Position numbers and translations under genes: made by a program. From Blastopirellula retiformator (lineage in GTDB: Bacteria > Planctomycetota > Planctomycetia > Pirellulales > Pirellulaceae): DNA of 64,000 nt. Location: positions 62,894 to 126,893 of the forward strand of contig NZ_SJPF01000004.1 of the NCBI RefSeq assembly GCF_007859755.1, written 5' to 3'. Positions 1-64,000 of the stretch are shown piece by piece. The stretch's first letter is position 1. Every line of letters starts with the position of its first letter. The notes beneath the pieces are model-generated. The model did no database searches. It was not told the origin of the DNA and saw nothing but the letters and a program-made list of their open reading frames with translations.

Positions 1-1419
1 CTGCTGTCGGTCGTCGCTGGTTCGTCTCAACTTTCCGCCGCAGACGCCAAGCTGCCCAACATCGTCGTCATCTTTATTGACGACATGGGCTACGCCGATA
101 TCGCCCCGTTTGGCGCCACCGCCTATCCGACGCCGCACCTGGACGCGATGGCGAAAGAGGGGACGGTCTGCACCGACTTTTACGTCACCCAGGCCGTTTG
201 CTCGGCTTCGCGCTGCGGGCTACTGACCGGCTGCTACAACAACCGGGTCGGCATCCTGGGCGCCCTCGGCCCCGGCGCCAAACATGGCCTCAACCCGGAC
301 GAGACGACCCTGGCCGAAATCTGCAAGCAGAAGGGTTACGCCACCGCCGCCTACGGCAAATGGCACCTGGGACATCACGAAGAGTTCCTGCCGCTGCAGC
401 ATGGCTTTGACGACTATGTCGGCCTGCCGTACTCCAACGACATGTGGCCCTATCATCCTCGTCTGCGCAACAAGCCCCTCGAACAACGCAAGAAGACTTA
501 TCCCGACCTGCCGCTGATCTCGAAGAACGAAGTGATCGACGAAGAGGTGACGCCCGAAGATCAGAAGAACCTGACGACCCTCTACACCGAGAAAGCGGTC
601 GAGTTCATTGATGATCACGCTAAGGAGCCATTCTTCCTGTACGTGCCCCACTCGATGGTCCACGTGCCGCTGTATGTCTCCGACAAGTTTGCCGGCAAGT
701 CGGGCGCCGGCTTGTTTGGCGACGTGGTGATGGAAGTCGACTGGTCGGTTGGTCAGATTATCGAGGCGCTTCACCGCAACAAGGTTGACGACAACACGCT
801 GGTGATCTTCACTTCGGACAATGGCCCGTGGCTTTCGTACGGTGATCATGCCGGTTCGGCCGGACCGCTGCGAGAAGGGAAGGGGACGATGTGGGACGGC
901 GGCTGCCGCGAACCGACGATCTTTTGGATGCCGGGCCAGATTCCGGCCGGCAAGAGCGTCAGCACGCCGATGATGACGATCGACATCTTGCCGACCGTCG
1001 CCGAGTTAATTGGCGCCAAGCTGCCCGATCATAAGATTGACGGCAAGAACATCTGGCCGATCGTTACTGGCCAGCCGGGCGCCAAGAGCCCGCACGAAGC
1101 GTACTACTTCTACTATGGCGATCAGTTGCAAGCGATCCGCAGCGGCAAGTGGAAGCTGCACTTCCCGCATGGCTACCGCACCATGAATGGTCGCCCCGGC
1201 GGCAAGGGTGGCATTCCGACCAACTACGAACAGGCCAGCACCGGACTGGCGCTGTACAACCTGGAAAGCGACATCGGCGAAACGACCGACGTAAAGGATT
1301 CGCACCCCGACGTCGTCGCCCGACTACAGAAACTGGCGGACGAAGCGCGAGCCGATCTGGGCGATAGCCTGACCAAGACGAAAGGCTCAGGCCTGCGTCC
1401 GCCGGGCCGCGTGAAATGA
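1..1419 (+). CDS. Sulfatase (alkaline phosphatase superfamily), 5' end outside window
   Basis: The reading frame is open from base 1, so the true start lies upstream. The visible N-terminus is the tail of a signal peptide ending near LSAADA, so the enzyme is exported. The sulfatase hallmarks follow in order: a DDMG metal-binding segment at 79-90, the formylglycine site CSASR with its Cys codon at 199-201, GKWHLGH near 355-375, and TSDNG near 815. In this family the Cys is oxidised to formylglycine, which is the catalytic group for hydrolysing sulfate esters, in marine planctomycetes usually sulfated polysaccharides. The third motif position is Ala rather than the commoner Pro, which anaerobic-type and FGE-type maturation both tolerate. 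The specific substrate cannot be read from the sequence. The next gene overlaps the stop codon by 4 bases. Confidence 0.93.
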
Positions 1420-1985
1420 GGCGAGTCCTGTTCGGTCTCGCGATCGTCGCCATCTGCTGGCTCTGGATGCAGATCATCCACGAGCTAGGGCATGCGGCGG
1501 CCACATGGCTGATTGGCGGCCAGGTAGAGTTAGTCTACCTGGTTCCGTGGGAGATCTCGCGGACCGACTTTCACGCACCGCAGCACGAACTGCCGATCAT
1601 CTGGGCCGGGCCGATCTTTGGCGCGATGGCGCCGCTGATCGTTTGGCTGGCGATGCGACTTGGGAAGAGTAAGCATGAACCGCTCGCTGCGTTCTTTGCC
1701 GGCTTTTGCTTGATTGCCAACGGAGCGTACTTGGGGGCTGCGATACGCTCGCCGGTTGGAGACGCGGCGGAGATCCTGAAGCAGGGAGGCGCCGTCTGGC
1801 AGCTTGCCGCATTTGGCGGCGTTTGCGTTCCGCTGGGACTGTGGCTGTGGAACGGCCGCGGCGGCTACTTTGGCTTTGGGCGAGAGGCTGACGAAGTGAC
1901 GACCTACGGTGCAGCGATCGCGTGTGGGGTTTTGGCGGCGACGGTGGTCGGCGAAGCTTTGCTCTACTTCGCGGTCGTCGCCTGA
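1416..1985 (+). CDS. HExxH integral membrane protein (M50-like)
   Basis: A 189-residue protein whose ATG overlaps the TGA of the upstream sulfatase (ATGA), so translational coupling is likely. The first hydrophobic helix (about residues 4-21) runs straight into HELGH (residues 22-26), the placement seen in site-2 and other M50-like membrane metalloproteases. Three further hydrophobic segments follow (about 60-75, 90-110 and 165-187). I do not see a clear second M50 signature such as NPDG. The family assignment therefore rests on the HExxH-in-membrane pattern and the length, and proteolytic activity is inferred. It may be a divergent membrane-embedded peptidase or a non-catalytic relative. Confidence 0.75.
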
Positions 1986-2099
1986 ACGAGGCCGCCAGGC
2001 GATGCAGCTCTGGGTTAGAGATACCACACAGCCCGCTGAGGTTTGATGGGGTGTCCCCGGTGGATCGTCCGGCGTCAACGTTTCATTCTGGACCAATTA

Positions 2100-2134
2100 C
2101 CCAGGGCTTAGTCGCTGAAGCGACACTCCCTGGG
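2100..2134. repeat. Intergenic nested inverted repeat
   Basis: CCCAGGG (2100-2106) pairs with CCCTGGG (2128-2134), and inside it GTCGC (2111-2115) pairs with GCGAC (2120-2124) around a TGAA loop. It lies between the convergent genes ending at 1985 and 2248 in 262 bases without a convincing gene. It could be a stem that ends transcription in both directions or a small genomic repeat; no T-tract follows it. Confidence 0.5.
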
Positions 2135-2211
2135 CTAGGTTGGTTAGGCACGCTGGGCCAAAGAAGAACACTGCCCTCCGCGACGCTCTTTGACAATTGG
2201 TGAACGCATTC

Positions 2212-2235
2212 ATGGCCACGTAAGACCGTGGCTAT
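2212..2235. repeat. ATGGCCACG palindrome, copy 1
   Basis: ATGGCCACG, a six-base spacer, then CGTGGCTAT: an inverted repeat with one G/T-type mismatch. The same design occurs at 28180-28203. It sits just after the stop of the minus-strand gene at 2248, so it may act as a 3' stem for that gene. Confidence 0.5.
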
Positions 2236-2247
2236 GGCGCCCAAGCA

Positions 2248-3177
2248 TTACTTCAAGCCAACGGCGCGGCCGTCGAGTCGCCACGCGTCGTCAATCTTGA
2301 CGCGCAAGTAGGTGAGCAGCGTTGGGACGGCGTCGACAATATAGACTTGCTTGTCGAACTTCCCTTGCTTGGCGCCTTTGCCACTGACGATCAGGAAGCT
2401 GTGAAGGATGTTCGGGTTGTCGTGACCGCCGCCATGACCGCGTCCTTCGCCTCCATGATCGCTGGTGACGACGATCAGCCACTCTTCGTCGGTTCGTTTG
2501 GCGATCGCATCGATGACCTGACCGACGAGCGAATCAACCTGTTCGATCGCAGCGACATACTGCGGGACGCTGGGATGAAAGCCATGAGCGTGGCCCGTTT
2601 CGTCGACTTGGCCGAGGTAGAGCATTATCGCTTTCGGTTTCAGTTCTTCCAGCAAGCGAATCGCTTCGGCGGTCGACTTTTCGTCCCCCTTGGCATAGGC
2701 GGCGGCGCCGCTTTCGCCCGGTTCCTTGGTCGACAAAGATACGTCAGCGTCCGAAACGATGTACTTGGCGATCGGATCCCAGTCGACGATCGAGACCGTC
2801 TTGGCGTCGGGATAGGCCTGCTTCACGTAGTGGAAGAAGTGCGGAAACTTGTCGAACCGCGGCTCTTTGAACTCGTTCCCTTGCACGTTGTGCTTGTCAG
2901 CCCAGACGCCGGTGTTGATGCTGCCCCAGCCAGGCCCGCTGACCGTATCGTTCTTGCGGTAACGATCGCCCAGGATGAGGGCGCTGGGCGAGTAGACGCC
3001 GCCTGCCATCAGGCGATCCAAGTTCGGCGTCTTCGCTTTCTGCAGCGCGTCAAACCGGCAGCCATCGATCCCGAGCAGCAGCACATGCTTTTCCTTCTCA
3101 GCGTTTTCCTGCTCAGCGGCCGATGCGGTGGCGGTGATCGTCAGCAGGAAAAGCGTAAGCAACGAAAAGAAACGCAT
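2248..3177 (-). CDS. Alkaline phosphatase / nucleotide pyrophosphatase family hydrolase
   Basis: A 309-residue exported protein with a clear signal peptide (hydrophobic stretch at residues 4-18, cleavage near ASA-AEQ). The core carries AP-superfamily metal-site motifs: LLLGIDGCR near residue 33, a nucleophile region SGPGWGSINTG near 80, QVDETGHAHG near 192 and TSDHGG near 240. This resembles phosphodiesterase/pyrophosphatase (type I phosphodiesterase) relatives rather than sulfatases, because there is no CxPxR site. A His/Gly-rich loop (GRGHGGGHDN) follows the last metal motif. It probably acts outside the cytoplasmic membrane on a phosphate mono- or diester; the substrate is unknown. The ATG at 3175-3177 is directly followed by the signal sequence. 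Confidence 0.85.
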   Translation of the reverse strand: MRFFSLLTLFLLTITATASAAEQENAEKEKHVLLLGIDGCRFDALQKAKTPNLDRLMAGGVYSPSALILGDRYRKNDTVSGPGWGSINTGVWADKHNVQGNEFKEPRFDKFPHFFHYVKQAYPDAKTVSIVDWDPIAKYIVSDADVSLSTKEPGESGAAAYAKGDEKSTAEAIRLLEELKPKAIMLYLGQVDETGHAHGFHPSVPQYVAAIEQVDSLVGQVIDAIAKRTDEEWLIVVTSDHGGEGRGHGGGHDNPNILHSFLIVSGKGAKQGKFDKQVYIVDAVPTLLTYLRVKIDDAWRLDGRAVGLK

Positions 3178-3308
3178 GACAGGCTCGGCTAATGACGTGC
3201 AGGAGAAAACAGGACGGGACCAACAGTCACTAATATTGCACCGCAGTCAACAATGTGTCAAGCGTTCCGAAGCGTTCTATTCAGAACTTCACATCGCGGC
3301 TGAAAGGC

Positions 3309-4664
3309 TTATTTCCGCGAATTAACGTATTTGCGATCCTCTTCGCTCAAGCTGGTCAGCGGCACCGAGATCTCGCCACCCTCTTTTTTCAGCAACGTGA
3401 CCGTACCATCGTCATTGACTTTCTGCAGTTTCGCTTCGATCCGAAACTTGCCGTCGGCGCTGGTGAAGGTTCGCATTTCGGCGGCGGCGGGAGCGGCCGG
3501 CATAGCGGAGGCCTGCATTCGCGGGATGACATACATGCCGAGCGACGTCAGGCTCTTGCCGGGTTCGTAGGAACCAAAAATTCCGCCGATCGCTTTGCCG
3601 TCGGCATAGAAGTCTTTGGGGCTGCCGCCATCCTGACCGACCGCCAAACCGAAGTAGCCCTGGTTCGGATCGATCCGCGTTCCCTTCAGCGGTCCGTAGG
3701 CGAGTTGCGCTCTGTCCATGATCAAACCGATCCGCGTCTTCACGCCGGCGACCACGCCGCCTGGTTCGGCAAGCTGCTGAACTGGCTGGTCGGTCTCGGT
3801 ACCGCAGACGGCGCCTTTGACGTACTTGTCGCCAACCTGGTAAATCGGCTGCACGCCGGCGACCGACGTGCCGAAGTGATCGTCGATGAAGAAGATCGCG
3901 CCGACCATCACGCCACCTTCGGGCGCATGATCCATGAAGCGCTCTCCCTTGACTCGGCCCAACAGCGTCCCTTCTTGAACCGTGCCGGCGACATAGGTGA
4001 ATACCGGCAGAGCTTGCGGTGGCTCTGGCAGAGTGAGCGCCGCCTTGCGCGCCGCTTCCAACTCTTGTTGGCGCTTTCGCTCGGCTTCCTCCGCTTGGCG
4101 CTTCCGCTCCATCTCCGCCGCTTCGCGATCGGCCCGCTCTTGCTCGCGCCGCTGGTCGTCTTCTTCCATCTTTCGCATGCGCGCATCGAACTCGGCTTTG
4201 CGCTGGCGATCTTCCTCTTCGCGAGCCGCTTTCTCTTCCGGCGTTTCGCCCATCACCGGCTGACTTGGCTGCGGGGGCGCCGCCTTTTCGACGGCGGGGC
4301 GATTCGGCTTGTTGCCTTGCGGCTGCTGCACAGCAACCTGCTGATTGGCGACTTGATTGCCTTGGCCGTTAAGCTGGGCTTCGAGATTGAAGCCCATGGA
4401 AACTGCAATCGCGGTGACGACGAACAGAACGCCCCCCAGACAGTAGCAAGCGCCGGTAAACACCGCGAAGCTATCGCTGAACTCCGTCCAGCCGAACATC
4501 GCAAAGATCCAGCGATCGCGTGCGCGCAGCAAGACCGTCTTGGTAACGATCGAATAGACGCCCAGCAAGAAGAAAATGATGCCCAATGCGAAGAAAATAA
4601 GCAAAGCAGGCCCTTTGCCTGCTTCGTCGCCAGCCGCCAACAGCGGCATCCAATCGACCATCAT
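3309..4664 (-). CDS. Membrane protein with coiled coil and C-terminal SHD1-like domain
   Basis: I place the start at the ATG at 4662-4664 (MMVDW...), preceded by a GGGGG-rich ribosome-binding-like stretch, rather than ten codons upstream at 4694; this gives 451 residues. Two membrane helices lie near residues 17-39 and 65-90. A Gln/Asn/Pro linker follows, then a long Glu/Arg/Lys-rich heptad region near 140-205 that should form a coiled coil. A globular region comes next. The last 55 residues (GKFRIEAKLQ ... VPLTSLSEEDRKYV) match the SLA1-homology SHD1 pattern that is abundant in planctomycetes. The biochemical role is unknown. The topology suggests a membrane-anchored scaffold with its coiled coil and SHD1 domain on one side. 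Confidence 0.72.
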   Translation of the reverse strand: MMVDWMPLLAAGDEAGKGPALLIFFALGIIFFLLGVYSIVTKTVLLRARDRWIFAMFGWTEFSDSFAVFTGACYCLGGVLFVVTAIAVSMGFNLEAQLNGQGNQVANQQVAVQQPQGNKPNRPAVEKAAPPQPSQPVMGETPEEKAAREEEDRQRKAEFDARMRKMEEDDQRREQERADREAAEMERKRQAEEAERKRQQELEAARKAALTLPEPPQALPVFTYVAGTVQEGTLLGRVKGERFMDHAPEGGVMVGAIFFIDDHFGTSVAGVQPIYQVGDKYVKGAVCGTETDQPVQQLAEPGGVVAGVKTRIGLIMDRAQLAYGPLKGTRIDPNQGYFGLAVGQDGGSPKDFYADGKAIGGIFGSYEPGKSLTSLGMYVIPRMQASAMPAAPAAAEMRTFTSADGKFRIEAKLQKVNDDGTVTLLKKEGGEISVPLTSLSEEDRKYVNSRK

Positions 4665-4762
4665 CCGCCCCCGATCGCATGTTTTTCTGAACACAATGTT
4701 TCAGAGAAACTAAACCAAGGGGGGCGGCCGGTCAACCGTTAGAATCTTTGGCCAACAAATTC

Positions 4763-6592
4763 CTAATTTCGGCGACCGCCGCGACGACGATCCGCTTCTT
4801 TCAGCAGTTGCTTGCGCAGGCGAATGAAGTTGGGCGTCACTTCGACCAGTTCGTCGTCTTCGATGTACTCCAGCGCCGCTTCCAGCGACATCTGACGCGG
4901 CGGCTTCAAGACGATGTTTTCGTCCGAGCCCGAAGCCCGCATGTTGGTCAGCTTCTTTTCCTTGATCGGATTGACCACCATGTCTTCGTTACGGGCATTC
5001 TCGCCGACGATCATTCCTTCGTACAACTCTTCACCCGGCTTGACAAACAGCTCAGACCGATCTTGCAGATTGAAGAGCGAAAAGCCAACCGCCTTGCCGG
5101 TCGAGTTCGAGATCAACACGCCGTTGGCCCGACGCGGTACGTCGCCGCCAAGCGGACGATACGAATCAAAGCGGTGGTTGATGATCGCTTCGCCTTGGGT
5201 GGCGTTGAGCATCTTGGTTCGCAAACCGATCAGCCCGCGAGCCGGAATCGAGAAGGTGACCTGCGTGAAATCGCCGCGCGGGAACATCTCGATCATCTCG
5301 CCGCGACGTTCGCCGACCAGTTCCATGACCGGGCCCATCTTCACCGACGGCACTTCGACTACCAGGTTTTCAAACGGCTCTTCCTTCTTGCCGTCGACTT
5401 CGCGGGTGATGACCTGCGGCTTGCTGACCGCCAGTTCGTACCCTTCGCGCCGCATCGTTTCGACCAGCACCGCCAAGTGCAACACGCCGCGTCCCGAGAC
5501 GGCGAACGAGTCGGCCGTTCCGGCATCGCGAACCCGCAGTGCGACGTTTCGTTCCAGCTCTTTGTAGAGTCGTTCGCGCAGGTTACGCGACGTGACGTAC
5601 TTACCGTCCTTGCCGACAAACGGCGAGGTGTTGATCGTAAAGACCATCTCCAGCGTCGGCTCGTCGACCAACAGTCGCGGCAATGCGTTGGGACTATCGG
5701 GATGACAGATGGTGTCGCCGATGTCGATGTTCTCGATACCGCAGACGGCGACGACGTCGCCCGCCTCGGACTGTTCGACATCAACGCGGCCGAGATTCTC
5801 AAAGACCTGCACCGCGGTCACTTTGGCGCGCTCGAACTTGTCGTCGATCTTGCTGACGAGGACGTTCTGCCCCTTCTTGATGCGGCCCGCTTGAATGCGG
5901 CCAATCGCGATGCGGCCGACATACTCGGACCAGGCCAGCGTGGTGCAGAGAATCTGCAGCGGCTCTTCCGGCTGAACGTCCGGCCCCGGGATGTGCTCCA
6001 GCACCATGTTGAGCAGCGGTTCCATCGTGCCGCTGCGATCGGCCGTGCCGCTGCGATCGGCCGGGTCGTGCGACGCAAAGCCTTCCTTCGCGCTGGCGAA
6101 GATGTAGGGGAAGTCGGCGATCGAGTCGTCGGCGCCCAGTTGCAGGAACAGGTCGAGCACTTCGTCGACCACTTCCATCGGGCGCGCGTCAGGCTTGTCG
6201 ACCTTGTTGATGACGACGATCGGCTTCAGCTCGCACTCCAGCGCCTTCGACAACACGAACCGCGTCTGCGGCATCGGGCCTTCCGCCGCATCGACCAGCA
6301 CCAAGGCGCCGTCGGCCATGCTGAGCACCCGTTCGACCTCGCCGCCAAAGTCGGCGTGGCCCGGGGTGTCGATGATGTTGATCTTCACACCCTTGAACGG
6401 CAAAGCGATATTCTTGGCCAGGATCGTAATGCCGCGTTCTTTTTCCTGATCATTCGAATCGAGGATTCGCTCGCTACTGAGTTGGCTGTCGCGGAACTGG
6501 CCGCTTTGCTTCAGCAGGCAGTCGACCAAAGTCGTTTTGCCGTGGTCGACGTGGGCGATAATGACGATGTTGCGAATGTCGTCGCGACGCAT
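4763..6592 (-). CDS. typA: Ribosome-associated translational GTPase TypA/BipA
   Basis: A 609-residue GTPase starting MRRDDIRN at 6592. An in-frame extension upstream to 6793 has no family-like sequence, so I reject it. Visible motifs are G1 AHVDHGKTT (residues 13-21), G2 ERGITI, G3 DTPGHADF, G4 NKVDKPDA and G5 ASAK. These are followed by EF-Tu-like domain II, the EF-G-like domains III and V, and the TypA-specific C-terminal part (GMIVGENAR, VNPIKEKKLTNMR). Family members bind the ribosome near the A site and assist 50S assembly and stress or low-temperature growth. Length matches the usual ~605-615. The loop after G5 carries a small in-frame duplication at 6027-6062. Confidence 0.96.
   Translation of the reverse strand: MRRDDIRNIVIIAHVDHGKTTLVDCLLKQSGQFRDSQLSSERILDSNDQEKERGITILAKNIALPFKGVKINIIDTPGHADFGGEVERVLSMADGALVLVDAAEGPMPQTRFVLSKALECELKPIVVINKVDKPDARPMEVVDEVLDLFLQLGADDSIADFPYIFASAKEGFASHDPADRSGTADRSGTMEPLLNMVLEHIPGPDVQPEEPLQILCTTLAWSEYVGRIAIGRIQAGRIKKGQNVLVSKIDDKFERAKVTAVQVFENLGRVDVEQSEAGDVVAVCGIENIDIGDTICHPDSPNALPRLLVDEPTLEMVFTINTSPFVGKDGKYVTSRNLRERLYKELERNVALRVRDAGTADSFAVSGRGVLHLAVLVETMRREGYELAVSKPQVITREVDGKKEEPFENLVVEVPSVKMGPVMELVGERRGEMIEMFPRGDFTQVTFSIPARGLIGLRTKMLNATQGEAIINHRFDSYRPLGGDVPRRANGVLISNSTGKAVGFSLFNLQDRSELFVKPGEELYEGMIVGENARNEDMVVNPIKEKKLTNMRASGSDENIVLKPPRQMSLEAALEYIEDDELVEVTPNFIRLRKQLLKEADRRRGGRRN
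6027..6062. repeat. 18-bp perfect tandem duplication inside typA
   Basis: The unit GTGCCGCTGCGATCGGCC occurs twice in direct tandem. In the protein this duplicates six residues (ADRSGT-ADRSGT) in the variable loop after the G5 motif, so the reading frame is kept. Confidence 0.9.
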
Positions 6593-6814
6593 GGACGTAT
6601 CTCTAGCGCGGATAAATGGGACAAAGTGAATCGTGAATGGTACCAAATGGGGGCAATTCTGCGGTAGGGGAGTCGCCGCAAGCCGACCTGGAGTTACCGC
6701 AGAGAACCGAGAAAGTTCGATGAACTTTCCAGCTCCTTTCCCACGAACGGAAAAAGAGCAAGCATAAACCGGCAAAGCGGCCAGCACGTTCACCGCTAAG
6801 GCTCCGCCCCTCGT

Positions 6815-8350
6815 TTACTTGGCCCAATCGGGTTTCGGGAAGTCGCGAATCGGACTGTACCGCGGATACGATTCCCAGACGTCTCCAGAGCCGCTCAGCC
6901 GCGGATCACCGGTTTTTGCGAGGTAATCATTCAGCTGTTTTTCCAGCTCCTGACGCGTCTTAGCATGCGCCGGATCGTCGGCCAGATCGTGCAAACAGCC
7001 CGGATCTTGCTCGATATCGAACAGCTCAATCGCCGGCCGATGATCGACCGCGGCGTGAAACAGCGGCGCAACCGCCGCCTCTTCCCGATTCTCCACCATC
7101 CAGGCAAGCGTCGGCGAGCCATCGATATCGTGGTACCCGCCATGCATCGGGCCGAGCATGCCTGGCTTCTTGTAAACCTGCGGAGCGCCCGCCGGCCAGC
7201 GCTGGGGCCGGAAGTTGCGAATCAGTAGGAACTGCTCGTTACGCAGCGATCGCTGCGGGTAGGTCAAATTGTCCCATCGCGATGACGAATGCCGCTCACG
7301 CGAACTATAGACGCCGCCGGTCAACTGCTTTTGCACTCCGGTCAAACGCGGCAAGAGATTGCGGCCGACCATTGGCGAGTCGGCCGCAGGAGCGACGCCG
7401 GCCGCCGCCAAGAACGTCGGCGCCAGGTCGACCAGGCTGACCGGTTCGTCAATCGTTTGTCCGGCGGCGATCTTCGTCGGCCAGGCGATCGCCAGCGGCA
7501 TGTGGATGCCATACTCGTAGTTGTTCGCCTTCGCCCGCGGGAACGGCATGCCATTGTCGCTGGTGACGACGACGATCGTATTCTCCAGTTCGCCCGCCAC
7601 TTCCAATTGCTTCAGCATGGCGCCCAACTGTTGATCGACCCACTCGATCTCACGGCAGTAGTCGAGCAAGTCGCCGCGAACCGGATCGGCGTCGGGCAAA
7701 AACGGCGGCAGCGTCGCTTCGGCCAGCTTTTTGCCGGCCTGCTCGCCGCTCCCTTGTTGATAAGGACGATGGGGCTCCATCGCGCCAAACCAGAAGCAGA
7801 AGGGCGCGTCATCGGGACGATCGGCCAGAAAGTCGGCGAAGTTGGCCGCGTAGTCATTGTTGCTGATGCCGCTGGCCGGCTTCTTTTTCAGCTTCCGTTT
7901 TTGATACGCTGGGCCAGCTGGATTGCGGGTTCGCCCGCTGATCTTGTAGTTGCCGGGTCCCCAGCCTTTGCCAGTGAAGCCGACAAAGTAACCCGCCTCT
8001 TCTAGCAAGTCAGGATAGACGACGTACTTTTTCGGAAAGGCAGAAGCGTGCGTTCCCGCTTGTTCAATCATCCAGGAATAACGCCCGGTCAGCAGCGCTG
8101 CCCGCGAAGGGGAGCAGCCGGGCGAGGCCGAAATGGCGTTGCGAAAATAGGCGCCGCGGCGGGCGATCTGGTCAAAGCTGGGCGTCTGCGCCGCTTGGCT
8201 ACCGGCGATCGAAGTGTCAATCCACGACTGATCGTCGGAGATGCAGAGCAGGATGTTGGGGCGCTGGTCGGCGAAGAGTTGGCTGACACATAGCAAACTG
8301 AGCGTCGCCAGGAGGAACGGAGCGGGGCGGGGCATGGGAAACTTCCGCAT
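6815..8350 (-). CDS. Sulfatase with CSPSR formylglycine motif
   Basis: A 511-residue exported sulfatase. The start is either at 8350 or, five codons in, at 8335 (MPRPAP...), which has a GGAAG-like site before it. Both keep the signal peptide (PFLLATLSLLCVSQLFA). The motifs are NILLCISDDQSW at the first metal site, GCSPSR with the Cys that becomes formylglycine, LTGRYSW, GKGWGPGNYK and TSDNGMPF. The C-terminal part carries the SRERHSS.RWDNLTYPQRSLR region typical of planctomycete heparan-sulfatase-like enzymes. The probable role is desulfation of glycans outside the cytoplasm. It is the second sulfatase in the first 9 kb and is not contiguous with the first. The gene is divergent from the cardiolipin synthase. 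Confidence 0.93.
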   Translation of the reverse strand: MRKFPMPRPAPFLLATLSLLCVSQLFADQRPNILLCISDDQSWIDTSIAGSQAAQTPSFDQIARRGAYFRNAISASPGCSPSRAALLTGRYSWMIEQAGTHASAFPKKYVVYPDLLEEAGYFVGFTGKGWGPGNYKISGRTRNPAGPAYQKRKLKKKPASGISNNDYAANFADFLADRPDDAPFCFWFGAMEPHRPYQQGSGEQAGKKLAEATLPPFLPDADPVRGDLLDYCREIEWVDQQLGAMLKQLEVAGELENTIVVVTSDNGMPFPRAKANNYEYGIHMPLAIAWPTKIAAGQTIDEPVSLVDLAPTFLAAAGVAPAADSPMVGRNLLPRLTGVQKQLTGGVYSSRERHSSSRWDNLTYPQRSLRNEQFLLIRNFRPQRWPAGAPQVYKKPGMLGPMHGGYHDIDGSPTLAWMVENREEAAVAPLFHAAVDHRPAIELFDIEQDPGCLHDLADDPAHAKTRQELEKQLNDYLAKTGDPRLSGSGDVWESYPRYSPIRDFPKPDWAK

Positions 8351-8544
8351 GGAGGTCAGATTGAGGAGGGCGTGCAGCTACCAGTATGCGGCGCCGCAGC
8401 GATTGATTCAAACCGACCGAATCCCCATTTTCCGCTCGATTGCCCCCGAACGTATCGGCCTTTTTCGGCGATCGTGTTATGCTTGATCGCCATTGAAGTT
8501 CCATCTGACTACGCATCAAGCGATCGCCACCCGGAATCTATTGT

Positions 8545-9966
8545 ATGGAGTGGATCCAAGAAATAGGGCTCTTCGCCCTTTGCGCCCATTCGATTGGGGT
8601 TTTGACCGCGATCAACGCGATCATGAAAACCCGCACGTCGCAGGGCGCCATTGCCTGGGCGTTGACCCTGTTTATGTTTCCGTACGTGGCGGTCCCCGCC
8701 TACTGGATCTTTGGTCGCAATCGGTTTCACGGCTACGTCGAAGCCCGGCGGAGCGAAAACCGTGGCGTGGAGCATATCAACAGCACCTTGCGGGGTGCAG
8801 CCGGCGAGTTCATCGTTACCGATGACCTTCCGTATCAGCTCAAAACCTTTCAAAACCTCGCCGAGTTCCCCTTTAGCCGCAAAAACTCGATCCGCCTGCT
8901 GATCAACGGTCAGGCGACCTTCGACGCCATCTTCGCCGCGATTGAATCTGCCGAGAAGTATGTCTTGGTGCAGTTCTACATCATGCGGCATGACGAGCTT
9001 GGCGATGCGCTGCAGCGACGATTGATCGAGCGGGCCAAGGCCGGCGTCCACGTCTACGTGCTGTATGACGAGATTGGCAGCTATGGACTGTCACGCAAGT
9101 ACATTCAAGACCTGCGCGACGCTGGCGTCGAGATCGTGCCGTTTCATACCACCAAGGGACGCGGCAACCGCTTTCAACTTAACTTTCGCAACCATCGCAA
9201 GATCGTCGTTGTTGATGGCCAGACGGCATTTGTCGGCGGGCACAACGTTGGCGACGAATATATGGGACGGAGCAAGAGCTTTGGCAAGTGGCGCGATACG
9301 CATGTCGTCCTTCGCGGCCCAGCGGTGCAAGCGGTGCAGCGGTCGTTTATGGAAGACTGGAACTGGGCGACGCACGACCTGCCCCAGGTCGAATGGTCGC
9401 CGGAGCCGGCCGATGACGATCAGCAGGTCTTGGTGCTGCCCACCGGTCCAGCCGATGAATATGAGCGTTGTACGCTCTTCTTTGTGCAATCGATCAACAT
9501 GGCCGAGAAGCGGGTCTGGATCGCCAGTCCTTACTTTGTACCGGATCCTCCGGTGATTGCGGCGCTACAGCTGGCGGCGATTCGGGGCTGCGACGTCCGG
9601 ATTATGTTGCCGGAACGCCCCGACCATATCCTGGTTTATCTCTCGGCGTTCTCGTTCATCGCCGAAGCGGCGCCCAAGGGCGTTCGCTTCTTCCGCTACG
9701 AGCCCGGGTTTTTGCACCAAAAGGTGGTGCTTATCGACGATCACTTTGGGGCGGTCGGCACGGCGAATCTCGATAACCGCTCGTTCCATCTCAACTTTGA
9801 GATCATGATTGCGGCCGCCGACGAAAAGTTCGCCGCCGACGTCGCCGCGATGCTGGAGGATGACTTCGAGCATTGCCGCGAGGCGCACGCCGACGAGCTG
9901 GCCCAGCAGTCATATCTGTTCCGCCTGACGGTGGCTCTCTCTCGTTTAATGGCCCCCATTCAGTAG
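8545..9966 (+). CDS. cls: Cardiolipin synthase (phospholipase D family)
   Basis: A 473-residue membrane phosphatidyltransferase. Two N-terminal helices (about residues 5-20 and 33-54) carry the usual QGAIAW...P...YWIFG signature. The two catalytic HKD motifs are H217-K219-D224 (HRKIVVVDG, followed by GGHN) and H391-K393-D398 (HQKVVLIDD, followed by GTANLDNRSF). This is the ClsA-type architecture and normal length. The enzyme condenses phosphatidylglycerol molecules, or PG with a CDP-diacylglycerol or PE donor in some subtypes, to give cardiolipin at the inner membrane. It stands alone, divergent from the sulfatase. Confidence 0.95.
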   Translation: MEWIQEIGLFALCAHSIGVLTAINAIMKTRTSQGAIAWALTLFMFPYVAVPAYWIFGRNRFHGYVEARRSENRGVEHINSTLRGAAGEFIVTDDLPYQLKTFQNLAEFPFSRKNSIRLLINGQATFDAIFAAIESAEKYVLVQFYIMRHDELGDALQRRLIERAKAGVHVYVLYDEIGSYGLSRKYIQDLRDAGVEIVPFHTTKGRGNRFQLNFRNHRKIVVVDGQTAFVGGHNVGDEYMGRSKSFGKWRDTHVVLRGPAVQAVQRSFMEDWNWATHDLPQVEWSPEPADDDQQVLVLPTGPADEYERCTLFFVQSINMAEKRVWIASPYFVPDPPVIAALQLAAIRGCDVRIMLPERPDHILVYLSAFSFIAEAAPKGVRFFRYEPGFLHQKVVLIDDHFGAVGTANLDNRSFHLNFEIMIAAADEKFAADVAAMLEDDFEHCREAHADELAQQSYLFRLTVALSRLMAPIQ

Positions 9967-10135
9967 GCCATTGCTAGCGGCGACGGCGGCATATTCGGCA
10001 GAATCGTAAAAAACGAACAGCTCGCCTGAATTTGCCCAGTTGATGTGACCGAAACAAAAAGAGGAGACGCGCCGGCATTTTTGCTAGCAGCGATCTCCCC
10101 TTTGAATCAGACGCATCAACGACGGAGTCGTCCCC

Positions 10136-11908
10136 ATGCCGCGTGCCAACTCGCTGCTTCTTCGCCTAACTTTGCTCGCTTTGGCGCTGAACGTGGGCTG
10201 CGCTTTCCCCTTCTTTCGTTCGAAAGACAGGTCTCTGGAAGAAGTGGTGGGCGTCGAAAAACTAGCGGCGGAGGACGCCGCGAAAAAGGATTTGGACCAA
10301 CCGGCCGCCGCAGCCGCGCCGCGGGTCGCCCAGGGCAAAAAGCCGATGCCGCCGATCGCGCGGTTCTTCAGCGGCTTGTTTGGTCGCGGTAAGTCGGAAC
10401 CGCCAGCCGATCCGATTTCGACCATCCCGGACGCCGATCCGTCGGACGTCGCCGAGGCGATTCAGCCAAAGATCGAAATCAACAATACCGGCGATATCGG
10501 AGCCGGCGTCGTCGCGCCCAAACAAGAGGGGCCAACGCAAGTCGTCATGCCGCAAGTCAGCAATCTGGCCGAGATGACGCCGAGCAACATCGCCGCGCCG
10601 AAACTAGCCGACGTGTTGGCCAATCCGACCCAATCGACCAGCTCGCCGGAGCCGCCCCCTTCGCAATCAGGCTCGCTAACCGCGGCGCTACGAAGCGCCC
10701 TGGACAACGCCGCCAAAGAGGGGTTGGCCCACGACGCTCCGCAAGCGAGCCGTTTTTCGACCACGATCGATTCGACGGCGCCGCAAGCCGCGGCGACCTC
10801 CTCGCCGTCGCCATCGGCGGGCCAATCGCAGATTGTCGAACTCGATTCGGCCCCGCTCGGCTCGCGTCAGCCTGAACCGACGCCGGTGGTCACCACCGCC
10901 AAGACTCCGCCGGTCGCCGCGCAAGTGATTGAAAACCCGACCATCAACTCGTCGCCGGTTGTAACCGCCGCTCGGAAGCTAGACGGTAATCCGCTGCGTG
11001 GCGATTCGCCGGTCAGCGGCTCGGCGATGACCGAACTGGCCGCCAGCCCGATTGGCGCCAAGCCGCCGAAAGCCCAAACGGTTTTCCCGGCCCAGGAAAG
11101 CGCTGCCGTCAACAACACCGCCGCCGAACCGGCCGAGGCCACCACGCTGGTCGCCTTCCAAACGCATGTGCATGCCGGCGACTCGATCGTCAACCAGCTG
11201 AAAGAAAGCCGGCGGGTCAACCAGTTCCGCCCGATGTTTGACGCCGCGGTTCCGTCGCCCGCCGCTCAGGCCACCACCGCCGCGGTCAAAGCGACCGAAG
11301 AAGCCCAACCGAGCGAGCCGACAACGCCCACGCCGACCCGCGCGGCGATCGTCGCCGTCGCGCCGAATCGCTATCAACCGACGCCTCCAGTTGCGACGGA
11401 AGTGGCGCCTGCCACCCCAACTGCCGTCGCCGCGACGCCGACTCCGGTCGAGATCGCCACGCCCGCGTTGCCGGCGACTCCGCAGTTGCCGACCGAGTGG
11501 ACCTCGTCCACGAGTTCGACAACGGCGCCCGCAAACCGCGCCGCGTCCCCGCCGCGCAGCGAAGCGTTCGCTCAACTGGCGCCGTCGGAGATGCCGTCAG
11601 AAAGCCTCGAGCAGCCCGGCAGCGAAACGGCTCCGCAAGAGCAACTCGTCACGACGCCGACCAACCCGGTCCGCGCTGTGCCGCGAGTGGCGACTCCGCC
11701 GGTTGGCGCCACGCCGACCGCCAACGTGCCGCAAGTTGCAACCCGCCCGACGCCGCCGACCGTTCCGCCGGTCGGAGCGCTGCCGCGGGGGCAGCTGATT
11801 CCGAGACGGGACCCGGTCGCCACGCCAAAGCTGGCGCCGGTCGTCACCGTCGAAGAATACCGCCGCATGCAACAGCAGCGGCGCAGTCAGGCGACGCGCC
11901 GCTATTAA
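10136..11908 (+). CDS. Pro/Ala/Thr-rich lipoprotein-like protein, function unknown
   Basis: A 590-residue protein with a signal-peptide-like N-terminus (residues 1-22) ending LNVGC, a loose lipobox, so it may be lipid-anchored. Residues about 45-560 are low-complexity Pro/Ala/Thr/Ser sequence with many TP, AAP and PPVG runs and no recognisable catalytic motif. The last 25 residues (VVTVEEYRRMQQQRRSQ) are more ordered and basic and could be a binding tail. The composition suggests an extended, wall- or envelope-spanning linker. Its TAA and the stop of the minus-strand kinase gene overlap in one TTAA tetranucleotide, so the two genes are exactly tail to tail. No function can be assigned. Confidence 0.7.
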   Translation: MPRANSLLLRLTLLALALNVGCAFPFFRSKDRSLEEVVGVEKLAAEDAAKKDLDQPAAAAAPRVAQGKKPMPPIARFFSGLFGRGKSEPPADPISTIPDADPSDVAEAIQPKIEINNTGDIGAGVVAPKQEGPTQVVMPQVSNLAEMTPSNIAAPKLADVLANPTQSTSSPEPPPSQSGSLTAALRSALDNAAKEGLAHDAPQASRFSTTIDSTAPQAAATSSPSPSAGQSQIVELDSAPLGSRQPEPTPVVTTAKTPPVAAQVIENPTINSSPVVTAARKLDGNPLRGDSPVSGSAMTELAASPIGAKPPKAQTVFPAQESAAVNNTAAEPAEATTLVAFQTHVHAGDSIVNQLKESRRVNQFRPMFDAAVPSPAAQATTAAVKATEEAQPSEPTTPTPTRAAIVAVAPNRYQPTPPVATEVAPATPTAVAATPTPVEIATPALPATPQLPTEWTSSTSSTTAPANRAASPPRSEAFAQLAPSEMPSESLEQPGSETAPQEQLVTTPTNPVRAVPRVATPPVGATPTANVPQVATRPTPPTVPPVGALPRGQLIPRRDPVATPKLAPVVTVEEYRRMQQQRRSQATRRY

Positions 11909-14900
11909 AGCTCGCGCCAGTTGACGTCAATTCGCCCGTGTAGCCGCGCTGCGATATCGCGGTACTCGGGTCGATTGTCAACCAGCATTCGGGCCGCATC
12001 TCGCAGCGGCGTCCCTTCGACATGCTGACAATAGACGACCTCCGGCACGTCGCACGGGATCAACCCGGCGGCGCCTTCGGCGGTCGGTAGGGTTCCGACA
12101 TCCGACTCCCCAATGTTCGAGCAGGGGAAGAAGACGCTGACCGCACATGCTCCTCCCAACGAAGCGAGACGGGGCCGACAATCGGTCAGCGCCTTGGCGA
12201 TTTCTTCGCGGGGCGGGGCGCCGGTGAGCGCCGCCGAATTGGAGCTCTGCGTCAGATCGGTCTGAGCCCGAATGATGACGGTTCGGCAGATGTTCTCTAG
12301 CATCTTGGCCGCCTTCATGGCGCCATCGCGGGTGCAGATGAGCAAGTTCTCGAGCCCTTGGTGCTCTTCGCAAATCTTGGCCCGCGTTTCGCGATCGGCG
12401 ACTAGCAGGAATTCGTGGAAACGCGGTTCGACGGCGCGAATCGAAGTATCGTTGACTTCGCCTACTTCCAGGTCAAAGAAGTTCGCCAGCCGCTTCAGTT
12501 CTCCTTCCACATTCTTAAACGCCAGGTTGGTATCGATCAGTTTCGCGCGTACTACCTGGGCGAACTGACATACGCCCAACAAGGCGATGCCATGCGTCCG
12601 CAGATGGGCGTACTTGATCCAACCATCGTAGTCGGTCGCGGCGCTCTTGCTGCGATCGCGGCCCCGATTGTCTTTGCTGTCGTAATTGGCGTCGAGCAGC
12701 TTTTGGCGATGGCGATAGACTTCGCCCTGTAGCCGCTCGGCCATCGCGCGGGCTTTGTCTTCTAGCTGCCGGAAATAGTCGTCCACCGACTGCCGCAAGT
12801 CGCGGGTCCGCTGCAGGCGAAACTCTTCCATGTCCAAGTGCGATAGCAACCAGGCGGTGATCTTCTGAGCGGTCTCTTCTCCCGATTGGCGCAACTTCGG
12901 CGCAATCTCGCTATAGAGCGAAACGGAGCGTTTCTCGCTCGACTCCATCTCGGCCGCACTTTGGCCGATCACCGCATCGAGAAACTCAAAGACCTTCAGC
13001 GACCGCTGCAGCGGATCGTCACATGGCTGGTCCAGCTGTTTAAACTCTTGGGCGAGGACGGCGCGGAAATACTCGTCGGGATCGGCGCCAAGTTCGTTGT
13101 GCACCATCATGAACATCGTCTGCAGCAGCGGATCGAGCGCCAGGTTCTCTTCCGCCACCAGCTGATCGACATGTTCTTGCAGCACGCGTTCAAAACGATT
13201 TTGACGCTCGTCTCCTTCCTCTTCTTGCTTGTTGAGCGTCGCCATCCGGCGGCGATCCGAGCTGCCAGCGCAGTCGTCGCCACCGAGCCATCGCTGGACG
13301 ACGGCGCTGGCGATCTCGCAGCTATAGCGTTCGGTCGCCGAGCGAGAACTGAGCGGAACGGTGTAGGTTGAGAAGGTGTTGATCCTCGGCGGGCCCCCTT
13401 CGTCGGCGGCGATGTTGGCGTTCAGGTTGTCGACGTAACAACCGCTGCGACTGCGGGCCCGCATCAGCAGGTAATCGGAAAGCTCGTCAATCTGGCGGTC
13501 GTAGTCCCCATTTTTTAGTTCATCCCCCCAGTGCAACAGCTGAAAGGTGGGACGCCGAAAGCCGCGTAAATCAATCTCCGGAATCCGCGCCGAGGGATCG
13601 CCGGGGTACTTTTGCGATTGCAAGATCTGATGCAGTTCGGTCAAGCAGGCGAGCCCGTTGGAGCGGGCCAAGTCTTGTTCGTCCGTCTTGCGCGGACCGG
13701 CATGAACCAACATCACTTCGAGATCGCTCAGTTCCTGTCCTCGCTTCTGCAGCAAGTGACAGATGGCGAACGCCAGGTCGAGCACGATCCCGCTGCCGGC
13801 GCCGCCATTGATCGACGCCATCAGGATGACGCGAGGTTCGCCGGCAACGGCGTTGGGCGTCAGTTCGGACTGATCGCCAACCGCATCCAGCGCATCGCCG
13901 ATCGATTGCAACACCGAGTCAATATGGTCCAGATAGGCGATTCGGCCGAGCGGACGAAGACCTTCGGTCGCCAGCGAATTCGGAATGTTATAGAGCCAAC
14001 GGCGGCTGACCGACTGCGTGATGCGCGCCGATTCGCTGCGATACGACTGCGGGCGACGCAGCGGAATCAACAACCGCGTGATGTCGGTCGCCTCCGGCAT
14101 CGCCGGCGGAATCTCCATCGAGTTCAACGTCTTCGTGTCGGTATCGACGGCGATCGCCTGGTACCAGGCTTGTCCTTGTTCCTTGCCGCTGTCACGATAT
14201 TTTTGCTCGATCGAATAGGCGAGCCGAACGCCAACGCCGCCGACGCCGATCACCAACGTCGGACGATGTTTCGACTCGGCGGCAGCCCAAGCGACCGGTT
14301 CTTTGCGGGCCGGCTGCAGCTCCGGCAGATCGTCCCACAGCTGATGCGAGATGGGCGAAGGCGCCTCAGGCGCCGACATCTCCAGCGTCGCCGACTTCTC
14401 TCCAACCGGAGCGTCTTCTTCGGTCGTCTCGGTGGTGCGCGTATCGGCGGCGCAGATCGTCTTGGTGTCGTTATTGGTCGACGCGTGCGGCGCGACAACG
14501 CCGGTGGCCGGCAAGCTCGACGCGGGATCGGACGCCGCTACTAGCGCCGCCAGCATTTCGCGACAGTTGCGGAATCGCTGCGCGGGGTCTTTGGCCAACG
14601 CGCGATCGATGATCGGGCGATCCGCTTCCGGCAGCGAATTGAGTCGCGGCTTGCTGCTGAGGTGCTGCGCCGTCAACTGGGCCGGCGTTTTGCCGGGGAA
14701 GGGGAGGGCGCCGGTCAGCATTTCCTGGAAGACGATCGCCAGGCTGTATTGGTCGCTTTGTTTCGACGGCTGATCATGAAACACTTCGGGCGCCGCATAG
14801 ACCGGCGTCAGTCCCGCCATCATCGAGGCGGTGACGTCTTGCAGATGCTTCACCAGCCCGAAGTCGGCCACTTTCGAGTGGTCGCCGACGATCAGCAGAT

Positions 14901-15333
14901 TCTCGGGCTTCACATCCAGATGCTGGAGCGAGTGCTGCTCGCTCATGTAATCGAGCCCTTCGGCCGAGTCGCTCAGATAGCGAAGCAGTTCGGCTCGGGG
15001 GACGCCCGGCAGGCCGGCGGTGCGGCACTCTTCAAACCGGTCCTTCAAACTCTTGTCGGCCAGTTCGGTCACGATGACCAATTGACCGTCAATCACTTCG
15101 ACCCGCTCTAAAGAGAGCAGAAAGGGATGGCGTACGCTGCGGATGCGGTGGAGCGCTTTCAGTTCGCGAGCGGCGCGCGCTTCGTCATGGAATCCATAAA
15201 CGAATTTCACCGCCTTTTGCAGTCCGCCGGGGGCTTCGGCGGTCCATACCTCGCCGTAGCCGCCTGCGCCAATTCTTTGGCGCACGCGGTAGCCTGCTAC
15301 TTCACGTACATGCGCTGGAACTTCGGTTGACAC
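11905..15333 (-). CDS. Ser/Thr protein kinase fused to a tubulin/FtsZ-like domain
   Basis: A 1142-residue protein. Residues 15-265 are a Hanks-type kinase: glycine loop IGAGGYGEV (21-29), ATP-binding Lys43 (AVK), catalytic HLD at 138-140 with Lys142, DFG at 157-159 and APE at 181-183. All key residues are present, with Leu instead of Arg in the HRD motif. After a Thr-rich linker (270-350) comes a Rossmann-like GVGGVGVR (363-370). At 510-515 GGAGSG follows, which matches the glycine-rich phosphate-binding T4 signature of tubulin/FtsZ folds (the Tubulin_2-like family). The remaining 600 residues are mostly helical, with coiled-coil-like segments near 820-900, and resemble nothing I can name. 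No membrane helix is seen, so it is probably cytosolic. An FHA protein gene lies 105 bases upstream on the same strand. Confidence 0.88.
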   Translation of the reverse strand: MSTEVPAHVREVAGYRVRQRIGAGGYGEVWTAEAPGGLQKAVKFVYGFHDEARAARELKALHRIRSVRHPFLLSLERVEVIDGQLVIVTELADKSLKDRFEECRTAGLPGVPRAELLRYLSDSAEGLDYMSEQHSLQHLDVKPENLLIVGDHSKVADFGLVKHLQDVTASMMAGLTPVYAAPEVFHDQPSKQSDQYSLAIVFQEMLTGALPFPGKTPAQLTAQHLSSKPRLNSLPEADRPIIDRALAKDPAQRFRNCREMLAALVAASDPASSLPATGVVAPHASTNNDTKTICAADTRTTETTEEDAPVGEKSATLEMSAPEAPSPISHQLWDDLPELQPARKEPVAWAAAESKHRPTLVIGVGGVGVRLAYSIEQKYRDSGKEQGQAWYQAIAVDTDTKTLNSMEIPPAMPEATDITRLLIPLRRPQSYRSESARITQSVSRRWLYNIPNSLATEGLRPLGRIAYLDHIDSVLQSIGDALDAVGDQSELTPNAVAGEPRVILMASINGGAGSGIVLDLAFAICHLLQKRGQELSDLEVMLVHAGPRKTDEQDLARSNGLACLTELHQILQSQKYPGDPSARIPEIDLRGFRRPTFQLLHWGDELKNGDYDRQIDELSDYLLMRARSRSGCYVDNLNANIAADEGGPPRINTFSTYTVPLSSRSATERYSCEIASAVVQRWLGGDDCAGSSDRRRMATLNKQEEEGDERQNRFERVLQEHVDQLVAEENLALDPLLQTMFMMVHNELGADPDEYFRAVLAQEFKQLDQPCDDPLQRSLKVFEFLDAVIGQSAAEMESSEKRSVSLYSEIAPKLRQSGEETAQKITAWLLSHLDMEEFRLQRTRDLRQSVDDYFRQLEDKARAMAERLQGEVYRHRQKLLDANYDSKDNRGRDRSKSAATDYDGWIKYAHLRTHGIALLGVCQFAQVVRAKLIDTNLAFKNVEGELKRLANFFDLEVGEVNDTSIRAVEPRFHEFLLVADRETRAKICEEHQGLENLLICTRDGAMKAAKMLENICRTVIIRAQTDLTQSSNSAALTGAPPREEIAKALTDCRPRLASLGGACAVSVFFPCSNIGESDVGTLPTAEGAAGLIPCDVPEVVYCQHVEGTPLRDAARMLVDNRPEYRDIAARLHGRIDVNWREL

Positions 15334-15438
15334 GGAAAGTTCGCCTCAAAACGCTTGACTGTTTTCGACGGCAGCCAGGCGGCCCAGCCTGACTGCGCGG
15401 TTCGATGATTCATTCAACGAATTATCTGTAAGACGGCG

Positions 15439-16563
15439 CTACGCTTGCCCAGCGTCGCGTCGTCGATACCTTCCTCGACTCATATTCGCTCCCAGGTCGC
15501 GGAACCGCTGCGCGCTCGCCTCGGCATGCACCCCAGTCGCAATCGTAACAATGTGCTTCTCTTGGCAGACGCGAATCGCTTCGCGCATCGACTCTTGCAG
15601 CTGTTGGTCGCCGTCAATCTCACGAGCGACCGTCTCATGAAATTCGATGTAGTCGGGGGCGAGGTCCAAGTAGTCCTCCAGCCGCGACTTCGACGGATGG
15701 TAGCCGGCGAACGCCGTCTCGCAGCCGATCGATTGCAATTCGTTCATAAACTCGCGAAAGAACGGCAGCTCGCAAACCGATTCATCCGGGATGACGATCA
15801 CCGTCCGCCGCGCTTCGGGCGATTGATCGCGAGCGTAGGCGACCGAATCGAGGAAGCTGGTCGAGCCGATTTCGTATTGTTCGGGCCGCAAAAAAAGACA
15901 GGAGTTTTCAGGCAGCATCTCGGCCGCCACATAGGCCCGCAGGCGATGCAAACGCTGCAAACGCTCGGTCAATCGGCACTCGGTATCGAGAATCTTGCGG
16001 CTGATTGGATCGTCAGGACTGACGTTGCTATCGATCATGCGCCGCACGAGAAATCCAAACGGATCGCCGCTGGCTAGATCGTAGATGCCGTCAAAGTCGA
16101 CGCGCACGCCACCCACGGCGGCGATCTCTTGCCACCGGCGAAAGGCCTGCAGCGAATCGAAAAAAGAGCCTACTTCAGTCGGCGCGGCGCCGCCGCCATC
16201 CATCTGCAGCGTGACGGTCTGCCGCTGCTGCGATTGATTGCCGCTATGAAAATCGAATTCGATATCGGCGACCATTAACGTATCGCCATCCGAGATGATC
16301 TTTTCGGTGATCTTCTCACCGTTGACGAAGGTGCCGTTGGTGCTGTTTAGATCGCGGAGTAAGTACTGGCTGCCTTCTTTCAACAGCAGCGCATGTTCGC
16401 GCGAAACTCTCCCCGATTCGACCGGGTAGTCGCACGAATCATTGCGCCCGATCGAGAAAGGAAACTTTTCAATCCCCAGTTTTCGCGTCTCGCCGCTCTC
16501 CGCCGAAATGATTTCGAAGAACGGGGCGCCTACTTGCGGATCGAACAAGACTTCTGTGTGCAT
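15439..16563 (-). CDS. FHA domain protein with degenerate EAL-like domain
   Basis: I start at the ATG at 16561-16563 (MHTEVLFDP); an upstream in-frame stretch to 16731 is Arg/Cys-rich and unconvincing. This gives 374 residues. Residues 31-100 are an FHA domain with the phosphothreonine-binding set G39-R40, S54-R55-x-H57 and N76-G77. After a Gln-rich linker, residues about 150-360 have the length and layout of an EAL domain. However, the EAL triplet is replaced (GFLVR), the DDFG-like loop reads AFAGYHPS and the EGVE loop reads TGVHAE. c-di-GMP hydrolysis is therefore unlikely and a binding or scaffold role more plausible. The gene is upstream of, and co-directional with, the kinase-tubulin gene, an obvious source of phosphothreonine. 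Confidence 0.82.
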   Translation of the reverse strand: MHTEVLFDPQVGAPFFEIISAESGETRKLGIEKFPFSIGRNDSCDYPVESGRVSREHALLLKEGSQYLLRDLNSTNGTFVNGEKITEKIISDGDTLMVADIEFDFHSGNQSQQRQTVTLQMDGGGAAPTEVGSFFDSLQAFRRWQEIAAVGGVRVDFDGIYDLASGDPFGFLVRRMIDSNVSPDDPISRKILDTECRLTERLQRLHRLRAYVAAEMLPENSCLFLRPEQYEIGSTSFLDSVAYARDQSPEARRTVIVIPDESVCELPFFREFMNELQSIGCETAFAGYHPSKSRLEDYLDLAPDYIEFHETVAREIDGDQQLQESMREAIRVCQEKHIVTIATGVHAEASAQRFRDLGANMSRGRYRRRDAGQA

Positions 16564-16780
16564 CGGGAATATTCTCGCAGGCGAAAAGTCACGTCGACTG
16601 AAACCCTTTCGACAAGAGAGTTTTTGCCGAGAAAGGGGACATCGGATAAGGAAAAGCGCACGCGCCTCGCAGCAACGTTCATCGAAAACATAGCATTGAA
16701 ATCTTCGGGCCGACGAAATTTCTCTATGCACGTCCTGTGGTTTCTACAGAATCGCCCCGCTCGTCGCTTCTTATTGACCT

Positions 16781-18277
16781 ATGTTTCAGATGGCTTCCAA
16801 AGCCGCTGCGGCGGCGATGTCGCCAAAAGTCAACGCTCTTCTCGACTTCTTATCCGTCATTCAGCAAGAGACGTTTATGCAACGCCGACCGCTTCGCGTA
16901 TTACTCGTATCTCAGGACCGCTCTTTCCTCCGCCGCACCGCCGAATTCTTAAGCGCCTGTCGCATAGCGGCGTATGTCGTCGCCGATGCCGAGCAGGCCG
17001 AGTGGGCGCTGGCCAGCCGTGAGCCCGATATCGTCGTTGTCGATACGGCGATGCCCAAAGCCTGGTCCGTACTGCAAAGTCCACGGCGGGAGCGGCACAC
17101 CACCCAAGCTTACGTCTACGCCATCGCCATCACCGACGACGACTCGCCGGATCGCGTTTTTGAGGCGCTGGCCGGGGGCGCCGACGACATCATTCCGCGG
17201 CCTCTGCGATTTACAGAACTATTGGTGCGCGTACGCTCCGCCGCTCGGTCGCTGGAAGTGGAAAGCCGTCTCTATCGTCGCGTAGGTCGCCGCTCGACCA
17301 GCGGATTGGGCAACTCGGGCGTCTTGTTGCGTCTCTTGCGGGAAGATCTCCGCGACGCCGCCACCACCGGCAACGAAGTAAGCGTGGCGCTATTTGATAT
17401 CGACTATGCTCTCCGCTTTGGCGCCGATTCCGGCTTCGACCGCATCGTCGAGCAAGTAACCTCGACCATCAGCGGCGAGATGCTTCCCACCTATCGCATG
17501 TGCCAGCCCTCGGTCGATCAATTGGCGGTCTTGCTGCCCAATTCCACTTCGGACGAAGCGTATCAATGGGCCGAAGAGGTCCGCCAAAAGATCGCCTCCA
17601 CCGAGTTTCAACACGCCGATACCACGCTAAAATTGACGGTCAGCGGCGGCGTCGCCGCTTCGGCCGATTCGGGACCAATCGCCGAAGAAATGTGGGAAAA
17701 CGTGCAGGAACGGCTCGATTTCGCGAAAAACTCCGGCGGCAATTTCGTCGCCTCGCTTCGGCAATTGCAAAACGAAGACGCCGCCGGCGGCTCGCATGGC
17801 CGCTTGTTTGACGGCACGACGACCTCCGATGTCCTGCGTCCCGCGTTCGTTCATCTCTCGACCACAACGCCGGCCGACGAAGTGATCGCCGCGTTCGCCA
17901 AGCATGATCTCGACGTCGCCCCGGTGCTGGACGCCCAGCGCCAATTTGCCGGCGCCATCACACGCGACGTGGTGCAAAACCGGGCCGTCCGCTCGCGCGA
18001 GCTAACCGCGGCCGAGTTGGTTGATCCCAACTTTCCGCAAATGGACTCGAACGCCTCGTTCAGCGAACTGGTCAACTTCTTCGCGGAACATCCCACCCCG
18101 TGCGTGGCGATCGTCGACCATGGCAAACCGCTTGGCTTCGTCTCTCGCGACGACCTGGCGCTGTTGAGCGAACCGCTTGATTCGTCCAGCTACGCCGAAT
18201 CGATAGACGACATCCCGACCACCGAATTCTACGTTGTTAGTCGCCCGCAGTTGCTGGAAGTGGGCGCGGAAGCGTAA
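16781..18277 (+). CDS. Receiver / degenerate GGDEF / CBS-pair signalling protein
   Basis: 498 residues from 16781; a second possible start is the ATG at 16877 (MQRRPLRVLLVSQD), where the receiver domain begins. Residues 38-150 are a receiver domain with the phospho-acceptor Asp in DIVVVDTAMP and a DDIIPRPL end. Residues about 190-310 follow the GGDEF fold, with a FDIDYALRFGADSGFDRIV segment. The signature loop reads SVDQLA instead of GGEEF, so diguanylate cyclase activity is not expected. Residues about 335-485 form two CBS repeats (VAPVLDAQRQFAGAITR and VAIVDHGKPLGFVSR), which usually sense adenosyl ligands. It is divergent from the FHA/EAL-like gene, so both c-di-GMP-type domains at this locus look inactive. 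Its neighbours imply a shared signalling role. Confidence 0.82.
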   Translation: MFQMASKAAAAAMSPKVNALLDFLSVIQQETFMQRRPLRVLLVSQDRSFLRRTAEFLSACRIAAYVVADAEQAEWALASREPDIVVVDTAMPKAWSVLQSPRRERHTTQAYVYAIAITDDDSPDRVFEALAGGADDIIPRPLRFTELLVRVRSAARSLEVESRLYRRVGRRSTSGLGNSGVLLRLLREDLRDAATTGNEVSVALFDIDYALRFGADSGFDRIVEQVTSTISGEMLPTYRMCQPSVDQLAVLLPNSTSDEAYQWAEEVRQKIASTEFQHADTTLKLTVSGGVAASADSGPIAEEMWENVQERLDFAKNSGGNFVASLRQLQNEDAAGGSHGRLFDGTTTSDVLRPAFVHLSTTTPADEVIAAFAKHDLDVAPVLDAQRQFAGAITRDVVQNRAVRSRELTAAELVDPNFPQMDSNASFSELVNFFAEHPTPCVAIVDHGKPLGFVSRDDLALLSEPLDSSSYAESIDDIPTTEFYVVSRPQLLEVGAEA

Positions 18278-18307
18278 GGCAAACGCCGAGAGCGGAAAGC
18301 AGAAGGA

Positions 18308-18337
18308 AGAGGGCCAGTAAATCGGCTCTCTTTTTTT
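18308..18337 (+). terminator. Rho-independent terminator after the receiver/CBS gene
   Basis: GAGGGCC pairs with GGCTCTC (one mismatch) around an 8-base loop, followed directly by seven T. It starts about 30 bases after the stop at 18277. Confidence 0.75.
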
Positions 18338-18452
18338 AGTGGTTAGCCGCGAAAGCTCCGCTTTCGGGGCCGACGAAGTCGGCTGGAGGCATCGATCCGA
18401 GCCGGGCGATCAAACGGCGTTGTGCCACAAAGTTCGGCGTGAAGCCTGCGAA

Positions 18453-18695
18453 TCACTTCCCTTGCCAGCGGTTCTTGGCTGGATAATTGGGGACCACATA
18501 TTGATGAAGGCCCTTCGCGATCAATTCGGTCTCCATCTCCTCGAGCCACTGCTGCGTTAACTCATGCCGGTTGACGCCTGCTAGTGGGCCGGGATGCAAA
18601 CGTTCAATTCCGGTAGGCGTATGAACGACTCGCAGGAAGTCGCCGCCGTGCGAGCCGCGACCGATCTGGATCTGAATTTCCTCTTCGCGAAGCAC
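18453..18695 (-). CDS. Small hypothetical protein
   Basis: 80 residues, starting MLREEEIQIQIGRGSHGG. It has a compact, charged, non-repetitive composition with GGDFLRVVHTPTG in the middle and an amphipathic C-terminal half (QQWLEEMETELIAKGL). It has no signal peptide or membrane segment. The sequence looks like the small conserved hypothetical proteins found throughout Pirellulales, but I cannot assign a function. It lies alone between a terminator and the AAA ATPase gene, on the ATPase strand. About 210 bases separate it from that gene and hold nothing else that I can support. Confidence 0.6.
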   Translation of the reverse strand: MLREEEIQIQIGRGSHGGDFLRVVHTPTGIERLHPGPLAGVNRHELTQQWLEEMETELIAKGLHQYVVPNYPAKNRWQGK

Positions 18696-18907
18696 CGTGG
18701 GTGACTCTTGTTTCGGTGAGAAGCTGGCTTTGGCAACGATTTTATCGCGTCTGGCGGCGAAAGTGAAAGGCAGGCTCCGTGCCGATACACGTCGGCGAAA
18801 CCCGCCTGGATGCCGTTCTCGGATGGATGCCTCCTGCGGCTAACCCTACCGACAGAAAAAGATCGCGGCGATCACAGCGCCACGATCTTCTCCGCTTTCC
18901 GCTTTTC

Positions 18908-20236
18908 TTATTCGTCCCCCGCCACCACCGTAAAGTAGCTCTTCACCACCCGGTCAAAATACTCAGGCTTCATCTCCAGCGGGAGCCCTTTGTAGATGCA
19001 GTAGTTGCGGACCTGGCCCAGCAAGTCGCGGGGCTGGCAACGTCGCATCGGGCGATTGGTGGGCAGGTAGTGCTTTTCGACCAGGTGGTCGACCGCGGCG
19101 GCGTTGTACTCGCAGTTGAACTGCTTGGCGAAGATCCGGAAGAGAGTACGGAACTCGTCGAGCTGCGCGTCGCGGACTTCGATCTTGTAAGGAATGCGAC
19201 GCAAGAAGGCGTCGTCGGTCAGATCTTTGGGCTCGAGGTTGGTCGAGAAGATGATCAGCTGTTCAAACGGTACCTGGATCTTCTTGCCGTTTGCTAGCGC
19301 CTGGTAGTCGACCCGATTTTCGAGCGGTACGATCCAGCGGTTGAGCAGCTGCGTCGGCTCCATTCGCTGTCGTCCAAAGTCGTCGATCAACAGACAGCCG
19401 CAATTGCTCTTCATCTGCAGCGACGCTTCGCCGATGTTGTTGATGACGTCGTGTCTGATTTCCAAACTGTCCATCGTAAGTTCGCCACCCACAATCACCG
19501 TGGGTCGCCGAATCTTAACCCAACGATGGTCGTAGCTGTCCGCCTTCAGGATGCTGCTCTGAGCCTCTTCGATCACTTCGTGATAGACGGTATCGAACAG
19601 CTTGACGTATTGGCCATCTTCGATGATCGTGCGCGGGATCCAGATATGCTGACCGTAGCAGGCGGTAATCCGCTTTGCTAGCGTCGTTTTGCCGTTGCCC
19701 GGGGCCCCGTAGAGAAAGAGTCCGGCGCCCGAGTTCACGGCCGGGCCGAGATTGTCGAACAGATCATCGTCGACCGAGAGTCCTTTGAAGGCCTCTTCCA
19801 GCTGGTCTCGCTGCGGCGCTTCGTTGCGGATCGACTGGGCTTCGACCGAGGTGATGTAATCTTCCAAAATGACCGGCGCAGCCCCGAAATAGGTGCAACT
19901 GGCCATATACGACTGGGCGCGGGTCCGCCCTTGGTCGGTCAGCGCGTAGACGAAATCGTTGAGCGCCGCCGAACCGGTATGTTGCAAAATTTGCCGCGTG
20001 CGAAGCGATACGAACAGCGCGTCTAGAATGCCAAACGGCAGGCAGATCTTCTCGGCGATCTGACGACCGCTGGCCGAACCGATGTTCAGCAACAGCTTGC
20101 AGATCAACGATTCGATCAACTGAGGAGAGAGTCGCGTCTCTTCCAACGACTTTGGTTCTTCAGGACGAAAGTTTTCGTCCGACATCAGCGAGGCGAGCAA
20201 GGTGTTTTTCAGATCGAGCGTAGCGGCAGACGACAC
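18908..20236 (-). CDS. AAA-type ATPase with N-terminal winged-helix-like domain
   Basis: 442 residues. Residues about 35-115 look like a winged-helix/DUF-type module (QLIESLICKLLLNIG...GRQIAEKICLPFGIL...FVYALTDQGRTRA). The ATPase core has Walker A GAPGNGKT (177-184), Walker B CGCLLIDDFG, a sensor-1 IIFSTNLEP, and an arginine-finger-like FLRRIPYKIEV. The C-terminal lid contains CQPRDLLGQVRNYC. It resembles ATPases of planctomycetes and myxobacteria annotated near pilus or secretion genes; the substrate is unknown. It is predicted cytosolic. It reads away from the small gene at 20542, with a shared upstream region. Confidence 0.85.
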   Translation of the reverse strand: MSSAATLDLKNTLLASLMSDENFRPEEPKSLEETRLSPQLIESLICKLLLNIGSASGRQIAEKICLPFGILDALFVSLRTRQILQHTGSAALNDFVYALTDQGRTRAQSYMASCTYFGAAPVILEDYITSVEAQSIRNEAPQRDQLEEAFKGLSVDDDLFDNLGPAVNSGAGLFLYGAPGNGKTTLAKRITACYGQHIWIPRTIIEDGQYVKLFDTVYHEVIEEAQSSILKADSYDHRWVKIRRPTVIVGGELTMDSLEIRHDVINNIGEASLQMKSNCGCLLIDDFGRQRMEPTQLLNRWIVPLENRVDYQALANGKKIQVPFEQLIIFSTNLEPKDLTDDAFLRRIPYKIEVRDAQLDEFRTLFRIFAKQFNCEYNAAAVDHLVEKHYLPTNRPMRRCQPRDLLGQVRNYCIYKGLPLEMKPEYFDRVVKSYFTVVAGDE

Positions 20237-20541
20237 GGCGAACCTCCGTTAGGGACATACGAGACTGTGGGCTATGAAATCTAGTTCGCTAAAACGAGGC
20301 GGGTCGACCATTCCCTCTCAAAGCCGCGCTCCTATAATTGGCACAACCGTCACAAATGGAACGCGCTAGCTGGGCGACAGCGCCGCTAGCGCTATAGATT
20401 TATTACAGATGGCTATTGTTAGCCCCCTGCGCAGGTCGATAGAGGGCTATCGCATGACGATTTTGAAAGTTCGTATTTCTTGAATGCCTTTTCGGTGCTA
20501 TGGTTGCATCGAACAGGTCGTACCTTGGGGAGCAAACGCCC
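20237..20541. other. Divergent intergenic region, 305 bases
   Basis: This lies between the divergent ATPase gene and the small ORF at 20542 and must hold both promoters. The only structure I see is a short palindrome, AGCGC...GCGCT at 20379-20393. No coding signal is evident. Confidence 0.5.
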
Positions 20542-20712
20542 ATGGCTCATGAAAAAGCGAAGCTGCTGCTGGAGTCGTCGCACTCGTACTTAGAACGAAT
20601 CGCTGCGATTCAGTCGGCGCTGGAGCTCGGAATGCCGTATGACGAGATCGAGGATTATCTCGATTGGGTCGAGCTAATGCGGTGCGAAGCTTCGAGCGGG
20701 TCGGCCGAGTAG
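20542..20712 (+). CDS. Small hypothetical helical protein
   Basis: 56 residues from the ATG at 20542, chosen because GGGGAG lies 9 bases upstream; an earlier in-frame start at 20500 lacks one. The protein is two helices' worth of sequence (MAHEKAKLLLESSHSYL then IQSALELGMPYDEIEDYLDW), soluble and acidic. Such mini-proteins with an EIExYLDW ending look familiar from planctomycetes, but no function is known to me. It is convergent with the similarly small gene at 20778-20963. Confidence 0.6.
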   Translation: MAHEKAKLLLESSHSYLERIAAIQSALELGMPYDEIEDYLDWVELMRCEASSGSAE

Positions 20713-20777
20713 TCGGCGTCATTCTCGATCCGCTTGATTGGGCCGCCAAACCGGCGGCAGCCGGCTGCCAAGGTCAG

Positions 20778-20963
20778 CTAGCCGGCCGCTTCCATGTTCT
20801 TCAGAACGCGTACCGCTTCATAAGCGTTCGCAAGTCCACCAATACGCTGCACGAAGAGTTGCACTTCGAGCACTTGCGAGGGGGACAAAATATCGCTGCC
20901 GCACGAGAGCAAGATCTCGATTTCTTCAGCAGACAAATTCTCGACGTCCAATTCCTTCAGCAT
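20778..20963 (-). CDS. Small hypothetical protein
   Basis: 61 residues, starting MLKELDVENLSAEEIE, with an AGGAT ribosome-binding site 6 bases upstream of the ATG. The composition is Leu/Glu-rich with predicted amphipathic helices (LSPSQVLEVQLFVQRIGGLANAYEAV) and no signal peptide. The ending VLKNMEAAG runs to a clean stop. It may be a small regulatory or scaffold protein; nothing in the sequence decides this. It converges on the 56-residue gene at 20542, leaving 65 bases between the two stops. Confidence 0.6.
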   Translation of the reverse strand: MLKELDVENLSAEEIEILLSCGSDILSPSQVLEVQLFVQRIGGLANAYEAVRVLKNMEAAG

Positions 20964-21173
20964 GAGCGATCCTGATCGGTAAGAAACAAATCGGGGCGAA
21001 ACTATCCCGAAGTATCGGCGAGCCGATGCGACGGATTGAGATTGCCTTCGATTGGTTTCGCACGTTCTTCCAGATCGCCACGCGGCGGGAAATTTTTATC
21101 GGAGTGATCGGCACATCCCGCGCGATTTGATAGCACGCGGTGTTAAACCGTCATGGTTATTCGGTCAGCGACG

Positions 21174-21416
21174 TTACGCGGTGGAAGCGGACGAAGCTGA
21201 TCCGCTGGCGCCGGTCTGAGGGGGCGCCGCCTTCACGGGAACCGCTTCCACACTGACGCCGGAGATCTGATCCCCCACCATGCGGTGCAGCAGCCAGAAT
21301 CCAACCGCCACAACCGTCCACGCCAAGGGATAGACGATCAAACCGGGACCGAGCGCAAGAGAGCCGAGCATGATCCACCCGGCGCCAATCATCAGTAGCA
21401 AGCTTTTCAGCGGCAT
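21174..21416 (-). CDS. Small membrane protein, two transmembrane helices
   Basis: 80 residues from the ATG at 21414-21416, preceded by GGAG at a suitable distance; an alternative ATG at 21437 adds seven residues. Two hydrophobic helices (SLLLMIGAGWIMLGSLALG and LIVYPLAWTVVAVGFWLL) fill residues 4-45. The C-terminal 35 residues are a Val/Pro/Ser/Ala-rich tail (VEAVPVKAAPPQTG) that is probably disordered. Function is unknown. It is divergent from the methyltransferase gene. Confidence 0.62.
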   Translation of the reverse strand: MPLKSLLLMIGAGWIMLGSLALGPGLIVYPLAWTVVAVGFWLLHRMVGDQISGVSVEAVPVKAAPPQTGASGSASSASTA

Positions 21417-21685
21417 GACAAAGGAACTCCGTTTCACGGGATGAGCGACTGTAAGCGAGGCAGGAGATTCTGGTCGTTTCCTACCTATTCAATTTTAGGC
21501 GATATGTCGCGAAAAAGGCGAGTCAATTTCGCAAAAATCCCCTCGTATGCCGCCGGAAACGCGGCTACTCGCATTTACCCAGCTTGCGTGTGTGCTGTTT
21601 CTCGCTTGCAGAATCCGCTGGCGCCTGCTATTTTCCCGACCGCGCTCCTGCGCCAATCTCCGCCAGCATTGACGAAGAGAATTTC

Positions 21686-22579
21686 ATGCCCAAAGCGTCA
21701 GAAGTCCTTGGACAGTACATCCCGCTCCACTACCACTTTGAAATGCTCCGCGACAGCTATCGTATGAAGAGCTTCCGCGAGGCGATTGAAGCGACCGTTC
21801 GCCCAGGCGACAAGGTGGTGGATCTGGGCGGCGGTACCGGCGTGATGTCGTTCTTCGCCGCGCGTGCCGGCGCCGAAGTCTGGTACTGCGAGCGCAATCC
21901 GGAACTGGTCGAAGCGGCCCAGCGAATGCTGCGCGCCAATCATGTCGCCGAGCAGGTGCATATTGTCCACGCCGACGCGGCGGAGTTCACGCCGCCATCG
22001 CCGGTCGATGCCGTCATCTGCGAAATGCTGCACGTCGGGTTATTGCGGGAAAAGCAGGTTCAAGTGATCTCGGCTTTCCAGCGCAATTACGCCGCGGCCC
22101 ATGGCCCGCGACTCCCTCGCTTTTTTCCTGAAGGGACGCTGCTGGCATGCCAGCCGGTCGAGCAAGACTTTGAGTTTGAAGGCTACCTGGCGACCGGTCC
22201 GCTCTTTCAGGCGCCGGCCGACGAGCATGCCGATACCCACGTGCTGGCGGATGCTACCGTCCATCAGATGGTCTGGTACGACAAGCCGCTTCGCTCGGAG
22301 ATCGCCTGGCGCGGGAAAATCGAAATCGCCCACCGCGGCGTTATGAACGGCGTCCGGTTCATCACCAAGAACGCGCTCACGGTACTGGTGGAAGACGAGC
22401 GAGTCATCCCGTGGCACAACCAGTTTCTGGTCATGCCGCTGGAGCGTCCGCAGGAGGTTGAAGCGGGCGACGTGATTGAAATCTCCTTCCAGTACGAAGC
22501 GGGGGAAGAGCTATCGCAGCTTGCCGCCACGCTGCAAGCGGTCCGAACCGGGGAGCGGCGCAACCAGCAAGTCGCATAA
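21686..22579 (+). CDS. PRMT-like SAM-dependent methyltransferase
   Basis: 297 residues from the ATG at 21686 (MPKASEVLG), with GAAGAGA just upstream; the frame extends further upstream but without family sequence. The SAM-binding motif I is VVDLGGGTGVMSFFAARAG (about residues 46-64), with the acidic motif WYCERNP after it. At the position of the PRMT double-E loop it reads ICEMLHVGLL. The C-terminal half is a beta-rich domain (WRGKIEIAHRG, PWHNQFLVMPL, EISFQYEAGEE) like the barrel of arginine methyltransferases. It could methylate a protein side chain, but only one of the two loop glutamates is obvious, so a small-molecule substrate is possible. It stands alone, followed by 245 bases without an evident gene. 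Confidence 0.78.
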   Translation: MPKASEVLGQYIPLHYHFEMLRDSYRMKSFREAIEATVRPGDKVVDLGGGTGVMSFFAARAGAEVWYCERNPELVEAAQRMLRANHVAEQVHIVHADAAEFTPPSPVDAVICEMLHVGLLREKQVQVISAFQRNYAAAHGPRLPRFFPEGTLLACQPVEQDFEFEGYLATGPLFQAPADEHADTHVLADATVHQMVWYDKPLRSEIAWRGKIEIAHRGVMNGVRFITKNALTVLVEDERVIPWHNQFLVMPLERPQEVEAGDVIEISFQYEAGEELSQLAATLQAVRTGERRNQQVA

Positions 22580-22824
22580 CAAAATCCGTCCCCTCATCTG
22601 ATTCTCTCAGCGCCACACGCATAACCGGCATCTTCGGCGCCTCAGGCCCCAAAAAGTGGGAGCTTCCTACGGGCATTGCGAATCCCGTTTCTTGGACAAA
22701 CTCATTGTCCAACCTAGTTTTTCAAAGATGTCCAGCTGATGGCGGGCCTGCCGTCGCGCGCTTTCAGCTCGCCCCACGCAGCGCAAGCGGCGCTGATGCA
22801 TGACTTGAAACTGAGTTGACGCCA

Positions 22825-24312
22825 ATGATGAAAAAGTCGCCACTTACCAATGAACTCCTGGCCGCAATCGCTTGCGGGCTGCTGTTCGTGATTGCGACGA
22901 TCTTCTGCGTAGCGACTGGGCAAGTCGGACTCGGCAGCATGCTGGCCTGCGGCGCGGCTGGTCTTTCGGCGGTAGCGTTACTACTTATATGGCGCTCGGT
23001 AAAAACGACCGAAGACCGCGTTATCCGCCAGCTGCAGTTGCTGGCCAGCGCGTCGACCGAACAACTGGAAACCGACGATCTGCACGACATGTGTCCCCAG
23101 GCGCGAGCCTTGCCTCGCTGGAAAACGCCGCTGGAACTTTGCTTTCGGCGGATGAAGTCGCTCTCGGACGAGGCGCACGAGTTGCAACAGTCGCGGGTTC
23201 GCAGCGAAGTAAAGGCCCACCTGACCGGTCTGCGCCACGAACAGATGCGAGAAATCGTCGAGAAGCTGTCGGAACCGGTTTTGATGACCAACCAGTACGA
23301 CGAGATCATTTTCGCCAACGAAGTGGCCCGCGAAATCTTCGGCATCGTCAGTCTGGCCGAAAAAACGATGGCCCAGGACGCGATCGGATCGGAAGGGATC
23401 GTGCAACTGCTGCAAGAGACGCGGCTCCGCAAGACGCCGACGCAGCGAGTCAGCGAGATCGAAATGCACGACTCGACCGGCGACAAGCATTGGTACCGCA
23501 TCACCGTCGGCACGATCGGACAGCAACTCGAAAACGAAATGGGCGCCGACGAGCCGAACTTCGGCGCCGTCGCCGTGCTGCGAGACATTAGCGGCTACAA
23601 AGCGATCCAGCGCCGCAACGCCGAATTCGTTTCGGCCGTGAGTCACGAGATGAAGACGCCGCTGGCCGGCATCAAGGCGTATGTCGAACTGCTGGCCGAC
23701 GGCGAGGCGGAAGACGAAGAGACCCGCGATGAGTTTCTGCAGGTGATCAACAGCCAGGCCGACCGCCTGCAGCGGCTGATCGACAATCTGCTGAACTTGG
23801 CCCGGATCGAAGCGGGCGTCGTCAACGTCAACAAGAAGCCGCGCTCGCTCAACGAACTGCTGGAGGAAGCGTTCCGCATCGTCCAGCCAACCGCCGAGCA
23901 AAAGAACATCACGCTCGTTTCCGACCTCAGCCCGATGTACTTAGGCGTGCTGGTCGATCGCGACATGATCATGCAGGCGGCGATTAACCTGCTGTCGAAC
24001 GCCCTCAAGTACACCCCCAACGACGGCCGGGTAACCTTGCGCAGCCGGATGCAGGATCGCGAAGTGGTGTTTGAGGTCGAGGACACTGGCGTCGGTCTCA
24101 ATTCGGAAGATTGCGATCGGGTGTTCGAGAAGTTCTATCGCGTCAAGAAAGATCAAAAGATGGCCACGGGAACCGGACTTGGGTTGCCCTTGGCCAAACA
24201 TATTGTGGAAGACGTTCATGGCGGCGAACTGAACGTCTCCAGCGAACCGGGCGTCGGCTCGACGTTCCGGATTCGTCTCCCCACGGTCCAAGTGGCCGAA
24301 ACCGTCTCGTAG
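22825..24312 (+). CDS. Membrane sensor histidine kinase with PAS domain
   Basis: 495 residues from the ATG at 22825. Two helices (about 9-30 and 35-57) anchor the protein, with almost no periplasmic loop. A linker and coiled coil come next, then a PAS domain (about 135-255: SEPVLMTNQYDEIIFANEVAREIFG ... AVLRDISGYK in outline). The catalytic core has the H-box SAVSHEMKTPL with His274, N-box INLLSNALKYTP, G1 VEDTGVGL, F-box VFEKFYRV and G2 GTGLGLPLAKH, so it should be active. With so little outside the membrane, the signal is probably cytoplasmic or intramembrane through PAS. It is the first gene of a five-gene run that includes its likely partner regulator 28 bases downstream. Confidence 0.93.
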   Translation: MMKKSPLTNELLAAIACGLLFVIATIFCVATGQVGLGSMLACGAAGLSAVALLLIWRSVKTTEDRVIRQLQLLASASTEQLETDDLHDMCPQARALPRWKTPLELCFRRMKSLSDEAHELQQSRVRSEVKAHLTGLRHEQMREIVEKLSEPVLMTNQYDEIIFANEVAREIFGIVSLAEKTMAQDAIGSEGIVQLLQETRLRKTPTQRVSEIEMHDSTGDKHWYRITVGTIGQQLENEMGADEPNFGAVAVLRDISGYKAIQRRNAEFVSAVSHEMKTPLAGIKAYVELLADGEAEDEETRDEFLQVINSQADRLQRLIDNLLNLARIEAGVVNVNKKPRSLNELLEEAFRIVQPTAEQKNITLVSDLSPMYLGVLVDRDMIMQAAINLLSNALKYTPNDGRVTLRSRMQDREVVFEVEDTGVGLNSEDCDRVFEKFYRVKKDQKMATGTGLGLPLAKHIVEDVHGGELNVSSEPGVGSTFRIRLPTVQVAETVS

Positions 24313-24340
24313 TTAATCAGTTCGTTTGTAGGCCATCAAG

Positions 24341-24826
24341 ATGAACGCTTCACAACCTTCCATGGAAGATTTTCGTCAGATGACGACCACTTCGACCGCC
24401 GTCACGTCAACCCACACCGCCAGCAAGCGCATCTTGCTGGTCGATGACGAAATGCACATTCTCCGCGCCGCTGAGTTCAAACTGAAGCGGAGCGGTTACG
24501 AAATCGACTGCGTCGAGGATGGCGAACAGGCGTGGGAAGCGATTCAAGAGCAAATGCCCGACCTGCTGATCACCGACTTCCACATGCCGCGGCTTGATGG
24601 CCTCGGCCTGTGCCGCCGCGTGCGAGAGAACGAGGCGACCCGCCAACTGCCGATCATCATGCTGACCGCCAAGGGATTTGAAATGACGTCGGACGACAAC
24701 CTGGAGTCGCTCGACATCGCCGCCATCTTGGCGAAACCTTTCAGTCCTCGCGGCCTGGTGAACTGCGTCGAAGCGGTATTGACCACCGGTTCGTTCGAGC
24801 AACCGCCGGTCAGCTTCCTGCGTTAA
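24341..24826 (+). CDS. Single-domain response regulator
   Basis: 161 residues. After a Thr/Ser-rich lead of about 28 residues, a CheY-like receiver follows: acidic pair D35-D36 (LLVDDEMHI), phospho-acceptor D79 (LLITDFHMPRLDG), Thr in MLTAKG and the Lys in LAKPFSP. There is no output domain, so it signals by protein contact, as CheY or Spo0F do. It lies between the histidine kinase and a STAS protein with gaps of 28 and 22 bases, so it is almost certainly co-transcribed with both. Confidence 0.93.
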   Translation: MNASQPSMEDFRQMTTTSTAVTSTHTASKRILLVDDEMHILRAAEFKLKRSGYEIDCVEDGEQAWEAIQEQMPDLLITDFHMPRLDGLGLCRRVRENEATRQLPIIMLTAKGFEMTSDDNLESLDIAAILAKPFSPRGLVNCVEAVLTTGSFEQPPVSFLR

Positions 24827-24848
24827 ACCATTTTTCACAAAGTAGCCG

Positions 24849-25175
24849 ATGAGCCTGCCGACCGAAATTTTTGGTGAAGTCGTGGTGGTCCACACGCCTG
24901 AAGAATTGGGCGAAGACCAAGCCGACGGCGTCGAAGCGTTCTTGCGATCGCGAGAACGCAATCGGGTCATCGTCGACCTGGACGGCACCGAGACGATTGA
25001 CAGCGCCGGTCTGACTTGCCTCCTATCAGCGCAACAACAACTGCGCGAAGGGGGAGGAGAATTGAAGATTACCACTTCCAACCACGTCAATCGCAAGATC
25101 CTGGAAATCACCCGATTGGACAAGCGGCTGGAGGTATTTGAAAACATGATCGAAGCGGTAAAGAGCTTCGTCTAA
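24849..25175 (+). CDS. STAS domain protein (anti-anti-sigma-like)
   Basis: 108 residues, a bare STAS domain. VIVDLDGTETIDSAGLTCLL contains the conserved Ser52 that is the phospho-switch in SpoIIAA/RsbV-type antagonists. No anti-sigma kinase gene is next to it. It sits between a response regulator and the PilB-type ATPase with 22-base gaps. It may therefore be controlled by a partner-switching kinase elsewhere, or act on the secretion motor rather than on a sigma factor. Confidence 0.9.
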   Translation: MSLPTEIFGEVVVVHTPEELGEDQADGVEAFLRSRERNRVIVDLDGTETIDSAGLTCLLSAQQQLREGGGELKITTSNHVNRKILEITRLDKRLEVFENMIEAVKSFV

Positions 25176-25197
25176 TCGTCATTGGAAATGATTCCCC

Positions 25198-26931
25198 ATG
25201 AACGCGCCCACCACGAGCGCCCCGATGCGATTAGGTAACGTCCTCACCAAGCGGGGGTTCGTTACGATCGAGCAATTGGAGGTCGCGCTCGACCACCAAA
25301 AAAACAAAGGGAAGAACAAGCTTCTCGGCGAAATCCTCGTCGACCTCGGCTACTGCACCGAAGACCAGATTATCGAATGTCTGGCGGTCGAGTATGGCAT
25401 TCCTTACGCCAAGCTGGAAGCGAGACTCTACGATCCCCGCGTGGTCGGCATCTTGCCGCGCGAGTACATCGAAAAAAACCTGGTCTTTCCGCTGTTCTTG
25501 ATCGATGACGTGCTGACGATCGCGGTCACCGAGATTTCCAATCTCTTTCTGATTGACGAAATCCAGACGCTTACCGAAAAGCAGGTGCAGATTGTCGCCT
25601 CGTCGCCGCGCGACGTGCGGCGAATGATCCAGAACCTGCCTGACTCGAAGGTGTTCGTCATCGACGACATCATCGAGGATAGCGATCAGTCGGAAGTGAC
25701 GCTGATCGAAGACGCGATCGAGGACATCGGCGACGTCGAGGAAATCGCCGGTCAGTCACCGGTCATCCGTCTGGTTAACTACGTCATCTACAATGCCGTC
25801 AAAGAGGGCGCCAGCGATATTCATATCGAGCCGGCCGAGCGGTGCATGCGGGTTCGTTATCGCATCGACGGCAAATTGCACAAATCGCTGGAAGTGCCCC
25901 AGCACCTTTTAAACGCGGTCAACAGCCGTATCAAGATTATGGCGGGACTCGACATCAGCGAGCGCCGTCTGCCGCAAGATGGTCGCGTCCACGTGATGCT
26001 CGACTCGCGGAAGATCGACTTGCGCGTTAGCACCTTCCCGGGCAATCGCGGCGAAAAGACGGTGATTCGCGTGCTCGATACGAAAAAGGTGACGTTGGTC
26101 CTGAAACACCTTGGTTTCGCCGAGGACATCCTTGACCGCTTCCTGAACAACATTCACGCTCCGAACGGCATTGTGCTGGTGACCGGTCCGACCGGTAGCG
26201 GTAAGTCGACGACGCTTTACGCGGCGCTCAACGAAATCGCCACCATGGAAAACAACATCTGCACCGTCGAAGACCCGATCGAATATCACCTGCCGCTGAT
26301 CAACCAGTTTCAAGTGCAAGAGCGGGTCGGTCTGACCTTCTCTAAAGCGCTGCGAACGCTGCTTCGCCAAGACCCCGACGTGATCATGGTGGGTGAAGTC
26401 CGCGATGAAGAGACGGGACGTACGGCGATTCAAGCGGCGCTGACCGGGCACTTGGTCTTCAGCACGCTGCATACCAACGACGCTGTTTCGGCCGTGACCC
26501 GATTGGTCAACATGGGAGTCGAGCCCTACCTGATTGGCGCCGCGCTCAACATGGTTTTGGCCCAGCGACTCGTACGCAGCATCTGCCCCAAGTGCAGCGA
26601 AGCGTACGAACCGCCGCGTAACCTGCGAAAAACGCTCGAGCGGATGGGCTACGAGATTCCAGTCTTCCGCAAAGGAATCGGCTGCCGCTACTGCCGCAAC
26701 TCGGGCTATAGCGGACGTCTCGGCGTGCACGAGATGCTAACGATCGACGACGAACTGCGCGACGCCATCGTCGCCGGCATGCCAATTGGCGAACTGCGGC
26801 GACTTGCTGTGAAGAGCAAAAATTTGATCTCGATGCAGCATGACGGTTTCCGGAAGGTCCGTGAAGGAATCACGACGATCGAAGAAGTGCTGCATGCCAC
26901 CGGCGATGTGGCGATGGCCAGCATGACGTAA
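25198..26931 (+). CDS. pilB: Type II secretion / type IV pilus assembly ATPase
   Basis: A 577-residue hexameric secretion ATPase of the GspE/PilB family. The N-terminal MshEN-like domain (residues 1-150: RLGNVLTKRGFVT, ...LLGEILVDLGYC) is followed by the core. The core has Walker A GPTGSGKST (330-338, Lys336), the Asp box with EDPIEYHL, Walker B VIMVGEVRDEET and the His box TGHLVFSTLHTND. The C-terminal zinc knuckle uses Cys463, Cys466, Cys496 and Cys499 (CPKC ... CRYC). It powers pilin or pseudopilin polymerisation at the inner membrane. Length and motif set are standard; whether the machine is T4P or T2SS cannot be told here. MshEN domains in this family can bind c-di-GMP. Confidence 0.95.
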   Translation: MNAPTTSAPMRLGNVLTKRGFVTIEQLEVALDHQKNKGKNKLLGEILVDLGYCTEDQIIECLAVEYGIPYAKLEARLYDPRVVGILPREYIEKNLVFPLFLIDDVLTIAVTEISNLFLIDEIQTLTEKQVQIVASSPRDVRRMIQNLPDSKVFVIDDIIEDSDQSEVTLIEDAIEDIGDVEEIAGQSPVIRLVNYVIYNAVKEGASDIHIEPAERCMRVRYRIDGKLHKSLEVPQHLLNAVNSRIKIMAGLDISERRLPQDGRVHVMLDSRKIDLRVSTFPGNRGEKTVIRVLDTKKVTLVLKHLGFAEDILDRFLNNIHAPNGIVLVTGPTGSGKSTTLYAALNEIATMENNICTVEDPIEYHLPLINQFQVQERVGLTFSKALRTLLRQDPDVIMVGEVRDEETGRTAIQAALTGHLVFSTLHTNDAVSAVTRLVNMGVEPYLIGAALNMVLAQRLVRSICPKCSEAYEPPRNLRKTLERMGYEIPVFRKGIGCRYCRNSGYSGRLGVHEMLTIDDELRDAIVAGMPIGELRRLAVKSKNLISMQHDGFRKVREGITTIEEVLHATGDVAMASMT

Positions 26932-26954
26932 CCCAAGATTGGTAAAGTTCCAGC

Positions 26955-28148
26955 ATGTTAAGCTTCGCCTATCAAGCCCGCGATACCCTCGGCCATGTGC
27001 ACGAGGGCGCCATCGAAGCCGGTTCGACCGAAGAAGCGGCGATGGTGCTGCATCGCGACGGCATGCACGTTCTATCGCTGGAGCAAGAGGAAGAAGGGGG
27101 CTCCCTCTTTCCATCGCGGATCTCCCGGTCCGACATCATCTACTTCACCAATCAGCTGTCGGTGATGGTCGACACCGGCATCAACCTTTCGACCGCGATC
27201 GAATCGGTCGCGTCGCAAGAGAAGAACGAAGCGCTGAAGACGCTGCTTAACGACATCCGCCGCAGCGTTGAAGGGGGCGAAGACTTTTCAGCCGCACTGG
27301 CCCGCTATCCCAAGCACTTCAACCGCACCTACATCTCGCTCGTCAAAGCGAGCGAACAGACCGGTATGCTGGGCGAAATGCTGGAGCGGATCGCATCGTA
27401 CCTGCGCGGCGAAGTCGAAATCCGCAACAAGGTTCGCGCCGCGCTCGCCTATCCAGCGGTGATGGTGGTGCTAGCAACGTCGGTGACAATTTTCCTGCTG
27501 ACTTACGTGCTGCCAAAGTTCACCCCGCTGTTCGAGCGGAAAGGCGCCAAACTGCCGACGCCGACCATCATCATGATGACGGCGTCCGACGTGCTGCTCG
27601 ACTACTGGTGGGCCTGGTTGATCGGACTAGTTGCCGCGGTCATCGGCTTCCTTTACTTCCGCACGACCGAACGTGGCCGCAAGACGATTGATAGCGTCAA
27701 GATCACGATGCCGATCGTCGGTCCGATGATGCGCAAGATTACGATCGCCCGTAGCCTGAGCACGCTGGGGACGCTAGTTCGCAGCGACGTGCCGGTGCTG
27801 CAGTCGCTGGAACTTACCGCCGATATCAGCCAAAACTACTACTACGACAAGCTCTGGCGAGACGTGATCGACTCGGTTACCTCGGGTAATCAAATCCACG
27901 AAACGCTCGCCAAAAGCAAGCTGATTCCACCGACGGTCGTGCAAATGATCTCGGCCGGCGAAGAGACCGGTCGCTTGGACGACGTGCTGATGAAGGTCAG
28001 CCGCCACTATGAGCAAGAAGTCGATCTCTCGATCAAAACGGCGACCAGCCTGATAGAACCGTTGATGATCACCGTGATGGGTACGGTCGTCGGCGGCATC
28101 GCGATGGCGCTGCTGTTGCCGATCTTCTCGCTATCGCGAAACGTCTAG
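26955..28148 (+). CDS. pilC: Type II secretion / type IV pilus inner-membrane platform protein
   Basis: A 397-residue GspF/PilC protein, 23 bases after the ATPase stop. Two T2SSF domains are visible: the first about residues 57-180 (FTNQLSVMVDTGINLSTAIES...RYPKHFNRTYISLVKASEQTG in outline), the second about 260-385 with IARSLSTLGTLVRSDVPVLQ and SAGEETGRLDDVL. Each is followed by a hydrophobic segment, and there is a central helix pair near residues 165-225. It is the cytoplasmic-membrane platform that the ATPase turns to build the pilus or pseudopilus. It is the last gene of the HK-RR-STAS-ATPase-platform run. No pilin, PilD or secretin gene lies nearby. Confidence 0.95.
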   Translation: MLSFAYQARDTLGHVHEGAIEAGSTEEAAMVLHRDGMHVLSLEQEEEGGSLFPSRISRSDIIYFTNQLSVMVDTGINLSTAIESVASQEKNEALKTLLNDIRRSVEGGEDFSAALARYPKHFNRTYISLVKASEQTGMLGEMLERIASYLRGEVEIRNKVRAALAYPAVMVVLATSVTIFLLTYVLPKFTPLFERKGAKLPTPTIIMMTASDVLLDYWWAWLIGLVAAVIGFLYFRTTERGRKTIDSVKITMPIVGPMMRKITIARSLSTLGTLVRSDVPVLQSLELTADISQNYYYDKLWRDVIDSVTSGNQIHETLAKSKLIPPTVVQMISAGEETGRLDDVLMKVSRHYEQEVDLSIKTATSLIEPLMITVMGTVVGGIAMALLLPIFSLSRNV

Positions 28149-28179
28149 GCCCAGGCGCGTCACATCCGAACGGGGCGCA

Positions 28180-28203
28180 ATGGCCACGACTTTGCGTGGC
28201 CAT
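28180..28203. repeat. ATGGCCACG palindrome, copy 2
   Basis: ATGGCCACG, a six-base spacer, then CGTGGCCAT, a perfect 9-bp inverted repeat 32 bases after the pilC stop. It may end the operon transcript, although no T-tract follows. The rest of the gap to 28459 (about 255 bases) shows nothing I can support. Same design as 2212-2235. Confidence 0.55.
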
Positions 28204-28458
28204 GATTGCGTACTGCAACACCGCAAGGTCCTGGCCTGCAAAGGCGCCCGCACACGCCGAACTCGCGCTGCTATCGCCTACTCCGCATCGCTAGCAATTC
28301 GCCACGCCAGCAGGTAGACAAGCTTTGCCCAGGCCTCAAAGTCTCTCATCGCCGAACCATGATCTTCGTCGGCGGCCGATCCGCACGTTCATTCTGACCG
28401 CTTGGCTGGTCGATCAACGGTAGGCGGAATTGAGCCAACCATCGACGAGGAGCCTGCA

Positions 28459-28644
28459 TTGAGTCTACCGCTTGGAAACAACATCGTCGAAGAGATTAAC
28501 GCCCGCCAAGATTACGTGCTGGAAGAGTTGGACAACCTCAATCGCCGTCTCGAAGAGCTTCTCTCTTCGCTGGTCGTTCGCCCCGAGCCGGAACGGATTC
28601 CGATCCCGGTCGTCAACGAAGAAGAGCAGCGCCGCGCCGCCTAA
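28459..28644 (+). CDS. Small hypothetical coiled-coil protein with TTG start
   Basis: 61 residues. The TTG at 28459 is the best start because ACGAGGAG lies 7 bases upstream; a further in-frame TTG at 28402 lacks such a site. The protein has a single heptad-like helix (residues 8-37, EINARQDYVLEELDNLNRRL) followed by a Pro-rich stretch (VRPEPERIPIPV) and a charged tail. It may be a small oligomerising adaptor. Function is unknown. Confidence 0.55.
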   Translation: MSLPLGNNIVEEINARQDYVLEELDNLNRRLEELLSSLVVRPEPERIPIPVVNEEEQRRAA

Positions 28645-28884
28645 GCGAAATCGCACGATCGCGGCCTGGGAAAAATACGACTTCTCCTCAGAATTTCTGA
28701 GCGCATTCCCTCGGCTCGCGCCTCGGGCTACGATGAAATTTGCCGTTATGTCGCGGCAAATCTATATGTCGTGCGCTGCGAGGAATCTGGAAATGAGTCG
28801 GTCGGTCTGCTTCGTCTTTTCCCTGCTCTTGCTGCCGGGCTTTGCGGCGCCAAGGACCACTTGTCGCAGGTAACGATGATGCGC

Positions 28885-30657
28885 CTACTCCGGCCGGTCC
28901 AAGTTGCCCGACTTGTTAATCGCCAGCAGCAGCCGCAGCGAGATGCCAAAGCTGATGATGATGCCCGACATGCCCATGATCGAAATGTCGCGCATGCCCA
29001 TGTAGGCGGCATCCTCTCCGACGACCGCTTTGACGTTGTTTTCCGTTTTTTCGACTGGGTTCTTGGGGGCTTCGACGTGCGTTGCGGCGGAACGTTGGTG
29101 AAACAGCAGCGGCGGCACTTTCATGCTCAGCATGATTGAGGAGCCCAGGAACAAACTACTCGCCACGATTCCGGTGACCAGTCGATTGACGGTCGGGCCC
29201 AGCATGCGATGGTCGAGATGAACGTCGAATCGGCCGGTCCGAATCTGCTCTAGCATCTCCGATACTCGCCGCGGCGCGACTTCGGCCAGACGCTCAAACT
29301 CGCGATAGACCCGCGTCCATTTGCGGATTCGCCGTGAAGGGGAATAGCGCTTCATCATGATGCGGCGGCGATGCTTTTGCAGCAGACCCACCAGGTTGAA
29401 TTCAGGATCGAGCAAGCGGCCCGTCCCGTCCAACATCACCATCGTTTTCAGCAGCATCGCGACTTGCGGCGGCAAGGCGATGTGGTAGTGGCGAATGATC
29501 CGAAACATGTCGTCGATCACTTCGCCGAAGTCCATCTTTTCGAGCGGCCGATTAGCGTAGTCGCTGATAAAGTCGGAAACGTCCCGCCGTAGGCTGTTCT
29601 CGTCCAGGTCTATTGGCAGCGATCCCCACCGCATGATCACGCTCGCCAGCAGATCGGAGTCGCCGCTGGTCAGCCCGACCAGCAGGTCCTCCATCTCTTC
29701 CCGCAGGCGATCGTCAATCCGGCCGACCATCCCAAAGTCGAGCAAACCGATCACGTCGCCCGGCAAGATCAAGATATTGCCAGGGTGCGGGTCGGCGTGA
29801 TAGAAGCCGAGGTCAAAAATCATCCGGACATAGAGCTCGGCCCCGCGCCGCGCAACTTCCGGAAGATTGCACCCCATCTCCTGCAGCGCTTCGCGATGGG
29901 CGAGTTTGACCCCTTCCACGTATTCCATCGTCAGCACCCGGGCGGTGCAGTACTCGGAATGGATCTCCGGAATCAAGACCGTATCGTCGTCGCCAAACTG
30001 GGCGGCGAACTGCAGCATGTTGCGTTCTTCTCGCCCGTAGTCGAGTTCTCGCCGTAGCGCCCGCTGAAATTCGGCGACGGTCGACGTCGGGTGATACGGG
30101 GCGAACTCCGGCAGCCGTTCGGCCAGGCTGGCGAAGCCGGCCAGAATGTCGAGATCCTCAGTTACCTTCTTCTCGATGTCGGCATGCTGGACTTTGACCA
30201 CCACCGTCCGGCCGTCGAGCAGTTCGGCCAGATGGACCTGACCAATCGAAGCCGACGCGATCGGCGTTTCGTCAAAGCGGGCGAAGATTGACTCGATCGA
30301 CTGGCACAGTTCCGACTCCAACGTCTTGCGAACGGTCGGAAAGGGATCGGCTGGCACGTCGGCCTGCAGCTTTTTCAGTTCGTCGGCCAGTTCGATGCCA
30401 ACGATATCGGGGCGGGTGCTGAGGATCTGCCCCAGCTTGATGTACGTGGGGCCGAGATCGGAGATCGCCATCCGAATCCGCGATTCGCGGGTGTACTTGG
30501 CCAGCAATTCCCCATCTTTCGCCTTCAAGATGCCTTTGGCGAAATCGATGTTGAATTGTTGAATCCAATCGGCCAAGCCGTACCGACTGAGCACCGTTAC
30601 GATTTCGGCGCCGCGGTTCATGTTTCGATAGAGCTGAGGGATGCTGGACAATCGCAT
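28885..30657 (-). CDS. ABC1/UbiB-family atypical kinase
   Basis: A 590-residue protein of the UbiB/COQ8 family. Motifs are GPTYIKLGQILSTRPD (KxGQ, about residues 88-103), the Ala-rich loop ASIGQVH, VVVKVQH with the ATP-contacting Lys, and the catalytic HADPHPGN with DFGMVG as the metal-binding DFG. Two C-terminal hydrophobic helices (about 500-520 and 560-580) anchor it in the inner membrane. Family members are ATPases or kinases needed for ubiquinone or other isoprenoid-lipid biosynthesis. No quinone biosynthesis gene is nearby, so the lipid pathway served is unknown. Length is standard for bacterial UbiB. Confidence 0.93.
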   Translation of the reverse strand: MRLSSIPQLYRNMNRGAEIVTVLSRYGLADWIQQFNIDFAKGILKAKDGELLAKYTRESRIRMAISDLGPTYIKLGQILSTRPDIVGIELADELKKLQADVPADPFPTVRKTLESELCQSIESIFARFDETPIASASIGQVHLAELLDGRTVVVKVQHADIEKKVTEDLDILAGFASLAERLPEFAPYHPTSTVAEFQRALRRELDYGREERNMLQFAAQFGDDDTVLIPEIHSEYCTARVLTMEYVEGVKLAHREALQEMGCNLPEVARRGAELYVRMIFDLGFYHADPHPGNILILPGDVIGLLDFGMVGRIDDRLREEMEDLLVGLTSGDSDLLASVIMRWGSLPIDLDENSLRRDVSDFISDYANRPLEKMDFGEVIDDMFRIIRHYHIALPPQVAMLLKTMVMLDGTGRLLDPEFNLVGLLQKHRRRIMMKRYSPSRRIRKWTRVYREFERLAEVAPRRVSEMLEQIRTGRFDVHLDHRMLGPTVNRLVTGIVASSLFLGSSIMLSMKVPPLLFHQRSAATHVEAPKNPVEKTENNVKAVVGEDAAYMGMRDISIMGMSGIIISFGISLRLLLAINKSGNLDRPE

Positions 30658-30797
30658 GCAGTTTTTGCCTAGGGAGTGACTTCCATATTCTACCTTACTT
30701 CTCGGGAAGGGTTACCTCGGCTTTGCTTGACCGACCGCCCCAAATGCCGGAAACTAGACCCTCTTGGTCGTTTTTTCCGCCTACCGAGCTTAAAACC

Positions 30798-32063
30798 ATG
30801 CCTTCTCGCATCCTGCCCCTGCTGGTCTGCCTGCCCCTTATTTTCGTTACTTTGTCGGCCAGAGCCGACAATTGGCCTAACTGGCGCGGTCCTAACAATT
30901 CCGGCGTCACCCAGGAGACGAACCTGCCAACCACCTGGTCAAAAGACGAGAACGTCGCCTGGCGAGTCGACTTGCCGGGCGCCGCCGGTTCGACGCCGGT
31001 GATTTGGGGCGATCGCATCTTCCTGACGTCGGTGGATGGCGACGATCTGGTTCTGATCTGCCTGGACGCGGCCGGCAAGCAGCTTTGGAAGAAAACGGTC
31101 GGACAGGGGAACCGCGTCGTTCGCGGCGACGAAGGAAACTCGGCGTCCGCTTCGCCGGTGACCGACGGCAAGCACGTCTGGTGCTTCTTTACGACCGGCG
31201 ATCTGGCCTGCTTCGATCTCGACGGCAAAGAAGTCTGGAAAACCAACCTGCAGAAACGGTTCGGCAAGTTCGACATTCAGTTCGGGCTCACCTCGACGCC
31301 GGTATTGTACGACGGCAAGCTCTACCTGCAATTGATCCATAGCGGCGGCGCAAAGGTAATCGCCCTGGACGCCGACACCGGCGCCGAAGTCTGGCAAATC
31401 AAGCGTGAAAGCGACGCCTACGCCGAGTGCGAACATTCTTACGCCTCGCCGATGATCTATAACGATGGTCAGCTCCGCTTTCTGTTGACGCATGGCGCCG
31501 ATTACTCGATTGCCTATGACCTGGAAAATGGCAAAGAGCTGTGGCGCGTCGGCGGTCTGCATCCGCCGGCTGGCTATGACGAAACGCTTCGCTTTGTCGC
31601 TTCGCCGTTGGCTAGTCCCGGCTTGATCGTCGTGCCGAGCGCCAAACGGGGCAAGCTGGTCGCAGTCAAACCCGACTCTAGCGGCAACATTACCGACAAG
31701 GCGGATAGCTACCTCTGGAAGTTCGATACCACGCCCGACGTTCCGTCGCCGCTAGCGGTAGGCGACTACGTTTACCTCTGCCGCGAGAACGGCAATCTGA
31801 TTTGCCTAGAGCGGGAAACAGGCAAAGAGCTGTATGAAGAACGAACGCACCGCGATCGCCATCGCGCTTCGCCGGTTTACGGAGGCGGCAAGATCTATCT
31901 CACCAGCCGGGATGGTCAGGTGACCGTCGTCAAACCGGGACCGGACTTTGAGATCCTGGCCGAAAACAAGCTGGACGAAGAAATTTCGGCCTCGCCGGCG
32001 ATCTCGGGTGGACGGATTTATCTCCGCACCTTCCAAGCTCTTTGGGCGATTGGCCCGAAGTAG
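30798..32063 (+). CDS. Secreted PQQ-like beta-propeller protein
   Basis: 421 residues from the ATG at 30798 (MPSRILPLLVCLPLIFV), a clear signal peptide. An in-frame leader back to 30723 is rejected because it precedes the signal sequence. The mature protein begins NWPNWRGPNNSGVTQ, the typical opening of planctomycete PQQ-like repeat proteins. It continues with about seven blades marked by LDAAGKQLWKK, FDLDGKEVWKT, LDADTGAEVWQ, YDLENGKELWRV and LERETGKELYEE. No dehydrogenase catalytic residues or cofactor Cys pair are evident, so it is probably a binding or assembly propeller (BamB-like fold) in the periplasm. A terminator-like stem follows. Confidence 0.88.
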   Translation: MPSRILPLLVCLPLIFVTLSARADNWPNWRGPNNSGVTQETNLPTTWSKDENVAWRVDLPGAAGSTPVIWGDRIFLTSVDGDDLVLICLDAAGKQLWKKTVGQGNRVVRGDEGNSASASPVTDGKHVWCFFTTGDLACFDLDGKEVWKTNLQKRFGKFDIQFGLTSTPVLYDGKLYLQLIHSGGAKVIALDADTGAEVWQIKRESDAYAECEHSYASPMIYNDGQLRFLLTHGADYSIAYDLENGKELWRVGGLHPPAGYDETLRFVASPLASPGLIVVPSAKRGKLVAVKPDSSGNITDKADSYLWKFDTTPDVPSPLAVGDYVYLCRENGNLICLERETGKELYEERTHRDRHRASPVYGGGKIYLTSRDGQVTVVKPGPDFEILAENKLDEEISASPAISGGRIYLRTFQALWAIGPK

Positions 32064-32076
32064 GCGAACGAAATTC

Positions 32077-32099
32077 CCGGCACAATCGTGCCGGTTTAC
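32077..32099 (+). terminator. Stem-loop after the propeller gene
   Basis: CCGGCAC pairs perfectly with GTGCCGG around a four-base loop, then TTTACT. It begins 14 bases after the stop at 32063. The T-tract is weak. Confidence 0.55.
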
Positions 32100-32198
32100 T
32101 GAAATCGGACCCCGCTGTGCGCCGATACGTCGGCTAGTGGGGCCTGCGTTATTCTTCCCCCGATCCGCTTTAGCTAGCGTCATTATTGAGTAGTTGTT

Positions 32199-33128
32199 AT
32201 GTCGCGTATTTTACTGCTGAGCCTGGTTCTGGCCGTCGCTTCGGTCTCCCAATTCGCCGCCGCTCAAGGACCGCTCGTCCCGGGTACCGGCACAAGAATC
32301 TGGTACGACGATTTTGAAAATGAAGAGTGGGAGTACATTCCCAACAACCCGAAGGCGAGCCACGAGCAAGACAAGCAGGTTCGTCTGCCCGGCGGGATGT
32401 CCAAGAACAAGATGTGGGGCGAAAGCTCGAAGCGCGGCCATCCCGATCACATCGAACGCTTCCACACGCCGCCCGATGGGATCGAAGGAAGCGAAGGTTC
32501 GCTGCTGATGATGACGCTGCAGTCGAACGTTCCGGGACGTCCCAGCGGCGACCTGGGCCAAGACGATCTGATCTGCCGCATCCCTGGCTCTTACTCGGCG
32601 TCGCAATATCCCAGTTGCGTCGTTCGCGTCTACATGCAGCCGTTCGACAAGTGGGAACAATACAACGCGGCCGCATCGTTCGGCTTTCGCGCCACGGTGA
32701 TGGGCAGCCGCAAAAAGCAAGGAGGTGGCGGCTTGTTCAGCCGCAGCTCGACCGAGCGAGAACAGAGCTGGCCCGGCATCTTTGTCGAACATCAGCTGAC
32801 CAAAGAAGGCTCGCGGGCCTTCTGGGTGATCCGCGGATCAGAGCGGGGCGACTTCCGCAGCCAGGAAATCACCGAGCCCGGCTGGTACACCATCGGCATG
32901 TCGTTCACGCCGGATGGCCGCTGCCATTACTTCATCTCGGAAGGGGTCGACAATCTGACCGCCGCCGACCATGTCGCGTCGCACAAGCCGTACAACTACA
33001 CGATCGAATCGGTGCAGGGGATGTTCTTCAACGTCTTCAACCATGACGACGGCAAGAGCTGGTCGACGCCATGGATTATCGACGACCCGGCGTTTTACCT
33101 CGGCCGAGGGGGCCGGGCGGCGCGATAG
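32199..33128 (+). CDS. Secreted hypothetical protein
   Basis: 309 residues with a classic signal peptide (residues 1-22, cleaved near FAA-AQG). The mature part is rich in aromatic and Gly residues with beta-strand periodicity (TRIWYDDFENEEWEYIP, SWPGIFVEHQL, GWYTIGMSFTPDG, CHYFISEGVDN, DPAFYLGRG). This is suggestive of a jelly-roll, concanavalin-like fold. I see no catalytic motif. It is probably an exported binding or structural protein of a planctomycete-specific family. It follows the propeller gene on the same strand. Confidence 0.72.
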   Translation: MSRILLLSLVLAVASVSQFAAAQGPLVPGTGTRIWYDDFENEEWEYIPNNPKASHEQDKQVRLPGGMSKNKMWGESSKRGHPDHIERFHTPPDGIEGSEGSLLMMTLQSNVPGRPSGDLGQDDLICRIPGSYSASQYPSCVVRVYMQPFDKWEQYNAAASFGFRATVMGSRKKQGGGGLFSRSSTEREQSWPGIFVEHQLTKEGSRAFWVIRGSERGDFRSQEITEPGWYTIGMSFTPDGRCHYFISEGVDNLTAADHVASHKPYNYTIESVQGMFFNVFNHDDGKSWSTPWIIDDPAFYLGRGGRAAR

Positions 33129-33168
33129 GAATTAGCTAGCCCCTCTGGGGAAGATTTCGCTTGCGATC

Positions 33169-33226
33169 CATGATGCTAGCAAAAAATTACATTAGCTAGG
33201 CCAACCAATTATTTGCTAGCATCATG
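33169..33226. promoter_or_regulatory. Perfect 15-bp inverted repeat, likely MarR operator
   Basis: CATGATGCTAGCAAA (33169-33183) is the exact reverse complement of TTTGCTAGCATCATG (33212-33226), with 28 bases between. Each arm holds the palindrome TGCTAGCA, a MarR-type half-site pattern, and the spacer has a further TTAGCTAGG. The right arm ends on the ATG of the decayed MarR-family gene, as expected for an autoregulatory operator. Confidence 0.65.
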
Positions 33227-33443
33227 GGACCACTCAAGTACGATTTTCAGTCAAGTATCGGCTAATTGGATCGGTCTCGCCGCCCATACGATGCATCAAA
33301 CGCTCGACGAGCGTTTGATGCCGTTTGGCATTACGTTCCGCCAGTTCTAGGTCTTGGGCTGGCTGGTCCATGATCGCGAAATAACGCAGACCGAACTTGC
33401 CAAGCGGCTAATGATCGAGCCGCCGACGCTCGCCGGCATTCTC
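33224..33443 (+). pseudogene. MarR-family transcriptional regulator remnant
   Basis: Translation from the ATG at 33224 gives MGPLKYDFQSSIG, then hits a stop. One frame over it continues NWIGLAAHTMHQTLDERL, then PFGITFRQF, a TAG at 33348-33350 where a Gln is expected, and VLGWLVHDREITQTELAKRL followed by MIEPPTLAGIL. This is the N-terminal half and recognition helix of a MarR-family repressor. One frameshift (near 33262), one nonsense codon and loss of everything after the wing region make it non-functional. It breaks off directly into RND transporter sequence. Confidence 0.82.
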
Positions 33444-34724
33444 TGCCGGTCGTCTTTTTGCAGGAAGAAGCGGGTCAATTGTTCGCCGATATCGCGCTGG
33501 CGATTAGTGCGGCGGTCGCATTTTCGCTGATCGTTTCGATCACGGTCATTCCGGTCGCCGCTTCTCGGCTGTTCAGCCAGGAGGAGGAGGACGAAGACAA
33601 CCCGTTCGCCGATCCGCAAATCCCCGAGAAGCATAGCAGTCCGTTGATTTTCTCAACGGGCTGCTGGATCGCAGGGATGCGCTCCCAAAATAGCGACGTA
33701 AGTCGTTATTTTGGGAGCCGCGAAGAGCTATGCTCTGAGCCTGGCGAGGTTGGAAAATGCCACGAGGGCATTTTTCAACAGGCAGATAGTGATGTGCCGG
33801 CCGTGATCGCCGCCGATGGCCATCGCATGGGAGCGGTGGAACGATCGAGCCCCCAAGTTGGGCATCGGATGGTGGGGAGCATCGTTGGAATGAATCGCTG
33901 GTTCCAAGGGGGCGTACTTCGCCGGATCGCCTTGATCAGCGGCATCACCGCCGGCGCGATTTTCCTCTGCTGGGCCTTTTTGGCCGAAGGTCGAATATTT
34001 GCCCAACGGCAACCGGAACCTGGTGTTTGGCGTGCTGCTGCCGCCAACGGGGTACAACCTCGACCCGTTGATGGAACTGGGCGAAGTGTTTGAAGCCGAT
34101 TTGAAACCTTACTGGGACGTGAACCCGACCGATCCCGAATTTGACCAAGGAGAGTTCCCGGCGATTCGCGACTTCTTCTTCGTCGCCCGGGGCCGCCAGG
34201 TCAAGACCTACGACGATCAGCGGGTCTCCGAGTTGATTCCGCTTCCTGGAAGGGCAGGAAATCGACCTGACGATCAAAGGGGAGACGCGGTTCGCCGACG
34301 CGACCCAAAAGATCGAAGCGCTACCGGTCGCGACGCCGCTGGGCTCGATCGTACCGCTCGGCGCAATCGCGAATGTCGACATCGCCAGCGCTCCCGAACA
34401 GGTCAACCACCGCGAACGACTCCGCTCGATCATCATCGAAGTGACGCCTCCGCCGAGCGTCCCACTGGAATACGCGATGGATCAGATCACGTCAGAAATC
34501 ATCGAGCCGCTTGAGGCCAGCGGTGAGCTAGGCCAGGACTATCGCATCAATCTGGCCGGCACCGCCGACAAACTGGGCAAAACCTGGACCTCGCTCCGCT
34601 TTAACCTGACGCGGGCGCTGTTGATCACTTACCTATTGATGGCGGCGTTCTTTGAATCGTGGCTCTACCCGTTTGTGATCATCTTCGGCGTGCCGCTGGG
34701 CGCGGCAGGCGGGATTTTGGGACT
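33443..34724 (+). pseudogene. RND (AcrB/CzcA-type) efflux permease remnant
   Basis: Fragments of one RND permease occur in order but in different frames. LPVVFLQEEAGQLFADIAL with the following helix to 33630 matches TM segments 4-5. GMNRWFQGGVLRRIALISG at 33885-33980 is next to KVEYLPNGNRNLVFGVLLPP from 33985, one frame over. LEGQEIDLTIKGETRFADA through PLGSIVPLGAIANVDI and the closing SLRFNLTRALLITYLLMAAF to GGILGL ends at 34724. The N-terminal third, most of the periplasmic domain and the C-terminal helices are missing. A palindromic insertion lies at 33640-33783. The 3' end is cut by the repeat element at 34725. Transport function is certainly lost. Confidence 0.85.
33640..33783. repeat. 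Palindromic multi-hairpin insertion in the RND remnant
   Basis: Four consecutive inverted repeats: CCGTTGA/TCAACGG (33641-33659); CTCCCAAAATAGCGAC with GTCGTTATTTTGGGAG (33682-33717, one mismatch); AGAGC/GCTCT (33724-33736); and GTTGGAAAATGCC with GGCATTTTTCAAC (33749-33779, one mismatch). The sequence has no RND homology and separates two RND fragments, so it looks like an inserted non-coding MITE-like or REP-like element. No transposase is present. Confidence 0.6.
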
Positions 34725-34885
34725 TAGAGCGTTTTTCTGATAGCTGTAGCGTTTCTGGCGTTAGTGAGACAAGCTGGTCCAGGCGACCGAAGCAGGCGAA
34801 TCCTCAAGATTCGTCGATGCAGGTCAACGCCGACCAGCGCGGCCGCAACCAGCAAGAACGCTAAAGATTGAAGAAAACCGCTCTA
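34725..34885 (+). mobile_element. MITE-like element, copy A (161 bp)
   Basis: Bounded by TAGAGCGTTTTTCTGATAGC... on the left and its imperfect inverse ...GAAGAAAACCGCTCTA on the right (terminal inverted repeats of 29 bp, 23 matching). It carries no ORF. The reverse complement is present at 36860-36964, nearly identical over both flanks. Copy A has about 56 extra central bases with a small CGAATC/GATTCG hairpin. It truncates the RND pseudogene exactly at its left edge. Confidence 0.8.
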
Positions 34886-34923
34886 ATGGGCCATGCTTCT
34901 GAATAAGTTACGCAGGCGCATTG

Positions 34924-35838
34924 CTACGCCCACTTCACCGTAAAGACCTGACCATGTTTCTTATGACTCTTGTCGTGGGCCTGTAGTTCGAACTCGATTC
35001 CTTTCTCATTGACGCGAGCCAGCGTCCAGCCATTCGGCTGCGCTTCGTTAAAGACATACGCACAGGCCGGCAAGTTGATCAGGTTCAGGTCCCCTTCATG
35101 CGTGTGGGCCCAGACGTGCGAGTGGCCGAAGACGTACGCTTTGACGTGCGGCTTGCTATGGAGCAGCTCCAGCAACTCGGCCGTATCGGCGAGCCCGCTG
35201 ATCGCCTTACCGACCTGCGGGGGCGACTTGTCGAGCGTGTGGTGCGCCATGATCACGGCCGGCTTGTTGGCGTGAGCGTCGAGCGCTTGGCTGAGCCATT
35301 TCAATTGGGCTGCGCCAAGTTCTCCCGTAACGACATTGGTCGTCATCAGCGAGTCGAGCAGGAAGATGTTGGCGTAGGGCGTCTCTAAGATGCCGACGTG
35401 CTTCGACTCGACCAGCGGCTGTTCCGGTTTTTGACTCGCCATCGCGCCGTAGAAGGCGGGGATGTTGTCGTGGTTCCCCATCGTCATGTGCAGTTCTTGC
35501 CCGGTGTCGATCAGCGGCTGCACGCACTGGGCGAAGTTGGCGTAATCCCTCGGCAATCCCTTCAGATAGGCGCAATCGCCGTTGAACAACACCGCCGCCG
35601 GTTTGGTCGGCAGTGCGTTAATCTCTTCGACCGCTTTCTGCAGGTTGGCGGTCATGTTGACGCCGCGGGCTTCGACCATCGGCGTTTCCGGCACGTGGGT
35701 ATCGGACAACAGGGCGAGCGTCACCGCCTGGTCGCCTTCAGCGGCGTACCCAATTCGCAAGATAGAAAGCCCAGCAAGCGCCGCGGCCGATTGGGTGAGA
35801 AACTGGCGACGTCCGACGGCGGGAATGTGGAGCGGCAT
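34924..35838 (-). CDS. Tat-exported metallophosphoesterase
   Basis: 304 residues from the ATG at 35836-35838; an open frame to 36081 upstream has no family sequence. The N-terminus has a twin-arginine signal (GRRQFLTQSAAALAGLSIL), so a folded, metal-loaded enzyme is exported by Tat. The calcineurin-like metal motifs are complete: LLSDTHV, LFNGDCAYL, MTMGNHDNIP, MAHHTLD and VFGHSHVWAH. It resembles planctomycete purple-phosphatase/3',5'-cAMP phosphodiesterase-like proteins; the substrate is unknown. It is divergent from a second metallophosphoesterase gene, and the pair is flanked by inverted copies of the same small repeat. Confidence 0.9.
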   Translation of the reverse strand: MPLHIPAVGRRQFLTQSAAALAGLSILRIGYAAEGDQAVTLALLSDTHVPETPMVEARGVNMTANLQKAVEEINALPTKPAAVLFNGDCAYLKGLPRDYANFAQCVQPLIDTGQELHMTMGNHDNIPAFYGAMASQKPEQPLVESKHVGILETPYANIFLLDSLMTTNVVTGELGAAQLKWLSQALDAHANKPAVIMAHHTLDKSPPQVGKAISGLADTAELLELLHSKPHVKAYVFGHSHVWAHTHEGDLNLINLPACAYVFNEAQPNGWTLARVNEKGIEFELQAHDKSHKKHGQVFTVKWA

Positions 35839-36019
35839 GAGTAAGGTCCTGGCGAGAGGATGGGAAGCGACGCCCGGCGACGCCGCGATTGCGTCATCCA
35901 TGATAGTCAATTCGACGCCACCAGGCAGCGACTTTGCAAAGGCCAATTGTCGCCTGACCGTTTGCATGGGGTATGCGGCAGGGCGAACCTGAGCGGCCCG
36001 TTCCTTGTCTGGCCTCACG

Positions 36020-36862
36020 ATGCGAATCACTACATTTGACGAAAATCCGATCGCCGAACTCCCGTTCCTCAACGCAGGCAAAGGGGCAGGGGGCTACTAT
36101 GTAGAACGCTGTCCGGTTCATACCGGTACGATCGCTGGGCTGCCTGATTCGTTGGACGCAATCATCGCCACCGCCGACCTTCAGGGGCGAGAGCGGATGC
36201 CGCCGAATCCAGCCCGTCCGCCACGCCTTCTGGGGGAAGTTCTTCCCAACCTACTTAGGGATGAATATTTGCCGAATCTTCATCTCGATCCGCAGCGAGT
36301 CGGCGTCCTCTTGGGTGGCGACTTTTACACCGTCCCCGCTTTAGACAAACGGGGCGGCAACGGCGACATCAGCAACGTTTGGCGGGCTTTCGGCGACGTT
36401 TTTCGCTGGATCGCGGGGATCGCCGGCAACCATGATCGTTTTGGCGATCGCGCTCATCCTGGTGATCGCCTGGCGGCAAATCTGCACTATCTGGAAGGAA
36501 AGGTCGCGACGATCGACGGGCTGACGATCGCTGGCCTCGGCGGCATGGTTGGCAATCCCGGCAAGACGCATCGCCGCACGACGCTGGAATATGTCGATGT
36601 GCTGGGGGATTTGCTCGACTCGCCGGTCGACCTTCTCGTGATGCACGATGGCCCAGCCGGAAACCTGCCGGGGCAACTCGGCTATTCCGACCTAAACGAT
36701 GCTTTCGATCTGCTTCCGCCAACGCTCATCGTTCGCGGTCATGCCCATTGGGACCAACCGCTGCCCGAGCTGCCAAACGGCACGCAAATCTTGAACGTCG
36801 ATTGCCGCGTGGCGATTTTTCGTCGTGAAGGCGGAAACCTTCGCGAGTCGCTTTCGTCCTAG
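36020..36862 (+). CDS. Cytoplasmic metallophosphoesterase
   Basis: 280 residues from the ATG at 36020. There is no signal peptide. Calcineurin-like motifs are visible though spread out: IIATADLQG near residue 50, LLGGDFYTVP, GIAGNHDRFG, GLGGMVG, LVMHDGPAG and VRGHAHWDQPL. The first motif has TADL instead of the usual DxH, so one metal site may differ. The N-terminal half is longer than in simple MPP enzymes. The TAG stop is provided by the first three bases of the downstream MITE-like copy. The substrate is unknown. Confidence 0.85.
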   Translation: MRITTFDENPIAELPFLNAGKGAGGYYVERCPVHTGTIAGLPDSLDAIIATADLQGRERMPPNPARPPRLLGEVLPNLLRDEYLPNLHLDPQRVGVLLGGDFYTVPALDKRGGNGDISNVWRAFGDVFRWIAGIAGNHDRFGDRAHPGDRLAANLHYLEGKVATIDGLTIAGLGGMVGNPGKTHRRTTLEYVDVLGDLLDSPVDLLVMHDGPAGNLPGQLGYSDLNDAFDLLPPTLIVRGHAHWDQPLPELPNGTQILNVDCRVAIFRREGGNLRESLSS

Positions 36863-36964
36863 AGCGGTTTTCTTCAATCTATAGCGTTGTGGCTGGTTGC
36901 GGCCGCCTTGACCAGCTTGCCTCACCAACGCCAGAAACGCTACAGCTATCAGAAAAACGCTCTA
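36860..36964 (-). mobile_element. MITE-like element, copy B (105 bp, inverted)
   Basis: The reverse complement of the 34725-34885 element, about 56 bases shorter in the middle. Both ends read TAGAGCG inward. Its first TAG is the stop codon of the metallophosphoesterase gene ending at 36862. Its last three bases are the stop of the minus-strand msrC frame at 36962. A strong imperfect hairpin can form across the whole element, so it may also end transcription of both convergent genes. Confidence 0.8.
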
Positions 36965-37464
36965 GTCGGCGAGATCCGACGACGACAACAGACAGTCAAC
37001 GATCGCTTGCAAGCCAGCGGCGTCCTCTTCGTCGAACCGGTCAGTGATCGGGCTATCGATGTCTAGCACTCCCAACAGCCGATCTCCCACCAGCAGCGGT
37101 AGCACAATCTCTGACTTCGACGCCGCATCGCAGGCAATATGCCCGGGAAACTGGTGCACGTCAGCGACGACCTGCGTCTGTCGCGAAGATGCCGCCGTAC
37201 CGCAAACGCCTCGACCGAGGGCGATCCGCACGCAGGCGGGCTTTCCCTGAAACGGTCCCAGCACCAGCTCTTCGCCTTTTAGGAAAAATAGAAACCGGCC
37301 CAGTTGATCTTATCCAGCGCGTGGTACAGGACGGCCGCGCAGTTGGCGGTGTTGGCGATCCAATCTCGCTCGCCGGTCAGAATGGCGGCGACGTTTTGTT
37401 GAAGCTGAGCGTAGAACGCCCCCTTGTTGGCGGCCGCATCGCTGACGGCGGTGATCTCGTGCAT
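36962..37464 (-). pseudogene. msrC: Free methionine-(R)-sulfoxide reductase, frameshifted
   Basis: A GAF-type fRMsr in two frames. The N-terminal part (37464 to about 37286) reads MHEITAVSD...LTGERDWIANTANCAAVLYH and DKINWAGFYFS. The C-terminal part (about 37285 to 36962) reads GEELVLGPFQGKPACVRIA, GRGVCGTAA and HIACDAASKSEIVLPL, with the active-site cysteines of the family. The two join cleanly if one T is added to the T-run (plus-strand A-run at 37284-37288), giving YFFLKGEELVLGP and about 167 residues, the normal length. It is either a one-base deletion that inactivates the gene, programmed slippage, or a homopolymer sequencing error. The enzyme reduces free Met-(R)-sulfoxide in the cytosol. 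Confidence 0.82.
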
Positions 37465-37867
37465 GAATATGCTTCTGAAAATCGGTTGATTCGGACACGA
37501 ACGTCCGCCAGTCTAACGCGACGGTTGTGGTAACGACATAACTCGCAAGTCGCAGCCTCGCCCCACCCGCCGCCCGCTAGCACGCAATCTCGGCAATTCA
37601 GGCAAACCTTTCCGCCCAGGGGCGATCTCCGGCAATCTCCGCCTACGTGAATTTGGCAAAAATGTACGGCTCGTTCTGAAAGTGCTGGTTAATGCGAGCG
37701 TTTCGTGCCGATGGGTGGTGGTGAAGGTATCGAAAATACGCCTCGCAGTCATCGTATCGACTCGTCGCCGTTGCGGCGATCCATCGACGGAGCGCGTGGA
37801 CATGGCACTTGGCCCGCCTTCGTCTCCACAACGATAAGACAGCCTTTCGTCTGCGAAAGAGGAACCC
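37465..37867. other. Intergenic region upstream of the BBP7-like gene, 403 bases
   Basis: Divergent spacer between msrC and the outer-membrane protein gene. I find no coding signal or strong inverted repeat. The last 20 bases hold a good ribosome-binding site (GAAAGAGGA) for the gene at 37868. Confidence 0.5.
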
Positions 37868-39379
37868 ATGAGAGCCCATAGTTTGTGGATCGTTTCCTTG
37901 ATAACGATGCTCGCAGCATCGACGGATGCGGTCGCGCAGAAAGCGACGTACGCGACCGGCTCTGACCAGCAAGATTCCGCAGGCCAACCCTCCGGCATCG
38001 CGTATTTGGCGAGCGGCCAGTGGCGCCAGCCTTTGGTCAAAGATCCCCCGTCGCAAGCCGGCAACGGACAATACGCCCAGCCTGGGCAAGCTCCGCAGCC
38101 CAATCCCTATCAACCGATGATGATGACCGGCGGTATGATGCCGCAGCCTGGCATGGGCTATCCGGGCATGATGCCGCAACAGGGCATGATGCCCTACGGC
38201 GCCGCTCCGGCCGGCTACACGCAACCCGCCGCGCCGATGCAAGACCCGAACGTCGCCCCCGCCTCGTACCACAATGGCGCCTGTGCGACCTGCGGCGGTC
38301 ACGGCTGCGACACCTGTCGCGGTTCGGGCTGCAGCTGCTGCGGCAACGGCTGCAATGGCTGCTGTGGATTGCTCGGCGGCGGACAGTACTGCGGCTTCAG
38401 CCGCGGTATCGGCAACGCCTGGGACCTGTCGGAATATGGCGGCCGCTGTGCTCCGCGGTTCTTTGACGTCAGCGCCGAAGCGACGATCTTCCGCCTGGAA
38501 GGCAACGTGCCGGACCGAGCGTTCGCCTCGCGAGGCATCCTGGGCCCAATCGTCCTCGACAGCAACCAGCTCAACTTCGACGCCGAAGGGGGCATGCGAA
38601 TCACCGGCAACTGGCTCTGCTTCGCGGGCTCGACCCTCGAAGTCAGCTACGTCGGAATTGGCAACTGGGGAAGCTCGGCCGCGGCCGTTGGCGCCGGCGA
38701 CCTGTACTCGCCGCTGTCGAACTTCGGTAGCGACCCGTTCGGCGGTTTTGCCGAAAGCGACCAGGCCAACTACGCGGCTCTGTCGCTGTCGAATCGCTTT
38801 GATTCGGTCGAGATCAACCTGAAGCGTGGCTGGACCGGCGCCGGCTGCTGGTTCCAAGGTTCGTGGTGGGGCGGTTTCCGCTATTTCCGCCTGAGCGAAC
38901 GCTCGGACTACATCACGCTCGCCGGCGCCAGCGCCATGAGCTACAACGTTGACACCGACAACGACATGTACGGCGTTCAGTTGGGTGGCGATCTGACGAC
39001 CCGCCTGACGACTCGCTTGAGCCTGACCGGCTTCCTGGAATGCGGTCTCTATGGCAACCGGGGGGTTCAGCACACCACGATCCTGCTGAACGATACCGGA
39101 ACACTGGCCAGCGTGATCGAAGAAGCTTCGGCTAACCGAGCTTCGATGGTCACCGAAGGGGGCTTCTACGGCAACTTCAAGCTGACGCCGCATGCAGCCA
39201 TAAAGCTTGGCTACCAAGTGGTTTATGTCGATGGCGTGGCCCTGGCGGTCGACAACTACAACTTCACCACCGGACTGGGAACCGCCCCGGCGGCCCTGGC
39301 CGGACGGGCGATCACCGTCGACGACAACGGCTCGGCGCTCTATCACGGCGCCACGGCGGGCCTGGAAGTCGTCTGGTAG
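37868..39379 (+). CDS. BBP7-family outer-membrane beta-barrel protein
   Basis: 503 residues: signal peptide 1-23 (ending AVAQ), then a Gln/Pro/Gly/Met-rich region (about 60-130, repeats of MMPQPGM and MGYPGMMPQQ). A striking Cys-rich cluster follows at about 137-165 (CATCGGHGCDTC, CSCCGNGCNGCCG). From about 185 a beta-barrel-like domain runs to the end (FFDVSAEATIFR, GGMRITGNWLCFAG, LEVSYVGIGNW, GFRYFRLSERSDYI, GLEVVW with a C-terminal aromatic). This matches the planctomycete BBP7 family of presumed outer-membrane porins. The CxxCxGxG-like cluster resembles a DnaJ-type zinc knuckle and might bind metal or form disulfides. It is expressed from its own promoter and ends with a terminator. Confidence 0.85.
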   Translation: MRAHSLWIVSLITMLAASTDAVAQKATYATGSDQQDSAGQPSGIAYLASGQWRQPLVKDPPSQAGNGQYAQPGQAPQPNPYQPMMMTGGMMPQPGMGYPGMMPQQGMMPYGAAPAGYTQPAAPMQDPNVAPASYHNGACATCGGHGCDTCRGSGCSCCGNGCNGCCGLLGGGQYCGFSRGIGNAWDLSEYGGRCAPRFFDVSAEATIFRLEGNVPDRAFASRGILGPIVLDSNQLNFDAEGGMRITGNWLCFAGSTLEVSYVGIGNWGSSAAAVGAGDLYSPLSNFGSDPFGGFAESDQANYAALSLSNRFDSVEINLKRGWTGAGCWFQGSWWGGFRYFRLSERSDYITLAGASAMSYNVDTDNDMYGVQLGGDLTTRLTTRLSLTGFLECGLYGNRGVQHTTILLNDTGTLASVIEEASANRASMVTEGGFYGNFKLTPHAAIKLGYQVVYVDGVALAVDNYNFTTGLGTAPAALAGRAITVDDNGSALYHGATAGLEVVW

Positions 39380-39413
39380 TCGCAAAGCGTTGACCAAAAA
39401 GAGGTTACAACAA

Positions 39414-39446
39414 GGGCCGGCGAATCTCGCCGGCCCTTTCTTTTTG
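39414..39446 (+). terminator. Rho-independent terminator of the BBP7-like gene
   Basis: A perfect 10-bp stem GGGCCGGCGA/TCGCCGGCCC with a three-base loop, followed by TTTCTTTTT. It starts 34 bases after the stop. Confidence 0.95.
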
Positions 39447-39460
39447 CGCATCTGCCCGCA

Positions 39461-39551
39461 AAATTTGGGGAACTCTGGTGGCATCCCCCACGTCTAAACC
39501 ACGTTGCAAAGTCTACCGAATTCCCCCAAACGGAAAATTTGGGCAATTCGG
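39461..39551 (+). promoter_or_regulatory. Upstream element of surface protein gene 1: shared 43-mer plus inverted repeat
   Basis: Bases 39461-39503 match 45061-45103 with no gaps at 26 or more of 43 positions, including AAATT, GGAACT and CCCCACGTC(T/C)AAAC. Thirteen bases later CCGAATT..CCCAAA (39516-39530) pairs with TTTGGG.AATTCGG (39538-39551). Both copies lie about 280-340 bases before the start codon of a giant exported protein, which suggests a common regulator or promoter. Confidence 0.5.
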
Positions 39552-39764
39552 CTAGACTGCGTCAGATACGTTGTAAACGGGCTGACGAGCAACTATTTTC
39601 ATTAGCTACGGAATCGTTCCCCTCTTCAGGCCCGTCCTGGCCCGAACATTTGGGATAATCCGTCGCAAGCCCTACTCCCATACTCACGACAGCTCAGCCA
39701 GCCAAAACGCAAGGGATCTTGCCCGACCATTCTCGGGCCAGGTCGGCGTTCGGAGATTCGCACC

Positions 39765-42700
39765 ATGAAACGGTCTTCTCGTAAACCCAAAAACCGCCTT
39801 CCGAAACATGGCTCTCAAGCGAAATTCGAGGCCCTGGAAGCGCGGATGGTCATGGATGCGGCCGGCTACGAAGCGGCCCTCGACTCGTTCATGGGAACCG
39901 ATCGCGTCGGTCGAGACGGCCCCCTGGCGGTCTTGGGCTGGAACCTGACGGTTCTCTATCACGATGGCGAAGCCAACAGTTCGCCGATCGATCCGGACGC
40001 CCCAACCGACGACGAGACCACCAGCGATCCTGCGGGTCTTCGCGAATTGTACGAGATCGATTCGGAAAATCGAATCCTGCTCGACATCGCGGCTTTCGAC
40101 ACGGCCGGCAAGAACGACCTGATTGCAGGTCTCGGCCAACTTGGGTTCGTCCAAATGGGACAGCTCAACAACACCGTCTCCGGTTTTCTGCCAATTTCCT
40201 CGCTCGCCGATCTGGCCGCCTTACCATCACTCGGCGGCGTCTCGGCCTCGATCGTGAAAACGCACGTTGGATCGGTCGATAGCCAGGGGGACGCCTCGAT
40301 GCTGACAGACGAGGTCCGGGCCGAATACGGCTATGATGGCGCCGGCCAGAAGATTGGCGTCCTGTCCGACAGCTATAACGCACTTGGCGGTGAAGCAGCC
40401 GATATCGCGACCGGCGACCTCCCCGGCGCCGGCAATCCGGAAGGCTACACGACGCCGGTTCAGGTGCTGCAAGACTACATCTCAATCGACTCGTCCGACG
40501 AAGGGCGAGGCATGATGCAGTTGGTGCATGACGTCGCCCCGGCGGCCGACTTGGCGTTTACCACCGCGTTCACCGGGAAGGCGGGCTTCGCCCAGGGGAT
40601 CTACGACCTGGCCGCGGCCGGATCGACCGTCATCGTCGACGACGTTGGCTACGCAAATGAACCGTGGTTTTCTGACGGCATGATCGCCCTAGCGGCCGAC
40701 AGCGTCGTCCAAAACAACGTCGCGTATTTTACCTCGGCTGGTAATAGCGCACGCGAGTCGTATGAGAGCGACTATCGCGTGGGCAACACCTATAACGAAG
40801 GCGACTTTGCCTCGGCGACCGGCGCTCCCACCTTCTTCGGTGGAACGTCGCACGACTTCGATCCTGGCTCCGGCGTTGACGATCGCCAGTCGATTACGCT
40901 CGCCCCACAGAGTTTCGTCACGCTTACCATGCAGTGGGACGACACCTTCCTGACCGATGGCGGCATCGCCTCCTCTAGCGTGGTCGACATTTACGTACTA
41001 TCGGGGAACACCGTCGTCGCTGGCGGCACCGACTTGAACGTCGACGCCTTTGAAGGCTTCAACGTCATCAACGCAACCGACTCTGCCGCGACGTACGACA
41101 TCATGATCGTCTCGTACTCTGGCGATCTGCCGACTCGCCTGAAGTACGTCCAGTACCGCGGCGCCATGGCGGTCAACGAATACGACACGGCCAGCGGCAC
41201 CGCTTTGGGGCACTCCAACGCCGAATATGCGATGAGCATCGGCGCCGCCTATTATCTTGAAACGCCCGTATTCGGCACCGCGCCGGCAGCGATTGAATCG
41301 TTCTCCTCGGCCGGCGGTACGCCGATCTTGCTTGACCAAGCGGGCAATCACATCACGCCGAACTACCGACAGACCGTTGACGTTGTTGGGCCCGACGGCT
41401 CCGACACGACCTTCTTCGGCGGCGGCGACTCAGACGCTACCGGCTTCCCGAATTTCTTTGGCACTTCGGCCGCTGCGCCGCACGTCGCTGCTCTGGCGGC
41501 TCTGATGCGGCAGGCAAACACAAGCCTCTCGGCGCTCGAAGTCAACGACATCCTCCGCGAAACCGCGACCGACATGGACGATCCCACTACCAGCGGATTT
41601 GACGTAGGTTTTGACACCGGAACTGGTTACGGCTATGTGAACGGCATCGAAGCGGTTCTCGGCGCCATCTTCGCGGGCGCCGACACCATCGGCTCGCCGG
41701 ACGCGTGCGGCGTCTACACGGGACCAGCCGCCATTGAGGTCCACGCCGGCCTTGGCGCCAACCTGTTCGTCACTGGGCACTCAGTCCTGGACAACGGCGT
41801 CGACAACGGACAACAAGGTTTCGACTACGAGATTCTCGACTTCCTCCGCGGCGAAGGGACTGACCAGGAAATCGCCGCCGACGATTACTCGATCGCGATC
41901 ATCGGCAACGACACGGTCGACTGGGGCTTCTCGACCGGCACCCATACGGCCATCGGCTACGAATCGACCTCGTTCTACGACATCGACGACATCACGCCGC
42001 TGATGTGGATCGAGATCCTGTCGAAAGACGCGTTGATCATCCTGTCGGACCTCAACGCCATGCCGACCGAAGGCCTGGACGATGCGCAAGTCGCCAAGAT
42101 CGTCTCCGCCAAATCGAATATCGCCGCTGCAATCAACAGTCGCGGTATCGACATCTGGGCCGGCGGCGGCAGCCTGGCGTCGGGATACTACGACTTCCTG
42201 CCTGCCGGTTCGGTCGATGTCGCGGACCTGGGCGTTTCGGCGACGCCTTACGACTCGACGGTCATTGGTGAGTCGATTGGCGTCACCGACCCCATGGTTA
42301 ACGCAGCGGAGGCTTATTCGCAGTTCACCGCTTACGACGCCAACTTCTTTGAGGTCGAGCAACGAGACGCCGGCGAAACGATTTCGCTACTCGCCCGTAA
42401 CGTCGCCTTCGCGGACGACGTACTCGTGCAAGCGACCGAAGAGACCGAGATTCTGATGCACGGCGTCATTGGATACAAGTTCCATGACGTCAATCAGGAC
42501 GGCATTCGCCAAAGTAACGAGCCCGGTCTGGCTGGCTTCACCTACTTCATCGATGAAAACGGCGACGGCAAGATTGGCCTCTGCGAACCGGCCGCGGTTA
42601 CCGATGAAAACGGCATGTTCACCCTCTACCCGCGTAACAGCGGCACTTTCAACATTTTGCAGGTGACCGAGCCGGGGTACTACGACACCGATGAGATTTC

Positions 42701-44168
42701 GCATGTCATCGAAGTCGACGGCGACCGCATCACAATCAACGCTCCGCTGATCTCTGGCGCCATTCCCGCCATCGATTACGGCGACGCAGGCATGCCCTAC
42801 GCCGCCCACCCGGTCGTCGACGGCTTGCAACTGGGCGAATCGCCGCTGGTCGACGATGGCGTCGTCTTTGGCTCGGGCCTGAAGATCGGAACCAACACGG
42901 TCACCATCGATTCGTCGACGGTGTTGTCGACGGCGCTGCTGCAAGGCTTCATGGACTTCAACAAGGACGGCGACTTCGATGACGCCGGCGAGCAGATCTT
43001 CAAAAATCTGCAGTTGAAGCCCGGGATCCATACCTACACGTTCACAATCCCGAACACGGTGATTGACGACTCGGCCCTGCCGGAAGCGTATCGCATTGCG
43101 ATGAACGCCCGCTTCCGCATCGACTATACCCAGAACCTGGGTCCAACCGGCGTTGGATTCGCCGGCGAAGTCGAAGACTATCAACTCTTCGTCGCTCAAG
43201 ATCCCGAAAGCGGTCTCTTCCTGAACGACGACGCGTTCACCTATGAAGAAGACACAGCCGATCAGACATACGATGTCTTGGCGAACGACAAGACCTTCTT
43301 CAACCGCACGATCACGCTGACCAGCGTTACCTCGGAAACCGCTGGCGTCCCCAGCACCGCGTTTACGATCGTCGGCAACAAGATTGTCTTCGACGCCACC
43401 GGCATCCTCGACGTGGGCGAAGACATCGTCGTCGAATACGAAGCCATCGATTCGGCTGGCTTCACCTCGACGGCGAAGCTGACGCTCAAGGTCGCCGGCA
43501 CGCCAATCTCGTCGTCCTTCAACTCAACGGCTTTCGTGAACACCGAGAAGCGGGGCGACGTCAACAAAGATGGCGTGGTAACCACCCACGACCTGGCGAT
43601 CATCTTGTACGAGCTGAAGCACAACGGACCGCGCGCTCTGCCGCAAGTTACGCCGACCAACCCGAACTTTAATCAGTTCATTGACGTCAACGGCGACGGG
43701 CTGTTCAGCTCGCTGGACGTGACGGCGGTCCTTTCCGCGCTGAGCCGCGCTTCCCGAGAACGGGAACGGGAACGGGAAGCGGTCGACGTGGCGTTGGCTG
43801 CGGAAGAAACGCCGATCTTGGAAGCGACGACGCCGGTTCTTACCGAATCCGCGTTTGCGACCTCATCGCCGATCGTCACCTCGTCCAGTTCGACGCCTTC
43901 CAGCAACGTCACTCCTTATCTGGCCGGCGTCCTCGAAAAATCGAGCGACCAGAAGAGCCTGCTGGATCAGGAGTCGGAACCTGACGAAGGCGAATCAAAC
44001 CTGGAAGGGGAATTGACCGATTACCTTTACCCCAGCGACTCGCTCGACTTCCGTTTGATCGAGTCGACCAGCACTTCGACGCTGCTGGATGAAGATGTCG
44101 AATCGACGATCGATGAAATCGCGATTGACGTTGAAGCCGCCTGGGAAGAAGATCTGATCAGCGGCTAA
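39765..44168 (+). CDS. Giant exported subtilisin/sedolisin-like protease with dockerin
   Basis: 1467 residues. It starts with a basic leader and the planctomycete LEPR-type motif LEARMVMDA (24-32), an export/surface signal. The protease domain (about 150-620) has Asp202 in KIGVLSDSY, D245-E246 in SSDEGRGMMQLVHD where S8 enzymes carry the catalytic His, and Ser568 in FFGTSAAAPHVAALAAL. This is the Glu/Asp/Ser-like arrangement of the S8/S53-like group. Next come an SdrD-type B domain (GYKFHDVNQDGIRQSNEPGL), a GEVED-like domain (GEVEDYQLFV) and a cadherin-like domain (LNDDAFTYEEDT...VLANDK). A dockerin pair follows (GDVNKDGVVTTHDLAIILYE; DVNGDGLFSSLDVTAVL). A Ser/Thr-rich linker and an acidic tail end the protein. 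It probably acts on or near the cell surface. Confidence 0.88.
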   Translation: MKRSSRKPKNRLPKHGSQAKFEALEARMVMDAAGYEAALDSFMGTDRVGRDGPLAVLGWNLTVLYHDGEANSSPIDPDAPTDDETTSDPAGLRELYEIDSENRILLDIAAFDTAGKNDLIAGLGQLGFVQMGQLNNTVSGFLPISSLADLAALPSLGGVSASIVKTHVGSVDSQGDASMLTDEVRAEYGYDGAGQKIGVLSDSYNALGGEAADIATGDLPGAGNPEGYTTPVQVLQDYISIDSSDEGRGMMQLVHDVAPAADLAFTTAFTGKAGFAQGIYDLAAAGSTVIVDDVGYANEPWFSDGMIALAADSVVQNNVAYFTSAGNSARESYESDYRVGNTYNEGDFASATGAPTFFGGTSHDFDPGSGVDDRQSITLAPQSFVTLTMQWDDTFLTDGGIASSSVVDIYVLSGNTVVAGGTDLNVDAFEGFNVINATDSAATYDIMIVSYSGDLPTRLKYVQYRGAMAVNEYDTASGTALGHSNAEYAMSIGAAYYLETPVFGTAPAAIESFSSAGGTPILLDQAGNHITPNYRQTVDVVGPDGSDTTFFGGGDSDATGFPNFFGTSAAAPHVAALAALMRQANTSLSALEVNDILRETATDMDDPTTSGFDVGFDTGTGYGYVNGIEAVLGAIFAGADTIGSPDACGVYTGPAAIEVHAGLGANLFVTGHSVLDNGVDNGQQGFDYEILDFLRGEGTDQEIAADDYSIAIIGNDTVDWGFSTGTHTAIGYESTSFYDIDDITPLMWIEILSKDALIILSDLNAMPTEGLDDAQVAKIVSAKSNIAAAINSRGIDIWAGGGSLASGYYDFLPAGSVDVADLGVSATPYDSTVIGESIGVTDPMVNAAEAYSQFTAYDANFFEVEQRDAGETISLLARNVAFADDVLVQATEETEILMHGVIGYKFHDVNQDGIRQSNEPGLAGFTYFIDENGDGKIGLCEPAAVTDENGMFTLYPRNSGTFNILQVTEPGYYDTDEISHVIEVDGDRITINAPLISGAIPAIDYGDAGMPYAAHPVVDGLQLGESPLVDDGVVFGSGLKIGTNTVTIDSSTVLSTALLQGFMDFNKDGDFDDAGEQIFKNLQLKPGIHTYTFTIPNTVIDDSALPEAYRIAMNARFRIDYTQNLGPTGVGFAGEVEDYQLFVAQDPESGLFLNDDAFTYEEDTADQTYDVLANDKTFFNRTITLTSVTSETAGVPSTAFTIVGNKIVFDATGILDVGEDIVVEYEAIDSAGFTSTAKLTLKVAGTPISSSFNSTAFVNTEKRGDVNKDGVVTTHDLAIILYELKHNGPRALPQVTPTNPNFNQFIDVNGDGLFSSLDVTAVLSALSRASREREREREAVDVALAAEETPILEATTPVLTESAFATSSPIVTSSSSTPSSNVTPYLAGVLEKSSDQKSLLDQESEPDEGESNLEGELTDYLYPSDSLDFRLIESTSTSTLLDEDVESTIDEIAIDVEAAWEEDLISG

Positions 44169-44199
44169 GTATCCCCCCCTGCAGCGAACAATTTCTCAC

Positions 44200-44235
44200 G
44201 CGGCGGAGCGGCTCGCCTCTCCGCCGCTTTTTATT
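44200..44235 (+). terminator. Rho-independent terminator of the protease gene
   Basis: A perfect 9-bp stem GCGGCGGAG/CTCCGCCGC with a 10-base loop, followed by TTTTTATTT. It starts 32 bases after the stop at 44168. Confidence 0.95.
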
Positions 44236-44254
44236 TGCCTTGGAAGGAATTCAG

Positions 44255-45010
44255 GTGAACGAAGAATCACTGGCGAAACTGCGACAGCGAAATCTCGACT
44301 CGGCGGGAGAATGGAAACGCTACGCCGAGCATCGCCGACATTGCACGCGTCTGATTCTCGATGCCGCTCCTGTCAAACCGACTCGACTCTGCCTCCTGGG
44401 CGCCGGCAACTGCAACGATGTCGAACTGACCGCCCTCGCCAAGAAGTTTGCCGAGATCCACCTGGTCGATTTCGACAAAGAGGCGGTTACCAAAGGCCTG
44501 AAACGCCAATTCAGCGGGCTCCAGGGTAAAATCATGATTCATGCGCCGGTCGATCTCGATGCCGAAGATGCGATCAGCCAGCTCTCTGCGATCGGCAAGT
44601 TCGATGTCGTTGCGTCGCTTTGCGTACTGTCGCAAATTATCGATGCAATTCCCGAGCAGCAGAAGAACAAAGAAGAAGGGCTGCCGCTGATTCACCAAAT
44701 CCGGACACGCCACTTTGACCTGCTGACCAGCCTCGCTGGCCCCCAGGGAAGCGTCGTCATCGCCAACGAGGCGGTCTCGAGCGACACCGAACCAAGCGTC
44801 GCCACCTGCGAAGCCCCCATGCTCGGACCGACTCTGGTTCAGTTAGCCTTAGAACAAAAGCTGTTTATGGGTCTCAATCCCGCGGTAATCGCTGGGGAAC
44901 TGCAAGCTCTGGCGCCGGGGCACACGCTAAAGACCACCCCACCCTGGAAGTGGGACTTCGGCGCCCGTACTTATGCGGTATGCGGCCACAGCCTGAATCG
45001 CCAAGCTTAA
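44255..45010 (+). CDS. SAM-dependent methyltransferase-like protein
   Basis: 251 residues from the GTG at 44255, chosen because GGAAGGA lies 6 bases upstream. Residues about 45-115 look like a Rossmann methyltransferase core: motif I LCLLGAGNCNDVEL, acidic motif II IHLVDFDKEAV and motif IV-like FDVVASLCVLSQIID. The rest is helical and ends WKWDFGARTYAVCGH. The family is not one I can name. It sits between two giant surface-protein genes in the same direction, with its own ribosome-binding site but directly downstream of a strong terminator. It is probably independently expressed, and a link to the surface proteins is only positional. Confidence 0.7.
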   Translation: MNEESLAKLRQRNLDSAGEWKRYAEHRRHCTRLILDAAPVKPTRLCLLGAGNCNDVELTALAKKFAEIHLVDFDKEAVTKGLKRQFSGLQGKIMIHAPVDLDAEDAISQLSAIGKFDVVASLCVLSQIIDAIPEQQKNKEEGLPLIHQIRTRHFDLLTSLAGPQGSVVIANEAVSSDTEPSVATCEAPMLGPTLVQLALEQKLFMGLNPAVIAGELQALAPGHTLKTTPPWKWDFGARTYAVCGHSLNRQA

Positions 45011-45060
45011 TTCCTTGACTTTCCCAAGATCCCTGTTGCCAAATTTCAACGGTTGGAGGG

Positions 45061-45252
45061 AAATTACCGGAACTTCCAGTCAGCGCCCCACGTCCAAACG
45101 TCGAACCAAACCTCAATTTGCGCGTTTTGAGTGAGGTTCGACGCCCCCGCGAAACCGTTATAACCGGTCTCGCAGGCAAAATCCTTTCCTGCAAAGAAGG
45201 AAAGGATAGGCAAACTACGAAGGCCCGTTCATTTCGTGCGGAACGTAGTTTG
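45061..45252 (+). promoter_or_regulatory. Structured leader of the giant gene: shared 43-mer and four hairpins
   Basis: 45061-45103 is the second copy of the element at 39461-39503. Four inverted repeats follow in a row: CGTCGAACC/GGTTCGACG (45099-45143); an imperfect 23-mer around TTATAA (45150-45172); ATCCTTTCCT/AGGAAAGGAT (45181-45207); and CAAACTACG/CGTAGTTTG (45211-45252). The remaining ~150 bases to the start at 45405 hold an AGAGG ribosome-binding site and no gene. The array could be operators, a long 5'-UTR with structure, or an attenuator. Confidence 0.55.
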
Positions 45253-45404
45253 GGCGTAATTACAATCCGGCTTAACCCTCGAAATGATGCGATTTCGCAA
45301 CATGGCGGGGGAAGATCCAACCTACGAAAAACCAAACAGGTCCTACGCGGTTCTCCCCCCGGAGAAGCTCCCGCCCCCTTCCAGTGAGGATAGAGGTCGT
45401 CTAC

Positions 45405-48400
45405 ATGACCATTCGCTACACTCGTCGACGTACATCCACAGAACGCAAAGCTGCCCTCAAGAATCACCTGCGTAGCAAGAAGCGAAACAGTGGCACGCGA
45501 GCGTTGAACCATGAGCAACTGGAACAACGCCAGGTGATGGCGGCCGACTCGTTCCAGCTCATCGGCATTCAAAACAACGATGGCGACCTGCTGGAAGACA
45601 ACGAGGTGCTCAACAGCTCGCCGCATAACCTGACCCTGCGGTTTGACGAGAATCACGTCATCGATCCGACGACTATCGTTGACGGCATCCGCATCTACCG
45701 CGCGGGCCCGAACAACGTCTTAGGAGACGATGACGACGTCCAAATTGTCGGCAATGGCGCCGCGTTTGGCGGATTCATCGGCATTGGCGACACTCCGAAC
45801 GAAATCGTCATCCGCTTTGGCGAAGCGTTGCCTGACGATCAGTATCGGCTGGAAGTGACCGAATCGTTGCTGGGTACCGAGACCGCCACCGGCGATATCG
45901 ACCCCGCACTCGCTTCGAGCACGACGTTCGAGCTGAACCTGGGCGCCCAGATTCTGTCGATCGTTCCGCAACCGATGTCGAGAGACGATCAAGGCAACCT
46001 GACCGTCGAAACCGACAAGATCTACATCTACCTGAATGACGACGATCTTGATTCGGAACTAGCCCAGGATCCGGGTTACTACCAACTGTTGTTCCAAGCG
46101 ACCTCCGGCTCGACCTCCAGCATTCAGAATGGCGAAATCGCCTTCTTCCCGACCGACGTCGAGTACGACGCGGCGCTGGACCGTATCGTGCTCACCTTCT
46201 CCGATTCTCTGGACGAATTGGCGACCGGCGCCAGCGGCTACGATCCGACTGCGCCGACCGTCTACCGCCTGCAGATCGGCAGCAAAGAAATCACGTCGAA
46301 GGAATGGACCGGTACGCTCGGCGTCGACACCATCAACACGAATACTGACGGCACCGACGCCGGCGATACGTTCGACACGGCGACGGAACTGGTTGGCCCC
46401 GGCGTCTCCGGCAACTTGCTGGACGGCAACCATGAGTTCGAGGTCACTCGCGCCGCCCATGCGACGCATTCGGATGGAAACGGCGGTACGGTGTACGACA
46501 TCGTTGGTCAGATCTTTACGATCGATGACGGAGCCGGCACTGTCATCACGTTTGAATTGACCAACGGCGCAACGACGACCAACCCCGTTGCGGATTCCGC
46601 CATCGACATCTCGGCCTTTATCACCAACACGGCTAGCACGCGCGCCGATTTGGCCGCGTTAATTGCCGCCGGAATCGAGAACGGTTTCGCCAGCCTTCCC
46701 ACGCCTGTTACCGTCGATGTTGACTTGGCCAACGCGGCGCTAAGCGACACTCGCTACAAGATCACCAGCCCGGATGGCCGGCCCAAGATGCAGGTCAGTG
46801 AGACGACGGTCGGTTTGATCGTCGACCGCTCGCAGACGATCGTCATTCATGGCGAAATCGAGAACGTTACGCCCTACGAACTGAATCTGCCGGGCGCCTC
46901 CGACGAACCGGGCCATCGCGAAGATTACGTCGACCAGCAATCGCATCTCCTCGGCACAGCGGATGACCACGCGGGCATCACCGAATTTCGCTATGGGTTC
47001 CCCGTCCAGTACGGCGTCTCGCCGTCACCGGGCAACCCCGCGCTGATTAACGTCATCACCGAAGCGCAAAAGCAGCGTACGCGCGAAATTATGGCGCTGT
47101 ACAGCTACTATTCCGGCGTAACGTTCGTCGAAGTCGCTTACGATCCTAGCCTTCCCTGGAATGCACAACAGTGGGACCTGGGCGTCGTCACGGGTGACCT
47201 GCGCGGAGTCGCGCCCACCATTCCGTCCGCGCCGGGCGGCGTCGCCGGCATCGCTGGCGGCGGGCTGGTCATCATGGACATCCTCGATCACCAGAATGCG
47301 GGCGACGATGAGTATGGGGCCGCTTGGCAACGCACGGCGATTCACGAAATCGGCCACTTCCTGGGCCTCGGCCACGCGTACGAACTCCCCCCGACAACGA
47401 CGCAAAGCGGCGGGGAGAACGACTATGGATTGATTGCGGAGAACATCTTCCCGGGCGACAATGACATCGTCCACATGCAGTACATGTACAACCCTGAGTC
47501 GAAGGATATCGATCTTTATAAGCTCGAGATTCCGGAGATGGGCCGCCTGACTGCCGAAATTCTGGCCGAGCGTTTGGTCGATCCTAACACCGGCAACGCG
47601 CTCAGCAGCCTGGACGCGTTGATCACGATCTATCAGGAGAACGGCGACGGTACGCGTACGATCATCGCCCGTAACGACGACTACTACAGCGAAGATTCGT
47701 TCGTCGAGTTGTTGCTGGAACAGGGGACCTACTACGTTGGCGTTTCGGCCAGCGGCAACAACGCCTACGATCCATCGATCCCCGATTCTGGCTTCGGCGG
47801 CAAGACGCAAGGCCAGTATGACCTGCAGATTCGCTTCCGGCCTGATGCGACCAACGCGATCAAAGATACCGGGGCCGAACTGGAGTCGGGCGCCTCGATT
47901 CAGGTCCGCACCGACGCTCAAAGCTACTCTGACGGCGACCTCGACTTTGACCTCGACGGGCGAAACACGATCACCATTACCGACGCCGTCGGCGTCGACG
48001 TCACCTACGAGCTCGACTTCAAGACCGATCTCAGCGATCCCGATACCGTCTCTGGCAGCAATATCCCCGTCCCGGTCTTGATTGGCGCCGGTTCGTCTTA
48101 TCGGGCCAGCGATATCGTCGCCGCCTTGGTCGACGCGATCAACAACACGACCGACACCTTCGCCAACTTCAAAGCGATCGCAACCAATGTCGGCAATCGG
48201 ATCGACCTGTCGAATGTGGCGAGCAACGACGCCGTCGTCTTCTCCAGCCCGATTGAAATGCTCGATTCGCTCCGCGTCTCGGCTGGCGCCTCGGAAGGTG
48301 CGGCTTTGGACGGCGACCTGGATGGCGCCGCCGGCGGCAACTACAACTTCTGGTTCCGCGCCGAGACTTCGCATGCCGACGGCACAATCACTCCGCTGGA

Positions 48401-51400
48401 CGAACCGATCGTCATCTACGTCGACAAGACGTCGACCCGCGGCGGCCAAAATATGCCGGCGCTCGACGGTACGCTAGAACGCCCGTTCAACAGCATTCAG
48501 GATGCGATCAATTTCGCCGAACAGCGGAACGTCGACTCGATCAATCTATTTGGTAAGCCGGTAGGCGACGTCATTCGGATCGTCGGCAATGACCAGGATC
48601 TCGCCTACTACATCGGCTACGACACGACTCAACAGACGACGCTGGAAGATGGGCTGCAACTGATCATTCCGCAGAGCGTCACGGTTATGATTGACGAAGG
48701 CGCCATTCTTAAATTCGGCGTCGGCGGCTCCGTCGTCGTCGGCAGCACCTCGGTCACTGAGGATCGCAGCTACGCTTCGCTACAGGTCCTCGGCGTGCCG
48801 GAACGTTTCGATCCCTACGTCAACGCCGACAACGAGGTCGTACAAGACGAAGTGCGGACCGGGCGCCGCGTCATTTTCACTTCATACAACGAAGATGGGG
48901 TTGGCGATCGCAGCAACCTGCAGTTTGCGCCTACGGCCGGCGACTGGGGCGGCATCTTCTTCAACAACGAAGTTGACCGCGAACAGAGCTTTGGCTCTTG
49001 GCAAGACAATGGCATCTTCCTGAACTCGGTCGTCGGCGGCGATTTCCGCTTCGGCGGCGGCGTCACCTCGATCAGTGGCCGGGAATTTACTCTGGCGCCG
49101 GTCTATATGGAAGAGTCTCGCCCTGCGTTGTACTTCAACCAAGTCGTTTCCAGCGCCGGCGGCGCCTTCTCGGCCGACCCTAATAGCTTTGAAAAAACGA
49201 ACTTCCAGGTCTACAACGGCGGCTCGGACTCCGAAAGCTACCGCACCGGTCAGTTCAACCAAGCGACGCCTGACTATTCGCGTTCCGGTCCAGCCATCTT
49301 CGGCAACGACTTCGTCGCCGATACTGGCGTGCTAAACGCCGCTAACGATACGGACGATCCGTCGGTTTTAGAGTTGTACGACACCAACTCCTACAACGGC
49401 ATTGTGATTCGAATCGCCACGCCAGCCGGCAATCAGACCGAAAAGCTAACCGTTACGGCGAATTTCGACGATACCGATATTGTCCATGTGCTGTTTGAGA
49501 ATCTGCTGATTCAAGGTACTCCGGGCGGTCAGTTCATCGACGAATTCGGCGTTCTACATGCTCGCCTGGACGCGGCGTTGATGATCGACCCGAACATCGT
49601 GCTGAAGTCGAACGGCGCCCGAATTGAAGTCGAAATGGGCGCCAATTTCATCGCGGAAGGCTCCAGTGGCAACGAAGTCATCATGACCTCGCTGCATGAC
49701 GATCGCTACGGCTTCGGCGGCACCTTCGACACGAATGGCAACGGTGTGCTCACGACCGCCGCCGAAGGGGATTGGAGCGGCATCTACTTTGGGCAAACCT
49801 CGACCGGCAGTCTGGATAACGTCATCCTGGCTTATGGCGGCGGCAACTCGCGCATCAACGGCGGCCTCGCCTTCTTCAACGCGATCGAAATTCACCAAGC
49901 CACCGTTCGCGTCGCGAACAGCGTGCTGGAAAGCAATGCCGATGGCCTTGGCGTCAACGACACTGGCAGCACCCGCTCTGGCCATAGCGCCAACGCGATC
50001 GGCACGATCTTCGTCGCCGGCGCTCAACCGATCATCATCGGCAACAACTTCCTTAACAACGAGAGCGCCTCGATCAACATCGACGTCAATTCGTTGAACA
50101 AAGACTTGGTGGTCGACACCGGCCGCTCAACCGGCTTCGTCAACGTCACCCCGGGTGTGGGAGACAACCAAGGCGCCCTTGTCCGCTTTAACATGCAGAC
50201 GAACAATGGCCTGAACGGCATGATCGTTCGCGGCGGCGTGCTGAACACCGAAGGGGTCTGGGACGATACCGACATCGTCCACATTCTGTTCGACGAAATC
50301 GTCATTCCGGACCTGCACACCTATGGCGGCCTGCGAATCGAAAGCTCTTCGCGAGAAAGCCTGGTCGTTAAACTGCGGGGCATGGATGCGGGCATTACGG
50401 CCAGCGGTACCCCGCTGGATATCGAAGACCGTATCGGCGGCACACTACACGTTGTCGGCCAGCCCGGTTATCCGGTCGTCTTCACCTCGCTGTATGACGA
50501 CACCGTTGGCGCCGGCTTTGACCAAGACGGCATGTCCGCGGTCGACACGAACAACGACAACGGCGCCCAGGCTCCCGGCCCCGGCGACTGGCGAAGCCTG
50601 CTGATCGACGAATACGCGAACGATCGCAACGTCGACACCATTGTCGAAGCGGAAATCAACAACGCCGTTTCCGTTGGAACCAACGGCACTCCGCAAACCG
50701 GCCAGGCGCTCGGCATTTTGGCCCCAGATGAATACGCAGGGGATGACAATCGTCGTCTCGGTTTCGAGGTCCACGGCTTCCTGAGTTCGCCTAGCGACGT
50801 CGACGTTTACTCGTTTCAAGCCATTCCTGGCACCGAAGTCTGGATAGACCTTGACCTGACGACTTATGCCTTGGATGCGATCATCGAACTGATCGACGAC
50901 AACGGCAATGTGATCGCTCGCTCAATCGACAACGAAACGTTGTTCGGCTCCAACGCAGCTGCGGACCAATTGAATACGATGCCGAAGTCAGGCATGTACG
51001 ACGAAGATCGCTGGACGATCAACCCTCGCGATCCGAGTATGAGAATTGTGCTGACCGGCGATCCGACCTCCGGTTCGGTCAGCAACTACCACATCCGCAT
51101 TCGCAGCAACAGCGACAACTTGGGGACGTCGCAGAACGCCTCCGGCAGCTACCTCGTCAACCAGGATCAGCTCACCAGCGGTCTGACCTCTGGCGTCTAT
51201 CAAATGCAGGTCCGTCTGCGAGAAATCGACGAATTCGGCGGTTCGACCATCAAACAGGCCGACGTTCGCTACGCGACCAACGGCATCGAAGTACTCGGTC
51301 AACCGGCGCACTCGCCGCTGCTGGGCGAATCGGCGGAATCGCCCGATAACAACAACGACACCCTCGGCACGGCTCAGAACGTTGGTAACGTGCTGACGAC

Positions 51401-54400
51401 CGATCGCGACGCGATCAGCATTGCCGGCCAGATTGCGACCACCGGCGACGTCGACTGGTTCGAGTTTGATCTGACTCGCGAGTACCTGCAGTCGATCCCG
51501 GGTTTCAGCGCTGACGACTTGTTCGCCAGCCTGATTCTGGATATCGACTACATGGCTGGCGCCCGCGGCAACGCTTCGATCGCCGTCTTCGACGCCAGCG
51601 GCCAGTTGGTTCTGGTCAGCAGCGACTCGAACGTCAGCGACGATCAGGCGAACACCCAGTTTATCGCCAATGCGGCCTACGATCCGAATTACGCGCAATT
51701 CGGCGATCTGGAACGTGGATCGCTCAGCACCGGCGATCCGTACATCGGCACCATCAGCGTTCCGCAAGGCCGATACTACGTCGCCGTGACGTCGGCGGCC
51801 CAGATCCCGGGCCAGTTGGAGCAGTTCTACACCGAGAACCCGACCAACCCGCTGGTTCGCATGGAGCCGATCGACTCGATCCAGCGAATCGTCGAAGAGC
51901 ACATCGGCGGCAATTCGACGGCAACCGCCGGCGCTCCCGACATCACGACGTTCCTGAGCAGCAATCAGCAGGTCAAGGACTATCACCTGAGCGATATGGT
52001 GATGTTCGTCTCGGTCGACGTCGGCAACGAGCGGACCCAAGTCTGGGCGATCAATCCGTTCACTGGGGCGGTGGAAGCTTACTTGGGCGAGTTCGGCTAT
52101 GATGTTGGCGACATCGCCATGCATCCCGATGGCAGCCTGTACGCCTACTCAATCGACACTGCCGGCGCCAACGTGCCTCAAGCGTCCAGCAACGGCAACT
52201 TCCTCCAGATCAACACTGGTACCGGCGCCGCGCAATTCCTTCGCGACGACGGTCTGCAAACCTACGCGTTCGACGTGGAGAACAAGGTTCCGATCGTCGA
52301 CCACCCCGTTGGCCAAGACCGCGTCGGGTATGGCTACGATTGGAACGCACTCGCCTACGGCTATCTGGGCGGCGCCAATTCAGAGAACCTACGCGGTTAC
52401 GTCGTGGGCAACCGTGGCGGCGCTATCGACGACCCAGATCGAACGGACGACACCAACATCCTTTATCGGACGGACGCGTCGGAAATCGACGGCAATGGCG
52501 TTAACCGTGGCGAGATTCTCGATTCCAACGGCACGAGCAACAACGGCACCGGCAATGGGGGTCGTTATTTCCAAACGGGCGCCGCCGATGCCGTGGCGGT
52601 GGGCCAGATCCTCACCCAATTCGACTCACGAACTCCTAGTTCGACCGCGATCATCACGCGAGCTGCCACCACGTTTGACTCCGATGGCGTGACGATCCTG
52701 TCCAACTACGTCGATGGGAATATGTTCTCTCTCGACGCGGACGGCGATTCGATGACCCTGGGGGATCAATTCACCGTCGAATTGAATCTTGGCTACGACC
52801 TGCTGTTCGACAGCTTCAACCGCACCATTCAGGACAACAACGCAGGCCGCATCACTCGTTCCGGCGGCGTTTTCGCCGCGGAAAGTCAGACGTTCGACGT
52901 CGGCGCCGATACCTACGAAACGGTTTACGACGACTTTATCGACTTCGGCGCGTTCACCGGCTTGACCGCCGCCGACGAAGGCTCGATCCTGCGGATCACC
53001 GACGAAACAGGCACCGATCTGTTTATCCTGCTGGAAGACAACTCGGATGGCAGCACCACCGATACGGCCTCGATCGTGCCCGCCGGGTTCGATACCGGCC
53101 TCGATTCGAGAGCGGTCGTCCAATTCCAACCTGGTCAAAGCGCCGTCGATTTGATGAACTCGATCGTCAAAGCGATCAACGACAACTCCAGCGTCAACAA
53201 CGCCACCTCCAACTTCGACGGCACCGCCTACATCTCGGGCAACGCCATTGCGGTGGTTGGCGACGCATCGATGGCGATCTCAGGCGGCTTCGGCGGCACG
53301 TCGATTAACCTGCAGAACACCGTGGGCGTTGGCAACATCCCGGTGGTTATCGACTTGGCCCCAACCGAACTCGAATACGTTACTGCGATCGCCAATGCGA
53401 TTAACGGGCAGACCCCTGGCGTCGCCAGCCAGTTCGATACCCGGCTCACGGTGCTCGCAACCTCCGCAGACTTCTCCGGGCTACTGGTCGGTCAAAATGC
53501 GTTGACCGTCACCGCAGACACGGCCAATACCGGAGACATCGTTGTCGACATCGGCGCCGCGGACGACGCCGCGACGGTCGCCATGAAGATTGCCGCCGCG
53601 GTCGACGCCCATGCATCGTTTACCGCATCGTCGGCCAACGCCTTGGTCACCTTCAATGCCGGCGCCGCTACGGTTACCGACGACGAGATGCTATTCGAGA
53701 TCGGCGGCATCGGCTCGGGCGGCACCATCACCGGCTTGGCGATTCTGCAAGGAAACATGTACGCCGTCGACGACGCGGGTGGGGTTTTCCATATCTATGG
53801 AGCCAACGGCGGAACGTTCGAGAGCGACTATCTGGGCACGATCGAAGATGGCGGCAACCCGGTCAGCTTCGTCAGCTTGGACGCCGGCCCCGACACGATC
53901 AGCGTCGACAGCCTGCAAGACGTGCTCTTCGCCATGTCGTCAACCGGGCGGATGTATGCGATTAGGACCAGCATGGTCAATGGCTACGAACAGGCGGACC
54001 TGGCGCCGGCCTTCGCCGGCGGACGCACGTCGATCGCATCGCCTGTCGGCGGCACGATCACCGGCGTCGCCTTTAGCACGCTCAATCGAAACCTGTGGCA
54101 CACCACAACGACTCGCGAAGGAGACGCCGGCCACGGCATCAATGTACCGGTCAGCAGCTATCGCGATGCGGAACAAGGGGGCGCCAGCTTCTGGTTCGGC
54201 AACGAACGAGACACCTATCTGCAAGGCAATCCTTACGGTAACGCGACCAACAACAACTACGATCTACCAGGCGGCGCCCACGGTACGTTGATCACCGAAG
54301 ACTTCAGTCTGTATGGGTATGACGCGACCGATCTGCCGGTGTTGTACTTCAACTACTTCTCTGACACCGACAACGTCAACGGCGATCTGGCGCGTGACGC

Positions 54401-57400
54401 CCTTCGCGTCTTCATCGCGGGCGACGACGGCAATTGGCAGCAGTTGGCGACCAATAACAACTCGATTATCGCCGGAACGAACAACGATGAGTTCGACCTG
54501 AACGACAAAGAGACGCTGGAACCGCGTGCCGCCACTGCGGTCCAACAGATCTACGATAGTTCCGGAACCTGGCGCCAGGTCCGGATCGACCTCTCGACCT
54601 TCGCGGGCATGGACAACCTGAAGCTCCGGTTCGACTTCTCGACCGGCGGTCAGGTCAACATCGGCGGCGTTGGCGTCGCCGACAACAACACCGCGTTCTC
54701 GGCCGATACTTCCGAAATCCGGGCGCTCGACTCGAACAAACACGTCGACGGCGAGATCTTCTCGGTCCAGGATCCCTACACCGGCGAGATCTACTACTAC
54801 GAGATCAACAAGGGACAGACCTTCACCACCGGTTCGTACGCCGAATTCAATGAAGGCGACAGCTTTACGCTCGTCTCGGCCGGCGGCGCCGAAACGTTCG
54901 TCTTTGAGTTCGACAAGGAAGGGGACGGCGCCAACACCGGCGACGTCGCCATTATGCTGGAGGTGAGCGACACCCCGGAAACGATCGCCGAGAAGATCCG
55001 CCAGGCGGTCGACGGTGCGTTCACGGTTCCGGTTCGCATCTTCCGCGACGGCAACGCCATCACGATTCGCGACATCGAAGACATCGCCACCGGCGATCGA
55101 ACCGCGGTGACGTCGGAAGGCGTCACTCGCATCGTGGTCGATACGAACGGCACGATTCGCGGGCTCGCGATCGAAGGCTTCGAAAGCACCCTTGGCACGA
55201 CCCCGGTGTTGAACAATATCGACGGCACGGCTGATATCGGCCTCGCTGGCGAGATGACCACCATCATCGATTTGCATGACGATCGTTTTGTCACATCAAC
55301 TCCCGACGCCAACGGCGAACAACGGATCGGCGACGAAACGATCGCGCAGATCATGCAGTTCATGTTCCATGACACGATGGCCTCGTTGACCGTTCAGGCG
55401 GGAACGACCATCCCCACATACCTCGCCTTCCCACGCCATGACGAGTTCGTCTTCATGGTGGGTGGTTACAACGTAACTCGCTACTCCTATCTCGACGCCT
55501 CTTCATTGGATGCGATTCAAGCTCGCATCGGTCTTGACGAAAAGCTGCAAGGCGACACGTTCGGCGTGATGCAGGATTTCATCACGTCGGTGAATACGAA
55601 CAACGGCGTCGTTGACGTGTTCAACACGAACACCGGGCAAAACCGCTCGCGTGAACGGGGCGTCGACAACGCCAACCAGGGCGTCTTTATCGACGACCTG
55701 ATCATCGGTTTTGCGGAACGTGGCGAAATGATTACCGGCGCCACCGGAAACGCCACCAACTTCATCGCCAACCCAGACTCGATCGTCAACGACACGTTCG
55801 TCGGCGAGTACCAACTGGAACTGCGGGAAGGTACCGAGTACGTCTTCTCCGGCGGCCCCTACACCAGCGGCTATAACGCCGGGACCGTCTGGGACACCAA
55901 CGATCGCCTGTCGTTCTCCAGCACCATTGAGGCGCCCGCCGGCGACAAGATCGCGGACAACGCGCGTATCGAGATCAGCGACGGCGTCGACACGCTCGTC
56001 TTCCGTATGTGGGATCTCGACCAGGCGACCGATTTCCCGACGATCCAACAAGACCAGATCGCCGGCGTCTACACGGTCGGCTATCGCGAAAGTTGGAGCG
56101 AAGCGGACGTCGCTCGCGCGTTAACCGCCGCGATCAACGACACCACTGGCCAAAAGGCCCGCAACCTGACCGAGTCGACCCGCACCTTTGGCGTCATCGC
56201 TCGCGTCAACTCGCAAGAGGCGGCGTTGACCACCAGCGGCCAGATCGATCTGTCGCCGAAGGATCCGTACACCGACGAGGTGATCGTCGGCCTGCTCGGG
56301 ACGACCGGCGCCGGTACCCTTCGCGTGACGGAAGGCAACAACGACTTCTTCACCAGCGACCTCAGCGGCGATCCGAACTCGTACGCCAACCGAGTGACCA
56401 ACACTCGCTTGGATGGCGTGACGATCCCGGGTTACGCCGAGTTCCACGCTCGCGGCCAGATTGGCGACAACCCGCTGGCGACCGATCCGAACGACGCTTC
56501 GCTCAGCGGCGACGTCGACATGTACCGGGTCGAACTGGGCCTTGGGAACACCATCCAGGTCGACGTCGAAGCGTTGTCGCTCGGTTCGCCGCTGGCGACC
56601 GCGATTCGCCTGTTCTACTTCGACGGAACCAATACCACCGAAGTGGCTCTCGAACAGTCGGCGGGCGGCAACGATCCGTCGCTCGTTTACTACAACGATC
56701 CGATCACCGGCAACGCTGGTCACTACATTATCGCCGTCAGCCACGATACCAACGTGGTTTACAACCCCATGGTTACGCCGACTGACGATGCGAACAGCAA
56801 TCGCACCTACTCGGACGTGAAGGGCATGTACGAGCTGAACATCTCGCTGGATGACGGCTACGTCAATCCGTTCGAGTTTGTCGACTACGGCCGTGCGGAC
56901 GAAGATGACGACCAAAACGCCTTCCGTGATCAGGGCCAGATCATCATCAGCTCCAATCGCGTCTCCTACTCGTCGGGTTGGGGCATCCTGGTTGACGCCG
57001 CTCCTCGCGGGTCGGCAGCCGATGGCGGCGACAACCTGCCGAACCAAGGCGCCCCGCGCGTCACTCGCGAGCTGAACACCGCTCGCCTGGCGACCGGCGT
57101 AACGATCGTCAACAACATCATTTTCAACAATGACACCGGCGCTATCTTGTACAGCGGCGACACCTCGACGACGGGCCAAGCCCCTGGTTCCGTTCCGGTC
57201 GGCCGCATCATCAACAACACGTTGTATGGCGCGGGCGTCGGCGTCGGCATCCAGGTTGAAGACCAGGCCGGCCCGTGGATCGTCAACAATATCATCGCGA
57301 ACTTCGCCACCGGCATCTTTGTCGAAGCGGACGTCGTGTCGCCGGAACATACGCGAATCAGTCGCACGGCGTTCCGCGACAACGCGTCCAACGCCGGCGG

Positions 57401-59522
57401 CGCCGCCACCACCGGGCAGTCGCCGATCTTGCTCGCCAACAGCAATCCAGACCCGACAGTACCCGACGCCGATCCGTTGTTCGTCGATGCCGCGAACGGC
57501 AACTTCTACCTCATGGCAGGTTCGCAAGTGATTGACGCGTCGATCGACTCGATCGGCGATCGTGATGAGTTTACCTCGGTCTACGGCCCGCTTGGCATCG
57601 AAACCTCGCCGGTCGTCGCTCCGACTCGCGATCAATCCGGACAGTTGCGATACGACGACCCATTGCTCAATAACTCGCCCGGCGGCGTCGGCGAAAGAGC
57701 AGTCAAAGACCTTGGCGCCCTCGACCGAGCCGATAGCCGCGGACCTAGCGGCAAACTGGTCAGCCCGCAAGACAACGACGCCGCCAACCTGGACCTGGAT
57801 CAGACCAACGACGTGGTGCAGTTGCTGAATGGCCCGCTAACCAACATTTCGATTCAACTTATCGATAGCAGCGGCCTATCGAGCCAACCGCAGGGCTCCG
57901 GCATCGACGACACCACCGTTACGGCCGATTCGTTCTTCGTCCAGAAGATCAGCGGCGGCGAAGTTGAGGACTTGTTCCTTGGCGTCGACTATCGGTTCGC
58001 TTATGACGCGACCAACAACGTCATCCGTCTGACCTCGGTCTCCGGCGTCTTTGAAGAAGGGGTCACCTACAAGATCACCTTGAAGAACCGCTTCACCCCA
58101 GACGTGGACGAGGCGGTGCTGATCCGCGACAACGCAGGCAACTCAATCGAGCCGAACAAGGTGGACGGCAACGAAACGAGCTTCTTCATTCGCGTTGGCG
58201 GTCTGCTCGACTTTGGCGACGCCCCGGATCAGATCGGCGGCTCCGGCTATGGAACCTACGTTGAAAATGACGGCGCCCGCCATCAGATCCGCGAAGGTTT
58301 CCACCTGGGCTCCGGGATTGACTCGGAACTGAACGCCAGCCCGCACGCAGACGCCTCTGGCGACAACTTCGACGATGGCGTTGAGTTCGGCGAAGCCAGC
58401 ACCACGACGTCCGGTTCGCTCTTGCTTGGTAAGGTCAACCAGATCTTTATCACGGCGACTGTACCGCTGAACGAAACCAACTACGGCTTCGTCCAGGCCT
58501 GGGTCGATCTCAACGGCGACGGAATGTTCGACAACGAGAACGAACTAGTGTTGGATCGGGCCCTGGGCCAGGACGCCGTCAATGGCGCCAATGGCGGCGC
58601 CGGCCAGTTGATCAACTTCTCCGTCCCCAGCGGAACCGCGCAAGACACCGTCATGCGGGTTCGCTACAGCAGCACCGGCGGTTTGAATGTGACCGGGCTG
58701 GCGATCGACGGTGAAGTCGAAGATTACGCGGTCACGTTGTCGCCAGGTTTGGACAACCCGTGGCACAACTACACCACCCCGTCCGCCGTTACCCGCGGCG
58801 ATTCGGCTGTGACCACCCACGACCTGGCGATGGTCTTGTACGAAATCCGTAATCGCGAGTATACCGATCCGAACACGTTCCAATTCGATTCTCCCTGGAA
58901 TCCTGACACTGACGGTTTCGACACGAAAGCGGCGGAGAACTATTTCGGCCCGCAGGGCGTGCCGGCCTATTTGGACGTCAACGATGACTATGCCGTCAGC
59001 TCGGCCGACGTGCAGATCATCCTCGACTACTTCCGGGCTAACCCACAGCAGTTCGATCCAGAAGCGATCGACATGAACCTACTGGATGGCTACTCGCTCG
59101 ACGTCGTGAATCCGGCCGTCGAGAACACGCCGTTGGTCACGACCCCAACCAGCGAAGAGCAACCGGTCACGGTCGAATCGGTCACGACCGAATCGTTCGC
59201 TCCGACGTTCACGACGACTTCGAGTTCGCTCAGCGAATCGACGACGATCTCCTCCAATCCGATGAGCCAGCCGACGGTCGACCTGTTCGGCGTCAGCTTC
59301 CAGCAGTCGAGAACGACCGTCACTACTGTGGGCGAGTCGCAATCGGCGACCATCTCGCATGAGGAAATCGACGCGTCGTTCACCGACGAGGTGCTACTCG
59401 GCGATTCGTTCGACGCGATGCTGGACTCGGTTGCTGATGACATCAGCGACGCCTGGCGCGTCGATGCGGAGGACGCCGATGACTTTGATGACCTGATCGC
59501 CTTGATCAGCGACGAAGAGTAG
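45405..59522 (+). CDS. 4705-residue surface protein with metzincin motif, beta-helix and dockerin
   Basis: The ATG at 45405 is preceded by AGAGG. The N-terminus is highly basic (about 1-40) and leads into the LEPR-type motif LEQRQVMAAD, as in the upstream protease. In order: Ig-like segments; a metalloprotease-like region with HEIGHFLGLGH (His647 to His657), the HExxHxxGxxH zinc signature; PPC-type domains (about 700-820 and around 1800-2050); and a right-handed beta-helix region starting LERPFNSIQDAINFAEQRNV near 1025. A ~95-residue module recurs at least five times. A second beta-helix stretch (about 3850-4050) and a GEVED domain (DGEVEDYAV, about 4265-4446) follow. A dockerin pair near 4465-4555 has its first calcium loop shortened, and an acidic tail (DDFDDLIALISDEE) ends the protein. 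It is most likely an adhesin or protease exposed on the cell surface. A terminator follows. Confidence 0.87.
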   Translation: MTIRYTRRRTSTERKAALKNHLRSKKRNSGTRALNHEQLEQRQVMAADSFQLIGIQNNDGDLLEDNEVLNSSPHNLTLRFDENHVIDPTTIVDGIRIYRAGPNNVLGDDDDVQIVGNGAAFGGFIGIGDTPNEIVIRFGEALPDDQYRLEVTESLLGTETATGDIDPALASSTTFELNLGAQILSIVPQPMSRDDQGNLTVETDKIYIYLNDDDLDSELAQDPGYYQLLFQATSGSTSSIQNGEIAFFPTDVEYDAALDRIVLTFSDSLDELATGASGYDPTAPTVYRLQIGSKEITSKEWTGTLGVDTINTNTDGTDAGDTFDTATELVGPGVSGNLLDGNHEFEVTRAAHATHSDGNGGTVYDIVGQIFTIDDGAGTVITFELTNGATTTNPVADSAIDISAFITNTASTRADLAALIAAGIENGFASLPTPVTVDVDLANAALSDTRYKITSPDGRPKMQVSETTVGLIVDRSQTIVIHGEIENVTPYELNLPGASDEPGHREDYVDQQSHLLGTADDHAGITEFRYGFPVQYGVSPSPGNPALINVITEAQKQRTREIMALYSYYSGVTFVEVAYDPSLPWNAQQWDLGVVTGDLRGVAPTIPSAPGGVAGIAGGGLVIMDILDHQNAGDDEYGAAWQRTAIHEIGHFLGLGHAYELPPTTTQSGGENDYGLIAENIFPGDNDIVHMQYMYNPESKDIDLYKLEIPEMGRLTAEILAERLVDPNTGNALSSLDALITIYQENGDGTRTIIARNDDYYSEDSFVELLLEQGTYYVGVSASGNNAYDPSIPDSGFGGKTQGQYDLQIRFRPDATNAIKDTGAELESGASIQVRTDAQSYSDGDLDFDLDGRNTITITDAVGVDVTYELDFKTDLSDPDTVSGSNIPVPVLIGAGSSYRASDIVAALVDAINNTTDTFANFKAIATNVGNRIDLSNVASNDAVVFSSPIEMLDSLRVSAGASEGAALDGDLDGAAGGNYNFWFRAETSHADGTITPLDEPIVIYVDKTSTRGGQNMPALDGTLERPFNSIQDAINFAEQRNVDSINLFGKPVGDVIRIVGNDQDLAYYIGYDTTQQTTLEDGLQLIIPQSVTVMIDEGAILKFGVGGSVVVGSTSVTEDRSYASLQVLGVPERFDPYVNADNEVVQDEVRTGRRVIFTSYNEDGVGDRSNLQFAPTAGDWGGIFFNNEVDREQSFGSWQDNGIFLNSVVGGDFRFGGGVTSISGREFTLAPVYMEESRPALYFNQVVSSAGGAFSADPNSFEKTNFQVYNGGSDSESYRTGQFNQATPDYSRSGPAIFGNDFVADTGVLNAANDTDDPSVLELYDTNSYNGIVIRIATPAGNQTEKLTVTANFDDTDIVHVLFENLLIQGTPGGQFIDEFGVLHARLDAALMIDPNIVLKSNGARIEVEMGANFIAEGSSGNEVIMTSLHDDRYGFGGTFDTNGNGVLTTAAEGDWSGIYFGQTSTGSLDNVILAYGGGNSRINGGLAFFNAIEIHQATVRVANSVLESNADGLGVNDTGSTRSGHSANAIGTIFVAGAQPIIIGNNFLNNESASINIDVNSLNKDLVVDTGRSTGFVNVTPGVGDNQGALVRFNMQTNNGLNGMIVRGGVLNTEGVWDDTDIVHILFDEIVIPDLHTYGGLRIESSSRESLVVKLRGMDAGITASGTPLDIEDRIGGTLHVVGQPGYPVVFTSLYDDTVGAGFDQDGMSAVDTNNDNGAQAPGPGDWRSLLIDEYANDRNVDTIVEAEINNAVSVGTNGTPQTGQALGILAPDEYAGDDNRRLGFEVHGFLSSPSDVDVYSFQAIPGTEVWIDLDLTTYALDAIIELIDDNGNVIARSIDNETLFGSNAAADQLNTMPKSGMYDEDRWTINPRDPSMRIVLTGDPTSGSVSNYHIRIRSNSDNLGTSQNASGSYLVNQDQLTSGLTSGVYQMQVRLREIDEFGGSTIKQADVRYATNGIEVLGQPAHSPLLGESAESPDNNNDTLGTAQNVGNVLTTDRDAISIAGQIATTGDVDWFEFDLTREYLQSIPGFSADDLFASLILDIDYMAGARGNASIAVFDASGQLVLVSSDSNVSDDQANTQFIANAAYDPNYAQFGDLERGSLSTGDPYIGTISVPQGRYYVAVTSAAQIPGQLEQFYTENPTNPLVRMEPIDSIQRIVEEHIGGNSTATAGAPDITTFLSSNQQVKDYHLSDMVMFVSVDVGNERTQVWAINPFTGAVEAYLGEFGYDVGDIAMHPDGSLYAYSIDTAGANVPQASSNGNFLQINTGTGAAQFLRDDGLQTYAFDVENKVPIVDHPVGQDRVGYGYDWNALAYGYLGGANSENLRGYVVGNRGGAIDDPDRTDDTNILYRTDASEIDGNGVNRGEILDSNGTSNNGTGNGGRYFQTGAADAVAVGQILTQFDSRTPSSTAIITRAATTFDSDGVTILSNYVDGNMFSLDADGDSMTLGDQFTVELNLGYDLLFDSFNRTIQDNNAGRITRSGGVFAAESQTFDVGADTYETVYDDFIDFGAFTGLTAADEGSILRITDETGTDLFILLEDNSDGSTTDTASIVPAGFDTGLDSRAVVQFQPGQSAVDLMNSIVKAINDNSSVNNATSNFDGTAYISGNAIAVVGDASMAISGGFGGTSINLQNTVGVGNIPVVIDLAPTELEYVTAIANAINGQTPGVASQFDTRLTVLATSADFSGLLVGQNALTVTADTANTGDIVVDIGAADDAATVAMKIAAAVDAHASFTASSANALVTFNAGAATVTDDEMLFEIGGIGSGGTITGLAILQGNMYAVDDAGGVFHIYGANGGTFESDYLGTIEDGGNPVSFVSLDAGPDTISVDSLQDVLFAMSSTGRMYAIRTSMVNGYEQADLAPAFAGGRTSIASPVGGTITGVAFSTLNRNLWHTTTTREGDAGHGINVPVSSYRDAEQGGASFWFGNERDTYLQGNPYGNATNNNYDLPGGAHGTLITEDFSLYGYDATDLPVLYFNYFSDTDNVNGDLARDALRVFIAGDDGNWQQLATNNNSIIAGTNNDEFDLNDKETLEPRAATAVQQIYDSSGTWRQVRIDLSTFAGMDNLKLRFDFSTGGQVNIGGVGVADNNTAFSADTSEIRALDSNKHVDGEIFSVQDPYTGEIYYYEINKGQTFTTGSYAEFNEGDSFTLVSAGGAETFVFEFDKEGDGANTGDVAIMLEVSDTPETIAEKIRQAVDGAFTVPVRIFRDGNAITIRDIEDIATGDRTAVTSEGVTRIVVDTNGTIRGLAIEGFESTLGTTPVLNNIDGTADIGLAGEMTTIIDLHDDRFVTSTPDANGEQRIGDETIAQIMQFMFHDTMASLTVQAGTTIPTYLAFPRHDEFVFMVGGYNVTRYSYLDASSLDAIQARIGLDEKLQGDTFGVMQDFITSVNTNNGVVDVFNTNTGQNRSRERGVDNANQGVFIDDLIIGFAERGEMITGATGNATNFIANPDSIVNDTFVGEYQLELREGTEYVFSGGPYTSGYNAGTVWDTNDRLSFSSTIEAPAGDKIADNARIEISDGVDTLVFRMWDLDQATDFPTIQQDQIAGVYTVGYRESWSEADVARALTAAINDTTGQKARNLTESTRTFGVIARVNSQEAALTTSGQIDLSPKDPYTDEVIVGLLGTTGAGTLRVTEGNNDFFTSDLSGDPNSYANRVTNTRLDGVTIPGYAEFHARGQIGDNPLATDPNDASLSGDVDMYRVELGLGNTIQVDVEALSLGSPLATAIRLFYFDGTNTTEVALEQSAGGNDPSLVYYNDPITGNAGHYIIAVSHDTNVVYNPMVTPTDDANSNRTYSDVKGMYELNISLDDGYVNPFEFVDYGRADEDDDQNAFRDQGQIIISSNRVSYSSGWGILVDAAPRGSAADGGDNLPNQGAPRVTRELNTARLATGVTIVNNIIFNNDTGAILYSGDTSTTGQAPGSVPVGRIINNTLYGAGVGVGIQVEDQAGPWIVNNIIANFATGIFVEADVVSPEHTRISRTAFRDNASNAGGAATTGQSPILLANSNPDPTVPDADPLFVDAANGNFYLMAGSQVIDASIDSIGDRDEFTSVYGPLGIETSPVVAPTRDQSGQLRYDDPLLNNSPGGVGERAVKDLGALDRADSRGPSGKLVSPQDNDAANLDLDQTNDVVQLLNGPLTNISIQLIDSSGLSSQPQGSGIDDTTVTADSFFVQKISGGEVEDLFLGVDYRFAYDATNNVIRLTSVSGVFEEGVTYKITLKNRFTPDVDEAVLIRDNAGNSIEPNKVDGNETSFFIRVGGLLDFGDAPDQIGGSGYGTYVENDGARHQIREGFHLGSGIDSELNASPHADASGDNFDDGVEFGEASTTTSGSLLLGKVNQIFITATVPLNETNYGFVQAWVDLNGDGMFDNENELVLDRALGQDAVNGANGGAGQLINFSVPSGTAQDTVMRVRYSSTGGLNVTGLAIDGEVEDYAVTLSPGLDNPWHNYTTPSAVTRGDSAVTTHDLAMVLYEIRNREYTDPNTFQFDSPWNPDTDGFDTKAAENYFGPQGVPAYLDVNDDYAVSSADVQIILDYFRANPQQFDPEAIDMNLLDGYSLDVVNPAVENTPLVTTPTSEEQPVTVESVTTESFAPTFTTTSSSLSESTTISSNPMSQPTVDLFGVSFQQSRTTVTTVGESQSATISHEEIDASFTDEVLLGDSFDAMLDSVADDISDAWRVDAEDADDFDDLIALISDEE

Positions 59523-59549
59523 TCTTCGCCAGTTGCCGACAATTGATAG

Positions 59550-59582
59550 AAAAGGCCTCCCTGTATGGGGAGGCCTTTTTTA
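59550..59582 (+). terminator. Rho-independent terminator of the giant gene
   Basis: AAAAGGCCTCCC pairs with GGGGAGGCCTTTTTT around a five-base loop, 28 bases after the stop. The A-run on the left makes it usable on the minus strand as well. Confidence 0.95.
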
Positions 59583-59894
59583 TTGGAGCATGATCAGTCA
59601 AGCAGGGCAAGGGAGCGGGACGCCAGCCCAATTCCACGCAAGGTAGCCTATCGCGGTCATCCTCGCTCCTTCGCCATCATGGCATCAGGAAAGACTCTCG
59701 CAGACTGCTCGGAGGCGCCATCACGGGCAGGAAGTGTCGCCAGACTTGCATTCTCTCGCGATGCATTCGCAGATCACTTGGCCGCAAAGGGGAGATGACC
59801 TGGGGCGAAGAACCATCGGCGGTCGACGTATGGAAGCAACCGCAGCAGTGCTCGCGTTCAGATGAGCATCGACCGAAAAGCAATCGCCAAACTA
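59583..59894. other. Intergenic region between convergent surface genes, 312 bases
   Basis: Between the terminator of the giant gene and the stop of the minus-strand metalloprotease. I see no convincing gene or repeat here. Confidence 0.5.
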
Positions 59895-62621
59895 TTACGG
59901 CAGATCCCAGAAGCCGGACGAGAGATCGGCTTCACCTTCGTCCGACTCTTCCTCAGCATCGCCAAACGAACGATAGAAATCATCGGCGACAACCGCCAGA
60001 ATCCGATCATCCGCGGTGATGACGCCCAACGTGTCGGCGGGCAAAGTAACGCTCTCGAAGGCGAGAGCTTCTCGCTGTCCGGCGTCCGATTCCGCTTGCG
60101 TTTCGGTAGGCGTCGTAAGATTGCCAAGCCCCCAGTCGCTCAGAACAAGACTGGTTGACGTCACGAACGACCGCGAGGCGACTTGCTGCGCAGGCTCCTG
60201 CTGCTCTACCAGGGCGCCGGTCTGTTCGCCAGAATCGACGCTGGTCGACGCAACCGACTCATTCACGTCCTCTGGAGAGTTGTTATCGGCGGAGACAAGC
60301 TCGCCTTCTCCCGCGGCGCCGTTGCTCTGGGCATGCCGGATCGCTTCCAGCACGCGAATGACATCCATGACGGTGAAGATCCCGTCATTATTTGGATCGA
60401 GGAACGGCGCCGGATAGACGTGATCCCCTAGGAAATGCCACGAGTCGGTATAGACCGGATTACTCATCTCAGCCCGGATGGCGTCGAAGTCGGCCATGTC
60501 GACCGATCCATCATTGTTGACGTCCCCCAGGTCGATCGGATTTCGCCAAGCCGGCGTGTCGACGCCGACAGCAAATTGATATCCGGTCAACGGCGTAAGT
60601 GCGAAGTCCGCCGTCGCGTCACCTAGCACAAAATAGGTGAGCGAGTCCCCGTCAGGGGCCGTGATTTGTAGTTGATAGTCGCCTGCAATGTCGATCTGAA
60701 GAGAGAACGCGCCAAAGGCGTCGGTCGTTGCCGACGCCGGCTGTCCGGCCACCAGGTTATCAAGCCGAACGCTCGTGTTTAACTGTCCGGCAACGACAAT
60801 GTACGCAATTTGCGGCGAATCGAAGGCGACGCTCATTGCCTCGACTTCGCCAGCGTCGAGTTGATCGGTTGTGTATCGCCCAATCAATGTGCCTTGCGAA
60901 TCAAACGCCTCGAGTCGGCCAATACTGCCGTAATCGCCCCCGATCGCATCGAGCGAGACGCGACTGACGAGATTGTCAAAATCGACGCGCAGCTGTTGTT
61001 GTTGGTTCCAATCGGTCAACAACCCGGTTTCGGTCCCGTTCGAGCGATAGTAGCCGAACACTCGCGAACCGGTCGCGGCGTCATTATGATTCAGGGCGAA
61101 AACGTCCGGGAACACCACTTCGTCGATGTATTCTCCAAAGGCCGACAACGAAGCGCCCGGCACGCTGGCGTTGATCTGATCCCCGTCGCCAAAATCGTCT
61201 GGCTCGACGAAGATCTGCGTCTCGACCGGCATGTCTTGGTCGTCCACCAAGGCGACCGTCCAGCCAGACAGCCCGACTTCGCCCAGATCGAAGACCCCAT
61301 TGCGGTTTCGATCTTCAAACAAGAACCCGTTGGCGCCCATAGCGACGGTCGGCGTGACCTCGCCCGTCGAACCAGCAAAAACGTCCGAGTAGATGGCGCC
61401 GGTTGCATCGATCGCCCGAATCTCGATCGAGTGCTCTCCCGAGTCGGGCAGCGTGATCCGGATATCGATGTCGGCTATGTAGTCGTCGTAGGTTGCGGCC
61501 GTCTGCCAAGCGCCGTCGTCAATCCGATACTGGACCTCGGCGACCGTGTTGATTGTGATGTCGTTCTGTAGAAACTGGTTCTGCGATTGCTGTACGCCGG
61601 CCGTGTTCAGATTCGGCAAGACGTTGACCGCCGCCTGACCAACAAAGCGATATTCCATCGTGTCGGAATCGAGCGAGCCGCTCCCCTGCAGCGACAGAGG
61701 GAGATCCAGAACATCGAAAATCCCATCGCCATCCGAATCCTTCCAGCCGATCGACTCGAACATCGGCGTCGAACTGGTATGAGACTCGTACGCGTTCAGC
61801 AGTTGATCGCCCGACAACATCAAGCTGTCGACAATCTGATCGGGATCCGGGTTATTAACGACGGCGTTTGTGTTTTGCGTGTCGTAGTAGCCGCGATGGT
61901 CATAGTAGTCTTTGGAGCCGGCATACTCGTCCATCGCCCAGAACTGATGGGCGGTTTCGTGCGCGATCGTGGACGCCGGACGCCCATTGGGAAATGCCAT
62001 AAAAGCGCCACCGGCGATCGAAAAACCACCGGCGATGCTGCTGGGGTTCTTCCAGAATCCGTCCGCGTCGTTCGAGGCGTCCGCGACGAAGATTGTGAAG
62101 GCCCAATCGGTACCTTCGATCTCACGACGTGTGTTATTGAACAGGCGGATGTCTTTGACGATATCGCCGGTCCGCTGGGCCCCGACGTGGTTTAGAAATT
62201 CGCCGGCCCAGGTGCTGAACTCGGCCGCTGAACGGCTGATCGGCTCGTAGCGCGTCTCAAACGGCGTATCGGCGTATTGGTAGTTGATGTGGAAGTTGAG
62301 TTCGTGGACCGTGTTCTGCGTGGCGAGGGTATCGACCCACCACTGCATCGCTTCGTCGATCTTCGCTTTGGTCGCGTCGATTTCGGCCTGGGTCCAATCC
62401 TCGGTACTGACGTCGATTCCGCCGGTCTGCTTCGACTCGAGAAACACGACGGTAACCGACACGTCGCCCAGCATATACTCGCCGGTATCGGTGGGAGCGG
62501 CTCCCAGCGGAATGCCAGAGAAATTAAGCCGTGACTCGAGCGATTCGCAGCGGAGCGTCGCCGAGGCCGATTTCCGGCCGCGTAACGCGCGCTCCTTACG
62601 AAATCGACGAGCGGAGGACAT
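59895..62621 (-). CDS. Exported HExxH metalloprotease-like protein with dockerin
   Basis: 908 residues. The basic leader and LEPR-type motif SLESRLNFSG (27-36) mark it as a planctomycete extracellular protein. The catalytic-like motif is HETAHQFWAMDEY (H221, E222, H225), in which the distal D-E-Y probably completes a zinc site. Sequences around it (TQAEIDATKAKIDEAMQWWV, TIFVADASNDADGFW) fit that class of DEY-containing metalloproteases. After a beta-rich middle and an SdrD-like linker (GFLFEDRNRNGVFDLGEVGL) comes a dockerin pair (DLGDVNNDGSVDMADFDAIR; DPNNDGIFTVMDVIRVLEAI). A Ser/Thr/Glu linker leads to a short acidic tail (EEESDEGEADLSSG). It is co-directional with the next gene, 57 bases away, so the two are probably co-transcribed. 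Confidence 0.85.
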   Translation of the reverse strand: MSSARRFRKERALRGRKSASATLRCESLESRLNFSGIPLGAAPTDTGEYMLGDVSVTVVFLESKQTGGIDVSTEDWTQAEIDATKAKIDEAMQWWVDTLATQNTVHELNFHINYQYADTPFETRYEPISRSAAEFSTWAGEFLNHVGAQRTGDIVKDIRLFNNTRREIEGTDWAFTIFVADASNDADGFWKNPSSIAGGFSIAGGAFMAFPNGRPASTIAHETAHQFWAMDEYAGSKDYYDHRGYYDTQNTNAVVNNPDPDQIVDSLMLSGDQLLNAYESHTSSTPMFESIGWKDSDGDGIFDVLDLPLSLQGSGSLDSDTMEYRFVGQAAVNVLPNLNTAGVQQSQNQFLQNDITINTVAEVQYRIDDGAWQTAATYDDYIADIDIRITLPDSGEHSIEIRAIDATGAIYSDVFAGSTGEVTPTVAMGANGFLFEDRNRNGVFDLGEVGLSGWTVALVDDQDMPVETQIFVEPDDFGDGDQINASVPGASLSAFGEYIDEVVFPDVFALNHNDAATGSRVFGYYRSNGTETGLLTDWNQQQQLRVDFDNLVSRVSLDAIGGDYGSIGRLEAFDSQGTLIGRYTTDQLDAGEVEAMSVAFDSPQIAYIVVAGQLNTSVRLDNLVAGQPASATTDAFGAFSLQIDIAGDYQLQITAPDGDSLTYFVLGDATADFALTPLTGYQFAVGVDTPAWRNPIDLGDVNNDGSVDMADFDAIRAEMSNPVYTDSWHFLGDHVYPAPFLDPNNDGIFTVMDVIRVLEAIRHAQSNGAAGEGELVSADNNSPEDVNESVASTSVDSGEQTGALVEQQEPAQQVASRSFVTSTSLVLSDWGLGNLTTPTETQAESDAGQREALAFESVTLPADTLGVITADDRILAVVADDFYRSFGDAEEESDEGEADLSSGFWDLP

Positions 62622-62678
62622 AGATCAGAAACAACCGTCAATAGGGACGAGGCCAAACGAGACGCAGCGTTAATTCAA

Positions 62679-64000
62679 CTACATTGTCAAATGCGGATCA
62701 TCGACCGAGAATTCTGCGAACGCTTCGTCAATCTTCTCCGAACTTTCCGGCGACTCCTCGCTGAGCGCCTCCTCGGCGGCGGCGACGATCAACATCGTTT
62801 CCAGGTTCCCTTCGCTGACCGTCACGCTGCTCGCGATTTCGGAATCCGTCGTTGCCGATTCCTCTTCCGGAGTCGGTTGCGACGTCGTCGCGGTGCTGGC
62901 GGTCGGGCCAGGCACAAACAAAGGCATGTAGGTCGGTGCAGGCGTCGAAATAGGCGAGTCGGCCAGCATCTCGTCTTCGACGTCGACCGATTCGCCCTCT
63001 AGGACAAAACCGCTAACGCCCACCGATTCACCTTCCATCAGGCTCGCCCCCGAGTCGAAATAGGGGAAGCCGTCGAAATAGCTGCGAGCCCGATCTCGAG
63101 CGTTGAAGACCGTCGTTCCGATGTTTCGCACCATCAACGCCAGGTCGACTAGATCAACGTAGCCGTCATGCGTGAAGTCCATGCGGTAGAGTTGATTGGC
63201 GGGCGTCGCCGCCTTGCCGATGTTACGAATGATGTAGGTCAGGTCAACGATCGAGATCGTCCGATCATCATCTAGGTCGTACGGAACAGCAAACAGTTCG
63301 GTCGATGGGACGTTGACGCCGCTGACGCCGGTCGTTTCGTAACCGCCGCCGTATTGGACCGTCGCTCCGCCGCCAACAAGCGTGAAGTCCGTAACGACCG
63401 GATCAGCGTAATCGCTTGCCGGCGTATTTGCGACGCCATTGCCGAGCGACTGATCGGGGCCAAACAGAATCCGCCCGACCAACACCGACTTGCCATCATT
63501 TCCCAAGCCTGAGAGAGGCGTCGAGAAGGTTGCGCTGACTCGATCGGCATAGGAAGCATAGACGGTGTTGGAAGGCGTAAATTTCAGGTCCGAGTTGCTC
63601 GTGAATGAAGAGGCGTTGTGATATTCATTGGTATAATCGATCACAACTGAGACCGACTTCACCGAACCGGTTTCCGGGGCCCGGGCGTAGATCTCTACGT
63701 AAAAGCTGTCCCACTCGTCGATCCACTCTGCATTGTCAGGCAGAGTCACGACTTCTCCATTCGAATCGACCGTCGTCGGCTGCTTGACGATGCGCATTTC
63801 GACATCGACCGGCAATCCCGCTTCAACCACCTCCAGCGTAATCGTCGCCTCGGTGTAGTCGATTTCGTCGGGATCTAAGAAGCCGCCCCCCTCGAGATTG
63901 GCGGTCGGGTTCAGGCTGTTAAATTTGTACTCATCGATCCCCCCTTGCTTTGTGTCGGGGAAAAACTCGTTGCTGAGCGGATGCATTGCCGAGATCGTGA
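62679..64000 (-). CDS. Exported dockerin protein, N-terminus outside window
   Basis: The frame stays open through base 64000, so the start is beyond the window; an ATG at 63984-63986 is only internal. The visible 440 residues begin with beta-rich repeats (ATITLEVVEAGLPVDVEMRI, YVEIYARAPETGSVKSVSVV), consistent with cohesin- or Ig-like domains. They are followed by two dockerin-type calcium repeats (YDLDDDRTISIVDLTYIIRN and DFTHDGYVDLVDLALMVRN). A Glu/Ser/Thr linker and a short tail (EKIDEAFAEFSVDDPHLTM) close it. No catalytic motif is visible in this part. It is upstream of, and co-directional with, the metalloprotease-like gene. Confidence 0.8.
   Translation of the reverse strand, partial: TISAMHPLSNEFFPDTKQGGIDEYKFNSLNPTANLEGGGFLDPDEIDYTEATITLEVVEAGLPVDVEMRIVKQPTTVDSNGEVVTLPDNAEWIDEWDSFYVEIYARAPETGSVKSVSVVIDYTNEYHNASSFTSNSDLKFTPSNTVYASYADRVSATFSTPLSGLGNDGKSVLVGRILFGPDQSLGNGVANTPASDYADPVVTDFTLVGGGATVQYGGGYETTGVSGVNVPSTELFAVPYDLDDDRTISIVDLTYIIRNIGKAATPANQLYRMDFTHDGYVDLVDLALMVRNIGTTVFNARDRARSYFDGFPYFDSGASLMEGESVGVSGFVLEGESVDVEDEMLADSPISTPAPTYMPLFVPGPTASTATTSQPTPEEESATTDSEIASSVTVSEGNLETMLIVAAAEEALSEESPESSEKIDEAFAEFSVDDPHLTM

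Follow-up and report, generated by a model that had tools for sequence, protein, structure and literature searches.

We found that a single open frame in the window, the 64,000-nucleotide stretch of Blastopirellula retiformator DNA analyzed here, joins a Ser/Thr kinase to a divergent module with a predicted tubulin fold, and that genes for an FHA–EAL protein and an AAA NTPase recur beside it in related genomes. Building on computed results (the fusion, the conserved kinase motifs, the predicted fold, the conserved neighborhood and the absence of FHA–EAL from two genomes, one with a dead kinase and one whose copy has no kinase domain), we tentatively favor a reading that may be right: a cytoplasmic phospho-signaling module with a tubulin-fold scaffold and its arm, a tethered kinase, an FHA reader, an AAA partner and an EAL output. 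For this module we infer phosphorylation sites, binding, nucleotide use, an output and a role for the AAA protein.

A Ser/Thr kinase fused to a tubulin-like module

The fusion gene and its parts are arranged as follows.

11905–15333, minus strand: Ser/Thr kinase–tubulin-fold (FtsZl1/Tubulin_2) fusion protein of 1142 aa, GTG start, single open frame
14569–15291, minus strand: Hanks kinase domain, residues 15–255, non-RD type (HLD), with K/HLD/DFG conserved (PF00069)
14263–14550, minus strand: Thr-rich low-complexity linker, residues 262–357 (from sequence and motif statistics)
13285–14262, minus strand: N-terminal (nucleotide-binding) part of the tubulin fold and start of its C-terminal domain, residues 358–683 (from PF13809 and the model)
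14230–14247, minus strand: T1-type loop GVGGVG, residues 363–368 (from the alignment)
13945–14004, minus strand: clade signature RRWLYN..PxSxxTEGLRPLGR, residues 444–463, in the T1–T4 interval (from the alignment)
13789–13806, minus strand: T4-type loop GGAGSG, residues 510–515 (from the alignment)
13414–13455, minus strand: T7-like region, residues 627–640, with no recognizable NxDxxD, placed by the order of secondary structure
12157–13284, minus strand: helical arm, residues about 684–1059, inserted in the tubulin C-terminal domain (from the model and its CetZ alignment)
11944–12150, minus strand: C-terminal stretch, residues about 1062–1130, whose strands and helices complete the tubulin fold (from the model and its CetZ alignment)

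An earlier note, made from the sequence, had read this frame as a kinase joined to a tubulin-like domain, and Pfam recognized both. Pkinase (PF00069) covers residues 15–255 with E 4.6e-31, above its curated cut-off, and Tubulin_2 (PF13809) covers residues 360–599 with E 1.5e-23 (84 bits against a curated cut-off of 27). The Tubulin family proper (PF00091) reached E 2.2e-4 and 22 bits, below its curated cut-off of 33. Sequence and alignment place the kinase motifs where the note had put them, with Lys43, HLD at 138–140 and DFG at 157–159, and the glycine-rich motifs GVGGVGVR (from residue 363) and GGAGSG also stand at the positions it gave.

The fusion is not an assembly artefact. We scanned GTDB contigs, found 134 relatives and kept 80, and the kinase is joined to the tubulin part in 79 of these; the remaining locus (L081) starts at a contig end. 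An alignment of 36 Tubulin_2 proteins, with L060, L051 and L038 left out as a different, kinase-less type, gave the same picture: PF13809 matches all 36 at E ≤ 0.01 and 35 carry the kinase, the exception being L043. Searches across the class and phylum added 30 loci (L150–L179, including two from congeners already counted), of which 27 are fused, two (L162 and L179) have no kinase and one (L178) lies at a contig edge. A Tubulin_2 protein occurs in 37 of 60 genomes including the window's own (32 of the 54 of good quality), in 25 of 59 genomes of a class-wide draw and in 3 of 79 of a phylum-wide draw, the window's own again among the three. The closest named relative that we found is Blastopirellula marina DSM 3645 (L069), with 82% identity over the tubulin part. 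The kinase–tubulin fusion is thus well established in the class to which the window belongs, and its distribution within the window's order is patchy.

Conservation within the fusion is highest in the kinase, with a median identity to the window of 65%; the tubulin part ahead of the arm stands at 28%, the arm itself at 14% and the C-terminal stretch at 25%. In the 80-locus set, each of the 78 complete kinases has the Lys, HLD and D[FY]G motifs, with DYG in two; a 79th (L074) is cut and was left out of the count. Lys, HLD and DFG are also kept in 34 of 35 kinases of the first aligned set. In L055, the one that differs, HLD is replaced by HLN with loss of the catalytic Asp, and this protein sits on the longest branch (3.26, compared to a median of 0.39). 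Non-RD kinases are often active without phosphorylation of the activation loop.

We next consider the tubulin part, for which structure prediction gave a complete tubulin fold. Model residues 12 to 783 align on residues 1 to 341 of CetZ at 15–19% identity (structures 3zid, 4b45 and 4b46, whose chains of 330–360 residues are too short for the kinase or the arm), and profile comparison matched FtsZ with E 1.7e-5 and a probability of 78%. On this structure comparison we rejected a non-tubulin Rossmann fold. A PDB sequence search with the tubulin-part profile found no tubulin in the best 60 of 166 rows; these 60 were all helical chains, among them designed bundles and haemagglutinin stalks, and we did not count them as evidence. 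Of the roughly 600 residues that the earlier note had called unassigned and helical, residues from about 684 to 1059 form a helical arm in the model, whose helices are 23–47 residues long over residues 703–1030; the segment from about 1062 to 1130, however, contains strands predicted to complete the tubulin fold.

How far this fold still uses nucleotide bears on our main rival reading, in which it no longer does so and serves only, by way of the arm, to dimerize or localize the kinase. The strict T1 pattern GxGGxG is found in 13 of the 36 aligned members and the strict T4 pattern GGTG[ST]G in 10; the tubulin part has diverged far beyond the kinase, as the median identities show; and the T7 acids are not recognizable. 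At the presumed first T7 Asp, whose equivalence is inferred, 20 of the 36 members have D, 7 have A and 6 have E, and three residues further on R stands in 27 of 36 and D or E in none. If this equivalence holds, the module is unlikely to hydrolyze GTP in the way tubulins usually do. Against an inert scaffold, the relaxed T4 pattern GG[AT][GA][SG] is kept in 31 of 36 members, the relaxed T1 pattern GxGGx[GA] in 21 and DTD in 28. Retention of these loops despite such divergence suggests some nucleotide binding, which we regard as possible from the aligned motifs, and we consider the inert scaffold a serious but unlikely alternative.

The fusion itself is not new. Makarova and Koonin described it in 2010 (PMC2875224), where four Planctomycetes FtsZl1 proteins are reported to have an extra N-terminal kinase domain; Blastopirellula marina DSM 3645 and Rhodopirellula baltica are named in a figure legend. 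The 2010 fusion shares with the window's fusion the order of N-terminal kinase, FtsZ-like domain, coiled coil and helical region. The paper saw the C-terminal portion as having no similarity to tubulins and could not place T6–H7, whereas in our model the fold is complete and the arm is inserted in it. Its main text does not mention FHA. We found no functional study of a kinase–FtsZl1 fusion in the open-licence literature. Nor did we find there an earlier description of the FHA/AAA linkage or of the inserted-arm fold.

Conserved neighbors and the putative FHA–EAL reader

Four features upstream of the fusion gene concern the proposed partners.

15439–16731, minus strand: FHA plus degenerate EAL protein, directly upstream of the fusion with a 105 bp gap (Pfam FHA 1.2e-18, EAL 5.1e-16)
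16543–16563, minus strand: MHTEVLF, the Thr motif at the N-terminus of the FHA protein, within a tail that is modeled with low confidence and is probably disordered
16781–18277, plus strand: divergent receiver–degenerate GGDEF–CBS protein, whose GGDEF motif reads QPSVDQ (Pfam)
18908–20236, minus strand: AAA/P-loop NTPase of 442 aa, of the fusion-linked type (from neighbor clustering and profile search)

Clustering the neighbors of 36 loci returned FHA–EAL at 30 (a count that omits L040, L062 and L063, where genome coordinates also place FHA–EAL beside the fusion), the AAA protein at 23 and receiver–GGDEF–CBS at 18. Across the 80 loci, profile searches at E ≤ 1e-5 found FHA at 72, AAA at 56 and receiver–GGDEF–CBS at 25, and stricter cut-offs changed little (71 at 1e-50, 55 at 1e-60 and 22 at 1e-50, respectively). 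When loci were limited to those with 6 kb or more upstream and 4 kb or more downstream, FHA–EAL was present in 50 of 51 and AAA in 41 of 51, with the same counts at 1e-50 and 1e-60. Among 13 class-wide loci (two of them, L188 and L189, being second loci from genomes already represented by L180 and L181), FHA and AAA occur together at only 2, both of family f24, and neither was found at seven f23, two f26 and one f24 loci.

Genome-wide, 33 of the 34 genomes that carry the fusion have FHA–EAL, compared to 2 of the 26 that do not. For the linked AAA type the counts in these two groups are 30 and 1, at a cut-off of E ≤ 1e-205 that was chosen after two score groups were visible and that omits partial matches in G022, G036 and G011, each starting within six bases of a contig end. 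The profiles were built from fusion neighbors and are biased, and the tests ignore relatedness, so the weight of the co-occurrence lies in the absences. FHA–EAL is absent from the genome whose HLN kinase sits on the longest branch (G007) and from one whose fusion copy has no kinase domain (G040), which keeps AAA; G023 and G055, where the other, kinase-less type is the only one present, have no FHA–EAL either. A kinase–reader pair predicts such absences, and these fit it, although the events are few. One locus counters it: L116 has an intact kinase, yet neither an FHA nor an AAA gene within 10 kb. FHA–EAL is not confined to the fusion's neighborhood: the 35 genomes in which it was matched contain 48 matches. 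The window's own genome has one full-length FHA–EAL among 13 FHA matches, and it is the neighbor of the fusion.

The FHA protein probably starts at an ATG at residue 57 (16563), as its relatives do in the alignment. Its FHA residues G95, R96, S110, H113, S130–T134 (including N132) and N137–G138 are invariant in all 30 aligned proteins. The EAL domain is less constant: of seven residues counted as catalytic, all are kept in 14 of 30 relatives and at least one is lost in 16, and none of the seven remains in the window's copy. Intact and degenerate classes separate on the kinase tree with three changes, compared to 10.3 in shuffles. Decay also marks the receiver–GGDEF–CBS family, in which the GG[DE]EF signature is lost in 17 of 19 rows, the window's copy included.

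Many of the degenerate-EAL proteins begin MxT[QE][VL][ML], and in seven a further motif of this kind follows the FHA domain. The pattern T[QE][VILM][VILMF] was written after inspecting the sequences, which makes its shuffle test descriptive; it occurs 13 times in FHA N-terminal tails (0.5 in shuffles), 7 times in FHA–EAL linkers (0.7) and 7 times in kinase linkers (0.8). It covers 13 of 30 FHA tails and 6 of 35 kinase linkers. Four of the 13 tail motifs come from near-identical congeners and 12 from the degenerate-EAL class, to which all 7 linker motifs also belong. The window's kinase linker reads TLEM, outside the tested pattern. Another pattern, T[QE][VILMF]..?[DEG], is also high within kinase domains (31, compared to 4.1 in shuffles) and was given no weight.

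Pairings of a Ser/Thr kinase with an FHA reader whose flexible tail carries Thr are familiar from PknB/GarA and from PpkA/Fha of the type VI secretion system. The window differs from both in that its FHA reader is joined to an EAL domain and its kinase to a tubulin fold.

A possible phosphothreonine relay and its output

On the phospho-signaling reading that we tentatively favor, a flexible linker would tether the Ser/Thr kinase to a complete, divergent tubulin-fold module with a long helical arm. The fold would set the position or activity of the kinase through nucleotide binding, self-association (by fold or arm) or both. The kinase may then phosphorylate Thr-rich tails, both its own linker and the tail of the adjacent FHA protein, and the FHA domain could bind these phosphothreonines in cis or in trans. 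From there the signal would pass on through the EAL domain of the FHA protein: in some lineages the output may be c-di-GMP breakdown by an apparently complete EAL phosphodiesterase, and in the window's lineage a catalytically dead EAL could serve as a binding surface for the output. The AAA NTPase would assemble or disassemble the complex. A bolder version, in which the nucleotide state or assembly of the tubulin module, with its inserted arm of about 370 residues, gates a phosphothreonine relay to an FHA reader that has lost its c-di-GMP phosphodiesterase in some lineages, and the AAA NTPase resets the complex, is in our judgment doubtful as a whole.

As to what such a module acts on, an envelope or surface machine is more likely than cell division. 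The specific proposal that it regulates a type IV pilus-like appendage, controlling pili or secretion through c-di-GMP-type domains, draws its best outside hint on output from Synechocystis Sll0445, which PMC9880817 describes as a member of the Tubulin_2 Pfam family; it co-fractionates with proteins of the pilus, and its mutant is impaired in phototaxis. By the paper's description, Sll0445 resembles the fusion in family and in its link to a surface machine; the consulted parts of the paper name no kinase domain in it, and the co-studied genes encode FtsA-like and DivIC-like proteins. In the window, T2SSE–MshEN and T2SSF genes lie at 25198–28148, about 10 kb from the fusion, and the partners are themselves derived from EAL and GGDEF domains. 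However, a pilB-like gene is near only 1 of 80 relatives (41 of the 80 loci have less than 9 kb on one side), so a pilus neighborhood is not supported as a general rule, and we judge this form of the idea improbable.

More improbable still is that the tubulin module stands in for FtsZ, in a phylum that lacks it, forming a division filament with the kinase as its switch. In the window's genome (97% complete), PF00091 matched the fusion gene alone, below the cut-off, and we saw no second tubulin or FtsZ, using a search that gave matches in 13 of 14 control genomes. The predicted completeness of the fold would also suit a filament, and the authors of PMC2875224 allow filament formation by a novel mechanism. 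Division, however, is needed by every genome, and Tubulin_2 is present in only 37 of 60 genomes and 25 of 59 class-wide; on this patchy distribution we rejected the proposal. In addition, the T7-like region has no NxDxxD, and the three neighbor clusters identified, from among those seen in more than six loci, are not division genes.

We give almost no credence to an anti-phage or conflict system, and rejected it: the kinase resembles the PADLOC models MADS6, PD-T4-6 and MkoA, but among the 25 of 27 matches listed all aligned stretches include the kinase and end between residues 261 and 378, so that these matches rest on the kinase domain and linker, while the FHA–EAL and receiver proteins match no PADLOC model at E ≤ 0.01, the AAA protein matches only IetA, over the P-loop, and the three identified neighbor clusters are not known defense genes.

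What merits attention is the partner set together with the inserted-arm fold. The FHA–EAL and AAA neighbors are named partners open to simple binding and phosphorylation tests. If the complete fold with its inserted arm is right, it revises the architecture of FtsZl1, at least for this branch, and reopens polymerization as a fair question. The gating version, if true, would make a cytoskeletal fold a signaling switch in bacteria that lack FtsZ.

FHA-EAL copies and gene order

The FHA-EAL gene adjoins the kinase-tubulin fusion upstream, in a neighbourhood that also holds a receiver-GGDEF-CBS gene and an AAA NTPase:

11905-15333 (-), kinase-tubulin fusion, 1142 aa
15439-16731 (-), FHA-EAL protein
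16781-18277 (+), receiver-GGDEF-CBS protein; GGDEF signature lost, reads QPSVDQ
18908-20236 (-), AAA NTPase
22816-28148, histidine kinase, T2SSE with an MshEN domain, and T2SSF, lying 7 to 13 kb away from the fusion gene
39765-62621, three very large reading frames (1467, 4712 and 908 aa)

An alignment of 30 FHA-EAL proteins, comprising the window copy and those of relatives, separates into two classes by seven EAL catalytic residues. All seven are kept in 14 copies, and some or all are missing in the other 16. These classes follow gene order at the fusion loci: every copy without the full set (16/16) lies immediately upstream of the fusion on the same strand, and 12 of the 14 copies with all seven residues are divergent and lie farther upstream.

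Other neighbours in the window

Counting the window's own copy, 17 of the 19 rows in the receiver-GGDEF-CBS neighbour cluster show loss of the GGDEF signature. The AAA NTPase has a second, more widespread paralogue elsewhere, and one or the other was found in 56 of 60 genomes (E <= 1e-60). The T2SSE-MshEN and T2SSF genes are of the kind that serves type IV pili or type II secretion. Judged by eye from the sequence, the three long frames resemble surface proteins, with putative dockerin-like repeats close to the end.

Fusion and Tubulin_2 copies among relatives

The planctomycete fusion is also present at two loci (L074 and L139) whose records are titled Candidatus Nealsonbacteria and "bacterium"; these contigs are perhaps mis-binned. 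Within family f23, in the window's class, two genomes carry two fusion genes in tandem (L180, 6994-14252; L181, 6406-13468), and both have a third Tubulin_2 copy at a separate site; the products of the tandem genes might conceivably pair as a heterodimer. Three Tubulin_2 matches per genome occur in 11 of the 13 f23 genomes.
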